From Olivibacter sp. SDN3 (GTDB lineage: Bacteria; Bacteroidota; Bacteroidia; Sphingobacteriales; Sphingobacteriaceae): DNA of 64,000 nucleotides. Where the stretch lies: contig NZ_CP060497.1 of assembly GCF_014334135.1 (NCBI RefSeq), forward strand, positions 2,790,001-2,854,000, written 5' to 3'. A model generated the notes under the pieces. The model ran no database searches. It had not been told where the DNA came from and saw nothing but the letters and a program-made list of their open reading frames with translations. The position numbers and the translations under genes were made by a program. Positions 1 to 64,000 of the stretch are shown here, in pieces. Each line of letters begins with the position of its first letter. Position 1 is the stretch's first letter.

Positions 1-1
1 A

Positions 2-1303
2 TCATCAGCTAGTCCGTCAAGAAGTTATGAAATATTTAATCAAAGGGTACATAATTTTAGTTATGATCGAAGTCTTTTATTCAATATTGCATATACAGAG
101 CCAGTGACTAAGAGGAGCTATCTTGAATTGAATTACCAGTATGAATCTAATTCGATTGCAAATGCTAGAAACACATTTGGTATCGATACATTGACTTCAA
201 GTGAGCAGTTGATTGATTCGCTTAGTATAGATTATGATTATCTGTTTCAAACCCATCAATTCGGGTTAAATTATCAAGGGGATATTGACCGTTTTAAGTA
301 CACGGTTGGTTTTGCCTTGCAACCAACAAAATTAGACGGCAAAACACCATCAAGAGAGGTTGTTACGCATATTAATAACCTGAATTTTGTACCGAGTGCT
401 CGATTACAATACAGCATCAATAAGACAAGTAATTTAGCATTTAGCTATAGAGGGCAGAATAATCAGCCAACATTCACCCAAATACAGCCAATACGTGATA
501 TTACAAATCCGCAATATGTAGTGGTTGGTAATGCTAACCTCAAACCTGAATTCATGAATATGTTAAGCTTACAGTATAGGCATTTTAGCATACATAATGG
601 AAGTTCTTTTTTTACCAATTTGTCATTTACGCATGTGCAGGATAAAGTGGTAGCCAATAGGATCAGTAGTCCAAACAGCACTATACAGGAAACAGAGTTT
701 TTAAATGCCGATGGTTTTTACGATATGCGTGGCTTTTATCATTATAGTACTCCTTTAGCCGGAAAAATCCTCACGCTGAACCTTAATGGGTCTCTGGATT
801 ATACAAATAATTTGACCTATCTGAATAATGTTAGAAATGTGGGCAAGAATATAGTGTTTGCCCAGAATTTGCAAATGAACTTTCAGATTGAGGATCTAAT
901 AGAAGCGGATTTAAGAAGCAGTTATACTGTTAATAAGATTACTTATGATATACCAACGTTTATTGATTCGGAGGCTAATACATTCAGCTTAGGTTTTGGC
1001 AGTAAGTGCTATTTACCGAAGAAGTGGATCTTAAGTGTCGATTTTTCTCAACGTCTTAACACTGGCTACAGTAATTATATAAACGTAAATCCTACTTTGT
1101 TAAATGTTTATATTGAAAAATCTTTTTTTCAAAATGATATGGCAGCTATACGGGTTCAAGGGTTTGATTTATTTAATCAGAATACTGGGGTTAGGCGAGA
1201 GGTAACGGGAAATGATATCTTTGACGTGAGAAATAATAGGCTTGCCAGATATTTTTTGGTGTCACTGAATATTAGATTGCAAAAGTTTCCTTCAGGTTCA
1301 TAA
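2..1303 (+). CDS. Outer-membrane beta-barrel protein, C-terminal part (5' end outside window)
   Basis: The reading frame is open from base 2, so the first in-frame ATG at 104 is internal and the gene starts upstream of the window. About 433 residues are present, made of alternating polar/aromatic strands, and they end in a barrel-like tail (residues near LARYFLVSLNIRLQKF). Motifs such as NLKPEFMNMLSLQYRHF and GNDIFDVRNNRLARYF resemble the C-terminal half of TonB-receptor-like proteins of the OMP_b-brl_3 type, which form large outer-membrane barrels in Bacteroidota. The ligand cannot be told from this part. The family call is from recognition of the strand pattern; the role in uptake is inferred. 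Confidence 0.8.
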   Translation, partial: SSASPSRSYEIFNQRVHNFSYDRSLLFNIAYTEPVTKRSYLELNYQYESNSIANARNTFGIDTLTSSEQLIDSLSIDYDYLFQTHQFGLNYQGDIDRFKYTVGFALQPTKLDGKTPSREVVTHINNLNFVPSARLQYSINKTSNLAFSYRGQNNQPTFTQIQPIRDITNPQYVVVGNANLKPEFMNMLSLQYRHFSIHNGSSFFTNLSFTHVQDKVVANRISSPNSTIQETEFLNADGFYDMRGFYHYSTPLAGKILTLNLNGSLDYTNNLTYLNNVRNVGKNIVFAQNLQMNFQIEDLIEADLRSSYTVNKITYDIPTFIDSEANTFSLGFGSKCYLPKKWILSVDFSQRLNTGYSNYINVNPTLLNVYIEKSFFQNDMAAIRVQGFDLFNQNTGVRREVTGNDIFDVRNNRLARYFLVSLNIRLQKFPSGS

Positions 1304-1552
1304 ACCTTAATGATTATTTTCAGTAACGGTGATCAATATATTTTTCACTTTAACGTTTTAGCTTGCCAAATTCTTTTGCTTATATTAGCTGTAATTAAAC
1401 TGAAATAGGCTGTTATAAACCGCCAAACGACGTTACAAAGGCACCAATAGGAGAAGTAATATTTGGATTACGGAAACAATTAGCCAAAAGAAAAAATAAG
1501 TATAACCTAATAAAGTTGTACTTACCTAATTATTTATAAAAATCAATTACGA

Positions 1553-3838
1553 ATGAAACAGCTATGTCTTTTATTTTTTCTTTCCTTTGCCGCAACTGTC
1601 TATGCGCAGGAAGTAGACCAAGTATCCGATCCGGTTACTTACGTCAATACATTGGTAGGTACGCTATCAAAACCCAGTCTTTCTACTGGAAACACTTATC
1701 CTGCTATAGCAAGGCCATGGGGAATGAACTTCTGGTCGCCGCAAACAGGGAAAATGGGAGATGGCTGGATGTATACGTATGACGCAGATAAGATACGCGG
1801 CTTTAAACAGACACATCAGCCGTCTCCATGGATGAATGACTACGGTCAGTTTGCTATTATGCCGGTAACAGGAGAATTAAAATTCACAGAAGATGATCGG
1901 GCAAGTTGGTTTTCCCATAAAGCGGAAGTGGCAACTCCTTACTATTATAGTGTTTACCTTGCGGATCACGATGTTACTACGGAGATTACTCCGACTGAAA
2001 GGGCCGCGCTTTTTAGAGTCACCTTCCCTGAAACGGACAGTGCCTATATTGTTGTTGATGCTTTTGACAAAGGGTCTTACGTAAAAGTGATTCCTCAAGA
2101 AAATAAAATTATCGGTTATACTACTAAAAATAGCGGTGGTGTACCGGAAAATTTTAAGAATTATTTTGTCATTGAATTCGATAAACCTTTTGATAATATC
2201 TCGATTTTTAGCGGAAAGGATTTAAAGGAAGGAGAACTAGAGTTGACAGAAGATCATGTTGGGGCAATTGTTGGTTTTAAAACTGCAAAGGCGGGAGAAC
2301 AGGTTAATATAAAAGTTTCTTCATCTTTTATTAGTCATGAGCAGGCAGAGCTTAATTTACAAGAAATTGGAGGTATGGGATTTGACGACCTAAAAGATAC
2401 AGGTAGAGATGCTTGGAACAAGGTATTGAGCAGGGTAGAAGTCGGCGGCGGAAATATAGATCAAATGCGAACCTTCTATTCTAATTTATACCGGACTTTA
2501 TTATTCCCGAGAATGTTTTATGAGTACGATGCCCAAGGTAATGTTGTCCATTATAGTCCGTATAATGGAAAAGTGCTTCCAGGCTACATGTTTACGGATA
2601 CCGGTTTTTGGGATACGTTCCGTTGCTTATTCCCGTTTTTAAATCTTGTTTATCCGGAAATGAATATCAAAATGCAGGAGGGGCTGGTAAATGCTTATAA
2701 AGAAAGCGGTTGGTTACCTGAATGGGCAAGCCCTGGTTTACGTAATGTAATGGTAGGTAATAACTCGGCATCCGTGGTAGCGGACGCGTACATTAAAGGA
2801 CTTAGGGGTTACGATATTGAAACCTTGTATGAGGCCTTACTACATGGTGCAAATAACGCTGGACCGCTTACCGCTGTAGGAAGGGCTGGAGCAGATTATT
2901 ATAAAGAGTTGGGTTACGTTCCGTACGATGTTGAAATCAACGAAAACGCTGCGCGTACATTAGAGTATGCATATGACGATTTTGCTATTTATCAATTAGC
3001 AAAAAAGCTAAATAAGCCGAAGGACGAAATAGCACTATACCGTAACAGAAGCTTAAATTATCAAAAATTATTTGACAAAGAAACGGGATTGATGCGGGGA
3101 AAGAATAAAGACGGCCAATTTCAGAACCCATTTAATCCGTTTAAGTGGGGGGACGCTTTTACCGAAGGGAATAGTTGGCATTATACGTGGTCTGTATTTC
3201 ACGATGTACAGGGCTTGATCGATCTTATGGGAGGGCAAGAAGCCTTTACAGCAAAATTAGATTCTGTGTTTACGTTGCCACCTGTATTTGACGATAGTTA
3301 TTATGGGCAGGTGATCCATGAGATTCGAGAGATGCAAATAGCTAATATGGGGCAGTACGCACATGGGAACCAACCTATACAACATATGATTTATCTTTAT
3401 AACTACGCAGGTAGGCCGTGGAAAACTCAGTATTGGATTCGAGAGACCCTGAACAGAATGTATTTGCCAACCCCTGATGGTTACTGTGGGGATGAGGACA
3501 ATGGACAAACCTCGGCTTGGTATGTGTTCTCGGCTCTAGGGTTTTACCCGGTAACTCCCGCAACTGATGAATATATAATAGGAGCCCCTTTATTTAAGCG
3601 CGCCAAAATTAGATTGGAGACAGGGAAAGAAATCGTTATCAATGCTCCAAATAACACGCAGGAGAATCGTTATATTGAAGCTGTAAAATTGGACGCGAAA
3701 TCATATAATAAAAATTTCTTTAAACATGAAGATCTCATAAACGGTGCGGTAATCGATTTTGATATGGTAGACATTCCCAACGAACAGCGTGGGACGTCTG
3801 TTGATGCATTACCGTATTCGTTGTCTGTAGAAAAATAA
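1553..3838 (+). CDS. Secreted glycoside hydrolase family 92 (alpha-mannosidase)
   Basis: 761 residues with a cleavable signal peptide (MKQLCLLFFLSFAATVYA, then QEV). The family 92 hallmarks appear in order: GNTYPAIARPWGMNFWSPQ near residue 45, FWDTFRCLFPF near 350, EGNSWHYTW near 538, HGNQP near 603 and CGDEDNGQ near 645. In characterised GH92 enzymes the Glu before GNSW is the general acid and the Asp residues of the last motif support the catalytic base in calcium-dependent, inverting exo-alpha-mannosidase action. Length fits the family. The protein probably acts in the periplasm or at the cell surface on mannose-containing N-glycans; linkage specificity cannot be read from sequence. It is a single gene with its own ~250 bp upstream region, following an outer-membrane barrel gene on the same strand. 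Confidence 0.92.
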   Translation: MKQLCLLFFLSFAATVYAQEVDQVSDPVTYVNTLVGTLSKPSLSTGNTYPAIARPWGMNFWSPQTGKMGDGWMYTYDADKIRGFKQTHQPSPWMNDYGQFAIMPVTGELKFTEDDRASWFSHKAEVATPYYYSVYLADHDVTTEITPTERAALFRVTFPETDSAYIVVDAFDKGSYVKVIPQENKIIGYTTKNSGGVPENFKNYFVIEFDKPFDNISIFSGKDLKEGELELTEDHVGAIVGFKTAKAGEQVNIKVSSSFISHEQAELNLQEIGGMGFDDLKDTGRDAWNKVLSRVEVGGGNIDQMRTFYSNLYRTLLFPRMFYEYDAQGNVVHYSPYNGKVLPGYMFTDTGFWDTFRCLFPFLNLVYPEMNIKMQEGLVNAYKESGWLPEWASPGLRNVMVGNNSASVVADAYIKGLRGYDIETLYEALLHGANNAGPLTAVGRAGADYYKELGYVPYDVEINENAARTLEYAYDDFAIYQLAKKLNKPKDEIALYRNRSLNYQKLFDKETGLMRGKNKDGQFQNPFNPFKWGDAFTEGNSWHYTWSVFHDVQGLIDLMGGQEAFTAKLDSVFTLPPVFDDSYYGQVIHEIREMQIANMGQYAHGNQPIQHMIYLYNYAGRPWKTQYWIRETLNRMYLPTPDGYCGDEDNGQTSAWYVFSALGFYPVTPATDEYIIGAPLFKRAKIRLETGKEIVINAPNNTQENRYIEAVKLDAKSYNKNFFKHEDLINGAVIDFDMVDIPNEQRGTSVDALPYSLSVEK

Positions 3839-3869
3839 GTGTCTATCACGGATAATGCCCAACTAACTC

Positions 3870-5174
3870 CTAATATTTAAATAAAGGCAGTGCTTCCGCT
3901 ACGACGAAGGTGCTGCCTCCAATAAATATCAAGTCTTCTTTTGCTGCGTTTTTCCTCGCGGCTGTTAATGCTTGCTCTAAAGTGTTATATGGTTTGCCAA
4001 CTAAACCAAAGTCAGACGAGCGAGTGTATAACTGATCAGCGGGAAGAGCTCTTTCGAAATTAGGATTGCAAAAATAATACGTTGCTTCTTTTGGAAGTAT
4101 ATTTAGCATATGATCTAAATCTTTGTCACGCATAACACCGATGATCATGTGTAGTTTCTTATAGACAGTATGACCGATATTTTTAATTACCTCTCTCCAA
4201 CCGTCTTCATTATGACCTGTGTCGCAGATAATAGTGGGATGATTAGCTAATGTATGCCAACGGCCCATTAATCCGGTAAACTCTTGAGTGGCAGCTAGCC
4301 CTTCATTAATATGCTGTTGGCTGATTTTGAAACCCAACTTGTTTAACTGGATGATACTGGATAGTACACCAATAGCATTTTTTTGTTGATAGCTACCCTT
4401 AAGATCTAGCTTTAATTCAAAATGATTGCACTCATCTTTTAATGATTTGACCTGGAGATATTGGAATTTAATGTCATTTGCTACATTACCTACTAACCAC
4501 TCATCGTTTGCAAAATAGATAGGCGCTTTCTTTTCCTCTGCATGATTAATGAACACCTGATCAATATTGTGTCGACGCTCACTGATTACAACTGGTGTAT
4601 TTTGCTTAATGATACCCGCTTTTTCCTGAGCAATCTTTACCAGCGAATCGCCGAGCATGTCCATGTGATCATAACCGATATTAGTTATGAGACAGACGAT
4701 AGGACTGATGATGTTGGTAGAATCTAAACGGCCTCCGAGTCCCGTTTCTATGATAGCGATATCAACTTGCATCTCATAAAAATATCGAAAAGCCATAACA
4801 GCTGTAACCTCAAAGAAAGAGGGTTTGATTTTTTCGATCAGTGCCTTGTTTTTTCTAATAAAATCAATTACAAATTGCTGAGAAACAAATTGTCCATTGA
4901 TCTTTATTCGTTCTCTAAAATCAAGCAAATGCGGGGAGGTATATAAACCTGTCTTATAGCCCGCCGTCTGGAGTACGGATGCTAGCATATGTGAACTGCT
5001 TCCTTTACCATTCGTGCCAGCTATATGTATACATTTTAGATGTTTGTGCGGATTTCCCAAAGCTTTACAAAGAAGCAACGTGTTCGTTAGATCCTTTTTA
5101 AAAGCAGAAGCTCCGTCACGCGTAAACATAGGTAGACGGCTATAAAGATAATCAATTACCTCAATGTAATTCAT
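3870..5174 (-). CDS. folC: Bifunctional folylpolyglutamate synthase / dihydrofolate synthase
   Basis: 434 residues, normal for FolC. The ATP-binding loop AGTNGKGSSS is at residues 52-61, followed by the folate-loop region SPHLLDFRERIKING and the Mur-ligase-type segment ETGLGGRLDSTN. FolC adds glutamate to dihydropteroate and to reduced folates in the cytoplasm. It is the last gene of a minus-strand block: only 15 bp separate it from the TonB-like gene upstream, so it is probably co-transcribed with the ExbB/ExbD/TonB genes although its function is unrelated. The start ATG at 5174 gives the complete N-terminus expected for the family. Confidence 0.95.
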   Translation of the reverse strand: MNYIEVIDYLYSRLPMFTRDGASAFKKDLTNTLLLCKALGNPHKHLKCIHIAGTNGKGSSSHMLASVLQTAGYKTGLYTSPHLLDFRERIKINGQFVSQQFVIDFIRKNKALIEKIKPSFFEVTAVMAFRYFYEMQVDIAIIETGLGGRLDSTNIISPIVCLITNIGYDHMDMLGDSLVKIAQEKAGIIKQNTPVVISERRHNIDQVFINHAEEKKAPIYFANDEWLVGNVANDIKFQYLQVKSLKDECNHFELKLDLKGSYQQKNAIGVLSSIIQLNKLGFKISQQHINEGLAATQEFTGLMGRWHTLANHPTIICDTGHNEDGWREVIKNIGHTVYKKLHMIIGVMRDKDLDHMLNILPKEATYYFCNPNFERALPADQLYTRSSDFGLVGKPYNTLEQALTAARKNAAKEDLIFIGGSTFVVAEALPLFKY

Positions 5175-5189
5175 GAAATATATAAATCC

Positions 5190-6011
5190 CTACTTCACCT
5201 TGAAGTTGAAAACTACAATACCTGATTGTAAATCAGGACCTCCATCCGTAGCATTTAAACGGGCATTGCGTACAGCAGTTTCACATTTTTCCCAAAGCGT
5301 AGCATCTGATAGTGTGGTGCCCTTAGCTCCTGCGCGAGCACGAGTTACGTTGCCATTTCGGTCGACAGTAATCTCCACGGCAACCCTGCCTGCCAATTGC
5401 CCTTTATCTTCTATCTCTGGCCTTACGGCAAACGATCGATTAGGTAGGCCAACTAAGCCATTACCAGAACCGCCTTCACCATAATTAGCCGCCATATTAT
5501 TACCCTGTAAGCTCCCTTGGTTGCCTGCAGTTGTTCCCGTACCATCGCCAATACCTGAACCATCTTTCTTTTTTCCCGTATACAATGCATTTGGATTAAC
5601 CGTAGGTTTGCTTTCCTTTTTCTCGGGTGTTACTGTAGGGGTAGTGGATGATGGTTTGACATTTTCTTTTGTGACCACTTCCGGCGCATCTTCGACATCT
5701 TGTGTTACAACTGTTTTATCATTTGTTTGTTGAGATACAACAGGTGTAGGTTCTTCGTTTGGCACAACCTTATCTGGAAGTGTTTTGTTTGCATTTGGAT
5801 TTACAGAGGGCTCTTCTAAGCTCATATAATCGTCACCCATGCCCTCATCATCAGTTCCATAGTTTACAATTAGTCCTCCCATACCAAATTCAGGTGCTGG
5901 ATTATTCAACATCCAAAAAAAACATAGAATTAAAAATGCCCCAAATATACCTGATGATATGGCAAAAGCTTTTGGGTAATTATTTTCATGATCTTGCCGA
6001 TGACTATTCAT
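5190..6011 (-). CDS. TonB-family energy transducer
   Basis: 273 residues. A short cytoplasmic N-terminus is followed by one membrane helix (about residues 15-35) and a long Pro/Thr/Val/Glu-rich periplasmic spacer (40-165). A Gly/Asn-rich stretch comes next, then a C-terminal TonB-like domain (about 195-273: GRVAVEITVDRNGNVTRARAG ... GIVVFNFKVK). It would transmit the energy of the ExbB/ExbD motor to an outer-membrane partner. It follows exbD by 17 bp and precedes folC by 15 bp. The partner receptor is unknown, but a receptor-like barrel is encoded upstream in the same block. Confidence 0.85.
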   Translation of the reverse strand: MNSHRQDHENNYPKAFAISSGIFGAFLILCFFWMLNNPAPEFGMGGLIVNYGTDDEGMGDDYMSLEEPSVNPNANKTLPDKVVPNEEPTPVVSQQTNDKTVVTQDVEDAPEVVTKENVKPSSTTPTVTPEKKESKPTVNPNALYTGKKKDGSGIGDGTGTTAGNQGSLQGNNMAANYGEGGSGNGLVGLPNRSFAVRPEIEDKGQLAGRVAVEITVDRNGNVTRARAGAKGTTLSDATLWEKCETAVRNARLNATDGGPDLQSGIVVFNFKVK

Positions 6012-6028
6012 ATTTTACTCCTTCACAC

Positions 6029-6439
6029 TTAACTTTTTTCTTTCGGTTCTGTAGCCAAAACAAGCTTTATTTTAAGTTTATTTGCTATATCCATTACCTC
6101 AATTACATCTTCGATGGCTACAGTTCTGTCTACGTATAAAAGTACCGTTAATTCTTGCCCCTCTTGCACATATGTTTGCAGGGCGGGCATTAATTGATCT
6201 AGCGGTACTTGCTCTTTTTCTACAAAGTACTGTAAATCTTTATTAATAGACAAACTTATTGTTTTTTTAGCAACCGATTGTTCTCCAGACTGGGACCTTG
6301 GGAGCAGTAATTTTACTACTTGTGGATTCGCTACTGCAGACGCTAATAAGAAAAACAATAGTAGAAAGAACATAATATCATTCAATGCTGCAGTATGCAC
6401 TTCGGCGGTTGGTCTATTGTCCCTTTTTCTTAAATTCAT
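6029..6439 (-). CDS. ExbD/TolR biopolymer transport protein
   Basis: 136 residues with a single membrane helix (about 22-40) preceded by the conserved LNDIMFFLLLFFLL segment. The Asp at residue 21 matches the proton-conducting aspartate of ExbD/TolR proteins. The periplasmic part (about 45-130) contains the usual ExbD fold pattern ending in ANKLKIKLVLATEP. Together with the ExbB-like protein encoded just upstream it should form the inner-membrane proton-driven motor that powers the TonB-like protein encoded just downstream. Confidence 0.88.
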   Translation of the reverse strand: MNLRKRDNRPTAEVHTAALNDIMFFLLLFFLLASAVANPQVVKLLLPRSQSGEQSVAKKTISLSINKDLQYFVEKEQVPLDQLMPALQTYVQEGQELTVLLYVDRTVAIEDVIEVMDIANKLKIKLVLATEPKEKS

Positions 6440-6518
6440 TTGAATATTGTTTGTTGATAAAGCAGAAAAATCTCTGCTAACAAATAATTTATCTCCTTAC
6501 GTAAATATAAGTTCGACC

Positions 6519-7220
6519 CTAGCTGCCGGGTTCATCTAATAAATCAATAAACTCAATAGCATCTGTTTCCATACGTAGTATCAAGCGGTCTACCATCATA
6601 TTAAGAATATGATAGCCTACATAAGCTGTAATACCGATAATTAAACCTGTAGCGGAAGTTACCATCTTTGTATATAATCCGCCTGAAATAGTTCCAATTT
6701 CAATCACGCCTGTTAAGGACACTTCGTGAAAAATAGTAATTACACCAATGATGGTACCAACGAAACCGAGCATAGGTGCGATACCAGCGATGATTCCAAG
6801 AATGTTAATGTTCTTTTCGAGCTTGGATACTTCTAATTTACCTACATTTTCGATTGCGCCTTCAATATCTTTTATAGGGCGACCTATACGTGTTAATCCC
6901 TTTTGTAACATGCGGCCGAGCGGTCCGTTACTGTTACGGCATAGCGCTAATGCTGCGTCTAATCTGCCGGACATGATATTCTGTTTTACTTGTATCATTA
7001 GGTTAGAATCGTATCTTGACGCTTTTTTTATCGTTAAATACCTTTCAATAAAGATGACTAAACCTAGAAAAGCAAGGATTGCCAAGGGAAGCATGACCCA
7101 CCCACCTTTAATGAGAAGATCCATTAAACTTAATTCTTCAACGGGTAATGTGGATGCTCCAGGTGAGGTAAGCATAGTGTCTAGTGATGCCGGTGTGTCT
7201 GTTACTTGTAATAAAAACAT
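6519..7220 (-). CDS. MotA/TolQ/ExbB proton channel family protein
   Basis: 233 residues with three membrane helices (about 35-55, 140-165 and 182-207). The typical TolQ/ExbB core segment is present: LGIIAGIAPMLGFVGTIIGV, then GGLYTKMVTSATGLIIGI. The 30-residue periplasmic N-terminus is common in Bacteroidota members. It is the motor subunit paired with the ExbD-like gene 79 bp downstream. Upstream on the same strand is the HU/SPOR protein gene (81 bp gap), so all are probably one operon. Confidence 0.9.
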   Translation of the reverse strand: MFLLQVTDTPASLDTMLTSPGASTLPVEELSLMDLLIKGGWVMLPLAILAFLGLVIFIERYLTIKKASRYDSNLMIQVKQNIMSGRLDAALALCRNSNGPLGRMLQKGLTRIGRPIKDIEGAIENVGKLEVSKLEKNINILGIIAGIAPMLGFVGTIIGVITIFHEVSLTGVIEIGTISGGLYTKMVTSATGLIIGITAYVGYHILNMMVDRLILRMETDAIEFIDLLDEPGS

Positions 7221-7301
7221 GTTTTATAAAATAATAAATTTTTGATGTTACTTCTGTTTGTTTAATATCGTAGCCAAGATATTATTATTTCTTGGTTTTG
7301 T

Positions 7302-8324
7302 CTAAGGATAAATATATGCTTCTACATTTATTTCACTTCTTACTTTTGGTAGATCTTTTTGGGCCTCCTCCTTCGTAGCGTATGAGCCATAACAAATTTT
7401 TTTTCGATTATTGGGCATTTTACTTTCTAATACAAATGCGTTAATGCCTATTGTTCGAAAATATTCTGCTTGTTTAATTGCTAACTCCAAAGTTTTAAAG
7501 GAACCGATTACGATGCTGTATGGTAGTGTTTTTGAAGCTTTCTTTACAATTGGCTCTTCTTCTGTTTTTATCGCATTAGTGGCAGATATAGTGTCAACAT
7601 TTGCAGATGTTGCATTAGTATCTATTGCGCTGGAAGCAGATATTTGGTCACCGTTTTGATAGGTTGTATCTCTTTTTGTTTTGACGGCCGTCGTTGACGA
7701 AGGTGTGCCTGACGTGTTAAAGTACAAAAAATAAAATAACACTATAATAATTGGTACTGTTACAGCAATGGCCCATTTTATCCAGTGATTACTGGTTGTT
7801 TGCGATTCTATATGGGGTAACGGAGCGACGTTTTCCTCATTCTGTTCTCCGATAATTTCAGGAATATTCAGTTCTTCGTCTGAGTATTCGGCAGAATTTG
7901 TTGTGGATGGTAAAACTGGCACATGCTGTACAGAAATATCTCTGATTGGTTGCAGGGCAGGTAAGGGTGAAACGAAAGGCACAAGTACATATGAGTTATC
8001 CTTCTGTTTAAGAAAACCTATTTTATCCAGCTCAACTTCTCCTTTATTAGCGATTTCACTGAGTAGTTTAGAAACGGTCAAATCTATTTTTTCACGTGCT
8101 TGTTCATGGGATATTTGTTCTTTTTTGACAAGAAAATCTAATAAAATATAGTCAACAGTCGCATGCGACAATAATGCGTATGTAAATACTGGAGGCACAA
8201 ATTGCCCTTCTTCTTTATTAAAGCCAGCGGCAATACGTTCCTTGCGAAAGATACCTATCCCAGGCACACCAATCTGCTCATGAATGAGTAATAACTGATA
8301 TAAGTATTGGCCAATATTAAACAT
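7302..8324 (-). CDS. HU-like (CCDC81 type) - transmembrane - SPOR domain protein
   Basis: 340 residues with an unusual three-part build. Residues 1-118 resemble the prokaryotic CCDC81-like HU pair (a first segment with GVPGIGIFRKER, a second with GEVELDKIGFLKQKDN). These are predicted to be cytoplasmic and HU-fold. Residues 181-202 form one membrane helix. An Ala/Thr/Ser-rich linker leads to a C-terminal SPOR domain (about 268-340: YSIVIGSFKTLELAIKQAEYF ... KICYGSYATKEEAQKDL), a domain known to bind denuded septal peptidoglycan. The protein could therefore link a cytoplasmic nucleic-acid or protein partner to the division-site cell wall. It sits between the plugless barrel gene and the ExbB-like gene on the same strand. 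Domain calls are from recognised motifs; the linking role is inference. Confidence 0.82.
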   Translation of the reverse strand: MFNIGQYLYQLLLIHEQIGVPGIGIFRKERIAAGFNKEEGQFVPPVFTYALLSHATVDYILLDFLVKKEQISHEQAREKIDLTVSKLLSEIANKGEVELDKIGFLKQKDNSYVLVPFVSPLPALQPIRDISVQHVPVLPSTTNSAEYSDEELNIPEIIGEQNEENVAPLPHIESQTTSNHWIKWAIAVTVPIIIVLFYFLYFNTSGTPSSTTAVKTKRDTTYQNGDQISASSAIDTNATSANVDTISATNAIKTEEEPIVKKASKTLPYSIVIGSFKTLELAIKQAEYFRTIGINAFVLESKMPNNRKKICYGSYATKEEAQKDLPKVRSEINVEAYIYP

Positions 8325-8373
8325 GCGCTTAATTCTTTAATAAGTATTGTGACAAATTTAGAAAGGTTAAATA

Positions 8374-10110
8374 TTAAAAAGAAACATTTAACCCGCCGAT
8401 CACATTAAATCCTAAACGGGGATAATATAGAAAGCGTTGATAACTATTGCTCAGCAGATTATTCCCTCTGACATACACACCGATCTGCTTGGTGGCACGA
8501 TATTCAATACCAGCGCTGATATCAGCGAATGCTGGAAGAGAAACGGTGACTGGAGCGTCAGGATCACCTCCTATACCTACATATTTATTGTATGAACGTG
8601 CTTTCATAGCATCATTAAAGAATAACTCCCCGTCAATATAAACTTTCTTACCTATGTTAATCCTAGTGTTGGCCGCAACCCTTAATTTTGGAATAAACCA
8701 AGCTTCGGCTTCATTTTCTAGATCATACTCGTTGAATATTAGGTTCCCGCCAAGTGTAAAAGCCTCTGATACACGTACGTTGACATCTCCCTCAAAACCA
8801 AAAACAGTATTTTTTTCACCTCTATCGTAGATAATATCGTATCTAGAAGGGTTATTAGGGCTTATTGTATAAAGCGGAAGGTCGCTCAATTGCTTATAGA
8901 AGATACCGATCTTATAGCCCAAGGTGGCACCGGCATTGCCCTTAATACCACCAAAAGCATGAATCTTCTCTAACATATTATGGATAACAAGCGTGTTGGT
9001 ATTATTCAATGAGTCTATAAAAGGCCTCTCCATTAAAAATGGGTTTTCATTTGCTAACGTTCTGAAAGATGTTTTGACGACATCTCCTTTAACTCCAGCA
9101 TATAAACTAGCGTATTCCGGTACTAGAGCAAAATCCAAGTCAACCGTTGGGAAGATATTGTTACGGCTTTCATCTCCTCCGAATTCGCTTACTAGAGTAG
9201 CTCCCAACGTGATTTTATAATTGTTTCCTTGAAAGCGGATGTAGGGATTTAATCGAGCAATATGGTTAGCCAAACTCTGGTTTTGACTTTGAACATTTGT
9301 GAAGTCTCCAGACACGTTTGCACCGAGATTGAAGGCATTTATCTTTTTGTTTAAATTACCACTTAATGCAAAAGAGTTTTCTCTCGCAGAAAACGCGTTA
9401 CCAAATAAATAGCCATCTGCTCTTAATGAATAACTCAACAATTCGTCATTTTCCTCGTAATTACTGTTCAGTTCACCTTTTATGTAAAGGTCATTATAAT
9501 GCTGTTTGGTAGGATCATTGTTTAAGTCTGGTTGTAAAGGTACAAATCCATAATATCGTGTTGCATATCTGTTAAAACCTATTTCACCGTTTAATGTAAT
9601 TTGATCCAGAATACTTCTGCCAAACAAACCTACCTTTTGTTCACTAAAATTTTGTCCTGTTAACTCCGTGCCTTTTTGGCTGAGATGTTTAATAAATCCA
9701 CCTACTTGTAAGGCTTCATCCTCACCGTTACTAATATAAACTTCACCTAGCAACGTGTTAAAGTTTCCTACACCAATTTTAGCATAATTGTTAGTAAGTA
9801 CGTCTGGTCTGGCTGTTGGCACTTCCTGAATTTCTAAACGGTGTGTGCCGGTATTTATATCTAATTTTTTATCAAAGATGTTATAGTTGAGCTTCGACAG
9901 GTATTTGCGCTCGTTGGTTAAATCGGGACTCTGTCTAATTTTTACGGCGTCTGCCAATATTGGCTTATAGTCTCTTATTACTTCGATTTCACCCAATTGA
10001 CCTTTAGCCTCTTCATTAGGATCCTGCTCCTCTTGAGAAAAAGCAGTAAAGGAATAAAGCCCAAAACTGATTAATAATGTATATCTAAACATTGAATGAT
10101 TCAATATCAT
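8374..10110 (-). CDS. Plugless TonB-receptor-like outer-membrane barrel protein
   Basis: The open frame begins at 10158, but the ATG at 10110 gives a clean signal peptide (MILNHSMFRYTLLISFGLYSFTAFSQ), so that start is preferred (578 residues). The short periplasmic N-terminus carries EIEVIRDYKPILADAVKI, a motif recurrent in Bacteroidota barrels encoded beside TPR proteins, and no TonB plug domain. The rest is beta strands ending in GLNVISF-like aromatic C-terminal residues (NVIGGLNVSF). It is encoded 27 bp downstream of the TPR protein start block and upstream of the HU/SPOR and ExbB/D/TonB genes, so a structural or secretion role driven by that motor is possible. No substrate can be proposed. 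Confidence 0.78.
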   Translation of the reverse strand: MILNHSMFRYTLLISFGLYSFTAFSQEEQDPNEEAKGQLGEIEVIRDYKPILADAVKIRQSPDLTNERKYLSKLNYNIFDKKLDINTGTHRLEIQEVPTARPDVLTNNYAKIGVGNFNTLLGEVYISNGEDEALQVGGFIKHLSQKGTELTGQNFSEQKVGLFGRSILDQITLNGEIGFNRYATRYYGFVPLQPDLNNDPTKQHYNDLYIKGELNSNYEENDELLSYSLRADGYLFGNAFSARENSFALSGNLNKKINAFNLGANVSGDFTNVQSQNQSLANHIARLNPYIRFQGNNYKITLGATLVSEFGGDESRNNIFPTVDLDFALVPEYASLYAGVKGDVVKTSFRTLANENPFLMERPFIDSLNNTNTLVIHNMLEKIHAFGGIKGNAGATLGYKIGIFYKQLSDLPLYTISPNNPSRYDIIYDRGEKNTVFGFEGDVNVRVSEAFTLGGNLIFNEYDLENEAEAWFIPKLRVAANTRINIGKKVYIDGELFFNDAMKARSYNKYVGIGGDPDAPVTVSLPAFADISAGIEYRATKQIGVYVRGNNLLSNSYQRFLYYPRLGFNVIGGLNVSF

Positions 10111-10184
10111 GGTTTTTTTCTTTGTAGTTATTGTCTGCGGTTTAAAAAACCTATTCATATTTTTCCTGATGAAAATTTTTGAGA

Positions 10185-13100
10185 CTAGAAATTATTTTCC
10201 ATTATCCGCGAAGTGTCTATCGCCGTGGAATCTGTTCCTATATTATCTACATCCAAACTGTCTGTTTCTATATCTAAACTATCGGTTGTTAAACTGTCTG
10301 TTTCCAAGTTGTCCACACCTATACTATCTACATTCAAAGAGTCATCTTTATTTTCTGTATCAATAGATTTTTCTGGGTCTAGTTTTTCTCCTGTTATTTT
10401 CTCTAAACGCTCTTTAGCACTAGGAATAATATCATCGTCTTCTTCATAATTTTCGATAATACTTTGGAGTGTGCTTTTTGCCTGGAATTCGTCTTTAAGT
10501 TTGATGTAACAATCCGAAAGTAAGATAAAGCTTTTGGCTACCCAATAATCATAAGAAGGCATGTTTTTAATCAAGTCAAATGCAGTTTCCTGTGCTGTTT
10601 TGTACTCGCCTGCTTCATATTGTAATTTTCCTAAATTGTATTTGGCTTCAGCACCTACAACCGTTTGACTGGTTGAAATAGCCTCATTTAGTTCTTTTTT
10701 AGCTGTATTTAAATCTCCTTTAAGCATGTGAGCTCGTGCAGCGTACAGGCTGGCCTTGGCATTGTCTTCTTTTGATGATTTCTCATATTCTTTTACATAT
10801 CGAGAATACATCAGCGTGTTGTCGAAATCATTGATATGGAAATAAGCAACCATTAAGTTATTGATGGCAAATCCATAATGAGACTGGTACTCCGCTGTGA
10901 GCTCAAGTTTTTTTAACGGGGCAATTGCTTCATTGTACTTTTTTTGGTCTAAATAGAGGTTGGATACACTTAATAAGGTCCGCTCGGTATAAGCGCTGGT
11001 CCAATCATTTAATATAATATTAAAATCATGTAAAGCCTCTTGCGGATGCCCTGTTTTATATAAACTCTCTGCACGAATAAAACGGGCAAATTTCTCTTGT
11101 AACGGTTTAGGAAACTTGTCGAAATATGCATTTACAGCGTCTATTGCAGCTTCATATTCACCTCGTGAAAAATAGTTGTTTGCCACTTGGAAGGTTATAT
11201 TATCTTGCTCTGAAGTCGATAAATCGCCCAGTGCGGTAGTGCCTGCATAGTCTAAAAAGCCTTGCGCATCTCCTTTGTCAAGATAAATATTTTGTATTGA
11301 TTTTAATGCCTGTTTAGCTTCATCTGTAGTGGCATGTTGCTCTACTACTCGTTGAAAAGTTCGTACTGCGGCATCATTATTGTCTTCATTATACTGAACA
11401 AGACCTATAGTAACTAGGGCTCTGGCAACGTAACTACTGCGAGGATACTTCTCTATCATATCTTGTAAGCCCTGTATGGCAATTTCGTTTTCACCTTTGA
11501 GAAAAAAGGTATAAGGAATTTCAAAACTGGCGTCATCTGCATAATTCGAGTTTGGATACCTTGCCAAAAGATCTGTCATGATACTGATCTTGCCATCGGC
11601 ATCGCCTTGGAGCCCTCTGATAATACCACTTTGAAAGAGGGCGTAATCCTGTGTTTTGGCTTTGGAACTCATTAATTTATTATACTGTTCCATAGCCCGG
11701 CCATAGTCTTTTAACATAAAATAAGAATCACCCAACCTTGCGATGGCATCATTGCGGGTGTTTAACTCGATGGGTGCACCGCTGCTCAGAAATTTACCAA
11801 AATAATTTGCAGAGATGCGGTAATTACTGTTTCGGAACGCCGCATAGGCTAAGGCGTAATTAGCATAATTATATACATCTGTATTTTTAGCAGCCGGATA
11901 ATTCAGGAATCGAGCAAAATTGTCGGTGGCTTCACCGTATTTCCTTACTTCGTACATAGCTTCCGCCTTCCAATAGGCAGCTAAAGCCAATAATTCCGGA
12001 TCAATCGGGTTTTGTTCGGAACGCATAAAAATGGATATAGCATTTTCAAACGCTCGTTCATTATAATATTCTAATCCTCTATAATAGGTAACTTTTTGAT
12101 AGGCTGCATCAGCTTCTTTATTGCGTTTAGGGATTGACTCCAGTACATCAACAGCAGCACGATAATTTTTTGTGCTTAACAGTACTTCTGCAAGTAAGGT
12201 CTTGGCTTCGTTCAGGTTCTCAGAACGGGGATACGTTCTTAAGTATTCTTGCGTAGCGTCTAAGGCCACTTGGTGAAATTCTAACTCATAAGAAAGTTTG
12301 GCATAATTCAAAAGGCCCTGTTCCTTCATAGAAGGATCAAAATCTAACTTCGAAGCTCTGAAAAAAGCATTACGAGCACTCTCTTTATTACCTGACTGGA
12401 TAAACGAATCACCTAAAAGAATCATGCCACTTTGGAAATAGGCATCTGGATCCGTTAATTTTTCCAACTCCTTGATTGCCTTTTCGTAATCTCCGTTTTT
12501 ATAGGCGATATAGCCTATCTGATAATCGTCTTGATTGTTCTGCGTTTTGCCTTGATCTTTTGCTTGGAATTTATCATAATACTCTTTTGATTTGCCCAGG
12601 TCGTTTTTTGCGAAGTAGGTTGCGCCTAAAATGCGGAATATTTCCGTTTCATTTTCCTGTTTTGTCTTTTCGACGATTGGCAATATATAGGCGAGGACAT
12701 CATCGTATCGTTTATCTAAAAAGTAAAGCGCGGCAATATAATACGGATAACTATTTTCATAAGTTTTAGACCCTTTTAAACGTTCAAATTCGCGCAAAGC
12801 CTCTTTATATTCGCTATCTAAATAACAAATATAAGCGTAATAATAAACAGAAGCCTCCTGGTACTGGTTTCTTTCATCTTTTAAGCGAGCAAATAACGGT
12901 TTTGCTGTCTGATAGTCTTCGGTCATAAACAATGCATAGCCAAGCTTAAACCGATATTCCGTATTTTCTCCTCCACTCAAGTTACCGCCGTCTAACCTAT
13001 TAAACCATTCGATAGCTTTTGTGTAATTTTTCTGATTAAAGTAAGATCGTCCTACTTGAAAATAGGCCGCTTTAGTATTGGAGCTAGTCGGATGATCTTT

Positions 13101-13409
13101 GATGAATTTGAGAAAAAGCCCTTCTGCATCATGATTGCCTAGCTCTAGCGCACATACAGCTTGATAGAACCGAGCGTTTTCTTTTAGGAGTGAAATTTGA
13201 TCGCTTTCATCTTCTTGTATCGTAGTTTTTGTTCGTATTTCCTCTACTTTACCTAACTGATTGTATGCTGCAGCGTATTTGCCTCTTTCATATAATTCCA
13301 TGCCTGTTTTATACGCCTGATTGAGTGACTGCCAAGCACTTTGTTGTGCCATTGCATTACCTGCGAAAAGGCTAAGTATTAAGCTTATACGAGTGAAATT
13401 TTTAAACAT
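10185..13409 (-). CDS. Large periplasmic tetratricopeptide-repeat protein
   Basis: 1074 residues with a signal peptide (MFKNFTRISLILSLFAGNAMA). TPR-type helical hairpins then run almost continuously from about residue 30 to 1000 (for example YFQVGRSYFNQKNYTKAIEWF, ARLGDSYFMLKDYGRAMEQYN, YNLGKLQYEAGEYKTAQE). The last ~50 residues are an acidic low-complexity tail of imperfect DSL/VDS/TDS units. Such proteins act as scaffolds for protein complexes at the periplasmic face of the outer membrane. First gene of the seven-gene minus-strand block, with a ~175 bp AT-rich upstream region and the barrel gene directly downstream. The individual partners are not known. Confidence 0.85.
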   Translation of the reverse strand: MFKNFTRISLILSLFAGNAMAQQSAWQSLNQAYKTGMELYERGKYAAAYNQLGKVEEIRTKTTIQEDESDQISLLKENARFYQAVCALELGNHDAEGLFLKFIKDHPTSSNTKAAYFQVGRSYFNQKNYTKAIEWFNRLDGGNLSGGENTEYRFKLGYALFMTEDYQTAKPLFARLKDERNQYQEASVYYYAYICYLDSEYKEALREFERLKGSKTYENSYPYYIAALYFLDKRYDDVLAYILPIVEKTKQENETEIFRILGATYFAKNDLGKSKEYYDKFQAKDQGKTQNNQDDYQIGYIAYKNGDYEKAIKELEKLTDPDAYFQSGMILLGDSFIQSGNKESARNAFFRASKLDFDPSMKEQGLLNYAKLSYELEFHQVALDATQEYLRTYPRSENLNEAKTLLAEVLLSTKNYRAAVDVLESIPKRNKEADAAYQKVTYYRGLEYYNERAFENAISIFMRSEQNPIDPELLALAAYWKAEAMYEVRKYGEATDNFARFLNYPAAKNTDVYNYANYALAYAAFRNSNYRISANYFGKFLSSGAPIELNTRNDAIARLGDSYFMLKDYGRAMEQYNKLMSSKAKTQDYALFQSGIIRGLQGDADGKISIMTDLLARYPNSNYADDASFEIPYTFFLKGENEIAIQGLQDMIEKYPRSSYVARALVTIGLVQYNEDNNDAAVRTFQRVVEQHATTDEAKQALKSIQNIYLDKGDAQGFLDYAGTTALGDLSTSEQDNITFQVANNYFSRGEYEAAIDAVNAYFDKFPKPLQEKFARFIRAESLYKTGHPQEALHDFNIILNDWTSAYTERTLLSVSNLYLDQKKYNEAIAPLKKLELTAEYQSHYGFAINNLMVAYFHINDFDNTLMYSRYVKEYEKSSKEDNAKASLYAARAHMLKGDLNTAKKELNEAISTSQTVVGAEAKYNLGKLQYEAGEYKTAQETAFDLIKNMPSYDYWVAKSFILLSDCYIKLKDEFQAKSTLQSIIENYEEDDDIIPSAKERLEKITGEKLDPEKSIDTENKDDSLNVDSIGVDNLETDSLTTDSLDIETDSLDVDNIGTDSTAIDTSRIMENNF

Positions 13410-13585
13410 ATTGTCTAAATTCTTTATTATGCTAAATTAATGGGATACTATCAAGTTTTTTTTACTATTATCTAACAATTGTTAATAACCTGTTAATATA
13501 ACGGCGTTTCTTGTTAAATAATGTGTTTATTGAATATTTTTGATTTAAAGGGCAATTAACTTTTTATGACGAATTTTATCTCATG

Positions 13586-14536
13586 TTAAGCCCGTTTTCC
13601 GGCAAGCAGATATAAGACGGCCATGCGCACTGCGACTCCATTCTGAACCTGATCCAATATGATAGAATGCTTGCTATCTGCGACATCACTTGTAATTTCT
13701 ACCCCTCTATTAATTGGTCCCGGATGCATGATGGTAATCTCCTTATCCAAAGTATCCAGTATTTTTTTATTAAGACCATAAAGCATGGTGTATTCTCTTA
13801 ATGAAGGAAAATAATTGATATCTTGACGTTCTAATTGAATGCGTAACATGTTTGCAATATCACACCATTTCAGGGCTTTTATTAGATCATACTCTACTTT
13901 CACTCCTAACGACGTTATATATTTGGGGATTAAAGTAGTAGGGCCGCAAACCATCACTTCTGCTCCTAACTTTTGTAAGCATAAAATATTGGAAAGTGCT
14001 ACCCTTGAGTGCAAAATATCTCCAATAATCACTATCTTTTTTCCGTTGATATCACCATGTTTTTCACGGATGGAAAAGGCATCTAAAAGTGCTTGAGTTG
14101 GATGCTCATGTGCCCCATCTCCAGCGTTGATAATTTGTGCATTAACGTGCTTGCTTAAGAATACTCCAGCTCCTGGGTAAGGGTGTCGCATGACGATCAT
14201 ATCCACCTTCATAGCTAAAATATTATTAACCGTGTCTATAAGTGTTTCTCCTTTGCTAACTGAAGACGAGGAGGCTGCAAAGTTTATTACATCCGCCGAT
14301 AGACGCTTTTCTGCTAGCTCAAACGATAGCCTTGTGCGTGTCGAATTTTCAAAAAACACATTGGCTATGGTGATGTCTCTTAGTGACGGTACCTTTTTTA
14401 TCGGACGGTTAATGATGTCCTTAAATGTATTCGCCGTATCCAATATAAGGTTAATATCTGTAACGGAAAGATCCTTTATACCTAATAGGTGTGGAGTGCT
14501 TAGCTGCTGTGCTGTTTCTACCATTTTATTATGCAA
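13586..14536 (-). CDS. pyrB: Aspartate carbamoyltransferase catalytic chain
   Basis: 316 residues, typical length. The carbamoyl-phosphate loop ENSTRTRLSFELAEKRL is near residue 63, HPTQALLDAF near 140 and the C-terminal MHPGPINRGVEI near 265; all are ATCase hallmarks. It makes carbamoyl-aspartate, the first committed step of pyrimidine synthesis, in the cytoplasm. It lies 10 bp downstream of pyrR on the same strand, so the two form a pyr operon under PyrR-type control. No regulatory chain (pyrI) is seen here. Confidence 0.96.
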   Translation of the reverse strand: MHNKMVETAQQLSTPHLLGIKDLSVTDINLILDTANTFKDIINRPIKKVPSLRDITIANVFFENSTRTRLSFELAEKRLSADVINFAASSSSVSKGETLIDTVNNILAMKVDMIVMRHPYPGAGVFLSKHVNAQIINAGDGAHEHPTQALLDAFSIREKHGDINGKKIVIIGDILHSRVALSNILCLQKLGAEVMVCGPTTLIPKYITSLGVKVEYDLIKALKWCDIANMLRIQLERQDINYFPSLREYTMLYGLNKKILDTLDKEITIMHPGPINRGVEITSDVADSKHSIILDQVQNGVAVRMAVLYLLAGKRA

Positions 14537-14546
14537 TCGAAATGTC

Positions 14547-15098
14547 TTAGTTGTTCTCTTCTGTTAATAAAATAATTTGATCTTTGTTTTCGGTTTCCAG
14601 CCAATTAACGATTACCTTTTGGGAGTTAATGGAGTCAACCTGAATGCCTATATAATTGGGCTCTATAGGTAAATGGCGAGAAAAACGTCGATCTACTAAT
14701 ACAAGTAGTTCGACCTTTTTAGGCCTTCCAAAAGCTTGTATAGCGTCGAGAGCAGCACGTATAGTTCTACCAGTCCATAATACATCGTCTATTAAAATAA
14801 CCTTTTTATTTTCTATTACAAAATCTATTGTGGTAGCGCTCGGTACTAGGGGGCCGCTCTCTTTTCGGCGAAAATCGTCCCTGTAAAAAGTGATGTCAAG
14901 CTCTCCAAATAAGATGTTGTCAAGCTGTAAGATACGCTGCAGTTCTTCTTTAATGCGATTGGCTAAATAAATACCTCTTGGCTGGATACCAATAATTACC
15001 GAGTGTTTAAAGTCGTGGTGATTCTCGATCAGCTGACGGCAAAGCCGTTGTATCGTTATTTGAAATTTTTGATCGCTTAATAAGATAGATTGTTGCAT
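14547..15098 (-). CDS. pyrR: PyrR: pyr operon regulator / uracil phosphoribosyltransferase
   Basis: 183 residues. The PRPP-binding motif VILIDDVLWTGRTIRAAL is near residue 95, and the N-terminal PRTase region contains SVIIGIQPRGIYLANRI. PyrR proteins bind UMP/PRPP, regulate pyr genes by RNA binding in the Gram-positive model, and have a minor uracil phosphoribosyltransferase activity. It is directly upstream of pyrB (10 bp). I do not see a clear pyr attenuator hairpin in the 300 bp upstream, so attenuation in this organism is not supported by the sequence. Confidence 0.93.
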   Translation of the reverse strand: MQQSILLSDQKFQITIQRLCRQLIENHHDFKHSVIIGIQPRGIYLANRIKEELQRILQLDNILFGELDITFYRDDFRRKESGPLVPSATTIDFVIENKKVILIDDVLWTGRTIRAALDAIQAFGRPKKVELLVLVDRRFSRHLPIEPNYIGIQVDSINSQKVIVNWLETENKDQIILLTEENN

Positions 15099-15396
15099 CA
15101 GGCCCTTTTTATGGAGGTAATAACACTCCCCCTATTTAATAATCCTTTTTTTTGTTGCCATTTTACTGGCTTTAGCAAGTATTACAAATAACTCAATCTT
15201 ACTGATAAATTACTGCTTTGGATGCAAAATTAGTAAATTTTATGATAGCTCTATCGTGTGCGTAATTTATTCGTGGAATAATTAGCTATCTAATAGCTGT
15301 CTAACAAAAAATGTTATATCAAGGTAAACCGTCTCAAACAAAATAGTTAATAAACGGTTCTTCTATTGAATAGTAGCAAAAAGATAAACTAAATAT
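15099..15396. other. Divergent intergenic region, pyrR / small membrane protein
   Basis: About 300 bp of AT-rich DNA separating the minus-strand pyrR-pyrB operon from a plus-strand small membrane protein gene. It must hold the pyrR promoter, but I find no unambiguous promoter, riboswitch or attenuator fold in it. Confidence 0.4.
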
Positions 15397-15555
15397 ATGA
15401 GAACCTTATTTTACATCATAGCCGTAATACTTCTAATCGGCTGGGCTTTAGGAACATTTGTATATGCCGTAGGTAATTTGATATACATATTGCTGGTATT
15501 GGCGATAGTAGCTCTAGTACTGGGATTGGCAAAAAGGAACACCAGAAAGACCTAA
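15397..15555 (+). CDS. Small two-helix membrane protein (lmo0937/DUF5670-like)
   Basis: 52 residues starting MRTLFYIIAVILLIGWALG. Two hydrophobic helices (about 3-24 and 28-45) are followed by a basic tail KRNTRKT. This matches the short lmo0937-family pattern common in Bacteroidota and Firmicutes, whose function is unknown and whose members are often stress-induced. The gene stops 10 bp before the convergent DUF983 gene. The coding call rests on the full match to the family pattern in a frame without interruption. Confidence 0.7.
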   Translation: MRTLFYIIAVILLIGWALGTFVYAVGNLIYILLVLAIVALVLGLAKRNTRKT

Positions 15556-15565
15556 AAGTCGTTTG

Positions 15566-15991
15566 TTAACTATCGTCTTTGTCTGCTGGAGTTTTCCTGC
15601 GAGATAGGCTAGCATCGTATTTCAATGTTGGGTCTAACCAGTACATCTGAATAACCCTCGAATATCTATAGTTAAGAGGGGCGAGTAGAAGTATTCCAGG
15701 TATAGTAATACCTACATATAACCATGGATTATTGGAGCCTCCCGAAAGTATAAAGATAGCGACGCCTAAAGCGACGATTTCTGCAACGTTAAATACATAA
15801 GTCACATACATAGCCGTATAAAAATAACCCGGATTGCGCTCAAAAGTTAATCCGCAATTGTTGCATTTGTGATACATAACATTAGATAGCGGACCTTTGA
15901 ACATGTTACCTATTCTGCAACGAGCACATTTGCCCCGCATAAGGGCAGGAAATAGCGGAATTACTTGAGTATTGGTTGTGGATGGTTTCAT
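15566..15991 (-). CDS. DUF983 family membrane protein
   Basis: 141 residues. The N-terminal half carries a zinc-ribbon-like set of cysteines (RGKCARCRIGNMF ... YHKCNNCGLTFERNPGYFYTAMYVTY) that defines DUF983. Two membrane helices follow at about 60-82 and 88-110, and the tail is charged. Function is not established; in other bacteria DUF983 proteins sit near cytochrome oxidase or membrane-biogenesis genes, but not here. It is a single gene convergent with the small membrane protein gene. Confidence 0.88.
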   Translation of the reverse strand: MKPSTTNTQVIPLFPALMRGKCARCRIGNMFKGPLSNVMYHKCNNCGLTFERNPGYFYTAMYVTYVFNVAEIVALGVAIFILSGGSNNPWLYVGITIPGILLLAPLNYRYSRVIQMYWLDPTLKYDASLSRRKTPADKDDS

Positions 15992-16506
15992 TTTGTTGTG
16001 ACTTATGCCTGAATTGCTCAGGAGTTCGATAGCAATATTTTTTAAAAAGCTTACAGAAATAGAAGTTGTTTTTGACCTATAGCTTTAGTAAATTTCTTTG
16101 ATACTTGGTGACGCATTGATAAGTAATCCTTTAACTTCTAATATTTTCTTTTTCTTATAACGGATTCTGTAGCTCAATCAATGGCTTTATTACATATTTT
16201 ATTAAGATAAATCATTGCTACACATATTGCTTAGTAAAGTACAGATGCGATATGATAAGTATGGCTTTAGCCATTTTTTATTGTATTTTATATATTTTTT
16301 GGGGTAAAAATACACAAAATAAGTTTCATATGAGAGGTGCTGAGACGTTTTTCACGGGATACGGGATTTCGTGTTTAGTTTATTCGAATAGTGAAACAAC
16401 CTTAGGTGCTGACCAAGTAAACGCCACTGTAGATAACTTAGTATTGGAAATAAAAAAAGCCTCAAATAGTTGAGGCTCTTAATTGAAGAATCAATTAAGT
16501 AGTCTT
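15992..16506. other. Intergenic region without a supported gene
   Basis: About 515 bp of AT-rich sequence upstream of the DUF983 gene and downstream of the PUR-type gene. Its right end holds the terminator of the PUR-type gene. A 73-codon plus-strand frame at 16252-16473 overlaps that terminator and has no recognisable relatives, so I do not call it. Confidence 0.4.
16459..16476 (-). terminator. Rho-independent terminator of the PUR-type gene
   Basis: A perfect 7-bp stem GCCTCAA / TTGAGGC has a 4-base loop. Read on the minus strand it is followed by a run of seven T. It lies 31 bp after the stop codon of the PUR-type protein gene. Confidence 0.85.
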
Positions 16507-16836
16507 TTAGAATGAAAAATCATCCTTCTTAGAGTCAGCTGCTACTCCGTTCTCACTAAATTCGTAGCGTTTTTCCACTACATCCTGATGGGCCTTAATA
16601 TACTCCACTGTTTCACTAAGCCCTTCTGCAAATTTCTCAAAATCCTCTTTGTATAAGAAAATTTTATGCTTCACAAATACACCATCTTCCAATCTTTTTT
16701 TACTTTCTGTAATCGTTACATAGTAATCATTCGATCTCGTGGCTTTTACATCAAAAAAATAGGTTCGCTTACCTGCTCTTACCTTTCTTGAAAAAACTTC
16801 TTCCCGTTCTTTGTTGTCAAAATCTCCCATTGTCAA
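16507..16836 (-). CDS. DUF3276 / PUR-family nucleic-acid-binding protein
   Basis: 109 residues. The PUR-type repeat is EEVFSRKVRAGKRTYFFDVKA ... DYYVTITESKKRL followed by KIFLYKEDFEKFAEGL; this is the bacterial Pur-alpha-like DUF3276 protein found throughout Bacteroidota and spirochetes. The Borrelia homologue binds single-stranded DNA and RNA; here that is inferred only. It is a monocistronic gene with its own strong terminator. The first residues MTMGDFDN leave the start ambiguous between 16836 and the ATG two codons in. Confidence 0.85.
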   Translation of the reverse strand: MTMGDFDNKEREEVFSRKVRAGKRTYFFDVKATRSNDYYVTITESKKRLEDGVFVKHKIFLYKEDFEKFAEGLSETVEYIKAHQDVVEKRYEFSENGVAADSKKDDFSF

Positions 16837-17044
16837 ATCTTTAAAGTTTAAGTTCTTCGATTCGGTTATAAATATAAATCAATATTTTTTAATTACGCAA
16901 ATGGTTTTTAACAAAAGCGGTATAAGTTTTCGGTTTTGCTACTTGTTTATTCGATAAAAACATGCTTTATAGCGAATTTCGGCCTGTTTTTTTACTTTTT
17001 TTGCACGCAAAAAAAAATATAAAAAATATTAGGTGTTTAAACGG

Positions 17045-17266
17045 TTACTTATCCTGTAGGTGATCAAATCTTTCTCCTATATCGGCGTCAATAGTTCTTT
17101 CTTTTATCATACCTTGTTCATTAACGGAGGTATTTCCGTTTCTTGACGAGGGAGTTTCTGCTCCTAAGTTTTTCAGTAAAAGGTATAAATTGTTAAGGTC
17201 AAAATCGGCTCGCTTGAGTCGTATAAGATACTGGCTTTCGGTTATTTCTATATTTAAGCTTTCCAT
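17045..17266 (-). CDS. Small hypothetical protein
   Basis: 73 residues (MESLNIEITESQYLIRLKRA ... ERFDHLQDK), hydrophilic, with an N-terminal alpha/beta-like segment and a low-complexity centre. No recognised domain. It lies alone between the PUR-type gene and aconitase on the same strand, preceded by a plausible AT-rich promoter region. Codon use is like its neighbours, which makes it a likely real gene. Confidence 0.55.
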   Translation of the reverse strand: MESLNIEITESQYLIRLKRADFDLNNLYLLLKNLGAETPSSRNGNTSVNEQGMIKERTIDADIGERFDHLQDK

Positions 17267-17386
17267 TGTTTTCTATTTTGTCTGAAAACAAATGTTGCAG
17301 TCTTATGTGAAATGTCGGTTAACGCAAAATCAATTTTTGGTTAAATTGTTTGGTGGGAAGATCGTTATCATCGAGTTGACATAAAA

Positions 17387-17409
17387 GCGGTTCTCTGAAT
17401 GAGAACCGC
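17387..17409 (-). terminator. Rho-independent terminator after aconitase
   Basis: A perfect 9-bp stem GCGGTTCTC / GAGAACCGC has a 5-base loop. On the minus strand it is followed by TTTTAT. It lies 30 bp after the aconitase stop codon. Confidence 0.88.
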
Positions 17410-17439
17410 CAACTCATTAGTGGATAAATGCCTTAATGA

Positions 17440-19713
17440 TTAAATATTCTGTACTTGATTTTTGCGGATAATATTTAATGCTCCGCCAGCTTTAAACCAT
17501 TCTATTTGCTGTGCATTATAAGTATGATTTACCTGAAATTGATCTTTCGAACCATCAGCGTGATGAAGGACGACAGTTAATTGTTTATCCGGCGCGAATG
17601 AAGTTAAGCCAAGAATATCAATAGTGTCATCTTCCTGAACTAAATCGTAGTCTGCCGGATTATCAAATGTTAAAGCAAGCATACCTTGCTTTTTAAGATT
17701 TGTTTCGTGGATACGTGCAAAAGATTTTACCAATATAACACGCACGCCTAAATGGCGAGGTTCCATGGCTGCATGTTCTCTGGAAGAGCCTTCCCCATAG
17801 TTTTCATCACCTACAACAAGCGTATCTATTCCTGCAGCTTTATAAGCGCGTTGTGTCGCAGGAACAGTTCCATATTCGCCAGTTAACTGGTTCTTTACGC
17901 TATCAGCAGTGTCATTTACAAAGTTAATGGCGCCTATTAACATATTGTTTGAAATGTTGTCCAAGTGGCCTCGGTACTTCAACCATGGACCAGCCATTGA
18001 AATATGGTCCGTAGTACATTTACCTTTTGCCTTGATAAGTAGTTTTAGGCCAGTTAGGTCTCTGCCTTCCCATGCTTTAAATGCTTCTAGCAATTGTAAA
18101 CGGTCAGACGTTGGGCTAACAATAACTTCTACTGTACTTCCGTCTTCTGCTGGAGACTGGTAACCTGCGTCTTCTACGGCAAAACCTTTAACGGGTAGTT
18201 CCAGTCCTTGTGGTTCTTCTAACGTAACTTGCTCCCCAAGCTCGTTAGTAAGGGTGTCTGTTAACGGGTTAAACAAAAGAGAACCTGAAATCGCCATTGC
18301 GGTTACAATTTCTGGAGAGGCAACAAAAGAGTGTGTGTTGGGATTGCCATCAGCACGCTTTGCAAAGTTGCGATTAAACGATGTGATAATTGAATTTTTT
18401 TCTTTCTTTTCAGCTCCATGACGTGCCCATTGGCCTATACACGGCCCGCATGCGTTTGCAAGTACCACTCCGCCTATTTTGTCAAAGGTGTCTAGAAAAC
18501 CGTCTCGTTCTACTGTGTAACGTACTTGTTCAGAGCCTGGGGTTACAGTGTACTCTGCTTTGGCGACCAGATTTTTTGCTACTGCCTGTTCAGCTAGAGA
18601 AGCTGCGCGGCTAATGTCTTCATAAGAAGAGTTTGTACAAGAACCAATTAAGCCCACTTCCAATTTTTCTGGCCAACCATTTTCTTTAACGGCAGCTGCA
18701 AACTTTGATATCGGCCAAGCTAAGTCGGGTGTAAAAGGACCATTGATATGCGGCTCAAGCTCCGATAGATTGATTTCAATCACTTGATCAAAATAGTCTT
18801 CAGGGTTGGTATAAACTTCATCATCGCCAGTAAGGTGCTCTTTGATCGTATTTGCTAAATCCGCTACATCCGAACGATCAGTTCCTCGTAGATAAGCTTC
18901 TGATTTTTCATCATAACCAAAAATAGATGTTGTTGCGCCAATTTCGGCCCCCATATTACATATCGTACCCTTTCCGGTTGCCGAAAGCGAACGAGCTCCT
19001 TCTCCAAAGTATTCAACAATAGCTCCTGTACCTCCTTTAACAGTTAAAATACCCGCAACTTTTAATATTACATCTTTAGCGGCTGTCCAACCATTAAGCT
19101 TGCCTGTTAATTTAACACCTATTAATTTAGGGAACTTGAGCTCCCAAGGAAGTCCAGCCATCACATCACATGCATCAGCGCCACCGACCCCAATAGCAAC
19201 CATGCCTAGCCCCCCTGCATTTGGAGTGTGGGAGTCCGTTCCAATCATCATCCCGCCAGGGAAAGCATAATTCTCGAGTACAACTTGATGAATAATACCT
19301 GCTCCCGGTTTCCAGAATCCAATACCATATTTATTAGACACTGACGCTAGAAAGTCGTAAACCTCTTTATTTTGATCGGTTGCTACCGCTAAATCGGCTT
19401 CGGCACCAATTTTAGCCTGAATAAGGTGGTCACAATGTACTGTTGATGGCACAGCTACCTGCGGACGGCCAGCTTGCATAAATTGTAGTAAGGCCATTTG
19501 GGCCGTTGCATCTTGCATTGCAACACGATCTGGCGCAAAGTCAACGTAGGATTTACCTCGGTTATAAGCTTCACGGGCTTCACCGTCCCACAGGTGAGCG
19601 TATAAGATTTTTTCAGTTAAAGTAAGTGGTTTGCCAACAATTTTTCTGGCCGCAGCTATGCGACTTTCGTAACGACTGTAAACCGCTTTGATCATTTCTA
19701 TGTCAAACGCCAT
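17440..19713 (-). CDS. acn: Aconitate hydratase
   Basis: 757 residues, the length of the mitochondrial-type aconitases. The iron-sulfur ligands are visible in [16 protein letters not shown] (near residue 360) and [10 protein letters not shown] (near 425). The substrate-binding [21 protein letters not shown] is near 155, and the swivel-domain motif [22 protein letters not shown] near 635. It isomerises citrate and isocitrate in the TCA cycle, in the cytoplasm. Single gene with its own terminator, divergent from accA across ~300 bp. The start ATG at 19713 gives the normal N-terminus. Confidence 0.96.
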
Positions 19714-20019
19714 TTTCTATATATATTTTATATGGATATTATATGCTTTTGGGCTGTTTAGGAGTAAGAAACCCAGCTTTTTCAGTATTTGCTGCACTCA
19801 TTATCAGCTATTAAAGCAATGCGAATTTACAAAAAAAAGAGATGAATTGTATAGCTTTACCGGTGAAGCTGTTATTTGGAAAAATTCTAAACAGAAGGAG
19901 GGATTAAAAATAAATATTTTGGTATAGTAGGTTGTGGCGATACAATTCGATGCATCTTTGAGCAATATTGATAGCTAATTGTAAAAAAATACCTAATTTA
20001 GCCACCCCAAATTTTCTTT

Positions 20020-20973
20020 ATGGAAACAACATTTGATTTTGAAAAACCTATAGCAGACTTGCTTTTGCAAATTGAGAAGGTGACGCAGGTAGCTGATAAA
20101 ACCAAGGTGGATATGTCTGCCACACTTGCTGAGTTGCAAGTGAAATTGGAAGAAGCTCGCAAAGAGATTTATAGCAATCTGAATGGCTGGCAAAAAGTTC
20201 AGATGTCTCGCCATCCCGATCGTCCACAAACATTGGACTATATCAGTATGATCTGTGAAGATTTTATAGAGCTTCACGGGGATCGCACCGTGCGTGATGA
20301 TAAAGCCATTATTGGGGGGTTGGCTTCTATTAATGGCCGTTCTATAATGATTATAGGTCATCAAAAAGGTAAGAATACAAAAGAACGCCAGTATCGAAAT
20401 TTTGGCATGGCAAATCCAGAAGGTTATCGTAAGGCACTTCGTTTAATGCGTATGGCAGAAAAATTTGGTAAGCCTGTTGTGTGTTTTATTGATACGATGG
20501 GCGCCTACCCGGGGTTAGAGGCAGAGGAAAGGGGGCAGGGGGAAGCTATCGCTCGTAATCTCTTAGAAATGGCTGTACTTAAAGTACCTATAATCTGTAT
20601 TATCGTAGGGGAAGGCGCTTCGGGTGGGGCTTTAGGGATTGGTGTAGGAGATAAGGTTTATATGCTTGAACACACTTGGTATTCTGTGATTTCTCCGGAG
20701 TCCTGCTCATCCATCTTATGGCGTAGCTGGGATTATAAAGAAAAAGCAGCAGAATGTTTGAAGCTTACTTCTGAAAACATGTATAGTAATGGACTTATTG
20801 ACGGAATAATTCCAGAGCCGTTGGGTGGTGCCCATCAAAACCCGGTTCAGATGGGGGAGACAATCAAAGAAAAGTTGTTAAGAGATATTGAAGAATTGGG
20901 TAAAAAGAAAACCGATAAACTGGTTAGTGATCGGATAGAGAAGTTTTGTGCGATGGGTGTAGTTATAGAGTAA
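20020..20973 (+). CDS. accA: Acetyl-CoA carboxylase carboxyltransferase subunit alpha
   Basis: 317 residues, full length. The AccA carboxyltransferase motifs are present: [17 protein letters not shown] near 84, [25 protein letters not shown] near 118 and the oxyanion segment [15 protein letters not shown] near 195. With AccD it transfers the carboxyl group from biotin to acetyl-CoA to make malonyl-CoA for fatty acid synthesis. accD, accB and accC are not in the window. First gene of a plus-strand run with guaA 49 bp downstream. Confidence 0.96.
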
Positions 20974-21010
20974 TTTTGATTCTGGTAATACAGATTTCAA
21001 AGCAAATACC

Positions 21011-21018
21011 TAACTTTG
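21011..21018 (+). promoter_or_regulatory. Putative -7 promoter element of guaA
   Basis: TAACTTTG is an exact match to the Bacteroidota -7 consensus TANNTTTG, only 4 bases before the guaA ATG at 21023. If used, the transcript would be nearly leaderless. I see no TTTG -33 box at the usual 19-base spacing, which lowers confidence. Confidence 0.4.
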
Positions 21019-21022
21019 GCCC

Positions 21023-22573
21023 ATGCAAGAAAAAATTATTATTCTTGACTTTGGATCGCAGTACACGCAGTTGATAGCTCGCCGGGTCAGAGAGTTGAAC
21101 GTATATTGTGAGATACATCCCTTCAATCATCTTCCCTCATTTGATGAAAACGTAAAGGGTGTTATTTTTTCAGGTAGCCCTTCTTCCGTTCGTCAGACAG
21201 ATGCGCCGCAAATCGATTTTAAACAGCTTCATGGTGAATTTCCTTTGCTCGCGGTTTGTTATGGTGCGCAATATATAGCACAACATTCTGGGGGTGAGGT
21301 GACACCATCGGAAATCAGAGAATATGGTAGGGCGAATCTTTTATTTGTAAATGAAGAGAGTGCACTTTTAAAGAATATTCCACTAGACTCTCAGGTCTGG
21401 ATGTCTCATGGCGACACTATAAAGCATGTGCCGGAGGGGTTTGAGATTATCGCTAGTACAGATAAAGTTCAAGTAGCTGCTTACCATATTAAAAACACAC
21501 AGACTTATGGTATACAATTTCACCCGGAAGTAACCCATACTACCAATGGCAAAACACTTATTGAGAATTTTGTCGTCGATATCTGCGGCTGTAATCAAGA
21601 TTGGACACCGGATACATTTATAGAAACAACAATAGCTGAGTTACGTGAAAAGTTGCAGAGTGATCATGTTATTTTAGCCTTATCTGGAGGAGTTGATTCC
21701 TCTGTTGCTGCAGTACTACTCCATCAGGCAATTGGTAAGAACCTTCATTGTATATTTGTAGATAATGGATTGTTGCGTAAGGACGAGTTCGAGCAAGTGT
21801 TAGATTCATACAAGCATATGGGACTAAATATAAAAGGGATAGATGCTAAAGAACGTTTTTATGGGCAGTTAGAAGGTGTGACTGACCCTGAGCGTAAACG
21901 CAAAATTATCGGTGGCGCGTTTATTGAGGTATTTGATGAAGCAGCGCATGAAGTACAGAAGGAATTACCAGTAGGTGTGGAGGTGAAATGGTTGGGGCAG
22001 GGGACGATATACCCAGATGTTATAGAGTCAGTATCTGTAAAAGGACCATCGGCAACTATAAAATCTCATCACAATGTTGGTGGACTACCAGACTTTATGA
22101 AATTAAAGGTAGTCGAACCGTTAAATACGCTATTTAAGGATGAAGTGCGTAGAGTAGGTGGCGCTTTGGGGATAGATCCATTGATCTTAGGACGCCATCC
22201 ATTCCCTGGCCCAGGATTAGGTATCAGGATTTTAGGGGATATTACCGCTGAAAAAGTAAATATATTACAGCAAGCTGATGATATATATATACGTAATCTG
22301 AGAGAGTCCGGTTGGTATAATAAAGTATGGCAGGCAGGAGCAGTATTTTTACCTGTACAATCTGTTGGGGTCATGGGAGATGAACGGACGTATGAGTACG
22401 TGATCGCTTTACGTGCGGTAGGATCTCTAGACGGAATGACAGCAGATTGGATCCATTTACCATATGAGTTATTGGCTAAAATATCAAATGAAATTATTAA
22501 TCATGTTAAAGGGATAAACCGAGTCGTTTATGATATTAGTTCGAAACCGCCGGCTACCATTGAGTGGGAGTAA
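21023..22573 (+). CDS. guaA: GMP synthase (glutamine-hydrolysing)
   Basis: 516 residues, complete. The class I amidotransferase domain is at about 1-190, with nucleophile Cys in [13 protein letters not shown] near residue 79 and His in [10 protein letters not shown] near 168. The ATP-pyrophosphatase P-loop [15 protein letters not shown] is near 220, and the dimerisation domain has [16 protein letters not shown] and the final KPPATIEWE. It converts XMP to GMP in the cytoplasm. The lipoprotein gene downstream starts inside its last codons. Confidence 0.97.
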
Positions 22574-23780
22574 TTTAATATTCGCAATATTATTTGCGGG
22601 TTTAATATGGGGGGCATGTTCCCCTAAAGTGCTACGCCCAGGTGGAGGTAAAGATGTAAAAAAACCTTCCAAAGAGAAGGAGGAAGAGAGAAGGGATATA
22701 GAAGAAGAGGTCGAAGCTACAGAAACGTTGAATTTTAATAATATCGCACTTCTTTTGCCCTTTCAGCTAGATAAAGTGATAGACTCGATGCCTAATCGAA
22801 AAGATGTAGAACGATCGAGCCTAGCGCTTGATTTCTATCAGGGATTTAAGTTAGGATTAGACCGCCTAACCTCAGGAGGAGACAACTTTAAACTAAATGT
22901 GTTGGATACCAGAGATAATGCCGGCGAAGCACAGCGTTTAGCGGTAGGGCAGGATGTTAAAGATGCACAACTCGTAGTGGGACCGGTTTTTCCAACAGAA
23001 ATAAATGCTTTTAGCAAAGCTGCCAATCTAAAAGGAAAATTACAGATATCACCTTTAGCGGCTAGTGATCCCTCTCAATATAATATAGGTAATCTAGTTA
23101 CTGTTACTCCACCCATCGAGGTACATGCCCAAGCAATAGCTAAATATATAGCAGCAGAATACAGTGTAGGAGAGCAAATTATTATTGTGGATAACGATGA
23201 TGAAGATAGCAAGAAATTTCTTTTACCTTTGAAGAATACCTTAAATAAATTAAACATTTCTTTTAAAGAGGTAAAGGAAATAGAAGATTTCGAATTGAGT
23301 CTAGCAGTCTCAACAGCTAATATAGTGATTAATGCTTCGACTAATCAGTTTTTTGTAGCACCACTTGTTGCAGAATTATATACCCAGAAAACAGAAAATG
23401 CTTACGATATTTCTTTGGTAGGGCACCCAAATTGGGTTCGTTTAGATTTAGATCCAAATTATTTGTCTACACTGAATACCTGCATTAGTTCGTCTTATTA
23501 TGTAAATGATAATGACGCAGAGGTTAAGAGCTTTAAAAAGCTTTATGGTGATTTATTCAAGGTTATTCCTACAGATTTCGCTTACAAAGGCTATGACGCC
23601 GGATTGTTTTTTGGCCGCTTACTTGCGGAACATCCAGAGGATTACGCGGATCATCTAATAAAAGAAGCCCATGACGGGGTATCTATGGGTTTTGATTTCA
23701 ATTATACCCCGAATGCAGGATATGTTAATCATCACATTCGATTATTAAGGTTTGACGGTGAACGCTACAGACCATTGTAA
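22530..23780 (+). CDS. Periplasmic-binding-protein-fold lipoprotein
   Basis: 416 residues. N-terminal [15 protein letters not shown] is followed by a hydrophobic segment ending IWGAC, a slightly atypical lipobox, so it is probably a lipoprotein. A charged Lys/Glu linker (35-65) leads to a type 1 periplasmic-binding fold (about 70-400: [13 protein letters not shown] ... [15 protein letters not shown] ... LVVGPVFP). Related folds occur in branched-chain amino acid binding proteins and in LppC/LpoA-type activators of penicillin-binding proteins. No ABC transporter genes are nearby, which favours a non-transport role. The ATG overlaps guaA by 44 bp. No closer start keeps the signal sequence intact. 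An rRNA methyltransferase gene follows after 5 bp. Confidence 0.75.
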
Positions 23781-23785
23781 TCAAG

Positions 23786-24952
23786 ATGAATCCAAAACGT
23801 ATACAACAACAGTTGCGAACTTTTCAAAGGATGTTGGACGCCTATGATGGCAAACAGCCTTTAGCGAGGTTCCTCACACTTTTTTTTAAAGAAAATAAAC
23901 AGATGGGGGCCAATGATAGACGCACGATATCCCATTGGGCCTATAGTTATTACCGCTTAGGCAACGCCTTGTATGATTCTTTGCGGATCGAGCGTTTGAT
24001 GGTAGCAGTTTATCTATGCAATAATGGTAGCGATGTTGTTGCGTATCTAGATCCCACGTTATATCAAACCATTCAGTACTCCTTTGATAAAAAGATTGCA
24101 TTGTTAAGGGACAAATACAAATTCAATGAAGAGGATATCTATCCTTTATTGAGTGAATGCTCGGTAACTATAGATCGATCTGAATTCCTAAAGAGCTTAT
24201 TTCGGCAGCCAGACTTATTTATACGAATTCATAGAAAAGAAAGGGACACGGTATCAGCTGTCTTAGATAGAAACCAAATAACCTATCATGAAGTAGATAG
24301 TTATTGTTTAGCCTTACCCAATGGAACCAGATTGGATAAGATAAGTGATTTGTTCGGTAAATACCAAATTCAAGATTTATCATCACAGCGCACGGCGGTT
24401 TATTTCAATGCCAAATATGGGGAAAAGTGGTGGGATGCTTGTGCTGCATCTGGAGGAAAATCTTTATTGTTACTGGATACCTGTCCTACAATAGAACTGT
24501 TGGTTAGTGATGTAAGACCAAGTATTTTGCGAAATTTAGATGAGCGTTTTGAACAAGCCAATATTCGACAATACAGACGCAAAATAGTAGATTTAACTAA
24601 AGGTACTGCGAACATTTTAGGGAACGAAATGTTTGATGGGATTATATTGGATGCGCCATGTTCGGGATCGGGTACCTGGGGGAGGACACCTGAAATGATG
24701 AAGCATTTTGAGATGACACGTTTGGAATACTTTGTATCATTACAGCGTTCAATTATTTTAAACGTTATAAGACATTTAAAGCTTAATGCACCATTAATAT
24801 ATATAACTTGTTCCGTTTACCGCCGGGAAAACGAAGATCAAGTGGCTTTTCTAGAACAGCAAGGGTTACAGCTCGAACAGATGGAGGTCTTAAAAGGGTA
24901 CGAGAACCGGGCTGACACGATGTTTGTCGCCCGGTTGATAAAAAACAAATAA
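23786..24952 (+). CDS. RsmB/NOP2-type RNA (cytosine-5-) methyltransferase
   Basis: 388 residues. Motif IV DAPCSGSGTWGRTPEM is near 288 and motif VI ITCSVYRRENEDQV near 341; these provide the two catalytic cysteines of Fmu/RsmB/NOP2 5-methylcytosine methyltransferases. An N-terminal NusB-like helical domain covers about 1-130. The likely substrate is 16S rRNA. The SAM-binding region is more diverged than usual (SGGKSLLLLDTCP instead of a clear DxCAAPGGK). It follows the lipoprotein gene by 5 bp and converges on the antiporter gene with a 6-bp gap. Confidence 0.85.
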   Translation: MNPKRIQQQLRTFQRMLDAYDGKQPLARFLTLFFKENKQMGANDRRTISHWAYSYYRLGNALYDSLRIERLMVAVYLCNNGSDVVAYLDPTLYQTIQYSFDKKIALLRDKYKFNEEDIYPLLSECSVTIDRSEFLKSLFRQPDLFIRIHRKERDTVSAVLDRNQITYHEVDSYCLALPNGTRLDKISDLFGKYQIQDLSSQRTAVYFNAKYGEKWWDACAASGGKSLLLLDTCPTIELLVSDVRPSILRNLDERFEQANIRQYRRKIVDLTKGTANILGNEMFDGIILDAPCSGSGTWGRTPEMMKHFEMTRLEYFVSLQRSIILNVIRHLKLNAPLIYITCSVYRRENEDQVAFLEQQGLQLEQMEVLKGYENRADTMFVARLIKNK

Positions 24953-24958
24953 GCTCAA

Positions 24959-26218
24959 TTAAGCAGACTCCGTAGTAGAGGCAATTTGTTTGGCTTTATT
25001 GGTCAACTTGCCAATGGTAAGCCCCTGCACTAAGATAGAAAACAGTACAACATAATAGGTTACTGATAATAATAGCTCCTTATTAAGGTTATTATCGATT
25101 GATAAAGCTAAAGCTACTGAAACACCACCTCGTAACCCTCCCCATACTAATATGGTTATCGTGGCTTTATCGAATTTGGTTTTCATCGGAATAATCTTGA
25201 CAGGAAGCCATATGGATACCAAACGAGCCAACAGAACCATTACGATACTGATTAGGCCTATTAACCAATAATCCCCAATATTGGTGATGATAATAAGTTC
25301 AAATCCGATAATTAGGAATAAGATAGCATTCAGTATCTCGTCGATCAGCTCCCAGAATTTGTCTAGATAATCCTTAGAAACTTCACTCAACGCAAATTTC
25401 CTACCATAATTGCCCACAACTAAACCAGCGGCTACCATTGCTAAAGGGCCTGACATGTGCATACTGCTGGCCACGAGGTGGCCTCCCATCACCACAGCCA
25501 GGGTTATAAGTACTTCGATTTTATAGTTATCAATTTTACCAATAGAACGGGAAGCAGCAAACCCTAATAGTAATCCTAAGGCAACTCCTCCTAAAGCTTC
25601 TTTAATAAGTAACCAGGATATGCTACCAAAAGATAGATCAACATTCTCTCCCCGTGCAAGCTGAAGCATAATGATGAATACGACAACAGCAATACCGTCA
25701 TTAAATAAGGACTCTCCTGCGACCTTGGTTTCCAACGATTTTGGGACCCCAGCTTGTTTTAAAATTCCAAGTACTGCTATCGGATCTGTGGGGGAAATTA
25801 ATGCCCCAAAAAGTAAGCATTGGATTAAGGGGATACCCATATTCAATGCTTGTAAAATATAAAAGAGCATGAAACCTACTGCAAATGTTGATATGATAAC
25901 ACTTACGGTAGAGAAAACAATTACTGGCGCTTTTTGCTCTTTAAGATCATCTAAGCGTATATGGATCGCACCAGCAAAAAGAAGAAAGTTTAGCATCGCC
26001 CCCATAAGCACCTCACTGAAATCAACAGACGAGATAAAAGAAGAAAACTCTTGAAAAATATGTGGAAATATTTTATCGGTCAAGATCAGTCCCAAAGAAA
26101 CTAATAATGCAATTACCATGACTCCAATAGTAGAAGGAAGCCTTAAATAACGTTCATTAATGTAAGCAAAAATGGCAGATAAGACAATTAGGATTGAAAA
26201 TGAGTAGTATAGTTCCAT
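24959..26218 (-). CDS. Cation:proton antiporter (NhaP/CPA1 type)
   Basis: About 419 residues and twelve hydrophobic helices. The frame is open to 26311, but the ATG at 26218 begins directly with the first helix (MELYYSFSILIVLSAIFAYI) and is preferred. CPA1 signatures: the transport-site region LFGALISPTDPIAVLGILK near 135-150, FNDGIAVVVFIIMLQL near 180, and WGGLRGGVSVALAL near the C-terminus. Predicted to exchange Na+ or K+ for protons across the inner membrane. Convergent with the methyltransferase gene (6 bp). Confidence 0.9.
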   Translation of the reverse strand: MELYYSFSILIVLSAIFAYINERYLRLPSTIGVMVIALLVSLGLILTDKIFPHIFQEFSSFISSVDFSEVLMGAMLNFLLFAGAIHIRLDDLKEQKAPVIVFSTVSVIISTFAVGFMLFYILQALNMGIPLIQCLLFGALISPTDPIAVLGILKQAGVPKSLETKVAGESLFNDGIAVVVFIIMLQLARGENVDLSFGSISWLLIKEALGGVALGLLLGFAASRSIGKIDNYKIEVLITLAVVMGGHLVASSMHMSGPLAMVAAGLVVGNYGRKFALSEVSKDYLDKFWELIDEILNAILFLIIGFELIIITNIGDYWLIGLISIVMVLLARLVSIWLPVKIIPMKTKFDKATITILVWGGLRGGVSVALALSIDNNLNKELLLSVTYYVVLFSILVQGLTIGKLTNKAKQIASTTESA

Positions 26219-26347
26219 ATAATATTCTGTATTTTTGTAAATATAAGAATTTAATTGTTTTTCGATATGATGAATTCCGGCAGGAGTAAAACCAGTGCCA
26301 AATGACAGCAATTATATGCAACCATTGTGGGTATAATATCGATTGGT

Positions 26348-26920
26348 CTACAATCCAGTGTTACTTCTAAAAAGCTTTATGGCTATAGCAAGTAAAATAA
26401 CTCCAAATGCTTTGCGTAGTACAGCTAGACCTGTGCGTCCCAATAGTTTTTCGAGCCGATAGGTGTTCTTCAGGACTAAGTAAATAATTCCTATGTTAAT
26501 CAATATACCTACGATGATATTTTGTGTTTGATACTCTGATTTAAGGGATAGGATTGTAGTCATGGTGCCTGCTCCTGCTATCAATGGAAAAGCAAGTGGA
26601 ACAATCGATGCTGTTTCAAATGAGTCATCCTTAAAAAATGTCATCCCCAACACCATTTCCATCGCAATAAAGAAAATAACCAGTGAACCCGCAATGGCGA
26701 ATGATGCTACATCGATTCCTATAAGCTTTAACATGCTCTCTCCTACAAAGAGGAAAGCAATCATGAGTATCATAGCAACAATACTTGCTTTCCCGGATTC
26801 AATTTTCCCTGCTTTTTGGCGAAGATCAATGATGATAGGTATAGACCCTAGGATATCTATGATCGCAAAGAGAATCATGGTGATGGAAGCGATTTCTTTG
26901 AAATTAAAAAACATAGTCAA
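26348..26920 (-). CDS. MarC family integral membrane protein
   Basis: 190 residues with six hydrophobic helices and the MarC pattern (LFAIIDILGSIPIIIDL near 16, FFIAMEMVLGMTFF near 85, PLAFPLIAGAGTMTTIL near 108, then the GRTGLAVLRKAFGVILLAIAIK tail). The transported substrate of MarC proteins is unknown; an earlier link to multiple antibiotic resistance was not upheld. The start could be 26920 or the second Met at 26914. Downstream neighbour is the antiporter gene on the same strand. Confidence 0.9.
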   Translation of the reverse strand: MTMFFNFKEIASITMILFAIIDILGSIPIIIDLRQKAGKIESGKASIVAMILMIAFLFVGESMLKLIGIDVASFAIAGSLVIFFIAMEMVLGMTFFKDDSFETASIVPLAFPLIAGAGTMTTILSLKSEYQTQNIIVGILINIGIIYLVLKNTYRLEKLLGRTGLAVLRKAFGVILLAIAIKLFRSNTGL

Positions 26921-26951
26921 TCGTAAGGTTGATTAGTAAAGGTATCTTTAG

Positions 26952-26983
26952 AAAAGCCCGCCAAAATATTCGACGGGCTTTTT
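26952..26983. terminator. Bidirectional terminator between permease and MarC genes
   Basis: A stem AAAAGCCCG / CGGGCTTTT has a 13-base interior, an A run on the left and five T on the right. It lies just after the stop of the amino acid permease gene (minus strand) and can serve that gene. Confidence 0.75.
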
Positions 26984-26988
26984 GAAAA

Positions 26989-28473
26989 TTATTCAATATC
27001 AGAAGCTCTTTCGGCCTGAAGTTTAGCTTTACTATGGTGTTTGCTATAACAAAAGTAAATAATAACGCCTAATAACATCCAAATACCGAGTCTTTCCCAA
27101 CTTTCAATTGGTAAGGAGGCCATCATCGTTACACAGACTAGTATACCTAATATGGGAACTGTTGGTACGAAAGGTGTCCGGAAAGGACGCTCCAGATTTG
27201 GCTCTTTTTTCCGTAGAATAATGATACCGATGCACACTAGAGAAAAGGCAAATAAGGTGCCTATACTAACCATGTGCCCAAGATCAGAAACCGGAACAAA
27301 ACCGGCAAAAACACTCACGAAAACCATAAATAATAAGTTGGTCTTCCAAGGGGTTTGATTTTTAGACAGGTCTGAAAAGAATTTGGGAAGTAAGCCGTCT
27401 TTACTCATCGTGTAAAACACTCTGCTCTGTCCTAGTAACATGACTAGAATAACAGAAGTATAACCTGTAAGAATAGCGATTATCAAGGCTAAGTTTAAAA
27501 ACGTATATCCTGTTTGAGCAAAGGCGGTAGCTACCGGCTTGGCATCTCCTTTAAAAGCTGTATAATGCTCCAAGCCAGTCATTACATAAGAGAAAAGCAC
27601 ATAAAGCAACGTACATATGATTAAAGAGCCAATGATGCCTATCGGCATCCCTTTTTGTGGATTCTTCGCTTCCTGAGCAGCAGTACTTACGGCATCAAAC
27701 CCGATGAACGCAAAGAAAACTACTCCAGCACCCCGCAAAATACCGCTGATACCAAAATGGCCGAAATCAGGACTTCCAAAAAATTGAAGGAAACCTAATT
27801 CTCCTGCTTTTACAGCTTCTTCCCCAGCATTAGGTGGTATAAAGGGGCTGTGGTTTGCTGGATTAATAAAACTCCATCCCAACGCTATAAAAATCAAAAC
27901 AACAGCAATTTTGATAATAACGAGAATGTTATTCAAAAAAGATGACTCTTGTGTACCTCTAATTAAGAGTAAAGATAGCAAGCAAACGATAACAATAGCT
28001 GGTAAATTGATAAAACCGCCTTCCCAAGGACCATGGAGTAAGCTTGCGGGCAGCTGAATGCCCAGTTCAGCCAAAAATTGTGAAAAATATTGTGACCAAC
28101 TCGCGGCTACAGTTGCCGCGCCTAGGGCGTATTCTAATACCAAATCCCAGCCAATAATCCATGCAATAAATTCACCCATGGTAGCGTAAGAATAAGTGTA
28201 AGCACTTCCCGCTACCGGGATCATAGAAGCGAATTCCGCATAACATAAGCCAGCAAAACCACAACCAATAGCGGCAACAATAAACGAAATGATAACTGCT
28301 GGGCCTGCGTTTTCTGCCGCAGCTATACCGGTAAGTGAAAAGAGGCCAGCACCGATAATTGCGCCAACTCCGAGTGCGACTAGGTTATAGCTTGAAAGTG
28401 TGCGTTTTAATGTGCCTTCGCCACTTGCTTGAGCTTCCTTAATCAGTGAAGGGATAGATTTCTTATAAAACAT
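26989..28473 (-). CDS. APC-superfamily amino acid permease (CAT/YfnA-like)
   Basis: 494 residues, 12-13 helices. The APC helix-1 substrate motif VGAIIGAGLFSLTGIAAAENAGPA is near residue 36. AYTYSYATMGEFIAWIIGWDLVLEY (near 92) and VVFFAFIGFDAVSTAAQEAKNPQKGMPIGI (near 250) are typical of the cationic amino acid transporter group. Predicted proton-coupled amino acid uptake at the inner membrane; the exact amino acid is not readable. Monocistronic, with a terminator 6 bp after the stop. Confidence 0.9.
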   Translation of the reverse strand: MFYKKSIPSLIKEAQASGEGTLKRTLSSYNLVALGVGAIIGAGLFSLTGIAAAENAGPAVIISFIVAAIGCGFAGLCYAEFASMIPVAGSAYTYSYATMGEFIAWIIGWDLVLEYALGAATVAASWSQYFSQFLAELGIQLPASLLHGPWEGGFINLPAIVIVCLLSLLLIRGTQESSFLNNILVIIKIAVVLIFIALGWSFINPANHSPFIPPNAGEEAVKAGELGFLQFFGSPDFGHFGISGILRGAGVVFFAFIGFDAVSTAAQEAKNPQKGMPIGIIGSLIICTLLYVLFSYVMTGLEHYTAFKGDAKPVATAFAQTGYTFLNLALIIAILTGYTSVILVMLLGQSRVFYTMSKDGLLPKFFSDLSKNQTPWKTNLLFMVFVSVFAGFVPVSDLGHMVSIGTLFAFSLVCIGIIILRKKEPNLERPFRTPFVPTVPILGILVCVTMMASLPIESWERLGIWMLLGVIIYFCYSKHHSKAKLQAERASDIE

Positions 28474-28655
28474 AGAAATTTGTTTTTAAAATTGTAGTGG
28501 TTTGATTTGTTTTTCGCGTTAAAACTGTGTGTGATTTCTTTAAAAATAAATGAATTATGTAACGTATTTCATTGCTTTTTTCTCTAAAAAAACATCTTTT
28601 TTAAAAGAATTTCAAACCTACAATTTTTATTTTAAAAATGCAGAACGGACGAGGT

Positions 28656-30893
28656 TTATTTTAGTGTATTTGTGCCGTGTAGTACTATTTCATGATCCGC
28701 CGTTGCATTTTTAGGTGAGCTTTTTAAAAATTCCTGCTGTTTTAATGGTGGGTTTTTTGTTTTTACTATCTCATGTTCACTGAGATTGAGATGAGGAGCT
28801 ATAATTAACGATACAATAGACATTAATTTGATTAAAATGTTCATAGATGGGCCAGAAGTGTCTTTAAAAGGATCACCTACGGTGTCTCCTGTCACGGAAG
28901 CTTTATGAGGCTCCGACTTTTTATAGTATACTTGGCCATTTATCTCCACGCCCTTTTCGAAAGATTTTTTTGCATTATCCCAGGCTCCACCTGCATTCGA
29001 TTGAAACATGCCCATTAACACCCCTGAAACCGTTACTCCAGCTAGTAGTCCTCCAAGTACTTCCGGTCCAAAGCAGAACCCTATAATTACAGGCACAGTC
29101 AACGCGATAGCTCCGGGTAACATCATTTCTCTGATAGAAGCTTTGGTAGATATTTCTACGCATCGACTATATTCGGGCTTGGCCTTATATTCCATAATCC
29201 CCGGTATTTCTTTGAACTGACGACGCACTTCTTGAACCATATCCATTGCAGCTCTGCCAACAGCAGAAATGCATAACGCTGAGAATATAAAAGGGATCAT
29301 TCCACCAATAAATAATCCTGCCAATACATTTGCCTTGTAGATATCAATCCGATCTATTCCGGCGACGCCGACAAAGGCAGCGAATAGTGCTAGGGAGGTG
29401 AGTGCTGCTGATGCAATGGCGAATCCTTTCCCTGTTGCTGCAGTAGTATTGCCTACGGCGTCAAGATTATCTGTTCTGCCCCGTACTTCTTCAGGAAGCT
29501 GGCTCATCTCGGCAATGCCACCAGCGTTATCTGCTATAGGTCCAAAAGCATCTATAGCTAATTGCATAGCGGTTGTGGCCATCATTCCCGCGGCAGCTAT
29601 TGCTACGCCGTATAGCCCAGCAAAATGATACGAACCATAAATACCAGATGCTAATACCAATATGGGTAGTACTGTAGATTCCATACCCACTGCGAGTCCG
29701 GCAATAATGTTAGTGGCGTGGCCTGTAATCGATTGCTGAACAATGGATCGAACAGGTCGTCTAGACATGGCGGTGTAATATTCTGTAATAATACTCATAA
29801 GGGCGCCCACAATAAGTCCTACCAAGATAGCCATATATGTGTCGGTTTTTGAAAATTCAAAACCCCTTATGACCATGTTATCAGGTAATAACCACCGAAC
29901 AGCGAAAAAGGAAGCCACCGCCGTCAATACTATGGATGTCCAGTTACCTAAATTTAATGCATTTTGAACATTACCTTTCTCATTTGAGACCTTAACTAAT
30001 GAAGCGCCAATAATAGAAAATATTAGTCCTAGCCCAGCTATGAGCATGGGGAGTAATATGGGGGCGATCCCTCCAAAGTTATCTTCCGACACAATCTCCC
30101 TCCCTAAAACCATAGTGGCTAATATTGTTGCAACGTAAGACCCAAATAGATCGGCTCCCATGCCTGCAACATCGCCCACATTATCGCCTACATTATCTGC
30201 AATAGTCGCAGGATTACGTACGTCATCTTCAGGTATTCCAGCTTCTACTTTGCCCACTAAGTCGGCACCAACATCAGCGGCTTTTGTGTAAATACCTCCA
30301 CCAACTCGCGCAAATAGTGCAATAGATTCAGCACCTAATGAAAATCCCGCTAACACTTCCAACGCCCTTTCCATCGCCAAACCATTAACATCGCCACCGG
30401 TATTAATCACATATATATTGTAAAATATGATAAATAGTGAGCCTATGCCTAACACTGCAAGACCCGCTACCCCTAACCCCATAACCGTACCCCCGGTGAA
30501 GGAGACTTTTAGTGCTTTTGCCAGGCTTGTTCTGGCTGCTTGCGTAGTGCGTACATTAGCTTTTGTTGCTATATTCATACCTATATATCCGGCAAAGGCA
30601 GAAGTAACAGCACCTATGGCAAAAGAAATTGCAATGACCCAACTTGAAGAGGGACTAAGAGTTCCTGACCATGCTAATAAAACGCCTGCAATAATGACGA
30701 AATAGGAAAGGACTCTCCATTCGGCTTTTAAGAACGCCATAGCACCATTTGCTATGTGTCCTGCTAATTCTTGCATATTAGCATCTCCAGGGTCTTGCTT
30801 GCTAACCCAACTTGATTTAAAAGCCATAACTACGATGCCAACAAGGCCAAATACAGGTATGATGTAGATGAGGTTACTATGTAAAAAATCCAT
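28656..30893 (-). CDS. hppA: Membrane-bound ion-pumping pyrophosphatase
   Basis: 745 residues and about 16 helices. The pyrophosphate-binding acidic motifs are intact: [20 protein letters not shown] and [27 protein letters not shown] (200-250), [19 protein letters not shown] near 460, and [15 protein letters not shown] near 690. It hydrolyses cytoplasmic PPi to pump cations outward. In [10 protein letters not shown] (near residue 480) Ala stands where K+-independent enzymes have Lys, so this belongs to the K+-dependent class, which includes both H+ and Na+ pumps. A hydrophilic tail of ~30 residues follows the last helix. Divergent from the next permease. Confidence 0.95.
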
Positions 30894-31070
30894 AATTTTA
30901 ATTGGTTATATTTTTTTGTATAAATGGTTACCGCCGAAAATAAAGAGGGTTCTTGATATAATCAAATTTATTTGACCGAAAATATTAAATTTCTTTTCAT
31001 TAACAGGCTGGCAGTGTTTTTTGTGATATTTTATATACATTCGTCTAAACTAAATGGAAGACGTTATTTT

Positions 31071-32483
31071 ATGGACAATATCCAACCGGAGAATCAAATG
31101 AAAAAGGAGCTGGGCCTATTAGATGCAACGATGCTTGTAGTAGGATCGATGATAGGTTCAGGAATATTTATTGTTAGTGCAGACATCGTTCGTTACGTGG
31201 GCAGTGCTGGGTGGTTAATTGCTATATGGGTTTTGACAGGAATAGTAACTTTAACTGCCGCACTGAGTTATGGTGAGCTTTCGGCCATGTTCCCTAAAGC
31301 AGGAGGGCAATACGTATATCTTCGAGAAGCATATAATCGATTGGTAGCATTTTTGTACGGCTGGGCACTTTTTACAGTTGTTCAAACGGGAACTATCGCA
31401 GCAGTGGGGGTGGCGTTTGCAAAGTTTGCTGCTTATTTACTCCCCTTCGTTAGTGACGAAAATATTCTTTGGGATACCCGTTTTATTCAGCTCAACGCTG
31501 CGCAGTTTTTAGCAATAGCAACTATCGTAATTTTGACTTGGCTGAATACGCGGGGGGTGAAAAATGGTAAAATACTGCAGACAACGCTTACCATCATTAA
31601 AATTTTCTCCTTAGGAGGGCTCACCATATGGGGATTATTAACAGCATTTAATAACAATGTGTGGGACGTTAACTGGAGTGACGCGTGGGTGCCTAAAACA
31701 TGGAATACTTTTTCTAACAGCTTCGTGGAAGTTGGAGGTGCCGCTCTTTTTGCCGGTATTGTGTCTGCCATGGTGGGTTCACTGTTTTCCAGTGATGCTT
31801 GGAATAATGTTACGTTTATAGCAGGAGAGATCAGAAATCCAAAGCGTAATATAGGCTTGAGTTTGTTTTTGGGAACGCTTATCGTTACCATTATATACGT
31901 TTCAACGAATATCATGTATCTCGCAACCCTATCTACAGAAGAGATAGCCTTTGCCCCTGCCGATCGAGTTGCTGTGGTAGCTTCAAATGCGATTTTTGGG
32001 AATGCAGGCACTATAGTAATAGCGGTGATGATTATGATATCAACCTTTGGTTGTAATAATGGATTGATATTATCTGGTGCGAGAGTTTATTATACAATGG
32101 CAAATGATGGGGTTTTTCTTAAAAGGGCCGCTTCACTTAATAAATTTGAGGTGCCGGGATGGGGTTTATGGGCACAATGTGTTTGGGCGTCGATATTGTG
32201 TCTCACGGGGAAGTACAGTGATTTGTTGAATTACGTTGTATTCGTGGTACTTATATTTTACGCATTAACAATATTGGGCGTTTTTATTCTAAGAAGGAAA
32301 AGACCTGATATTAAACGCCCTTATAAGGCCATTGGTTATCCTGTACTGCCTGCATTATATATTATAGCCGCACTTTCCATTTGTGTTGGTTTATTGATCT
32401 ATCAGCCAACGTTCACTTGGCCAGGTTTAGTTATCGTTTTGCTTGGGATTCCTTTTTACTACTTCAGTACAAAACATGAATAG
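31071..32483 (+). CDS. APC-superfamily amino acid permease (LAT-like)
   Basis: 470 residues if started at the ATG at 31071 (MDNIQPENQMKKELGLLDAT). The longer frame from 30972 adds a hydrophobic stretch not seen in the family and is not used. About 12 helices. Helix 1 is VVGSMIGSGIFIVSADIVRYVGS, followed by LSYGELSAMFPKAGGQYVYLREAY, SSDAWNNVTFIAGEIRNPKRNIG and a C-terminal RRKRPDIKRPYKAIGYPVLP. This pattern fits amino acid exchangers and permeases related to the LAT/YjeH groups. The helix-hairpin-helix protein gene follows after 19 bp. Confidence 0.9.
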   Translation: MDNIQPENQMKKELGLLDATMLVVGSMIGSGIFIVSADIVRYVGSAGWLIAIWVLTGIVTLTAALSYGELSAMFPKAGGQYVYLREAYNRLVAFLYGWALFTVVQTGTIAAVGVAFAKFAAYLLPFVSDENILWDTRFIQLNAAQFLAIATIVILTWLNTRGVKNGKILQTTLTIIKIFSLGGLTIWGLLTAFNNNVWDVNWSDAWVPKTWNTFSNSFVEVGGAALFAGIVSAMVGSLFSSDAWNNVTFIAGEIRNPKRNIGLSLFLGTLIVTIIYVSTNIMYLATLSTEEIAFAPADRVAVVASNAIFGNAGTIVIAVMIMISTFGCNNGLILSGARVYYTMANDGVFLKRAASLNKFEVPGWGLWAQCVWASILCLTGKYSDLLNYVVFVVLIFYALTILGVFILRRKRPDIKRPYKAIGYPVLPALYIIAALSICVGLLIYQPTFTWPGLVIVLLGIPFYYFSTKHE

Positions 32484-32502
32484 TTTGAAATAGTGTGTTT
32501 TT

Positions 32503-33435
32503 ATGCTGAAGCAAGTGCAGAAATATTTTGAATTTAGTAGGAAGGAGAGTCGTGGGATTACGGTTCTGTTGCTCTTCATTGTGCTGGTTTGGATCACACC
32601 AATCTTCTACGGCTACGTATTTGTTGCCGATGACATTAATTACTCGGATATGGTGAAACCGTTGATATCCTCACAGCAAATGGATCAATTTGAAAAACCC
32701 CAAGATGAAGAGGTTAGTGGAAATGTAGCCCATCTATTTCATTTTAACCCGAATCAGTTGCCTGTTACGGAATGGGAAAAGTTGGGTTTGTCAGAGCAGC
32801 AGATTAATAATATTAAAAATTACGAATCAAAAGGGGGCACTTTTCGCACCAAAGAGGATTTTAAAAAACTATATACTATCACGGAAACTGACTACGAAAA
32901 TTTAGAGAAGTATATAGCATTGCCATCAAGATCCGATATGAAAAAGCCGGTGACTCGCAATAATGAAAACGTTTTAAATGAGAAAAAGGAAAAAAAAGTA
33001 AGGTATAACGCCCATCCTACAGCATATGTAAAAACCATAGAGTTAAATGCCGCCGATTCAACAGATTTATTGCAGCTACGCGGAATAGGGAAAGTATTTG
33101 CGTCCCGTATTATAAAATATAGGGCGCTTTTAGGAGGTTATTCTCACCCTGATCAGCTGTTGGAAGTATACGGGATGGATTCATTAAGATACAAGGAAAT
33201 TAAACAATACCTTTGGGTTGATAAAGCGAAAATTCGATCAATTAATATAAATGAAGCTGAATACGAGACGCTCATAAAGCACCCTTATATCAAACCTAAA
33301 GATGCTAATGTCATAGTACAGTATAGACGGCAGCATGGTACTTTCAATGCTCTTGAAGAGCTATTGTCCATTGATTTATTTAATGATGAATATTTGCTTA
33401 AAATTGCACCATATTTAACTTTGATGAATGATTGA
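32503..33435 (+). CDS. Membrane-anchored helix-hairpin-helix protein (ComEA-like)
   Basis: 310 residues. One membrane helix (about 21-42) is followed by a presumably periplasmic part with three helix-hairpin-helix units: QLPVTEWEKLGLSEQQINNIKNY near 85, ELNAADSTDLLQLRGIGKVFASRII near 184 and NINEAEYETLIKHPYIKPKDANVI near 248. Such tandem units bind DNA non-specifically in ComEA, the DNA receptor for natural transformation. DNA binding is inferred and no other competence genes are present. The stop overlaps the annotated start of apt by 8 bp. Confidence 0.8.
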   Translation: MLKQVQKYFEFSRKESRGITVLLLFIVLVWITPIFYGYVFVADDINYSDMVKPLISSQQMDQFEKPQDEEVSGNVAHLFHFNPNQLPVTEWEKLGLSEQQINNIKNYESKGGTFRTKEDFKKLYTITETDYENLEKYIALPSRSDMKKPVTRNNENVLNEKKEKKVRYNAHPTAYVKTIELNAADSTDLLQLRGIGKVFASRIIKYRALLGGYSHPDQLLEVYGMDSLRYKEIKQYLWVDKAKIRSININEAEYETLIKHPYIKPKDANVIVQYRRQHGTFNALEELLSIDLFNDEYLLKIAPYLTLMND

Positions 33436-33958
33436 TACAATGCTCAGATCAGCAATAAGAGATGTTGCTGATTTCCCTAAACCAGGAATTATTTTTAAAG
33501 ACATTACACCTATCTTACAAGACGCAGAACTCTGTGATCAGATAATTGAGACCTTTGTAGTGCGTCTGCAAGATATTTCCTTTGATGCCATAGCGGGAGT
33601 GGAAAGCAGAGGTTTTTTGTTTGGTTTGATGCTGGCTAATAGGCTAGGAATACCTTTTATTCCTATTCGTAAAGCAGGTAAGCTGCCCTACCGAACAGTT
33701 AGGCAGTCTTACGAATTAGAGTACGGCACAGCTACTATAGAAGTTCATGCCGATGCTTTCAAGACGGGAACCAAAGTGTTATTGCACGATGATTTGCTGG
33801 CTACAGGAGGAACTATAGCAGCGGCAAGCCAATTAATTGAAAAATTAGGTGGTAATATTGCCGGGTACTGTTTTGTTATCAGTTTGGATTTTTTAGAAGG
33901 GCGTAAACGCTTAGAATTATTTAGTGATAAACTCGTTTCACTTGTTAATTATCAATAA
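33428..33958 (+). CDS. apt: Adenine phosphoribosyltransferase
   Basis: 176 residues. N-terminal IRDVADFPKPGIIFKDITPIL, the AGVESRGFLFG segment near 57 and the PRPP motif VLLHDDLLATGGTIAAASQLIE near 117 are diagnostic of Apt. It salvages adenine to AMP in the cytoplasm. The ATG at 33428 overlaps the upstream gene by 8 bp; the ATG at 33440 would give a non-overlapping start, and both keep the domain intact. Confidence 0.95.
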   Translation: MIDTMLRSAIRDVADFPKPGIIFKDITPILQDAELCDQIIETFVVRLQDISFDAIAGVESRGFLFGLMLANRLGIPFIPIRKAGKLPYRTVRQSYELEYGTATIEVHADAFKTGTKVLLHDDLLATGGTIAAASQLIEKLGGNIAGYCFVISLDFLEGRKRLELFSDKLVSLVNYQ

Positions 33959-33986
33959 TATGCTGTAAGAAAAACTGTTTGTACAT

Positions 33987-34904
33987 TTACATTTCTTTTC
34001 CTGTTACAGTGATTTCAGATGTAATGTTCATTGGAATTTCGAGTCCCTGTGCACTCAACGTCCCGGTTATCTCTTGATTTATGGTGCTGGAAATTATTAA
34101 ACCAGATGTTATATGAGTGTTAATTGTGCCTTTTTGCGTGCCTTGTAGGTTGATTTTCATATTGGAAAGTATTCCTTCACCTGATAAAGGTGATAGTTTT
34201 AGAATTGACGTTAGCGAAATGACCGCATCGTTTCCCTTGATATCAGTTAACGTATAGGTGTTTTGCATATCGGTTGCCATGAGCCCAGCCATTTCTGCAG
34301 AAGAATCCTTGCGCCAACTTTCTCCCAAGTCGATTTCTTTATTAGGATAAATGTTTAAAGCGGCATTCATGATATTAATAAAAGCGGAATCGCTGAACTG
34401 CTGTTTTAAAAGTTGTTGAGCGGGATCGTCTTTAGCAAAAGAGTTTATGATACTTTCCATTCCTTCTACTTGAGTTACTTCACCTTCAGGACTTACATAC
34501 ATAGTGAAACTTTTACCAACTATAGCTTCTATGTCCTTAAAAGGGCTGTCGTTATTCTCTTGTTTCTTTGAGTCATAGGAAATATTACCTTCTGGTGTAT
34601 CTGTACTTATCGAGATGCTTTGGTAGGTTGTTTTTATTTGAAGGCCGTTTGTATTGCTTTTCAGTACTTCATATATATAGTCAATAGTGGTGTGTTGCTT
34701 AATGTTCATTTTATTCCCCATAATTTCTTGCGAGATAACTTGGGAAGTGTTGGTTGTATAAAGGTATTTTAGCCCCTGCTTTAAGTTCATTCTTAATACA
34801 GCTGATTGCACAGCTCCATCTACATCGGAAGGTGCTTTGCTTTTAGCAAAGTTTGTATTACTTATTAAAATGAAGAAGATAAAACTGTAAAAGATTTTAT
34901 GCAT
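33987..34904 (-). CDS. Exported DUF6263-like protein
   Basis: 305 residues with a signal peptide (MHKIFYSFIFFILISNTNFA). The rest is beta-rich: LKQGLKYLYTTNTSQVISQEIMG, a pair of threonine-rich strands around 140-200, and an SGEGILSNMKINLQGTQKG segment. The overall pattern resembles the DUF6263 group of Bacteroidota exported proteins, whose function is unknown. Monocistronic; convergent with apt with a 28 bp gap. The family assignment is by general resemblance only. Confidence 0.6.
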   Translation of the reverse strand: MHKIFYSFIFFILISNTNFAKSKAPSDVDGAVQSAVLRMNLKQGLKYLYTTNTSQVISQEIMGNKMNIKQHTTIDYIYEVLKSNTNGLQIKTTYQSISISTDTPEGNISYDSKKQENNDSPFKDIEAIVGKSFTMYVSPEGEVTQVEGMESIINSFAKDDPAQQLLKQQFSDSAFINIMNAALNIYPNKEIDLGESWRKDSSAEMAGLMATDMQNTYTLTDIKGNDAVISLTSILKLSPLSGEGILSNMKINLQGTQKGTINTHITSGLIISSTINQEITGTLSAQGLEIPMNITSEITVTGKEM

Positions 34905-35123
34905 AATATGTAATTTTAAAAGAGTATAAGTTTAGGATGATAAAAATAAAATATTGTTACAATTATAGTCAGGAAGAAAAGGAGGGATGATCTTCTTAGT
35001 TTTAAATTAGTTAATGCGTTTTTTATACCCAAAACTATTTCGTTATAAATGTTGTACTGATTTTTCATTCTTTTTTAATATATAATTTGGCTATTATTGT
35101 ATGGAACCATATTATAAATTACT

Positions 35124-36296
35124 ATGCACGCTATTGTAGAAACATTTCATTTTGATACAGAACAGAGTTTGATGATTCGAGACATGGTCAAGGACTTTGC
35201 TCAAAAAGAAATTCATCCTCATATGATGGAGTGGGACGAAAATCAAATCTTTCCAAAAGACTTGTTTAAAAAAATGGGCGATTTAGGTTTGCTGGGTGTA
35301 TTAGTTCCTGAAGAGTTTGGAGGGGCTGGATTGGGGTATTGTGAGTACATGCATGTTATCGTTGAAATTGCGCGTGTATGTGGAGGTATAGGCTTATCAG
35401 TAGCCGCGCATAATTCGCTATGTACAGGTCATATTCTTGCTTTTGGCAATGATACTCAGAAGCGGAGATGGTTGCCTAAACTTTCAACTGGTGAGTGGAT
35501 AGGTGCGTGGGGTTTAACGGAAGCAAATACGGGATCTGATGCCATGCGTATGAACACCACAGCAGTGCTAAATGGAGAAGAGTATGTAATCAATGGAACT
35601 AAAAATTGGATTACTCACGGAAAAAGTGGTGATGTTGCGGTTGTTATGGCGCGAACAGGAGAAAAAAAATCTGCTAACGGAATTTCGGCTTTTGTAATAG
35701 AAAAAGGTACACCTGGATTTAGTCATGGAAAAAAAGAGAATAAACTAGGCATGCGAGCTTCCGAAACTACAGAATTGATTTTAGATAATGTGCGTATTCC
35801 GAAAGATCACTTATTGGGGGTCGAAGGAGAAGGGTTCAAGCAAGCGATGAAAGTATTGGATGGTGGACGAATCTCTATTGCTTCACTCGCGTTAGGGATA
35901 GCTAAAGGCGCTTTGGATGCAGCTATAAAGTATAGTAAAGAAAGGCATCAGTTTGGGCAGCCGATAGCAAATTTTCAAGGTATATCATTTAAATTGGCCG
36001 ATTTGGCTACAGAAATTGAGGCTGCAGAATTATTGGTTAGGAAGGCCGCAAATTTGAAGAACTCGCATCAACCAGTCACAAAAATTTCTGCCATGGCGAA
36101 ATATTATGCTTCAGAAGTTGCAGTCAAAGCGGCTACGGAAGCGGTGCAGATTTTTGGGGGATATGGTTACACAAAAGATTTCCCGGCAGAGAAATTTTAT
36201 CGTGACGCAAAGCTATGTACAATAGGTGAAGGAACTTCGGAAATTCAAAAGATTGTCATTTCCAGAGAGGTATTGAAAGAAGGTAAAGTCGTTTGA
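35124..36296 (+). CDS. Acyl-CoA dehydrogenase
   Basis: 390 residues, normal length. FAD-binding and active-site motifs: WGLTEANTGSDAMRMNTTAV near 132, KNWITHGKSGDV near 158, the helical domain KERHQFGQPIANFQGISFKLADLA near 272, and AVQIFGGYGYTKDFPAEKFYRDAKLCTIGEGTSEIQK near 340-375. The Glu of GEGTSEIQ is the expected catalytic base. It oxidises acyl-CoA thioesters (short or medium chain, or a branched amino acid derivative). No electron-transfer flavoprotein genes are in the window. Monocistronic between an exported protein gene and mqo. Confidence 0.94.
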   Translation: MHAIVETFHFDTEQSLMIRDMVKDFAQKEIHPHMMEWDENQIFPKDLFKKMGDLGLLGVLVPEEFGGAGLGYCEYMHVIVEIARVCGGIGLSVAAHNSLCTGHILAFGNDTQKRRWLPKLSTGEWIGAWGLTEANTGSDAMRMNTTAVLNGEEYVINGTKNWITHGKSGDVAVVMARTGEKKSANGISAFVIEKGTPGFSHGKKENKLGMRASETTELILDNVRIPKDHLLGVEGEGFKQAMKVLDGGRISIASLALGIAKGALDAAIKYSKERHQFGQPIANFQGISFKLADLATEIEAAELLVRKAANLKNSHQPVTKISAMAKYYASEVAVKAATEAVQIFGGYGYTKDFPAEKFYRDAKLCTIGEGTSEIQKIVISREVLKEGKVV

Positions 36297-36442
36297 GCTA
36301 GCTGTTTTAGTCTATTGCGATATTCGATAAAATAATGGCTTTATCGAATAATTTTTACTAGTAAGAAGGGAAAACTTTGTGTTTTGTGTGTAAATATTCT
36401 GTTCTTTTAGCAATTTTATAATAAAAAATCAGTCAATGGTGT

Positions 36443-36450
36443 TATTTTTG
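36443..36450 (+). promoter_or_regulatory. Putative -7 promoter element of mqo
   Basis: TATTTTTG matches the Bacteroidota -7 consensus TANNTTTG, 17 bases before the mqo ATG. An upstream TTTT at 36414 is at a looser spacing (about 25 bases) than the usual 19. Confidence 0.4.
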
Positions 36451-36467
36451 CAACCTCATAGATTGAA

Positions 36468-37988
36468 ATGACTAAAAGTAACAAAAATACCATTCAGGAA
36501 AAGGATGCTGTATTGATAGGTGCGGGAATAATGAGCGCTACCTTAGGTATCATGTTAAACCAGCTATTGCCAGAGGCTAATATAGAAGTTTTTGAACGTT
36601 TAGACGAGGTGGCAGCCGAGAGTTCCGATGCTTGGAATAATGCTGGCACAGGACATTCAGCTCTTTGCGAATTGAATTATACCCCGCAGCTACCTGACGG
36701 TTCTGTTGATATTGGGAAAGCAATAAACATTGCAGAGCAGTTTGAGGTTTCCAAAGAATTTTGGGCATATTTAGTGGAGCAAAATATCCTTAAGGAACCT
36801 ACGCAATTTATTAGAAATGTCCCGCATATGAGTTTTGTATGGGGAGAAACAAATGTCGATTATCTTCGCAAACGATTTAAAAAGATGGAGGACCATCATC
36901 TTTTTAAAGGCATGGAGTATAGTGAAGACCGGTCTACCTTGCAAAATTGGATGCCGCTCGTCATGGAGGGAAGAAGAGCTGACCAGGCCGTAGCTGCTAC
37001 CAGGATGGACATCGGTACCGACGTTAATTTCGGAGGATTGACACGTTGTCTTTTTGACCATCTTCGTAAACAAAGCCATTTTAAATTGAGACTAGCACAT
37101 GAAGTTCGTGATTTGGAACGTTTGCCTGATGGCCGATGGAAAATAGAGGTTAGGAATAGTACCACAAAACGCAAACGTACAGTTATAGCGAAGTTCGTGT
37201 TTATAGGTGCTGGTGGCGGAGCTTTACACTTGCTGGAAAAATCTGGAATTAAAGAGGGTAAAGGTTTTGGAGGTTTTCCTGTGAGCGGCCAGTGGTTGCG
37301 CTGTACAAATCCGGCGATTGTGGCTAAGCACGAAGCAAAAGTTTATGGGAAAGCAGCAGTAGGTTCTCCACCTATGTCTGTACCGCATTTAGATACTCGT
37401 ATTATAGATGGTAAAAAAGCGCTACTTTTTGGGCCTTACGCAGGTTTTTCTACTAAATTCTTGAAAAACGGATCTTGGTTGGATTTACCTTCGTCTATTA
37501 AGATCAATAATATTAGGCCAATGTTAGCTGCTGGATTAGATAATCTGAAGCTAACTAAATATTTAATAAATCAGGTTAGGCAGTCTTCAGATGATAGAAT
37601 AGATGCCCTAAAAGAATATGTTCCAACTGCACGTAAAGATGATTGGGAGCTGGAAATAGCAGGGCAGCGGGTACAAGTAATAAAAAAGGACCCGGTACAT
37701 GGAGGGGTTTTAGAATTCGGGACTGAGGTGGTTAGTAGCGCTGATGGTTCTTTATCGGCCTTGCTCGGAGCTTCTCCTGGAGCATCAACCTCAGTTTCAA
37801 TAATGGTGAAATTGTTGCAAAAATGCTTTCCTGAACAAATGAACGCAGAACCTTGGCAGAATAAATTCAGTGAAATGATTGCTTCCTTTGGTCAATCATT
37901 AGCTAATGACGCCGAACTGGCAATTTCAACTCGTAAAAAAAGCAGCAGACTGTTGGGGCTTGACGAACTAGTTGAAGAAGGCGTATAA
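36468..37988 (+). CDS. mqo: Malate:quinone oxidoreductase
   Basis: 506 residues. The FAD-binding VLIGAGIMSATLGIMLNQLLP is at residues 16-36, followed by the Mqo-specific NNAGTGHSALCELNYTP and the C-terminal GASPGASTSVSIM. It oxidises malate to oxaloacetate and passes electrons to the quinone pool at the inner membrane. With aconitase it is a TCA-cycle gene in this window, but the two are not linked in an operon. Its own terminator follows. Confidence 0.96.
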   Translation: MTKSNKNTIQEKDAVLIGAGIMSATLGIMLNQLLPEANIEVFERLDEVAAESSDAWNNAGTGHSALCELNYTPQLPDGSVDIGKAINIAEQFEVSKEFWAYLVEQNILKEPTQFIRNVPHMSFVWGETNVDYLRKRFKKMEDHHLFKGMEYSEDRSTLQNWMPLVMEGRRADQAVAATRMDIGTDVNFGGLTRCLFDHLRKQSHFKLRLAHEVRDLERLPDGRWKIEVRNSTTKRKRTVIAKFVFIGAGGGALHLLEKSGIKEGKGFGGFPVSGQWLRCTNPAIVAKHEAKVYGKAAVGSPPMSVPHLDTRIIDGKKALLFGPYAGFSTKFLKNGSWLDLPSSIKINNIRPMLAAGLDNLKLTKYLINQVRQSSDDRIDALKEYVPTARKDDWELEIAGQRVQVIKKDPVHGGVLEFGTEVVSSADGSLSALLGASPGASTSVSIMVKLLQKCFPEQMNAEPWQNKFSEMIASFGQSLANDAELAISTRKKSSRLLGLDELVEEGV

Positions 37989-38013
37989 CAGCGTAAATAC
38001 ACAAACTGGAAAA

Positions 38014-38045
38014 AGGGTAAGAGTGTAGATATCTTACCCTTTTTT
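38014..38045 (+). terminator. Rho-independent terminator after mqo
   Basis: Stem AGGGTAAGA / TCTTACCCT with a 9-base loop, followed by TTTTT. It lies 25 bp after the mqo stop codon. Confidence 0.88.
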
Positions 38046-38236
38046 AATGTTGTAAATAGCATTTTTATTTACTTTATACTTTCTTTTCCTATATGAGGGA
38101 GTATGCTGTTGCTGTTATTTATAAAACCAGTTAGAATTACCTGGATTTTTGTTTATTAAAATGTTTTAGTTGGTTAATAAATAGGGGAAAACGACGAAAA
38201 GATAGATTAGGAGCTTTCATCAATATTACCTATTTT

Positions 38237-38259
38237 AGTTGAAAGTTTTTACTTAAACT
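38237..38259 (+). promoter_or_regulatory. Imperfect inverted repeat in front of the ROK gene (candidate operator)
   Basis: AGTTGAAAGT, four T, ACTTAAACT: the arms pair with one mismatch or bulge. It lies just 8 bases upstream of the proposed TTG start. ROK repressors often bind inverted repeats in their own control region, but no binding data support this one. Confidence 0.35.
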
Positions 38260-38267
38260 GACCAGTT

Positions 38268-39452
38268 TTGACAGCGAAAATACAAAAACAAGAGGATCTG
38301 AAGCGTGCAATATTAAGGCAACTGTACTATAATGGGGCTTTATCCTTAGCTGATTTGTGCACTCATACCAAAAAAAGCTTACCTGTAGTTTCCACAGCAG
38401 TGAATTTGCTTTTAGAAAGTGGATATATTATGGAATATGGTTTAGCTCCATCAACAGGAGGACGTAGACCGGTAACATATCTTTTAGATGCAAACAAAAA
38501 ACGTTGTATCGTAGCGGTAGCGATAGATCAGTTAGAGACTAGAGTTTGTATTTATAATCTTGTAAATGAAAAAGTTGATTCCTTGGGCTCTGTTAGGATG
38601 GATTTGCTAAATACGCCTAGCATATTAGAAGAGTTGATTTCTTTCATAAAAGAAATGATTGAGAAATCCACCTTTTCAAATGATGAAATCTTAGGTGTTG
38701 GAATTGCCATGCCGGGGGTATATAATATGAAAGAAGGGATCAATCATACTTTTTTCCCAGATCAACCTTACTTGCCCAAGTATATTAGTAAAAAGATAAA
38801 AGTGCCCGTTTTTATCGATAACGATTCAAGAACTATCGCAATGGCTGAACTCAAATTTGGTATAGCAAAGGGGTATAAGGATGTTATGGTTGTCAATATT
38901 GGTTGGGGAATAGGTTTGGGGATGATTGTAGATGGCATAATCTTTAGGGGGCATAATGGCTATGCTGGAGAATTTAGCCATATCCCGTTGGCAAATAGTA
39001 ATAACTTGTGCTCCTGTGGTAAAAGGGGTTGCTTAGAAGTTGACGCTTCTTTATCTATCCTGGTGAAAAAAGCAGAAAGAGAACTTGCCAATGGATCGAA
39101 ATCTAGCTTAGAATATCTTTTTGCTGATAAAAAACGTTTAGCTGGTGAGCAGTTGTTAAGTGCAGCAAAAAAGGGCGACCCCTTAGCCGTATCTTTGCTG
39201 GCAGAGGGAGGGTTAATGATTGGGAAAGGACTCGCTACATTAATACATATTATGAATCCTGAACGTATCGTTTTAAGTGGACGGGGAGCCTCTGCAGGTA
39301 GAATATGGCTAGCACCCATTCATCAAGCCATCAATGAATATTGTATCCCCCGTTTAGCCGAGCAAACAACCTTAGCCGTTTCTGATCTATCTCAAGAAAT
39401 TCAATTATTAGGAGCGGCGACACTAGTTATAGAAAATTGCGATTTTAGATAA
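38268..39452 (+). CDS. ROK family transcriptional regulator / sugar-kinase-like protein
   Basis: 394 residues. A winged helix-turn-helix (about 8-65: KRAILRQLYYNGALSLADL) is followed by a ROK fold: VGIAMPGVYNMKEG near 142, DNDSRTIAMAELKFGIA near 184, the phosphate motif VVNIGWGIGLGMIVDG near 206, and the zinc motif CSCGKRGCLEVDAS near 245 (CxCGxxGCxE). NagC/XylR-type regulators have this architecture and respond to a sugar or amino sugar. The start is TTG: an in-frame stop lies three codons upstream and no ATG precedes the DNA-binding domain. Target genes are not obvious. Confidence 0.88.
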   Translation: MTAKIQKQEDLKRAILRQLYYNGALSLADLCTHTKKSLPVVSTAVNLLLESGYIMEYGLAPSTGGRRPVTYLLDANKKRCIVAVAIDQLETRVCIYNLVNEKVDSLGSVRMDLLNTPSILEELISFIKEMIEKSTFSNDEILGVGIAMPGVYNMKEGINHTFFPDQPYLPKYISKKIKVPVFIDNDSRTIAMAELKFGIAKGYKDVMVVNIGWGIGLGMIVDGIIFRGHNGYAGEFSHIPLANSNNLCSCGKRGCLEVDASLSILVKKAERELANGSKSSLEYLFADKKRLAGEQLLSAAKKGDPLAVSLLAEGGLMIGKGLATLIHIMNPERIVLSGRGASAGRIWLAPIHQAINEYCIPRLAEQTTLAVSDLSQEIQLLGAATLVIENCDFR

Positions 39453-39597
39453 ATAGTAAGTCATTTAGAATTTTATAATCATTTGTCTCATTATTAAAAG
39501 TTGTATCAAATACTACGTGGTCATTTTCAACTGCTCCCGGAACACAGTGTATGTCACCTATAACTTTATAAAGGTAGAACTCCGAATTTACCGGCAT
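39445..39597 (-). CDS. Possible small ORF convergent with the ROK gene
   Basis: A 50-codon frame (MPVNSEFYLYKVIGDIHCVP ... KILNDLLFI) with protein-like composition overlaps the ROK stop by a few bases. A competing plus-strand frame at 39564-39677 (ending LKMEEKRLKQDLEPILDL, no start codon) also looks coding. The region probably holds a decayed gene; I cannot say which strand. No family recognised. Confidence 0.2.
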   Translation of the reverse strand: MPVNSEFYLYKVIGDIHCVPGAVENDHVVFDTTFNNETNDYKILNDLLFI

Positions 39598-39975
39598 TGG
39601 ATCCTGTCGAAGTGATCAAATTGAAAATGGAGGAAAAAAGACTTAAGCAAGATTTAGAACCCATATTGGATCTATGAAGTGTCTCAAGTTCTAAACAACA
39701 GAAGAGAGATAACATGGAGTATGCCTAGAAGCTTCTATCATTCAAACAAAATGATCCTATACCACACCTCGCTACAGATATGCAAAAAAGCTCATATAGC
39801 TCTTTCGATTTTTGAAAGAGCTATATGAGCTTTTTTGCCTTCATAGCGTTGAGGCTTTACAACGACAGTCAAAATCCTTCAAGAAAAGTGCCCAAAATTG
39901 CTGCCAAAAATGTTGCCTTCAAAATTAATCTATTGATAATGTCTTGAAAATCAGCAGAATTAATCTTTCGGATTG
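39598..39975. other. Intergenic region with remnants and a long hairpin
   Basis: No convincing gene. It includes the end of the possible plus-strand remnant (to 39677) and a long perfect hairpin at 39782-39838, then AT-rich DNA up to tRNA-Ala. Confidence 0.4.
39782..39838. terminator. 25-bp perfect hairpin, bidirectional terminator-like
   Basis: The left arm starts GCAAAAAAGCTC at 39782-39806 and the right arm ends GAGCTTTTTTGC at 39814-39838, with a 7-base loop (GATTTTT). All 25 pairs match. It has A6 on the left and T6 on the right, so it would terminate transcription from either side: the ROK side (+) or the tRNA-Ala side (-). Confidence 0.75.
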
Positions 39976-40049
39976 TGGAGATTACCGGAGTCGAACCGGT
40001 GACCTCTTGCCTGCCAGGCAAGCGCTCTAGCCAGCTGAGCTAAACCCCC
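39976..40049 (-). tRNA. tRNA-Ala (anticodon GGC)
   Basis: On the minus strand the gene begins GGGGGTTTAGCTCAGCTGG. The anticodon stem is CTTGC/GCAAG with loop CTGGCAG, so the anticodon is GGC (alanine, codons GCC/GCU). The T arm contains GGTTCGA, and the acceptor stem GGGGGTT pairs with AATCTCC with discriminator A. The 3' CCA is not encoded (CAA follows). 74 nt. A consensus Bacteroidota promoter lies 16 bp upstream. Confidence 0.95.
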
Positions 40050-40065
40050 ATAATTCTTATGTCGG

Positions 40066-40096
40066 CAAAGATAATAAATAGCTTAATATCTACAAA
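40066..40096 (-). promoter_or_regulatory. Consensus Bacteroidota promoter of tRNA-Ala
   Basis: On the minus strand: TTTG (40093-40096), exactly 19 bases, then TATCTTTG (40066-40073). This is a full match to the primary-sigma consensus TTTG-N19-TANNTTTG. The expected start site is near 40061, about 12 bases before the mature tRNA 5' end. Confidence 0.85.
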
Positions 40097-40204
40097 TATA
40101 ATTTAAGTAGTTTAATTCTCTGAAATTTTATGTGTATTGGATAACAGATATTTTCGCACGACCTAATTTTGAAACAATATGAAAAAAGACTTGTTCATGA
40201 AAGT

Positions 40205-40678
40205 ATGAATGAAATAAACAGGATCTCTCTTTTGATAAGACTTGTCCTTATCATTTTAGTGTGTTCTTGCGGAAATCAACATGAAAAAAATCGTGAGAGA
40301 AATTCGGAAGGAGCATCGCCTGTTATTCAGAAGAAACAAGAGGGTAGTGCATCTGCAACAGATTCCATTATGTTACAGCTTGAAGACGGACAGGCGAAAA
40401 AAACGGTACCTATGGAGAAAGGAAAACGTATAACGTTTGTTTTCGAGATTAAAAAGGCCCCCGTAGTACTTTTCGTCAAAGTAGTACCCGAGCAGCCAGG
40501 AGGAAATGTGAGGCTTGCTCAAATTTTTATGCCTGATGGTTCAGCAGACGGTCCTTTCGGTAATCAAATGGAGTATAAGTTAAGCCAAACAGGTTTGTAT
40601 CGTATAGTGGTGGCAGAAAATCAGATGGTGGGCACGCCGTATTATGGCAAGTTTAATTTATCCGTTAACTTGAAATGA
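40205..40678 (+). CDS. Hypothetical lipoprotein
   Basis: About 157 residues starting at the ATG at 40205 (the open frame extends to a TTG at 40169). A hydrophobic segment ends LVCSCGN, a probable lipobox with the acylated Cys as the second cysteine. A charged linker with repeated Glu/Lys/Ser follows, then a beta-rich domain (about 60-157) with FVFEIKKAPVVLFVKVVPEQPGG and a YKLSQTGLYRIVVAENQM segment resembling a small jelly-roll or pre-peptidase-type sandwich. No family recognised. Convergent with the next small gene. Confidence 0.6.
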   Translation: MNEINRISLLIRLVLIILVCSCGNQHEKNRERNSEGASPVIQKKQEGSASATDSIMLQLEDGQAKKTVPMEKGKRITFVFEIKKAPVVLFVKVVPEQPGGNVRLAQIFMPDGSADGPFGNQMEYKLSQTGLYRIVVAENQMVGTPYYGKFNLSVNLK

Positions 40679-40700
40679 GCATAAATGATAAAGAAAATTG

Positions 40701-40910
40701 TCAATGGCGATGATGTATTAAGTCTGTTAACTTCTGAACAGTAGGTAAATCATCTCCTGTGATGTCATATCTGCCATCGTTATAATCAATCCTTGCTAAT
40801 TCTTTTTTTGTAGTATCGTAAACAATAAATGACTGTTTATCATAGGTAATAGAATAACCTGTCCAATTACCTTCAATCTCTTCTGCCCATTTTTCAAATC
40901 TTTCCAACAT
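40701..40910 (-). CDS. Small hypothetical protein
   Basis: 69 residues (MLERFEKWAEEIEGNWTGYS ... LTDLIHHRH), soluble, acidic. Pattern of one helix followed by several beta strands (ITYDKQSFIVYDTTKKELARI). Codon use and the intact frame suggest a real gene. No recognised domain. Convergent with the lipoprotein gene (22 bp). Confidence 0.55.
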   Translation of the reverse strand: MLERFEKWAEEIEGNWTGYSITYDKQSFIVYDTTKKELARIDYNDGRYDITGDDLPTVQKLTDLIHHRH

Positions 40911-41016
40911 AGTTGTAGATGTTTAATATAAAAGGTATAACGACTTTTTAGATTAACAACTGTGGAAGATAAATGTTGTTACAACCTGTTTTTTATTAGT
41001 AATTAAATAGGCTGAC

Positions 41017-41048
41017 TTTTAAAGGGAAACTATTTTATTTTATTTTTG
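41017..41048 (+). promoter_or_regulatory. Putative promoter of the Gfo/Idh/MocA gene
   Basis: TATTTTTG (41041-41048) fits the TANNTTTG -7 element, with TTTT 20 bases upstream (41017-41020) as a weak -33 box. The ATG follows 40 bases later. Confidence 0.45.
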
Positions 41049-41088
41049 TTAAAAATACAAATGAAATAAAAACCTTAATCTTGATAAT

Positions 41089-42207
41089 ATGAATGCACGA
41101 AGAGACTTTCTTCATAAGCTTACTTATTCAGCAATGGCCTTGCCGTTTTTACCTTCGTTATGGACATTTGATTCTCCAGAGGTTAATGGTATATTGTATG
41201 ATGGCCCCATTCTACGTGTTGCTATCATGGGACTTGGGGGATACGGAACCCGAGTTGCAGAGGCTATGCAGGATTGTAAAAAAGCTAAGTTGGTGGGAGT
41301 AATCAGTGGTACACCAGCAAAGATAGAGGCATGGCAAGCTAAATATAACATACCCGAAGGAAACTGTTATAACTATGAGAATTTTGATAATATAAAAGAT
41401 AACCCTGAAATAGATGCCGTTTATGTTATTACACCCAATGCACTGCATCACGATCAAGTTATAAGAGTAGCAAAAGCAGGCAAGCACGTGATTTGCGAAA
41501 AGCCAATGGCTCTTAACGCGGAGGAGGGTGCAGAGATGGTTGACGCATGTGCTCAGGCAAATGTGAAACTGTTAGTAGGATATCGTATGCATTTTGAACC
41601 AAAAACGCTTGAGGTAATTAATATGAGGAAAAATGGCGATTTTGGTAAGATACTTTTTTTTCAGGGACAGTGTGGGTTTAGGGTGGGAGATCCAAATCAG
41701 TGGCGGTTAGATAAAGAGTTAGCTGGTGGTGGCTCATTGATGGATATCGGAATTTACGCCATTAACGGTGCCCGTTATATGGTAGGTGAAGAACCGGTGT
41801 GGGTAACTGCGCAGGAAACCAAAACCGACACCGTTAAATTTAAGGAAGGAGTAGATGAAACTATTCAGTTTCAACTTGGTTTTCCAAGTGGGGCCGTCGC
41901 TTCGTGTTTATCCACCTATAATATGAATTATCTTGATAGATTTTTTTTAAATGGTGAAGAGGGCTTTGCTGAAATGCAGCCTTCCACAGGGTACGGCCCA
42001 ATAGAGGGACGCTCACATAAGGGGGAACTAACGCAGCCGCATATAACGCATCAAACATTGCAAATGGAAGAAATGGCGGGAATTATCCTTTCGGAAAATA
42101 AGCCTATTGTACCCGTAGATGGAGAAGAAGGACTAAAAGATCTTAAGATCATTGATGCTATTTATAAAGCCTGCGAAACCGGGGAAAAACTTAACTTGAC
42201 TTTGTGA
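41089..42207 (+). CDS. Tat-exported Gfo/Idh/MocA family oxidoreductase
   Basis: 372 residues. The N-terminus MNARRDFLHKLTYSAMALPF carries a twin-arginine (RRDFL) motif and a short hydrophobic stretch, so the folded enzyme with its cofactor is probably exported by Tat. The NAD(P)-binding GLGGYGTRVAEAMQ is near 46, EKPMALN near 139 and a C-terminal alpha/beta domain with GGGSLMDIGIYAINGARYM near 221. Relatives act on sugars such as glucose, fructose or inositol derivatives; the substrate is not known. Monocistronic with a strong terminator shared with the convergent SDR gene. Confidence 0.9.
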   Translation: MNARRDFLHKLTYSAMALPFLPSLWTFDSPEVNGILYDGPILRVAIMGLGGYGTRVAEAMQDCKKAKLVGVISGTPAKIEAWQAKYNIPEGNCYNYENFDNIKDNPEIDAVYVITPNALHHDQVIRVAKAGKHVICEKPMALNAEEGAEMVDACAQANVKLLVGYRMHFEPKTLEVINMRKNGDFGKILFFQGQCGFRVGDPNQWRLDKELAGGGSLMDIGIYAINGARYMVGEEPVWVTAQETKTDTVKFKEGVDETIQFQLGFPSGAVASCLSTYNMNYLDRFFLNGEEGFAEMQPSTGYGPIEGRSHKGELTQPHITHQTLQMEEMAGIILSENKPIVPVDGEEGLKDLKIIDAIYKACETGEKLNLTL

Positions 42208-42222
42208 TTTTCTCATTAAAAT

Positions 42223-42252
42223 AAAAAAGCCCTTTTTAAAAAGGGCTTTTTT
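42223..42252. terminator. Bidirectional terminator between Gfo/Idh and SDR genes
   Basis: A perfect 30-bp palindrome: A6 GCCCTTTTT joined directly to AAAAAGGGC T6. It lies 15 bp after the plus-strand stop and about 50 bp after the minus-strand SDR stop. Confidence 0.85.
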
Positions 42253-42301
42253 ATATGCTCACTTTTCTGCTCCTTTTATTTTTTTCCGTAAAGCAGATAG
42301 T

Positions 42302-43177
42302 TTACGCTAAAAGTTCTTTCATTCCAAACGCTGTTAAAACTTTTGCGTATTCCACTTTGACAGCTTCGTTAGCCGCTTCAACAATTTCTCCTGTCGAGGG
42401 GTCAACAACTGTTCTCAATGGCCTTTGACCTTTTGGCAAATTGATCAGATTTACTACCGCGTCTGCAACATCTTGAGGGTTAGGCTTGACCGTTTCAAGC
42501 ATTTGAACAATCGCACTACCCATTTTATTTTGAAAATCAGCTATTACTTCATAGCTGTCTACCACTGAAGTATCAGAGCCAAATTGGACCTTTTGGGACA
42601 TTTCAGTAGGAAAAGCGCCTGGTTGAATAATGGCTACATCAACCCCTAACGGTCTTAGTTCATAATGCAAACCTTCGCTTAAACCTTCCAAAGCGAACTT
42701 TGAAGCACCATACACTACTGAAAAAGGAGCGGAGAATCTACCCCACCCGCTCGAAACATTGATGATCAAACCTTCCGATTGTTTACGCATAAAAGGTAAC
42801 GCCAATTTCATCAATCTCCAGGGAGCGGTAACATTGACATCAAATATCCGTTGCACATCATCAGTAGTAGCGCTTTCAGCCACACCGAACATCGAAATGC
42901 CCGCATTATTTACCAATACATCAATGCTTCCTTCTGTAGCGATAATGGTGTCAATGGCATTTTTCACACTTGTTTCGTCAGTTAGTGCCAGATCTAAAAC
43001 GGTTACATTTTCTACCTGTGATAAGGCTCTTGCTTTATCAGCATTCTTTCCATTAGTATCTCTCATGGTCGCATAAACTTTATGACCCAATGCTGCGACA
43101 CTATTGGCTGTCAGCCATCCAAATCCGCTATTTGTTCCTGTAATTAATACAACTTTTTTGCTCATTTTTTTGTTCAT
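42302..43177 (-). CDS. Short-chain dehydrogenase/reductase (SDR)
   Basis: 291 residues. Cofactor motif ITGTNSGFGWLTAN is near residue 12, NNAG near 88, the catalytic Ser in VSSGWGRFS near 143 and YGASK near 157. This is the classical SDR layout; the substrate is unknown and NAD(P) preference cannot be told. The second Met at 43165 is an alternative start. It lies downstream of a 16-bp palindrome and of the 3' remnant of a Crp/Fnr-type gene on the same strand, which may once have regulated it. Confidence 0.9.
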   Translation of the reverse strand: MNKKMSKKVVLITGTNSGFGWLTANSVAALGHKVYATMRDTNGKNADKARALSQVENVTVLDLALTDETSVKNAIDTIIATEGSIDVLVNNAGISMFGVAESATTDDVQRIFDVNVTAPWRLMKLALPFMRKQSEGLIINVSSGWGRFSAPFSVVYGASKFALEGLSEGLHYELRPLGVDVAIIQPGAFPTEMSQKVQFGSDTSVVDSYEVIADFQNKMGSAIVQMLETVKPNPQDVADAVVNLINLPKGQRPLRTVVDPSTGEIVEAANEAVKVEYAKVLTAFGMKELLA

Positions 43178-43220
43178 TTAAATTAATGAAACAAATATCG
43201 GGCTTTGAAAAAGCAGAACA

Positions 43221-43236
43221 TTTACCATTTGGTAAA
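43221..43236. promoter_or_regulatory. 16-bp palindrome in front of the SDR gene (candidate operator)
   Basis: TTTACC ATTT GGTAAA, a perfect inverted repeat 44 bp upstream of the SDR start and about 80 bp after the stop of the truncated Crp/Fnr-type gene. Its position and symmetry suggest a regulator site; the protein is not known. Confidence 0.4.
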
Positions 43237-43317
43237 AAGTGATCTCAACGGATATTTTTTCTGAAAGTGCATGTATCCAAAAGGCCATAAAGAACCTTCA
43301 TGACAGTTTCATTGCTG

Positions 43318-43466
43318 TTAATAATGTTTTCCACCATGAAGGTTTTTTCTTATTCTGCTCAATGATTGTTGGGTGATCCCTACATAAGAAGCGATATGAG
43401 AAAGCGGAACACGATTGACAAGACCGGGAAACTGTTCAATGAACGATAAATAACGGGTGGTGAGTA
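43318..43466 (-). pseudogene. 3' remnant of a Crp/Fnr-type regulator gene
   Basis: About 46 codons with clear similarity to the C-terminal helix-turn-helix of Bacteroidota Crp/Fnr regulators: [20 protein letters not shown] followed by [19 protein letters not shown]. The N-terminal cyclic-nucleotide-binding domain (~150 residues) is missing. At about 43466 the sequence switches to an integrase gene in another frame, so the regulator gene has been cut by a recombination event. Not expected to be functional. Confidence 0.7.
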
Positions 43467-43792
43467 CAAAATTTGATAAAGTCGACGTCCTCATCTTTAT
43501 CACGCAAGTAATCTCGTAAGGATTCGGCGGTGAAGTAATCCAATCGATCGTCGAGGTCGCTAATCATCTTTCGATAATCCCTTAGCTGTTGTTCGACCTT
43601 GTCCGCAATAAAAGGATCTTTGATTTTTAAATCCTTGGTGAGTTGCTTCTTGACAACAAAGTGATTGGTGTCAATAAACTTTCTTTCACTTTTGTGATGG
43701 ACACAAACTTTTACGTTGTAAGTTCCATCTGCTTTCTTGTGGTGTTCATAAACCTTTGCGCTTACGGTTGCCATAATTTTTTCAATTAGCAC
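43467..43792 (-). pseudogene. 5' fragment of a site-specific (tyrosine-type) integrase gene
   Basis: About 108 codons. MATVSAKVYEHHKKADGTYN, KVCVHHKSERKFIDTNHFVV and [19 protein letters not shown] are the N-terminal arm-binding and SAM-like domains of Bacteroidota mobile-element integrases. The catalytic domain is missing; the frame runs on ten codons into Crp/Fnr DNA and stops. The start is probably the inner ATG at 43774. It marks the edge of an acquired island. Confidence 0.72.
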
Positions 43793-43925
43793 GCAAAAAT
43801 TTCCGTTACCTATTTGTTACGGTTTTGCGTGAAGTTCAACAAAAAACTATGTAAAACCAGCCGTAGGGGTGATTTACCCGTGACCGTCTCGCCGAAGAAA
43901 TCGGCTCAAAGAAATGAAAAAAAAA

Positions 43926-43957
43926 CCATCTCGAAATTTCTTAAGAGATGGCTTTTT
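43926..43957 (+). terminator. Terminator-like hairpin at the island edge
   Basis: Stem CCATCTC / GAGATGG with a 12-base loop, followed by CTTTTTG. No intact plus-strand gene precedes it, so it is probably a remnant. Confidence 0.55.
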
Positions 43958-43958
43958 G

Positions 43959-43985
43959 TGCTCCCAGCTGGGCAAAATTCGAACC
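43959..43985 (-). repeat. Fragment resembling a tRNA 3' end (candidate att site)
   Basis: Read on the minus strand: GGTTCGAA, a short spacer, then CCCAGCTGGGAGCA. This has the order of a T loop, T-stem half and acceptor 3' half ending in A. No 5' half is present. Integrase-borne elements often carry such a copy as attachment site, and an integrase fragment lies 170 bp away. Confidence 0.35.
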
Positions 43986-44178
43986 AAATTATGGAGGAAT
44001 TGAAGGAAATCGCATATTTAATAGAAGAAAGTGATGATCCGAAACGTACAAAAAATTAAAAACTAAAATTCGAATCCGGCTATCCCGACGACATAGGCAA
44101 CAAAAGAACGATGTCCCGTGCTATTCGAACCAAGCGACATTTATGTATTGAAAAAATTATTGTTCCTAAGAGACTTAG

Positions 44179-44385
44179 CAAAAAAGTTACTTTCCATGTG
44201 TCGATAGGCATTTTTACTATCATCGTTACGATGGAGAAGGTTGTGAATATAAAGAATATATTGGCCATGATGTGGCATGTGAGCTTATGTATTACGCTGA
44301 TTTAAACAAAATGAAAAAGGATAGCGCAAATGACGTGAAATCTATGATGACGAAAAGAAGTGCTCAATACTTTGAAAAGTATTGA
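44179..44385 (+). pseudogene. Possible gene remnant next to island edge
   Basis: A frame of 68 codons without a start near its beginning reads like protein: FYYHRYDGEGCEYKEYIGHD, then MKKDSANDVKSMMTKRSAQY. No family recognised. A stop precedes it at 44176, so if real it is a decayed 3' part, or a short gene starting at an internal ATG. Its last codons form one side of a hairpin. Confidence 0.25.
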
Positions 44386-44387
44386 GC
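44362..44387. repeat. 11-bp perfect hairpin
   Basis: GCTCAATACTT, loop TGAA, AAGTATTGAGC. It has no T run on either side, so it is not a standard terminator. Confidence 0.5.
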
Positions 44388-44577
44388 AAAGTCATGCATG
44401 AAGAATCGATAAGAAACCGTAGATTCTTTTTTCTCATGAAAGAAACGTTTCAATGAATGTTGAAGAAATAGCTGCATCTAGGCGATAGCTGCGGGCAGGC
44501 CAAAATGATAACCTGCCTGTGATCTCAATAAATTTATCTGCACTTCAATTTTTTAGAACTTTCGGAATTCTGTTAAT

Positions 44578-44919
44578 TCAATCATATATTAATCTGTAAA
44601 TCGTAAGAATAGCGATGGAGATTGCTAATACGGTATAGATACGCTTGGTGTTTTTCGCCAACCATTTAGGTAGGTAAATGTCAAAATTATCTCTGGCGGA
44701 TGATGAGTACCTGCGCGCAATCGTCGTTAGCGGACAGGACCATCTAAACAGTATTAATATCAACGTTTCCAAAAACAAAAGAACAAATCCGAGCCAAAGC
44801 CAGACGTCTAAACAGTTCGTCAATACAGCGTATAACATGTAAAAGATGACAACATTAAAAAATATCCAAATTAGTGTATGGATAATTTTTACAATTTTTA
44901 ATTTTTCTTTCGCTGTCAT
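44578..44919 (-). CDS. Small membrane protein (DUF2784-like)
   Basis: 113 residues and three hydrophobic helices (about 12-32, 36-57, 92-111). A conserved-looking loop FRWSCPLTTIARRYSSSARD followed by NFDIYLPKWLAKNTKRIY resembles the CPLT motif of DUF2784 membrane proteins. Function unknown. It stands alone in the island between the gene remnants and uspA. The family link is tentative, but the coding frame is convincing. Confidence 0.65.
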   Translation of the reverse strand: MTAKEKLKIVKIIHTLIWIFFNVVIFYMLYAVLTNCLDVWLWLGFVLLFLETLILILFRWSCPLTTIARRYSSSARDNFDIYLPKWLAKNTKRIYTVLAISIAILTIYRLIYD

Positions 44920-45210
44920 TGTATGGAAATGGTTTACAAGTAGGTCTAAAAAATTTAATTTTAGCGCTTACCGTTCTAGCGATGAGCATGATATTCATGT
45001 AATAATAGGCAATGTCATTAAAATTAAATCAGTGTCCCGATGTCGTAGTCGCCTATATAGATCTCATAAACAAAAAAATCGCCAACATGATCTTACAAAG
45101 TAGTCTTCAGAAGTCCAATTTAGTTCTTTATGTAGGCATCACAACTTTGTGTTACCTTATGAAGGCACCTCGTATGAGGCTGTGTTTTAACAGAATTATT
45201 CAACAGTTAT

Positions 45211-46041
45211 TTAAAGTATCAGAACAGGTGTTTTGGACTGGTGAATAATCGCCTTCACCAGGTTTTTCTGAAACAGTTTCTCAAAAAAGTTTTTTTTACG
45301 GATGGTGATTACCAGGAGATCGATGCTGTTGCGCTCGGCTATTTCGTTCACCAAAGTCAGACTTTCTTCGCCCTGCACCAGCTCATGAGATACATTGTCG
45401 AGGGGAACTATTTTTTTGAGCGATTGTACCCATTCTGCGAGGATGCGTTGATCGATCTCCGACGAGTCTTCTTCAGATAGCTTCATGTGAAAGAACCTGT
45501 AGGAACTCTTGGTTGATCCAAATAAGTTTTTGAGCGTTTTCAGCGCACTGATATCGCTGTTTGCATAGTCGGTGAGGAAGGCTATCTGTTCGAGCCGGAA
45601 ATTCTGAGTTTCTTCGGGAACCACGATCAAAGGTACGGGGGAGCTTCCGGCAACCTCAAAAGAACTGCTTCCGATCAGGGTATGTTTTAAACCTGAAGCG
45701 CCTTTTGTACCCATGATGATGAGATCAGATCCCGTAGTATTTACTGCCTGGGTCACAGCTTCCACAATATTTCCTTTAAACAGGCTGGAGCTGATGTAGA
45801 CAGCCAGATTCTCAGTGGTCTCTGTCTTCAGGAAGCTATCCATCTCCGCAGTAGCTTCCTGCTCTGCACGGATCAGATCCTCTCGATTGGAAGCTTCATT
45901 CTGAAAACTTGACTGAAAGGCGGTGAATGCATGCATAACATGTACCCGACAGTCAAATCTTCTGGCAATGGCCAGCGCATATCGAAGGGCCAATCCTGCG
46001 TTTTTAGAAAAATCAGTCGGGACTAAAATTGACTGGATCAT
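45211..46041 (-). CDS. Tandem universal stress protein (UspA)
   Basis: 276 residues made of two Usp domains (about 1-140 and 150-276). The first has the ATP-binding pattern GTKGASGLKHTLIGSSSFEV (G-x2-G-x9-G-S); the second lacks the glycines. Cytoplasmic; Usp proteins protect during starvation, redox or ionic stress. It follows nhaA on the same strand (16 bp), so it probably belongs to the ion-stress operon. Confidence 0.9.
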   Translation of the reverse strand: MIQSILVPTDFSKNAGLALRYALAIARRFDCRVHVMHAFTAFQSSFQNEASNREDLIRAEQEATAEMDSFLKTETTENLAVYISSSLFKGNIVEAVTQAVNTTGSDLIIMGTKGASGLKHTLIGSSSFEVAGSSPVPLIVVPEETQNFRLEQIAFLTDYANSDISALKTLKNLFGSTKSSYRFFHMKLSEEDSSEIDQRILAEWVQSLKKIVPLDNVSHELVQGEESLTLVNEIAERNSIDLLVITIRKKNFFEKLFQKNLVKAIIHQSKTPVLIL

Positions 46042-46057
46042 ATTGTTACGATTTTGT

Positions 46058-47278
46058 TTAAAGCTCTTTAGATACTTTTACGTTTGTAGTCGTAGGTTTA
46101 TTGTCCGTTTTTTTGTTAATGATACTGAGGAAAAGAGACCCCACAATACCTGAGATGACAGAGGCAACCAATACGGAAAATTTTGCTTCAGCCATCATCA
46201 GCTCCTCTCCGGAAAAGGACAGCAAAGCTATAAAAATAGACATCGTGAAACCGATGCCTGCCAGCATGCCTACGCCCAATAAGTGCTTCCAATTGGCATG
46301 GCTGGGCATGGCACATACGCCAGCTTTTACCGAAATCCAGGAAAGCAGGAATATGCCCAAGGGCTTACCAATGAACAGGCCCAATACGATACCTAGACCC
46401 AATGGCGATGCCAATCCGCCGAACATGCCTTCGACAAAGGCAATATTGGTATTGGCAAGAGCGAATACGGGCATGATCAATAAATTGACAGGCCGGGAAA
46501 GTGCGTGTTCCAACCTGAGCAATGGCGATTCCGTGTCGCCTGTACCTTTAACAGGGATTGTAAATGCTGTCAGCACTCCTGCAATGGTGGCATGTATGCC
46601 GGAATGATGGATAAAATACCAGATGAAAAGCCCCGGAATTAAATAAACCGCTAGATTTTTGACACCAAGGCGGTTGAGGACAAAAAGCCCTGCGACCAAT
46701 AAGACTGCATAAACAAGGTAGTTGTAATGCAGGTCTCCCGAGTAGAATATCGCAATGATCAATATGGCCATTAAGTCATCTACAATTGCCAGGGCGGCCA
46801 AAAAGATCTTAAGTGTTATCGGTACTTTTTTGCCCAACAGGGTTATAATAGCCAGAGCGAAGGCGATATCGGTAGCCATAGGGATTGCCCAGCCGGAAGC
46901 CGTTTCTGTGCCATGGTTGAACAGGGCATAAATAACAGCGGGCATGATTACCCCGCCGAGCGCAGCAAATACGGGTAACGCCGCTTTTCTGGTGGATGAA
47001 AGCTCTCCACCTACAATTTCGCGCTTGATTTCGAGGCCCACAAGGAGAAAGAAAATGGCCATTAGACCGTCGTTTATCCACAATATGATCGGATATCTGA
47101 GATGCAGGGCGTGCGACTCGTAGCCGATTTCCCCGTCGAGAAACTTCTCGAAGCCTGCCCCTAACGGTGAATTGGCAATGGTTAAGGATATCACTACACA
47201 GGCCATGAGCAAAATGCCCGGCCCTGAATTGGAGAATAAGAAATTTTTAAGCCTGCTGTAATAAGTTGGAGATGTCAT
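46058..47278 (-). CDS. nhaA: Na+/H+ antiporter NhaA
   Basis: 406 residues and about 12 helices. NhaA hallmarks: WINDGLMAIFFLLVGLEIKREIVGGEL near 66, PMATDIAFALAIITLLG near 130, and the paired aspartates in ALAIVDDLMAILIIAIFYSG near 165 that bind Na+ and protons. It exports Na+ in exchange for 2 H+ at alkaline pH or high salt. In the island with uspA downstream and small membrane genes upstream. GC content appears higher than in the core part of the window. Confidence 0.96.
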   Translation of the reverse strand: MTSPTYYSRLKNFLFSNSGPGILLMACVVISLTIANSPLGAGFEKFLDGEIGYESHALHLRYPIILWINDGLMAIFFLLVGLEIKREIVGGELSSTRKAALPVFAALGGVIMPAVIYALFNHGTETASGWAIPMATDIAFALAIITLLGKKVPITLKIFLAALAIVDDLMAILIIAIFYSGDLHYNYLVYAVLLVAGLFVLNRLGVKNLAVYLIPGLFIWYFIHHSGIHATIAGVLTAFTIPVKGTGDTESPLLRLEHALSRPVNLLIMPVFALANTNIAFVEGMFGGLASPLGLGIVLGLFIGKPLGIFLLSWISVKAGVCAMPSHANWKHLLGVGMLAGIGFTMSIFIALLSFSGEELMMAEAKFSVLVASVISGIVGSLFLSIINKKTDNKPTTTNVKVSKEL

Positions 47279-47337
47279 CGCTGTAAAAGTACCATTTTTT
47301 GGATAAAATACCGCATTGGAGCGTATTAATACAATGG

Positions 47338-47715
47338 CTAATCGTCAGATGGCAGTCGCTTTGTTAGCGGTTTATTGATAAATAGTTGAAATAAATATCC
47401 TCCAATAATATACGCCAATATATCGAAAAGATCGGCGGTATATCTGTCGGAGAACAGGGGTAACAGTCCTTCAAAAACCAAAGCGGTATAAACCACCATA
47501 AAATACACATAAAACATAGGAAAGAAGTAACTGTTACTGTGAATAACGGACGTCCTCATGAACGTAAGTAACACCGTTCCAATAACTGGAATAGCGAGAA
47601 CGTCGGTAAGATAATTGTTGATAAATTCCGGGAGTGTTTGAGCCCCCCGTAACATGCGGACAGTAATCCAGGTGACGCAGCCTATTAAAAATAAAGGGTG
47701 TAATAGTGTACGCAT
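47338..47715 (-). CDS. Four-helix membrane protein of unknown function
   Basis: 125 residues from the ATG at 47715 (the open frame runs to 47853, but that part overlaps the upstream gene and looks out of frame). Four hydrophobic helices are interrupted by NNYLTDVLAIPVIGT and SDRYTADLFDILAYIIGGYLF. Similar proteins are often named magnesium-citrate transporter in databases, a label I would not trust. The ATG lies 2 bases after the stop of the small upstream gene, so the two are co-expressed. Confidence 0.65.
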   Translation of the reverse strand: MRTLLHPLFLIGCVTWITVRMLRGAQTLPEFINNYLTDVLAIPVIGTVLLTFMRTSVIHSNSYFFPMFYVYFMVVYTALVFEGLLPLFSDRYTADLFDILAYIIGGYLFQLFINKPLTKRLPSDD

Positions 47716-47716
47716 G

Positions 47717-47914
47717 CTAAGCGGCAACGACGGCAGCGGCTCCGAGAGCTGCGGTGAGTGCCAGAAAAAATATACAGAAAAGTACAAAACCAATATTTTT
47801 TGCCATACGCTTTCCAGCGGAGTCCCCTTCACGAATGGGCAGAACCTGCCCACGTAATTGTTTGAAGAGTGGTTTTTGCTGTTGACTTTTTCCCTGATAA
47901 GTTTTCTTTTCCAT
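47717..47914 (-). CDS. Small single-helix membrane protein
   Basis: 65 residues from the ATG at 47914 (MEKKTYQGKSQQQKPLFKQL). A basic N-terminus is followed by one hydrophobic helix at about 42-63 (IGFVLFCIFFLALTAALGAA). No recognised family. It directly precedes the four-helix gene in the island operon, and the trkA-like gene lies upstream on the same strand. Confidence 0.55.
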   Translation of the reverse strand: MEKKTYQGKSQQQKPLFKQLRGQVLPIREGDSAGKRMAKNIGFVLFCIFFLALTAALGAAAVVAA

Positions 47915-48035
47915 CGCGGTGATCAATAAATTTTACATGGTCTTTTATATAGAAACAAACCTTGGGCATTTTGTTTGAAGAATCTGCATTCTCCATATTA
48001 TCGGACCTTTTTGACAAAGCCAGCATGTCGTGCCA

Positions 48036-48713
48036 TCAACGGATCAACTTGTTGATATTGCTGAGCTCCCCGAAAAGAACCAGAATGTCGTTCTCGTGCA
48101 GCACGGTTGAAGATTTGGCAATGCCGGTAGCTTCTTTTTTTTGTTCGGTATGGCCATTGACCTTCTCTGTGTACTGTCTGATGGTGGTGAGCACAATTAC
48201 TTTATACTGATTGGTAAGATTAGCTTCCTGTAAAGTCTTTCCAATATATTTTTCGGGGACAACCGCTTCCACGATACTGTACCTGTCTGAAATCTTGAAA
48301 CTGTCGATGATATCAATATTGTCCAAGCGCATAGCTAGGCGCTCGGCAGATTCGGTTTCCGGTCGGATGTATTCATCGATCTTCATGGCCTCTAGCACCG
48401 TCTTCTGTAGATCGGATACCACACGACCAACGATACGTTTGACGTTCAATTGCTTCATCAATGCCGTGGCCAGCAGGGAAGCACCTTCGTCCTCCCCAAT
48501 GGCAATTATCACCGCGTCACTATCCCTTAACGGCAGGTTACTTACCGCGTCACGATCGGTGCAATCCAAACACACGGTATGTGTAATCTTCTCGCGCAGG
48601 TTCTCCACTTTGGACATGCTATTGTCGACGCCGATAACCTCATGGCCCAATGCTGTCAGTCTGATGCTCAGTGCTCTACCGAAGTTTCCCAGTCCTAAAA
48701 CGATATATTTCAT
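48036..48713 (-). CDS. TrkA/KtrA-type K+ channel regulatory subunit
   Basis: 225 residues. The N-terminal Rossmann fold begins YIVLGLGNFGRALSIRL, with the acidic adenosine-binding VIGVDNS near 29, then an RCK_C domain (about 135-225). It gates the membrane subunit encoded upstream (52 bp) in response to ATP/ADP or NAD(H). Cytoplasmic. Confidence 0.92.
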   Translation of the reverse strand: MKYIVLGLGNFGRALSIRLTALGHEVIGVDNSMSKVENLREKITHTVCLDCTDRDAVSNLPLRDSDAVIIAIGEDEGASLLATALMKQLNVKRIVGRVVSDLQKTVLEAMKIDEYIRPETESAERLAMRLDNIDIIDSFKISDRYSIVEAVVPEKYIGKTLQEANLTNQYKVIVLTTIRQYTEKVNGHTEQKKEATGIAKSSTVLHENDILVLFGELSNINKLIR

Positions 48714-48765
48714 AAATCTGTTGTTTTTAAGATGCCCCGCGGGGCCCCCGCTATATCAGGTGACG

Positions 48766-50547
48766 CTAGAACAGCACCTTCTCCTGCGGATAATGGTAAT
48801 TTTTGAATCCTACGTCTTTGACAATCGCAACCAATAAAGTGAGCGCACCGACCCTGCCCACAAACATGCTGATAGCCAGTACGACCTTTCCGGCGTTGCT
48901 CATTTCCGAGGTTATCCCGAGACTTAAACCTACCGTGCCATAGGCCGAAAAGGCTTCAAAGGCTATACTTTTGATTTCTTTCTGCCCGTCAGTCAAACAG
49001 AGACCGAAAATAGATAGGCCAAGCCCGATAAGCGATAAGATGATCACGGCAGAGGACCTCCGTAGCGAGTCTGTTGAAATTTCCCTGCGGAAAATCTCCA
49101 CTTTATCTTTTCCCTTGACCAGACTCACCAAATTCAATATGGCCACCGCAAAGGTGGTTGTTTTGATACCGCCTCCGGTGGAGGCCGGCGACGCACCGAT
49201 CCACATCAAGAGCATGATGATCATGGTCGTCGGCGTAGCAAGCATTCCCATATCTGTTGTGTTCAGACCTGCTGATCTCGGGGTTGCCCCCAGGAAAAAC
49301 GCGGTAGTCAGTTTACCTAAAAAGCTGTCGTGTTCGGCAAGGCTGTTGTTATATTCCAATATAAGGCAGCTAACGGTTCCGATAGCTAATAAAATAAATG
49401 TTGTCCAGGCCACCAAACGGGAATTAAAACTGATGACCCAAGCCTTATAGTGATAAGGTTTACCATGGTATATCCGGCAAAAGATGTTAATGATCCATCG
49501 TTTGATAAAAGTAAAGGTGTTAAATACTATGCCAAAACCCAATCCGCCCAATATGAACAGTAGTGCAATAGTAAAAACCAAGGGATAATTGAAGCGGATT
49601 TCATCCTCATACAGTCCCTGGGGCAGCGTGGAAAATCCGGCATTGCAAAAAGCGGATATCGCATGGAATATCGCAAAGAAAAAGTGGCTCTGGTTGAGTT
49701 GATCAGACAGTTCTCGTGTATGCATGTAAATCAGTACAGCTCCGACCGCTTCGAAAAAAAAGGTGACCGAAATAATTTTCAATAAGGTGTTTATCACGGA
49801 TCCCAGTTTGTTCTCACTCAGCAATTCAGTGTACATCAATTGATTCTTATATGAAAACCCGCCGGAGAAAAAATAGCCAAAAAAACCGGTAAAGGTCATA
49901 ATGCCCAAACCACCGAGCTGTACCAGCACGATTAATACGGTTTGTCCGAAGAGCGTGAAATCAGCCGATATATCAACTACGGAAAGTCCGGTAATACACA
50001 CGGCGCTGGTTGCCATGAACAACGCATTAACAAAACTCAGCGGAGGCCCGTTAGTGACTTTTGGAAGCAGTAACAATGCCGTGCCCAGAAGTACAAGAAA
50101 GAGAAAGCTCAGTACAAACAATAAGGTAGGGTTGAAATAAAAGCGGTCAAAGAAAAGACTGCTCTTGGATATCTCTACCAGAAAAACGCCGAATATGCCC
50201 ATATAAAGCCACTCTGCCTGCCGGAAAAAGGAATCGGGCGATATGGGGGCAATAAACCGCTCGATAACCACAAAGCAAAAATAGAAGCATAAAAACAATT
50301 CAGCGTACTTAGAGGCAATGTCATCTGATCGGGACGTAAAACGAATGGTTGTTTTTACCAGTGTCAATATGCCGAAGGCATAAAAAACCCCAACGATAAC
50401 CTGATCGAAAAAGAGTGATACTGTTATATCGGAATTATAACCAATATGTGCCAGAATAAATAGGGAACATACCAAACTGGTGTAAAGCATGCCCAAGTCG
50501 ACAGTCTTTAACCCTCGGATAAACCTTCTGTCTTTAAGTAAGTTCAT
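48766..50547 (-). CDS. TrkH/KtrB-type K+ transporter
   Basis: 593 residues with about 12 helices, longer than KtrB because of ~110 N-terminal residues with four extra helices. Four pore-loop repeats are visible, for example ATSAVCITGLSVVDIS near 183 and GATPRSAGLNTTDM near 422. With the TrkA/KtrA-like protein it takes up K+, probably coupled to Na+ or driven by membrane potential. It belongs to the island's ion module; mscS is divergent upstream. Confidence 0.92.
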   Translation of the reverse strand: MNLLKDRRFIRGLKTVDLGMLYTSLVCSLFILAHIGYNSDITVSLFFDQVIVGVFYAFGILTLVKTTIRFTSRSDDIASKYAELFLCFYFCFVVIERFIAPISPDSFFRQAEWLYMGIFGVFLVEISKSSLFFDRFYFNPTLLFVLSFLFLVLLGTALLLLPKVTNGPPLSFVNALFMATSAVCITGLSVVDISADFTLFGQTVLIVLVQLGGLGIMTFTGFFGYFFSGGFSYKNQLMYTELLSENKLGSVINTLLKIISVTFFFEAVGAVLIYMHTRELSDQLNQSHFFFAIFHAISAFCNAGFSTLPQGLYEDEIRFNYPLVFTIALLFILGGLGFGIVFNTFTFIKRWIINIFCRIYHGKPYHYKAWVISFNSRLVAWTTFILLAIGTVSCLILEYNNSLAEHDSFLGKLTTAFFLGATPRSAGLNTTDMGMLATPTTMIIMLLMWIGASPASTGGGIKTTTFAVAILNLVSLVKGKDKVEIFRREISTDSLRRSSAVIILSLIGLGLSIFGLCLTDGQKEIKSIAFEAFSAYGTVGLSLGITSEMSNAGKVVLAISMFVGRVGALTLLVAIVKDVGFKNYHYPQEKVLF

Positions 50548-50785
50548 GCAGGAGTATTCAATATATTTGGCACAAACTTAGTTTTTATCATGCGTTTTTA
50601 AAAGTGCGGGATGATATTTTGGCAATTTATTTTCCTTTAAAGACGTCCCCCCTGTCATTGCCAAACACAATCAGCGTAGGAAATAGATTGTTGATAAATT
50701 GTTGTTCTATTCCATCGATGCTTTGGAAGAAATCTTTAGTTTTGAATAAATCTCTTATCACTTATCAACAGTAAAAACAAATATT

Positions 50786-51637
50786 ATGGAAGACTTAGAG
50801 TTCAAGGATGTTCAGCAGCACTGGGATAAATTTTTATCCTCGGCAATGGATTGGGCACCACGTATACTGACAGCGATCGTTTCCGCTCTATTGATTTATT
50901 TGATAGGCTCGTGGCTGATACGGGTAATTACGCGTGTAACGGAAAAGGCCTTTAAAAAACGTCAAATGGATGTTTCGCTGCAGCGATTCCTGATTAACCT
51001 CATAACCTGGGTACTTAATATCCTTCTCTTTATTGTGGTTGTAACACAATTGGGTGTTCAAACCTCTGCATTTGTTGCTATTATCGGAGCCGCTGGTCTG
51101 GCCATTGGTCTGGCTTTGCAAGGATCATTGGCTAACTTTGCCGGGGGTATATTGATCCTGCTGTTGAAGCCTTTTCGTGTGGGCGATTTCATTACGTCCC
51201 AATCCGGTATTTCAGGGACGGTGCAGGAAATAGATATCTTTAATACGAAGTTAACGACACCACAGAATCAACTGGTGGTTGTACCCAATGGTGACTTGTC
51301 CAATAGCGGCATAACCAATTTTACGCATATGGGTACCCGCCGCACCTGGTTTGATATCGGTGTCTCCTATGATACAGATCTTAAACAGGCGAAAGAGATT
51401 CTGCTGGAAGTGATCAAGAACAACGGATATGCCATGGAAACCCCGGCGCCACAGGTGGTCGTGACAGAACTTGGGGATAGTGCGATCAATTTATCGGTAC
51501 GGGTTACCGCTACCAACGAAAATTTCTGGACGATGCATGAGCAGTTATTGATCGATTGCAAAGCCGCACTTGACAACGCGGGAATAGAAATCCCTTTTCC
51601 TCAACGGGATATACATATCCGTGATAAAACGGAATAG
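50786..51637 (+). CDS. Small mechanosensitive ion channel (MscS)
   Basis: 283 residues. Three N-terminal helices include the pore helix with VAIIGAAGLAIGLALQGSLANFAGGILILLLKPF, and the beta domain has GTVQEIDIFNTKLTTPQNQLVVVPNGDLSNSGITNFT. It releases solutes at hypo-osmotic shock. It fits the osmotic and ionic theme of the island. A strong terminator follows. ATG at 50786 with a ~240 bp upstream region shared with the trkH-like gene. Confidence 0.93.
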   Translation: MEDLEFKDVQQHWDKFLSSAMDWAPRILTAIVSALLIYLIGSWLIRVITRVTEKAFKKRQMDVSLQRFLINLITWVLNILLFIVVVTQLGVQTSAFVAIIGAAGLAIGLALQGSLANFAGGILILLLKPFRVGDFITSQSGISGTVQEIDIFNTKLTTPQNQLVVVPNGDLSNSGITNFTHMGTRRTWFDIGVSYDTDLKQAKEILLEVIKNNGYAMETPAPQVVVTELGDSAINLSVRVTATNENFWTMHEQLLIDCKAALDNAGIEIPFPQRDIHIRDKTE

Positions 51638-51660
51638 AAATCCTTGTTTACTTTTAATAA

Positions 51661-51693
51661 GAAGTCAGCCGTCTAGACGGCTGACTTCTTTTA
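51661..51693 (+). terminator. Rho-independent terminator after mscS
   Basis: A perfect 28-bp palindrome, GAAGTCAGCCGTCT / AGACGGCTGACTTC, with a T run (TTTTATT) after it. 23 bp after the mscS stop. Confidence 0.9.
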
Positions 51694-51830
51694 TTAGATA
51701 AAAAACAATTTATGTCTACATTTGAATGTGGAGAATGACTTAAACGACGTAATCGTGTGGGAACAACAATCAAAACGCTTTACCTGATTCTCCTACCGGA
51801 TTTATTACTATTAAGAAAACCTCGATTGTT

Positions 51831-51944
51831 ATGAATAGAAATGATACAAATAGAAGAGCATGGTTAGCCGTAACCGGCATATTACTTTTTCTGTTAGCAA
51901 TGTTTCTCTTAGCTTATTTGGCCAGTAGTTCACCGCAAAATTGA
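51831..51944 (+). CDS. Possible 37-residue single-helix membrane peptide
   Basis: MNRNDTNRRAWLAVTGILLF, then a hydrophobic helix to LAYLASSSPQN. A charged N-terminus followed by one helix is typical of bacterial membrane microproteins. No family recognised and the promoter is unclear. It lies 140 bp after the mscS terminator. Confidence 0.35.
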   Translation: MNRNDTNRRAWLAVTGILLFLLAMFLLAYLASSSPQN

Positions 51945-52004
51945 TGATAGCTTTTTTGAAAGGGTATTTCACCGAAAAAACAACATGCGTCGGTATAGCT
52001 ATGT

Positions 52005-52331
52005 TTAATCCTGGATGGATTTAACATAATCTTCAATCTCGTTGCCCGCCGCATACTTCTTAATTTTTGAAAGTTTCGCTAATAATGTTGTACCTTTCTG
52101 CGTAATCCCCATGATAAGACTAGGCCCTGTTGAACGGTAATATTGGTTTTCCTTTTCCACAAGCGTATGCCCATAGGCTAACTTAATATAACCTTTTTGA
52201 GCAAGAAATTTGGATACCGAGAGCACTTCATCATTATTGTAGCCGTCGAACATTATCGGACAACCATGTGCTATGTTTACTTTTTTTGCACACTTAAGCA
52301 CTTTGATGATCAACCGGACTCGTGTTTCCAT
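52005..52331 (-). CDS. Hypothetical winged-helix-like protein
   Basis: 108 residues (METRVRLIIKVLKCAKKVNI ... IEDYVKSIQD). The spacing NNDEVLSVSKFLAQKGYIKL, then MGITQKGTTLLAKLSKI, resembles a winged helix of the YjcQ/DUF2513 type, which has a 'resolve helix, wing, TxxG' ending. DNA binding is inferred. Isolated minus-strand gene with no operon partner. Confidence 0.5.
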   Translation of the reverse strand: METRVRLIIKVLKCAKKVNIAHGCPIMFDGYNNDEVLSVSKFLAQKGYIKLAYGHTLVEKENQYYRSTGPSLIMGITQKGTTLLAKLSKIKKYAAGNEIEDYVKSIQD

Positions 52332-52695
52332 TAAAGATCCCCCTTAACTTATTTGTTTACCTTATATATTACTTTATCTCTTTGTATGCCCCACTTATCG
52401 CTCCTCTGCATTCGGCCAGATTAACTATACGCTATATTTGGGAACAGATTTTTAATAGTATTGTTTTGGCAATACGTTGCCTCCCTTTTTACTAAAAAGC
52501 GGACGCCGATAAGAATTTAAACATATAATTTTCCTTACCGTATTTAGGAAAAAAGAAAAAGATCTGGGGGCCTTGCATGCAGCCTTTCAAATGTATTCTA
52601 ATTGATTTCTAATGCAATATGATTTGAAATCAAAGAAGCAGCTGTTATCTTTACGTTAATTAAAAGGATTTGTCAACTAACAGAATTTGTTTATT
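52332..52695. other. Intergenic region
   Basis: About 360 bp of AT-rich DNA between a minus-strand and a plus-strand small gene. No gene or structure seen. Confidence 0.3.
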
Positions 52696-52866
52696 ATGGC
52701 CAAGAAAGATCAGGAACCCAGAGAAAATGCACCCAAAAAGAAATCGGGCAAAAGCGCGCTTATGAAACAAGAACTTATGGATAGATCGGATAGTTTTTCC
52801 AAAAAGAAGACCAACAGAAAGCATCCTGCTCCAAAGACAAGTAGAAATCCAAAAGGATTCTCATAG
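52696..52866 (+). CDS. Small Lys-rich hypothetical protein
   Basis: 56 residues (MAKKDQEPRENAPKKKSGKS ... TSRNPKGFS), about one quarter Lys, no hydrophobic core. Probably disordered, possibly nucleic-acid-binding. The intact frame and ATG suggest a gene. No known family. Confidence 0.4.
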   Translation: MAKKDQEPRENAPKKKSGKSALMKQELMDRSDSFSKKKTNRKHPAPKTSRNPKGFS

Positions 52867-53337
52867 CGGTCAGATTGGGCAGGCAATAAAGCCGGTTGAA
52901 TAAACCTCGAATAAAATTGTCTTACTTTTAAGTAAGTTCATACAAGTGCGGGGGATATTTTGGCAGTATTTAGCTAGTCCAACTTTATCCGGAAACTCGT
53001 GCCGAAAAAAATACGCTTATTTTTCCTTTTTCATATGCAGGAAATTTCTCTGGTTGTAGGGTAATATCTTATGCATTATTTTGATGGTTAGATAGCCGTT
53101 GTACAAACTACGACATTATGAGTTGAGTTTCCATTGGATATACTGAATGGGCGGTTTTTCGATATGGATTTAAGTAAATAGAGAAGAAATACGGGGACTT
53201 GTTAATAAGTTGCATCGAACTATTGGCTTCAATCTCTAATTCATTTATTTTCGCTTCCAGCGTATGTAGCGTTTCATTTTAAAATTTATTCACCTTGATA
53301 ATTTGAAGTCCATGTGTGTAGGTACCAATAGAGAAAC
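52867..53337. other. Intergenic region
   Basis: About 470 bp downstream of the histidine kinase gene. No coding frame, RNA or strong hairpin seen; probably decayed DNA. Confidence 0.3.
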
Positions 53338-55101
53338 CTAAATACTGTTATATTTTCCGTTATTGCTCTGTAAGCCATTTAGGACAAACGAGAATGTGCT
53401 GCCTGCACCAAAATCACTTTTTACGTCAATTTTTCCGCCCTGTGCTTCAATAAATTCTTTGCTGATGCTCAACCCCAACCCTGTACCTTCTTTTTTTGTG
53501 CCGGGTATGCGGAAATAGCGGTCAAATATTTTATCTATGTACTGTGGTGAAATGCCTTGTCCGGTGTCTGTGACCGTAAACTTTATCTTGTTATTTTCTG
53601 CTGCTACGTCAATGTATATAACGGAATTGTCGTATGAATAGCGGATGGCGTTAGAAAGCAGGTTGGTCAATACCCAAGCTGTTTTTTCGTTGTCGGCAAG
53701 CACTTTCGGCAAGTTATCGGGCGCTTTTATTTCAAACGTAATCTGTTTTTGCTCGGCTGCTGCTCTGGTGGCATTAACGGCATATTCCACAATTTCTTTT
53801 ACATCTGACGGTAATACTTTTATCTGGATAGTGCCACTTTCCACCTGTGTCATATTCAGCAGTTCACCCGTGATTTTCAGCAATCTTCCGGCATCTTCCT
53901 TAATGCTTTCCACAAGGCTTTGCTGTTCTGTATTCAATGTGCCTACCTGCTCGTTTTCCAATAGCTGCAAGCTCATCTTTATGGATGATATGGGTGTTTT
54001 CAATTCGTGGGAAACGGTCGCTATGAAATTGGTTTTGGCAAATTCCAACTCTTTGTACGGGGTAACGTTTTGCAGCAGGATCACATTGCCGATATGTTTT
54101 TCCCGTTTCTCACCTGTCGGGATAATCTTGATGGGAATGATCTCTTCTTCAAAATAGCTTTCCTTGTTATCGGCATATATTTTCACAGGCAATGATTTTA
54201 TTTTTTTGTTGTTATTCTGCTTTTCTGCCAAATCCCGCACCAGGGTTTTTATCAGGTCATTCTGTTGGGCAATGCCCTGAATGGGTTTGCCTATCACTTC
54301 TTCTTTTTGCAATCCCGCAATTTTCAGTGCATTGTCATTCATGAACAGAACGGTTTGTTTATCGTCCAAACCGATTACAGGTTCGCTCATGTTGTTGATG
54401 AGGGTTTCAATCCGTTTCTTTTCCATCATCAGCTTTGCCAAACTGCTGTTGCTATATTCTTCCAGCTTTTGAGCCATTGTGTTGAATGCCGATGCCAGTT
54501 CGCCAAACTCGTTGTGCTGCTCAAAATGTACCCTCTGCGAATAATCTTTGGCTGCGATCTGTTTTATGCTTCCCATAAGTTCTTTGATGGGATTGGCAAT
54601 GTTGGAGGGCAGGTTTATCAAAAGTGTAAAAGCGATCAAAAAGCAAATCGTTCCGGTAACGGTGATCCAAAAAATAGCACTGTCTGCGGTTTTGGTTGCC
54701 ACTTCGCTTTTTCGTTGTATTGCCTGCATATTCAGCAAGATAATATCGATAATATCTTTCTGCACTATTTTTTGCAGTGCGCTATCATAGGGTGCTTGCA
54801 CTATTTGGGCAAAATCTGCCGTGATTTTTTTGGTCAGATCCTTTTCGCCTACTTCGGTAACGGTGGCTTGCTGTTTATCAAGGTTTTCCTGAAAAGATTT
54901 TTGTGACGGAGGGCTGGCAATACCATTGTTTAAAGCATTTAGCATCTGGCGGCAATAGTCTACCGAGTTATAGTTATCTGCCAAAATATTCTTGGCTTCA
55001 TCGGACAGTTTGTTAATGCGGGTTGCACTTATGACGGTAAGCAACGCAATCATTGCAAACAAAAGCCCTACGCCTAACGTCAGTTTAGTTTTTATTTTCA
55101 T
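53338..55101 (-). CDS. Sensor histidine kinase (catalytic half of a split KdpD)
   Basis: 587 residues. A first membrane helix (about 5-25), a periplasmic helical region (26-145) and a second helix (about 147-168) are followed by HAMP (170-225), PAS (about 232-350) and HisKA with SHELKTPISSIKMSLQLLE near 370 (phosphorylated His). The ATPase domain has NLLSNAIRYS near 485, DTGQGISPQYIDKIFDRYFR near 515 and GTGLGLSISKEF near 540. It is 12 bp downstream of the KdpD N-terminal sensor gene, the split arrangement used by many Bacteroidota. A cognate response regulator (KdpE) is not in the window. Confidence 0.9.
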   Translation of the reverse strand: MKIKTKLTLGVGLLFAMIALLTVISATRINKLSDEAKNILADNYNSVDYCRQMLNALNNGIASPPSQKSFQENLDKQQATVTEVGEKDLTKKITADFAQIVQAPYDSALQKIVQKDIIDIILLNMQAIQRKSEVATKTADSAIFWITVTGTICFLIAFTLLINLPSNIANPIKELMGSIKQIAAKDYSQRVHFEQHNEFGELASAFNTMAQKLEEYSNSSLAKLMMEKKRIETLINNMSEPVIGLDDKQTVLFMNDNALKIAGLQKEEVIGKPIQGIAQQNDLIKTLVRDLAEKQNNNKKIKSLPVKIYADNKESYFEEEIIPIKIIPTGEKREKHIGNVILLQNVTPYKELEFAKTNFIATVSHELKTPISSIKMSLQLLENEQVGTLNTEQQSLVESIKEDAGRLLKITGELLNMTQVESGTIQIKVLPSDVKEIVEYAVNATRAAAEQKQITFEIKAPDNLPKVLADNEKTAWVLTNLLSNAIRYSYDNSVIYIDVAAENNKIKFTVTDTGQGISPQYIDKIFDRYFRIPGTKKEGTGLGLSISKEFIEAQGGKIDVKSDFGAGSTFSFVLNGLQSNNGKYNSI

Positions 55102-55113
55102 CGCTTCAATTCT

Positions 55114-56238
55114 TTAGCTTAGTATAACAAGGTCGATATCATTGGTGGATAGCTTTTTCAATAGTTCATTGAACACATTGGTTGCTAAAATGACACGTAT
55201 TAAATTCAAATGCGGCTTGCCAACACAGATGGTGGTTATTTTCCTTTTCCCGCATTGCTCAATGATGGCTTTGGAAACATTGTTGTTTTCCACCTTAATG
55301 ATTTCCGCCCCTAATTCTGTTGCCAATTTGAAATTATTGATAAGATGCCTTTGCTTATCCAATGCAATTTTATCTGCACTTTCCCTGGGCGTCTGCACAT
55401 ATAATACGTACCATTTGCTATTGTAGTAATTGGCAAGCCTTGCCGTTTTCCGGATTACGTTTCTTGCCGTTTTTTCATTGGAACTGATACAGGCTAAGAA
55501 CCGCTCCCGCTTTACGGGATTTAAAGGTGTAATTTCTGTTTCTACTTTGCGTTCCACCTGCGAAGCGACTTCTTTCAGCGCCAGTTCCCGTAGTTGCAAT
55601 ATGTGTTCGCTCTTGAAAAAGTTGTTTAATGCTGTTTCAATTTTCGCCTGCTCATATATCTTTCCTTCTTTCAGTCTTGCAATCAATTCATCGGCTGTAA
55701 GGTCGATATTTACCACTTCATCGGCTTGGGCAAGCACACTGTCGGGAATACGCTCTTTTACTTCTATTCTCGTAATTTCTCTAATATCTTCATTCAGGCT
55801 TTCGATGTGCTGGATGTTTACCGCACTGATCACGTTGATACCAGCGTCCAATATTTCTAATACATCCTGCCAGCGTTTTTCGTTTTTGCTTCCCTCGATG
55901 TTGGTATGTGCCAGTTCATCTACAACTACCACTTCGGGGCGTAAGTTGATGACTGCCTGAACGTCCAGTTCTTCTAATTCTTTCCCTTTGTAAAACAGTT
56001 TTCTTCGGGGTACAACAGGCAAGCCCTCTAACAAGGCGTGGGTTTCAGCCCTGTTGTGTGTTTCAATGTAACCTATCTTTACATCAATGCCGTTCCTCAA
56101 CAGGGAATGCGCTTCCTGCAACATGCGGTACGTTTTGCCCACACCAGCACTCATGCCGATATAGACTTTAAATTTTCCCCGCCTCGACTTTTTTATCAAA
56201 TTGAGAAATTCCTCTGCCGATTTTCTTGTTTCTTCCAT
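55114..56238 (-). CDS. kdpD: KdpD N-terminal sensor protein (split)
   Basis: 374 residues corresponding to the cytoplasmic N-terminal part of KdpD. Walker A in GMSAGVGKTYRMLQEAH is near residue 30, VVDELAHTNIEGSKNEKRWQDV near 105, and a Usp-type domain covers about 245-374. No membrane or kinase part: those functions are in the next gene, 12 bp downstream. It would sense K+ limitation and signal to the kinase. Upstream is a hairpin-rich gap and copy 1 of the four-helix gene. Confidence 0.92.
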   Translation of the reverse strand: MEETRKSAEEFLNLIKKSRRGKFKVYIGMSAGVGKTYRMLQEAHSLLRNGIDVKIGYIETHNRAETHALLEGLPVVPRRKLFYKGKELEELDVQAVINLRPEVVVVDELAHTNIEGSKNEKRWQDVLEILDAGINVISAVNIQHIESLNEDIREITRIEVKERIPDSVLAQADEVVNIDLTADELIARLKEGKIYEQAKIETALNNFFKSEHILQLRELALKEVASQVERKVETEITPLNPVKRERFLACISSNEKTARNVIRKTARLANYYNSKWYVLYVQTPRESADKIALDKQRHLINNFKLATELGAEIIKVENNNVSKAIIEQCGKRKITTICVGKPHLNLIRVILATNVFNELLKKLSTNDIDLVILS

Positions 56239-56317
56239 TCAATGATGTGTAGGTTATTAATTTTAATATAACAGCATTTTGCTCGATGATTTAACGGGCA
56301 GGAGCTTGGTGTTCGAG

Positions 56318-56343
56318 CGTGAAAGTTCGCAGGAACTTTCACG
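56318..56343. repeat. 11-bp perfect hairpin between kdpD and copy 1 gene
   Basis: CGTGAAAGTTC, loop GCAG, GAACTTTCACG, itself nested between short CGGGC/GCCCG arms. No T run next to it. Confidence 0.5.
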
Positions 56344-56402
56344 GTTGAACGTTGGCCCGCCTGACATCAAACCCTTTTTGGCGGTTTGTTTTTTTTTATG
56401 TT

Positions 56403-56864
56403 TCAAAATAAGCCAAATCCTTTTGATAATAACATATAAAGCCCCCAAAGAAATAATATTGTAAGAAATAGAAGTTCTTTCCATGGTCGTTTTGGGAATG
56501 CTTGTATAGAATACGACATAAGTTTTATGGGTGATAATGGTTTTGTCGGTGCCTTGTCGTCAGATAATGGTAGTTTGTTGGAATATTGATGAAAGTATAG
56601 TTGAATTAGTGTCGCTCCAAGATAAAGTCCCGTTATAAAACTTAAATACTCTAAATTTTCTGAAAAGAATAGAAGCGTTACCAAGATGGCGCATATTACT
56701 AACAAAACGTAGTCTGTCGTCTTTGTTGCACTTAATTTGTCTGCATAGGATTTGTCAAGCTGTTTTTTTCTTGTGTCGTACTTAACGAAAAAGAAAACAC
56801 AAGACTTAATTACGACTTGTAAACAAAACAAAGTCATAAGTATTTTTAAAATTGTCGTTGCCAT
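56403..56864 (-). CDS. Four-helix membrane protein, copy 1
   Basis: 153 residues with four hydrophobic helices (about 3-28, 51-67, 71-91, 128-147). No recognised family. Copy 2 (60157-60627) differs at only 11 of 153 positions (about 93% identity). It lies between kdpD and the glycosyltransferase gene on the same strand. The start MATTILKILMTLFCLQVVIK is shared by both copies. The function is unknown. Confidence 0.7.
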   Translation of the reverse strand: MATTILKILMTLFCLQVVIKSCVFFFVKYDTRKKQLDKSYADKLSATKTTDYVLLVICAILVTLLFFSENLEYLSFITGLYLGATLIQLYFHQYSNKLPLSDDKAPTKPLSPIKLMSYSIQAFPKRPWKELLFLTILFLWGLYMLLSKGFGLF

Positions 56865-56931
56865 ATTTTTTACTTATCTTTGTCTATTTGTTGTTTATAG
56901 TGTTGTCTTGTCCTAAAATGACGCCAACGGC
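56403..56931 (-). repeat. Direct repeat, copy 1 (four-helix gene plus tail of GT gene)
   Basis: The similarity to 60157-60681 covers the four-helix gene and its upstream gap. It then runs into the end of the glycosyltransferase coding sequence (around TCCTAAAATGAC on the plus strand). Confidence 0.75.
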
Positions 56932-58125
56932 ATTCTCAACTCCATTCTCTTTTGACAATTGCACATCTAATTCTTGTGCTTTTATATAAAGACTTTCGTT
57001 TTCCAAAAGTTCTTTTACGTTGTTCACAAATTTTTCCGTTGTCAGCTTTTTGAGTGGTTGCGGATATAAAGCCACTCCTTTTTCGTAGGCAACCTTACCC
57101 CAAAAAAACTGGTCGCCAAGGGGGTGCAATACAGGGCAAACCAGAAATGGCTTTCCCGCTTTTAAGCACTCTGCGGTTGTTCCAACGCCACCGTGATGAA
57201 CAACGGCTTTCACCAACGGGAACAATTTGTCATAAGCTGCAGCATCAATTATTTTTATGTTCGGGTTTTCATTGAGTGCTTCCGTTTCTGAAATCCCCCA
57301 ACCCTTTATCACGATAATCCTGATGCTTAATTCCTCGCTTAGCCTATTGATGAGTTGGGAAATGTTTAGCTTGCTGTCAAAAGGCATACTTCCGAACGTT
57401 ATCAATAAAGGTGCTTCACCGCCTGAAATAAAATCAACGAGGTCTTTACTTAATTCGGAAGAAGAATTTCCTAACCAAAATCCTGTGAAAAAGCTATTAT
57501 GCGGGAAATCATCCGGCTTTTTCAACAGTAATTCGCTTATGCCATACAGAGAGGGCAAATCAGGCTTTTTAAATTTCTTTGAAAGCCCCACGCTTTGCCG
57601 AAATTCGCGGATAGGCTTTGTCCACATTTTTAATCCCAATTCAGTTAGTTTATAGGTGAATTTGTTGAGGAAAGCGGGCAATGGCAGTGCGCTAAACACA
57701 GGATTGGGAAATGCTGATGTGGGCTGGCTTGCCGGAACAACATCCGCCTTTACCATCTTTTCGGGAAACTGGTCTGCGAAGTTGTCGGCTAATGTTTTTA
57801 CATGAAATAAAACCTTATCGCTTTCTTTCGCCAATTCATAGAACTTGGTAAAAGCATCTGCCATCATCGGATATACAATTTTTTTAAGATACTTTTTGGC
57901 ACGGAATGGATTTTTTCTGACTTTGTTTCCTTCTTCAGAAAGAACCAATGCTTGAAAATCAATATCGACAGGAACAAAGTCTATCCCATAGGAGGCAACA
58001 AGGCTTTCAAAGTTTTTTGCTGTGGACAAAACAACTTCGTGTCCTCGTTCTTTCAATGCTTTTCCAAGCACTGCGTAGGGTTGCACATCGCCCCTTGTTC
58101 CTAATGTTAGTATGGTTATCTTCAT
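56884..58125 (-). CDS. UGT/MGT-type glycosyltransferase (GT1)
   Basis: 413 residues, GT-B fold. N-terminal MKITILTLGTRGDVQPYAVLG is typical of GT1 enzymes of the sterol/macrolide glucosyltransferase group. The C-terminal nucleotide-sugar motif runs AVVHHGGVGTTAECLKAGKP and HPLGDQFFWGKVAYEKGVAL. It transfers a sugar from UDP-sugar to a small lipophilic acceptor; known relatives glycosylate sterols or inactivate macrolides. Coupled with the alpha/beta hydrolase gene 6 bp upstream. Not part of the ion system by function. Confidence 0.88.
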   Translation of the reverse strand: MKITILTLGTRGDVQPYAVLGKALKERGHEVVLSTAKNFESLVASYGIDFVPVDIDFQALVLSEEGNKVRKNPFRAKKYLKKIVYPMMADAFTKFYELAKESDKVLFHVKTLADNFADQFPEKMVKADVVPASQPTSAFPNPVFSALPLPAFLNKFTYKLTELGLKMWTKPIREFRQSVGLSKKFKKPDLPSLYGISELLLKKPDDFPHNSFFTGFWLGNSSSELSKDLVDFISGGEAPLLITFGSMPFDSKLNISQLINRLSEELSIRIIVIKGWGISETEALNENPNIKIIDAAAYDKLFPLVKAVVHHGGVGTTAECLKAGKPFLVCPVLHPLGDQFFWGKVAYEKGVALYPQPLKKLTTEKFVNNVKELLENESLYIKAQELDVQLSKENGVENAVGVILGQDNTINNK

Positions 58126-58131
58126 CGTTTT

Positions 58132-58983
58132 CTATTTCATTGCTTTTTTTAATTCGTCCAATGGGCTATCGTATTCTTTGCCGAGCCAAAGCAAATGCCC
58201 CCAGCGATTGTTGAATAGAACTAACCTGGAATTATTGATTTTACTTTTTGCATTGTGGGGATGTGTTAAGTCAACCGAATTATCATAATTGCCGTGAAGG
58301 ATTAAGGTTGGACATTTTATTTTGCCTAACGTACCCTGGTCGATGCTTTGGTCTAAATCGTTGCTAAAGCCCTGTGACGAACGCATTTTCATTGTCATTC
58401 CTTTTAATTCCCTCATTTCATCTTTTGTGAAATCAACGGGGCGGTATTTAGACAGTTCTCTAAACATCGTCTTTGTCATCATTTTTGGAAATATTCTGAA
58501 AAATAGTCTATAAAGCTCCCACGTAATCCATTCAATTTTTGGGGCGAATATTTTTTTCCCTCCTTTATAGGTTTTATCGGTTTCAACAAACCATTTTTTT
58601 GTCAAGGCGGACATCAATACTAAACGTTCAATACGGTCGGGGTAGTTGGCGGCAATTTCTAGGGATGTTAAACCACCTGCGGAAATGCCTATAACAGTCG
58701 CCTTTGTAATTTTGAGTTTGTCTAAGAGTGTGATTAACAGATCTGCCGTTCCTTTAGAAGTTTTATTAAAATCCGTCAATGGTGTTTTTCCATAACCCGG
58801 TCTGGAAGGGGTAATAAAGCAATAGTTATTGGGGTCTAATCCCTTTTGAAAAATTGTCTCCCTGCAATCTATGTGTCCGCCGGGAATAATGAGAACCGCT
58901 TTGCCCCGCCCACGCAAGGTAAATTCTATCATTCCTTTATCCGTTTTTATTACAGATGTTGCCATTTTTTGTTTCATTTTCAA
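58132..58983 (-). CDS. Alpha/beta hydrolase
   Basis: 283 residues. Oxyanion region LIIPGGHIDC near 33, nucleophile elbow GISAGGLTS near 98 (G-x-S-x-G), and a late Asp and His in GNYDNSVDLTHPH and RWGHLLWLG. The fold is that of small serine hydrolases; the substrate is unknown. The start could also be the third Met (58965). It lies 6 bp upstream of the glycosyltransferase gene, so they are co-expressed. Confidence 0.85.
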   Translation of the reverse strand: MKMKQKMATSVIKTDKGMIEFTLRGRGKAVLIIPGGHIDCRETIFQKGLDPNNYCFITPSRPGYGKTPLTDFNKTSKGTADLLITLLDKLKITKATVIGISAGGLTSLEIAANYPDRIERLVLMSALTKKWFVETDKTYKGGKKIFAPKIEWITWELYRLFFRIFPKMMTKTMFRELSKYRPVDFTKDEMRELKGMTMKMRSSQGFSNDLDQSIDQGTLGKIKCPTLILHGNYDNSVDLTHPHNAKSKINNSRLVLFNNRWGHLLWLGKEYDSPLDELKKAMK

Positions 58984-59055
58984 TTTCCATTAACCTGTCA
59001 TGTACAAAATTAAATCAATAAAAGGCAGGCATTGAAAAACACCTGCCTTTTATCA

Positions 59056-60132
59056 TTAGAACGAAATGGCTAATGACGTCGTTAAAAAGAGATTATTGTT
59101 CGTGGGATTGCCGTCTTTTAAAAACACTTTATCTTCTGAAGAAAAACCCTTTGCTTCAATTCGCCACATTACGTTATCCATTATCAGATAATCGTAGTTG
59201 AGCGAATAGCCGAACGTCTGAAATCCATTTGGTGTTTCCGTGCCGATAATCACACCGTTTTCGTCGCTGTAATACTCGCCACGAACGGCAATGCTGTGTT
59301 TTTCGGCAGGGCTGTATTTTACAATCAGAACAGGTGAATACCAAACATTGTAGCTATCGCTTCCTTTGGCTTTTTGCTCTGCGCCAATATCAAATCCTGC
59401 TATCAAAGCAAATTTTTCGTGTAGCTGGAACTGTCCGTAGAAGTTATGGAAGTAGCGCATTTGCCTTGTGCTGTCGGGCTTGTCGCTACCAACAAAAGAA
59501 CTACTGTTTAAGGTGATTTTTGAGTTGGGTTTATACGTAAGCTGATGACCAAATGCTGGCGTATTATCACCGTCCACACGTTGTATGCGTTGCCAGCCGT
59601 TCAATATCAATCCACTGATAAACCATTTGCCGTTATCGGTGGTGTAGGAAATCTTTGCACCGCTTTCATAATAGGGTGAATTGTCTGCCAAAATGCTGCG
59701 GGTCAAATTCCAGCAATCTTTACCTACCGCACTTTCAAAGCCAATGTGTGAAGCAAAGATACCTGCATCTATCCACAGGTCTTTCGTTTTTGAAATTTTA
59801 ACCCCTGCATTGGCTTCATAGATGTTTTTTAATACGCCCGGCTCTGCCGCAAGGTTGGCATTCATGTAAGTACCCGCCGCCAGTGCAAGGTTTGCCCTTA
59901 CTTTATCCGTTTGATACGCTGCTTTCACAAAACCCAAATTCAGGTTTACTTCGTTATGCCTGTTGAACGAATAGGCAAATCCGGGGCGGTTATGGTCTGA
60001 AGGGTTGCCAAAGTCATAAGCATAATATGTTTCGAGATAACCACTAAAGGTCAAGGGCGATTTTGTGCTGTCTGTTTGAGCAAATCCTTTTGTTGCCAGC
60101 AACATCAATGATGCTACTATTATCTTTTTCAT
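59056..60132 (-). CDS. Outer-membrane porin-like beta-barrel (BBP2-like)
   Basis: 358 residues with a signal peptide (MKKIIVASLMLLATKGFA). Strands follow: FSGYLETYYAYDFGNPSDHN near 30, WIDAGIFASHIGFESAVGKDCWNLTRS near 118 and an aromatic-rich end FLTTSLAISF. This type of porin is found beside kdp genes in Bacteroidota and may admit K+ or osmolytes; that role is inferred. Here it is separated from kdpC by a four-helix gene copy, and from kdpD by three genes. Confidence 0.85.
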   Translation of the reverse strand: MKKIIVASLMLLATKGFAQTDSTKSPLTFSGYLETYYAYDFGNPSDHNRPGFAYSFNRHNEVNLNLGFVKAAYQTDKVRANLALAAGTYMNANLAAEPGVLKNIYEANAGVKISKTKDLWIDAGIFASHIGFESAVGKDCWNLTRSILADNSPYYESGAKISYTTDNGKWFISGLILNGWQRIQRVDGDNTPAFGHQLTYKPNSKITLNSSSFVGSDKPDSTRQMRYFHNFYGQFQLHEKFALIAGFDIGAEQKAKGSDSYNVWYSPVLIVKYSPAEKHSIAVRGEYYSDENGVIIGTETPNGFQTFGYSLNYDYLIMDNVMWRIEAKGFSSEDKVFLKDGNPTNNNLFLTTSLAISF

Positions 60133-60156
60133 CTGTCTGTAATTATTAATTGTTTT

Positions 60157-60627
60157 TTATGAGTTTGGAAACAAGTCAAATCCTTTTGATAGTAACATAT
60201 AAAGTCCCCAAAGAAATAATATTGTAAGAAACAAAAGTTCTTTCCAAGGTCGTTTTGGAAATGCTTGTATAGAGTACGATATAAGTTTTATCGGTGATAA
60301 TGGCTCTGTCGGTGCTTTGTCGTCAGACAATGGTAATTTATTGGAATATTGGTGGAAGTATAGTTGAATTAGTGTCGCACCAATATAAAGCCCCGTGATG
60401 AAACTTAAATATTCCAAGTTTTCTGAAAAGAATAATAAAGTTAGCAAAATCGCACATATCGCTAACGAAACATAGTCTGTTGTTTTAGTTGCACTAAGTT
60501 TGTTTTCATATGATTTGTCAAGTTGTTTTTTTCTTATGTCATATTTAACGAAAAAGAAAACATAAGACTTAATTACAACTTGTAAACAAAACAAGGTCAT
60601 AAGTATTTTTAAAATTGTAGTTGCCAT
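60157..60627 (-). CDS. Four-helix membrane protein, copy 2
   Basis: 156 residues, about 93% identical to copy 1 (11 changes in 153 aligned positions; the end is extended by PNS). Four hydrophobic helices and a conserved LSDDKAPTEPLSP loop. Function unknown. It lies between kdpC and the porin gene. Confidence 0.7.
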   Translation of the reverse strand: MATTILKILMTLFCLQVVIKSYVFFFVKYDIRKKQLDKSYENKLSATKTTDYVSLAICAILLTLLFFSENLEYLSFITGLYIGATLIQLYFHQYSNKLPLSDDKAPTEPLSPIKLISYSIQAFPKRPWKELLFLTILFLWGLYMLLSKGFDLFPNS

Positions 60628-60681
60628 ATTTTTTTAGTTGTCTTTGTCTGTATTGTGTCGTGTCCTAAAATGACCGCCAAC
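60157..60681 (-). repeat. Direct repeat, copy 2 (four-helix gene plus remnant of GT tail)
   Basis: Upstream of the four-helix gene the minus strand reads AVILGHDTIQTK in one frame. This matches the last residues of the glycosyltransferase (GVILGQDNTINNK). A GT 3' end therefore lies here although the gene itself is absent. Confidence 0.75.
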
Positions 60682-60687
60682 TTTCAA

Positions 60688-61248
60688 CTATTTTAATTTG
60701 TCTAATGCCATGTTTAGTTTAAGCACATTTATTCTTTCGGTTCCAAGCAATCCAAACAATGGTTTTTCGGTATTGGAGAGAATAAGCTGTTGGATATTGC
60801 CCTCGGCAATGTGCCGGATTTTGGCAATGCGTTTTACCTGTATGTTAGCAGCCTGCACAGAAATGTGCGGGTCAAGCCCGCCACCGCTTGCCGTAACTAA
60901 ATCAGACGGAATATCTGCTTTGTTTACATCAGGATTGTGTACCAAAAAGGTATCAATCCTTGCCTGTACTTCCGCCAAGTATTCAGGATTGGAAGCCCCT
61001 TTGTTGCTGCCGCCTGCACCCGAAGCATTGTAATCCACCGCAGACGGACGGGAATAGAAATATTTATCGTCCGTGAACTGTTGCCCTATATTGGTATAAT
61101 ACGTTTTGCCGTTGTCAACAAGCACTTCGCCTTTGCCTTTATTTGGTGCAAGTTGGGCTATGCCCAACATTATCACGGTGTACACGCCTGAAAAGAACAA
61201 TAAGCAAACTATCGTAAGCCGTATCGCAGGAAATATATTCTCTTTCAT
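60688..61248 (-). CDS. kdpC: KdpC subunit of the K+-transporting ATPase
   Basis: 186 residues. One N-terminal membrane helix (about 7-29), then the KdpC domain with FYSRPSAVDYNASGAGGSNKGASNPEY near 62 and ASGGGLDPHISVQAANIQVKRIA near 118. KdpC assists K+ binding to KdpA and assembly. It is 12 bp downstream of the remaining end of kdpB. Without kdpA and most of kdpB it has no partner in this window. Confidence 0.95.
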   Translation of the reverse strand: MKENIFPAIRLTIVCLLFFSGVYTVIMLGIAQLAPNKGKGEVLVDNGKTYYTNIGQQFTDDKYFYSRPSAVDYNASGAGGSNKGASNPEYLAEVQARIDTFLVHNPDVNKADIPSDLVTASGGGLDPHISVQAANIQVKRIAKIRHIAEGNIQQLILSNTEKPLFGLLGTERINVLKLNMALDKLK

Positions 61249-61260
61249 TGTTGCTAATTT

Positions 61261-61548
61261 TTAAATGAATATTGAAACTAAAATGTCAATCAGCTTTATC
61301 CCGATGAAGGGAACGACCACACCGCCCAGACCATAGACAAACAGGTTTCTGCGAAGTAAGGCACTTGCACCGATTGGCTTGTAAGCCACGCCTTTCAATG
61401 CCAATGGTATTAAAAGCGGGATGATAATCGCATTGAAGATGACCGCAGAAAGGATGGCACTTTCAGGCGAATGTAAGTTCATAATGTTCAGGCCCTGCAA
61501 GGCGGGAATGGAAGCGATGAACAATGCCGGAACGATGTGGAATTGCAA
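61261..61548 (-). pseudogene. kdpB: kdpB, C-terminal end only (cut by IS3 element)
   Basis: About 92 codons. [40 protein letters not shown] and [19 protein letters not shown] are the end of the KdpB P-type ATPase. The catalytic part (~590 residues, with DKTGT) is missing. The cut is at about 61545, right where the insertion sequence begins. Confidence 0.9.
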
Positions 61549-61567
61549 CTAAAAATAGGAGACTTTT

Positions 61568-62398
61568 TTATGCTGCCATTTTTTCTTTTTCCAATAGCAT
61601 TTCTTCGATCTGTCTGGGTGTCTTATAACCCAGAGCAGAATGTGTTCTTTTGGTGTTATAAAATCCTTCAATGTATCCAAAGATCTCCAATTTAGCTGAC
61701 TGCTGATCCATGAATTTTCTATGATAGACCATTTCAGCCTTTAATGTCTTGAAAAAGCTCTCAGCAACTGAATTGTCCCAGCAATTCGCTTTTCTGCTCA
61801 TGCTTTGAAGTATCCTGTTTTCTACAATTACCTCCCTGAATTCATCGCAGGCATATTGGATCCCTCTATCCGAATGGAAGATCAGTCCATCTTTGACACG
61901 CCGGTTTTTAATAGCCATCCTGATGGCTTCTACAGAAGTGTTTTTAGCGGTCATATCAGTACTCAAAGACCATCCGATGACTTTTCTGTCCGCCAGATCA
62001 ATGACTGTTGTTAGATAAAGCCACCCTTTGTCAGTATGGATATAGGTAATGTCGCCAACCCATTTCTGTGACAGGGCATCCGCTGAAAAATCTCTTTGGA
62101 GGAGATTTTCAGCTATCCCATAGCTATGGCTCGAATCTGTGGTCACCCTATATTTTTTCTTGACCTTACTTCGTATCCCATGTTTCTTCATCAACCTTGC
62201 AACATAGCTTCTTGATACCATTTCACCTTTTTTATGCAGCTCTGCAGTTATCCTTGGACTACCATAGATATACTTACTGTCACTGTGTACCTGCTGTATT
62301 TTATCCAGAAGTGCTTTACTTCGCTGTTCACTAGGGGACTCCGGAGAAATCAGCCAACGATAAAAACAACTGCTACTAACGTTCAATACTTCGCACAT
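61568..62398 (-). CDS. IS3-family transposase OrfB (DDE integrase domain)
   Basis: 276 residues from the first ATG. An HTH_21 region (YGSPRITAELHKKGEMVSRSYV near 45) precedes the rve domain, which has the three DDE carboxylates: WVGDITYIHTDKGWLYLTTVIDLADRK near 113, HSDRGIQYACDEF near 175, and the terminal SVAESFFKTLKAEM near 213. In vivo probably made as OrfAB by a -1 frameshift; upstream of the ATG the frame stays open (IYRFIKANREVYSVEK). Confidence 0.93.
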   Translation of the reverse strand: MCEVLNVSSSCFYRWLISPESPSEQRSKALLDKIQQVHSDSKYIYGSPRITAELHKKGEMVSRSYVARLMKKHGIRSKVKKKYRVTTDSSHSYGIAENLLQRDFSADALSQKWVGDITYIHTDKGWLYLTTVIDLADRKVIGWSLSTDMTAKNTSVEAIRMAIKNRRVKDGLIFHSDRGIQYACDEFREVIVENRILQSMSRKANCWDNSVAESFFKTLKAEMVYHRKFMDQQSAKLEIFGYIEGFYNTKRTHSALGYKTPRQIEEMLLEKEKMAA

Positions 62399-62430
62399 CT
62401 TCTCTACGGAATATACCTCTCGGTTCGCCT

Positions 62431-62730
62431 TTATGAACCGGTATATGGACCGTCTCCCCTGGAGAAGATGGCTATGGCCTTTTTTAATATATCACGCTCT
62501 AATTCTGTTTCTCTTAATTTTTTACGCAAAATTCTCAACTCCTGTTCCTCTGGGCTAATTTTAGGATTGTCAGGTAAAACTTTATTCCCATTATAACGTG
62601 GGTTTCTACGCCACTTACTGAGCAAACTGGGGTCTATGTCTAATTCCTTAGCTACATCGGCTACAGACCCCTTAACAACGCTCAAATCGACCGCCATGGT
62701 CTTAAACGAATCATCAAATTTTCTATGCAT
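62431..62730 (-). CDS. IS3-family OrfA (HTH)
   Basis: 99 residues. HTH KGSVADVAKELDIDPSLLSKWRRN near 20, then a coiled-coil leucine zipper (SPEEQELRILRKKLRETELERDIL near 59). It binds the IS ends. Near its end is the slippery heptamer at 62479-62485 that allows the OrfAB fusion. Confidence 0.9.
   Translation of the reverse strand: MHRKFDDSFKTMAVDLSVVKGSVADVAKELDIDPSLLSKWRRNPRYNGNKVLPDNPKISPEEQELRILRKKLRETELERDILKKAIAIFSRGDGPYTGS
62479..62485 (-). other. Programmed -1 frameshift site A_AAA_AAG
   Basis: On the minus strand the OrfA codons read TTA AAA AAG, so A_AAA_AAG is in the zero frame. The OrfB frame is exactly -1 there, as in other IS3 elements. Confidence 0.85.
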
Positions 62731-62753
62731 TTCTACAAATTTAAAATTACTAT

Positions 62754-63050
62754 CTAAATCTGTCTCGCTTTAAAGGTAGCAACTCCAGACAGGATCTTGT
62801 GCAAATCCACGACATAGGTTTGCCATGCGCAGAAACGGGGCTTGGTATATTTGAAAAAGTTGATTTCGTCCGTTTCATCCTCGAATGGGTTGCGTCTTAT
62901 GCGCTCCCTTAATTCGTTGATCGTGTCGGCGATACAGGAAAGTGATTCATTGAGGTTCTTTACGGATTCTCTGATCGATCCATTGATATATCCCAATTGC
63001 TCCAACATACCGGAATAATGATTTTCGATTGATGCCTGTTCCATAACCAC
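62754..63050 (-). pseudogene. RteC-like gene, N-terminal part (cut by IS)
   Basis: About 98 codons. A helical start (YSGMLEQLGYINGSIRESVK) is followed by DETDEINFFKYTKPRF and WQTYVVDLHKIL. This is the conserved N-terminal segment of RteC proteins, which stimulate excision and transfer of CTnDOT-like elements. It runs into IS DNA and stops there. Confidence 0.7.
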
Positions 63051-63224
63051 AAAGTCTATAATTCCACATCGTGCTATCCATCTAAAATTTATATGGTAGT
63101 ACCAAAGTATGGTGAAACAAAGGCGGTTGCAAGGACGGATTATCCGTTCCTTTTTCGTTCCTGTGGCTATTTGGTTATTTTTGATCCTACTTTGGAACAG
63201 GGATCAAGGCTTGGGTTGTTTAGG

Positions 63225-64000
63225 CTAATATTCTCTGATCCTTTGTATAATCCGTTCCAACGTTTCAATGGCGATCTGTCTGTCTCTTTCTTCAGGGTTA
63301 TACGCCTTGCTTCTCATTGCTTCATGAGAAATATCTTCTTTATAGGGAGTTGATAGATGAGGTGCTATGGTTCTGAAAACTTCGGTAAGTGATTTAGCGT
63401 GGATAATCCTAAGGTCATCCGTCGCCCGCAGTATCAATGCCATTTGATCGGTCGAAAGTACACAAAGGACTTTTTGTATTGGTGTCGTTCTGTTATTCGA
63501 TGTCATGTCTGTATTACCCTGCAATGGTATCACGGTCAATCTCAATTTCTTTTCAAGATAAACTATCTCCTGCGAAAACCAGTTGTTGATGACCGTGTCC
63601 AAATCCCGATATTTAGGATTTAGTTTCGTGTCCGGTTTGCGGTGCAATTGGTTATAAGCCTTATAAAAGTACAATAGCTTATCCATTCTTTCTACAGGCT
63701 GTTCATAGCGATTGACTTCCTTTGCAAGACGGTCGGTAAGTATGTTCATGAATTTTTTGCTGTTGAAATTCATGTATATTAGTAATTGTTCCAATTGGGG
63801 AAAGTCCTCTCTGTCATTGCGTATCCAGTCGATTTCTTCCAGTCCATTTATTAGTTCACGCAAATACAATACAACTCTAAAAGTCAATTCATATGGGTAT
63901 GTGGATGCCGTTACAAAATGTGTCAACCTTTTGAGCAATAGTTTCGCAACCTGATTATCTTCTGCATACTTCCACAACCTATCCACTTTAATTTTCAGCT
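63225..64000 (-). CDS. RteC-like protein, C-terminal part (start beyond window)
   Basis: At least 253 residues; the frame is open through the window end, so a start at 63986 (GTG) is not certain. The C-terminus is helical: STDQMALILRATDDLRIIHA, SLTEVFRTIAPHLSTPYKED, ISHEAMRSKAYNPEERDRQI. The order 'phe-arg-x-ile ... his-leu-ser-thr ... ser-met-arg-ser-lys-x-tyr-asn' resembles RteC C-termini. A second RteC-like gene lies downstream. Function as a transfer regulator is inferred. Confidence 0.55.
   Translation of the reverse strand, partial: LKIKVDRLWKYAEDNQVAKLLLKRLTHFVTASTYPYELTFRVVLYLRELINGLEEIDWIRNDREDFPQLEQLLIYMNFNSKKFMNILTDRLAKEVNRYEQPVERMDKLLYFYKAYNQLHRKPDTKLNPKYRDLDTVINNWFSQEIVYLEKKLRLTVIPLQGNTDMTSNNRTTPIQKVLCVLSTDQMALILRATDDLRIIHAKSLTEVFRTIAPHLSTPYKEDISHEAMRSKAYNPEERDRQIAIETLERIIQRIREY

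Follow-up and report, generated by a model that had tools for sequence, protein, structure and literature searches.

A conserved Bacteroidota operon pairs an ExbB/ExbD/TonB motor with a plugless barrel, a TPR protein and a SPOR protein: a candidate Tol-Pal-like envelope complex

Genetic organization of the locus

The window, i.e., the whole stretch of DNA analyzed here, comprises 64,000 nucleotides of the Olivibacter sp. SDN3 genome. Positions 5190-13409 of the window carry six genes on the minus strand, encoding, in order of reading, a TPR protein of 1074 aa (10185..13409), a plugless outer-membrane barrel of 594 aa with ~22 predicted strands (8374..10158), a bitopic HU(CCDC81-like)-TM-SPOR protein of 340 aa (7302..8324), an ExbB/TolQ-type proton channel subunit (6519..7220), an ExbD/TolR-type subunit (6029..6439) and a TonB-like force transducer (5190..6011). 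These are followed on the same strand by FolC (3870..5174; TIGR01499, about 1e-107), a cotranscribed neighbor, while PyrB lies 176 bp upstream of the TPR gene. From TPR to FolC, the successive intergenic gaps measure 26, 49, 81, 79, 17 and 15 bp. The same-strand run with short gaps described in the initial annotation was thus recovered, with every gene at its coordinates and gaps of 15-81 bp; of the seven genes which that annotation had placed within 5190-13409, the six envelope genes do lie there, whereas FolC falls outside the interval.

The plugless barrel and its N-terminal peptide

The barrel assignment is based on an AF2 model, Foldseek, a family alignment and a phylum-wide survey. In the AF2 model, residues 1-121 are disordered and the barrel extends from about residue 122 to 594, with Foldseek returning TonB-dependent receptors (FpvA, FhuE and BtuB; TM about 0.55) as the best PDB matches. 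A Pfam scan of the barrel protein returned no match to any family, hence none to Plug, and the approximately 80 residues that precede the barrel in the mature protein are disordered in the model, bearing out the earlier proposal that this barrel lacks a plug.

Behind its signal peptide, the protein carries a conserved N-terminal peptide, EIEVIRDYKPILADAVKIRQSPDL, defined by alignment and a motif survey and encoded at 9915..9982 on the minus strand (limits approximate). This peptide begins every barrel and, in basal lineages, resembles a TonB box (e.g., EFVITG), while in Bacteroidia the motif has drifted to EVVRxYKP, for which a TonB-box reading is weak. A TonB-box regular expression matched 26 of 86 barrels as compared to 3.0 in shuffles, a count to be read in light of the relatedness of the rows and of the diverged Bacteroidia form. 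The barrel had initially been considered unlike the clients of TonB: this is accurate as regards the plug, but not as regards the N-terminus, where the motif survey finds the TonB-box-like peptide, thereby making contact with TonB more plausible than previously supposed.

Of note, in Sphingobacteriaceae the same peptide is fused to a TPR paralogue (locus L091, 6867-9401), a fusion found in eight genera or species. AF2 modeling of this fusion produced a confident TPR part and left the motif unplaced (pLDDT 26-46), so that it lends no structural support to docking of the peptide on the TPR.

The TPR protein and the SPOR protein

The first gene product exhibits, as judged by eye, a signal peptide, together with an acidic, TDSL-rich C-terminal tail; it matches many Pfam TPRs as well as the NCBIfam tol_pal_ybgF and BamD-type TPR models, and is predicted to represent a periplasmic hub.

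In the third product, HU-CCDC81_bac_1 (PF18174), HU-CCDC81_bac_2 (PF18175) and SPOR each score above the Pfam cut-off, the SPOR domain (PF05036; 23.2 bits, cut-off 21) spanning residues 269-335 and following a transmembrane segment identified by eye near residues 180-200. SPOR domains point to the septal wall. The HU-SPOR protein initially assigned to third place holds as such for its SPOR part, which is constant, whereas the HU part is lineage-specific. The corresponding protein of family f18 is an HU protein without SPOR, and several Flavobacteriaceae-like genomes possess a displaced HU-SPOR gene near an M23 peptidase of EnvC-like length with a coiled-coil start.

Conservation of gene order across the phylum

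Synteny was surveyed in neighborhoods from 87 genera, representing 36 families. In 73 of these genera, the TPR gene is the immediate neighbor of the barrel gene, a HU/SPOR gene lies beside the barrel gene in 66, ExbB-ExbD-TonB are found alongside it in 40, and 27 harbor the complete six-gene set; the order TPR-BAR-HU/SPOR-ExbB-ExbD-TonB is fixed in all genera of the survey. Where the operon is split, TPR and barrel stay paired and ExbB-ExbD-TonB stay grouped, while in families f29, f37, f39, f42 and f47 a TPR-BAR-HU-TonB arrangement is retained with ExbB/ExbD moved away. In families f20 and f21 the halves lie at a long distance from each other, only TPR and barrel being still together. A locus search with an ExbB query furthermore located the operon in Pedobacter, Sphingobacterium, Mucilaginibacter and Hymenobacter. 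The synteny on which the initial reading hinged therefore extends across many families rather than close relatives only and, because the gene order recurs throughout the phylum, the operon represents far more than a chance arrangement.

A survey with profile A1, and then with the wider profile A2, recovered the barrel itself from every genome sampled in the class and from 170 of 247 genomes of the phylum, a near-ubiquity that suggests a core function as opposed to an accessory role in nutrient uptake. Weak A1 matches in family f32 corresponded to ordinary plug-bearing receptors (L066) and disappeared with A2. Based on these sequence comparisons, the best explanation is that the six-gene set would be an ancestral trait of most Bacteroidota.

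FolC is the least conserved partner, being clustered in just 12 of the 87 genera; it had been listed as a member of the set, a claim that this sporadic presence contradicts, and it was rejected as a machine part, being probably no more than a neighbor. The fact that unrelated housekeeping genes such as FolC and PyrB can adjoin the set would fit a scenario in which the genes share no common function and their order is kept for expression reasons only. Such a scenario is nevertheless very improbable, since most families retain the six envelope genes but not FolC and PyrB, and since the abovementioned eight genera or species carry the barrel's N-terminal peptide as a fusion with a TPR paralogue.

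The ExbB/ExbD/TonB motor

The motor subunits were assigned by PF01618 (4e-21) and an orthology tree for ExbB, and by PF02472 (2.7e-25) and an alignment with E. coli ExbD and TolR for ExbD. The proton-path residues, i.e., the transmembrane Asp of ExbD and the transmembrane threonines of ExbB, are conserved relative to E. coli, although a PF01618 and PF02472 motor with these residues is common to TolQ/TolR and ExbBD and does not discriminate between them. The transducer consists of an N-terminal transmembrane segment, a low-complexity linker and a TonB_C-like C-terminus, the TonB_C match being weak in the window copy, where it falls below the cut-off (0.0086), and exceeding the cut-off in two (L124 and L057) of the three orthologues scanned.

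In the tree, the ExbB proteins of the operon group into a single clade, distinct from the ordinary Ton system. The Olivibacter genome and most genomes checked additionally encode a separate Ton system with tandem ExbD. As judged from these sequences, the operon motor is vertically inherited and separate from the tandem-ExbD Ton system of the same genome. Synteny and domain content thus corroborate the association, put forward in the initial annotation, of an ExbB/ExbD/TonB motor with a SPOR protein, a TPR protein of the periplasm and a barrel that lacks a plug.

The operon shares with the Ton system its ExbB, ExbD and TonB components, the receptor-type barrel fold and an N-terminal peptide that, in basal lineages, resembles a TonB box, and might be regarded as an ordinary second Ton system serving plug-bearing receptors, with the barrel-TPR pair being an old, separate porin or exporter that shares the operon. 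In agreement with this, the transducer bears TonB_C and not a TolA domain, f20 and f21 have widely separated halves, and, in E. coli, the single-ExbD exbB1-exbD1-tonB1 system of R. anatipestifer, where it is dispensable, is able to energize an ordinary haemin receptor (PMC4446302). The latter system may be the orthologous motor, in which case the operon motor may not be dedicated everywhere. This second-Ton-system explanation is nonetheless considered unlikely, given that the halves are joined repeatedly in distant families in one fixed order, that TonB alone can remain with the barrel, and that a tandem-ExbD Ton system already exists in the same genome. The operon also differs from the Ton system in the absence of a plug from its barrel and in its TPR and SPOR proteins, and would represent a use of a plug-free, receptor-type barrel in conjunction with a Ton-type motor.

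A candidate Tol-Pal-like complex

The interpretation we favor, at a probability of just under one half (approximately 0.47), is that the products of the six genes form a single trans-envelope complex driven by the PMF, most likely one that, in the manner of Tol-Pal, couples the outer membrane to the wall and the inner membrane at constriction. An ExbB5-ExbD2-type motor in the inner membrane would move the TonB-like transducer, which would in turn pull either the N-terminal peptide of the barrel or the periplasmic TPR hub docked to the barrel, while the bitopic SPOR protein would anchor the motor to denuded peptidoglycan at the septum. The work performed would consist of mechanical coupling of the three layers as the cell constricts. 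Conserved gene content and order suggest that the six products assemble physically into one machine; contact between TonB and the peptide would accord with the TonB-box-like motif, septal location with the SPOR domain, and the putative role in division would match that of Tol-Pal elsewhere. Points against this reading are the HU protein without SPOR in f18, the retention of only the TPR-barrel pair in f20 and f21, the dispensable, receptor-energizing system of R. anatipestifer and the proposal of PorE as the tether instead.

Similar to Tol-Pal, the operon combines a PMF motor of the same superfamily with a TolA/TonB-type transducer, a periplasmic TPR protein and a peptidoglycan-directed part; it is likewise near-universal in its range, and within the phylum sample TolB is distributed in a manner complementary to the barrel. 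Full-length TolB, called at E<1e-150, was detected in 53 genomes, all belonging to family f32, which has no barrel, and in none of the sampled genomes outside f32, while 170 non-f32 genomes possess the barrel without full-length TolB. Family f32 corresponds to Chlorobiaceae according to the FMO protein in eight genomes tested, and complete tolQRAB-pal-cpoB loci are present in the two f32 genomes inspected. This exclusion is a single evolutionary contrast, residing in one clade. Searches of the Olivibacter genome found neither TolB_N nor full-length TolB; TolB_N matches in proteins of about 1000 aa in f44, together with weak TolB matches elsewhere, proved to be partial propeller matches. In contrast to Tol-Pal, the operon has no TolB-like gene in any copy and no OmpA-type (Pal) gene among its genes, the latter being present in the Chlorobiaceae locus L127, and has in their place a barrel devoid of a plug, together with the bitopic SPOR protein. 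Its transducer carries TonB_C as opposed to a TolA domain, and its ExbB clade lies apart from the TolQ proteins of E. coli and Chlorobiaceae. A more far-reaching and tentative proposition is that the operon, ancestral to the phylum, would be the missing functional counterpart of Tol-Pal in Bacteroidota, and that green sulfur bacteria would have replaced it with the classical Tol-Pal system.

The gliding (Glt/Agl) and Nfs machineries of Myxococcus employ a TolQR-type motor, TonB-like transducers, TPR proteins and outer-membrane barrels. The operon thus resembles them in its motor, transducer, TPR and barrel parts and, since an empty barrel could serve as a conduit, it might form a Glt/Agl-like or secretion-like machine that moves or exports a lipoprotein, glycan or surface adhesin across or along the outer membrane, with no part in constriction. 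The best NCBIfam match of TonB points in the same direction, being to the C-terminal domain of AgmX/PglI, with a sub-threshold score of 22 bits against a cut-off of 40. However, the likeness is one of parts list, the operon occurs in non-gliding lineages, and SPOR and HU parts are not known from the Myxococcus machinery. Near-universality in the phylum is likewise unlike an accessory gliding or secretion trait, the operon holds no conserved cargo gene, and SPOR is directed to the septal wall, rendering such a transport machine a doubtful alternative.

As regards the favored Tol-Pal-like reading, a 2025 evolutionary survey reported no Tol-Pal locus in Bacteroidetes and expected other outer-membrane-stabilizing systems (PMC12204202). 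The barrel operon, which brings a dedicated set of motor genes along with a protein directed to peptidoglycan, occurs in every genome sampled in the class, is absent from the one sampled family with classical Tol-Pal, and makes the question of outer-membrane stabilization and constriction raised in that survey directly testable in tractable strains. The open-access papers covered by literature searches on CCDC81/SPOR, plugless barrels and Tol-Pal in Bacteroidota make no mention of the operon, a coverage on which its novelty is unproven. PorE, proposed as the Bacteroidetes outer membrane-peptidoglycan tether (PMC12204202), addresses the same Tol-Pal gap in the same phylum and also contains TPR, but it is a single fused lipoprotein with an OmpA-like domain, no motor of its own and an unrelated gene set; PorE and the operon machine could act together.

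Gene content and conservation of the operon

As the initial annotation had described, the operon of this complete 6.12 Mb genome comprises seven closely spaced genes on the minus strand, which encode the TPR protein (10185-13409), the barrel (8374-10158), the HU-TM-SPOR protein (7302-8324), ExbB (6519-7220), ExbD (6029-6439), TonB (5190-6011) and FolC (3870-5174), with successive gaps of 26, 49, 81, 79, 17 and 15 bp. Its named neighbours place the organism near Sphingobacterium and Pedobacter. Pfam/NCBIfam searches confirm every assignment except that of the barrel, which is without any Pfam match. The C-terminal end of the TPR protein (10185-10400, minus strand) is an acidic, repeat-rich tail with TDSL/VDS units. 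The plus strand of the window carries an OMP_b-brl_3 outer-membrane barrel (104-1303), apparently truncated by the window start, and a 761-aa secreted protein (1553-3838) that reads like a GH92-type alpha-mannosidase, a putative assignment.

A profile search of 247 genomes from 122 genera, sampled evenly across the phylum, located the barrel gene in 170 genomes and 103 genera, including every sampled genome of the class Bacteroidia. Six-frame translations of the neighbourhoods were searched with profiles seeded by the window proteins, and synteny was counted over 87 barrel-bearing genera (36 families). The TPR gene adjoins the barrel in 73 of these genera (33 families), the HU/SPOR gene accompanies it in 66 (23 families), ExbB, ExbD and TonB together in 40 (11 families) and FolC in 12 (4 families). 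All six genes occur together in 27/87 genera (7 families), among them Pedobacter, Sphingobacterium, Mucilaginibacter and Hymenobacter, and the order TPR-barrel-HU/SPOR-ExbB-ExbD-TonB is constant in all genera, some of which have members absent or duplicated. The set is thus syntenic beyond close relatives, on which the earlier proposal had been made to depend; the finding is real and conserved far deeper than could be known from the window sequence.

Several families retain TPR, barrel, HU and TonB without ExbB/ExbD, while others (f20, f21 and f26) carry TPR and barrel at one site and ExbB-ExbD-TonB at another, the latter often with FolC. In one genome (G225; loci L046 and L122) TonB and FolC remain beside TPR-barrel-HU with ExbB-ExbD at another site, so a link of TonB to the barrel is possible without its motor.

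Lineage of the motor

The Olivibacter genome possesses three ExbD genes: one belongs to the operon, and the other two lie in tandem at a second locus, ExbB-ExbD-ExbD-TonB. In the ExbB tree, operon copies and split single-ExbD copies form one clade of 38 rows (support 99/94) that tracks the families. Outside it fall ExbB and TolQ of E. coli, TolQ of Chlorobiaceae and the copies from tandem-ExbD loci. Three operon copies (L055, L063 and L124) fall just outside this clade with lower support. Judged from this tree, the operon motor is one orthologous lineage, although its deep forks are uncertain because these three copies are weakly placed and some rows have long branches. The ExbD transmembrane aspartate and the ExbB transmembrane threonines are conserved. 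A contig labelled Beijerinckiaceae (L242), probably mis-binned, carries a Bacteroidota-type ExbB.

In Riemerella anatipestifer the single-ExbD system, which may be orthologous to the operon motor, is dispensable, and in E. coli it can power a haemin receptor (PMC4446302). This speaks against the mechanism proposed below, and a dual or shifted motor role is therefore possible in some lineages.

The plugless barrel and its N-terminal peptide

An AF2 model built on a 20-sequence alignment (mean pLDDT 74, pTM 0.68) places a barrel of ~22 strands after a disordered region (residues 1-121), and its top Foldseek matches in the PDB are all TonB-dependent receptors (FpvA, FhuE, BtuB; TM ~0.55). The mature pre-barrel region has only ~80 residues, too few to form a plug, and gave no match to a Plug model, which upholds the plugless barrel of the initial annotation. 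This region contains a conserved peptide: Bacteroidia have EIEVVRxYKPxLADAxKIR, f38-type families LPEIxPQDIEIRGxFxxRFPG and basal families LPxFVITGxxxI, the last form resembling a TonB box. A TonB-box-like expression matched 26/86 barrels versus 3.0 in shuffles, an excess which is suggestive only, since the rows are related to each other.

Outside the operon, the Olivibacter genome encodes an 844-aa fusion protein (L091:6867-9401; C1:2496867-2499401) composed of a signal peptide, the barrel N-terminal peptide (ESIDVIRDYRPMLADAVKIRRSPDM) and a TPR-protein paralogue minus its first repeats, with no barrel. Such fusions occur in seven more genomes of the family (L097-L103); in one, G007, the fusion gene (L097:9495-11981) lies within the operon, flanked by the TPR gene and the barrel gene, which suggests an origin by deletion within a tandem duplicate. 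Retention of the fusion with a conserved peptide shows that the peptide serves some purpose without the barrel: it may be bound by TonB or may itself bind the TPR. AF2 modelling of the fusion did not place the peptide.

The HU/SPOR protein

The third gene of the window and of f20-type genomes encodes two HU-CCDC81 domains, a transmembrane segment and SPOR, a domain which binds denuded septal glycan in studied proteins. The f18 protein retains HU and has no SPOR. The basal-family protein at this position retains SPOR with no HU detected, making SPOR the widespread part of the third gene. In several Flavobacteriaceae-like genomes (L093, L095, L096, L069, L089) a displaced HU-SPOR gene lies near an M23 peptidase of EnvC-like length and an acyl-CoA thioesterase-like gene; most of these genomes also have dprA- and trpS-like genes nearby.

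Relation to Tol-Pal and proposed mechanism

The 53 genomes with full-length TolB (E<1e-150) all belong to family f32, while the next-best matches are partial propeller matches of 5e-34 or worse. All eight f32 genomes tested encode FMO, a protein of green sulfur bacteria, which marks the family as Chlorobiaceae. The tolQ-R-A-B-pal-cpoB order is complete in both loci inspected, and the profile search found the barrel in no genome of this family. TolB and the barrel therefore never overlap in the phylum sample (with these cut-offs, both are missing from 24 genomes), which represents a single evolutionary contrast rather than 53 independent ones. A 2025 study found no Tol-Pal loci in Bacteroidetes, proposed PorE as an outer membrane-peptidoglycan tether and expected further outer membrane-stabilising systems (PMC12204202). 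Lacking TolB and Pal, and with a barrel devoid of a plug, the operon system does not belong to Tol-Pal and, strictly defined, is not a TonB-dependent receptor system either, though it may work like Tol-Pal.

From the directly observed parts, gene order, orthology, plug absence, conserved peptide and distribution, we infer a mechanism in which the ExbB/ExbD motor would power the TonB-like protein, which would engage the barrel peptide or the TPR hub, while SPOR would retain the complex at the septum, so that force would be exerted on the outer membrane during constriction. Of the PMF-driven, Tol-Pal-like or secretion-like division-site complex originally envisaged, the parts, their order and the plugless barrel stand as observed, whereas the role in septal constriction is put forward tentatively; the full mechanism, including its Tol-Pal-like role, is given a probability slightly below one half (about 0.47). 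A weaker claim, that all six proteins work together in a single trans-envelope complex, is quite likely.
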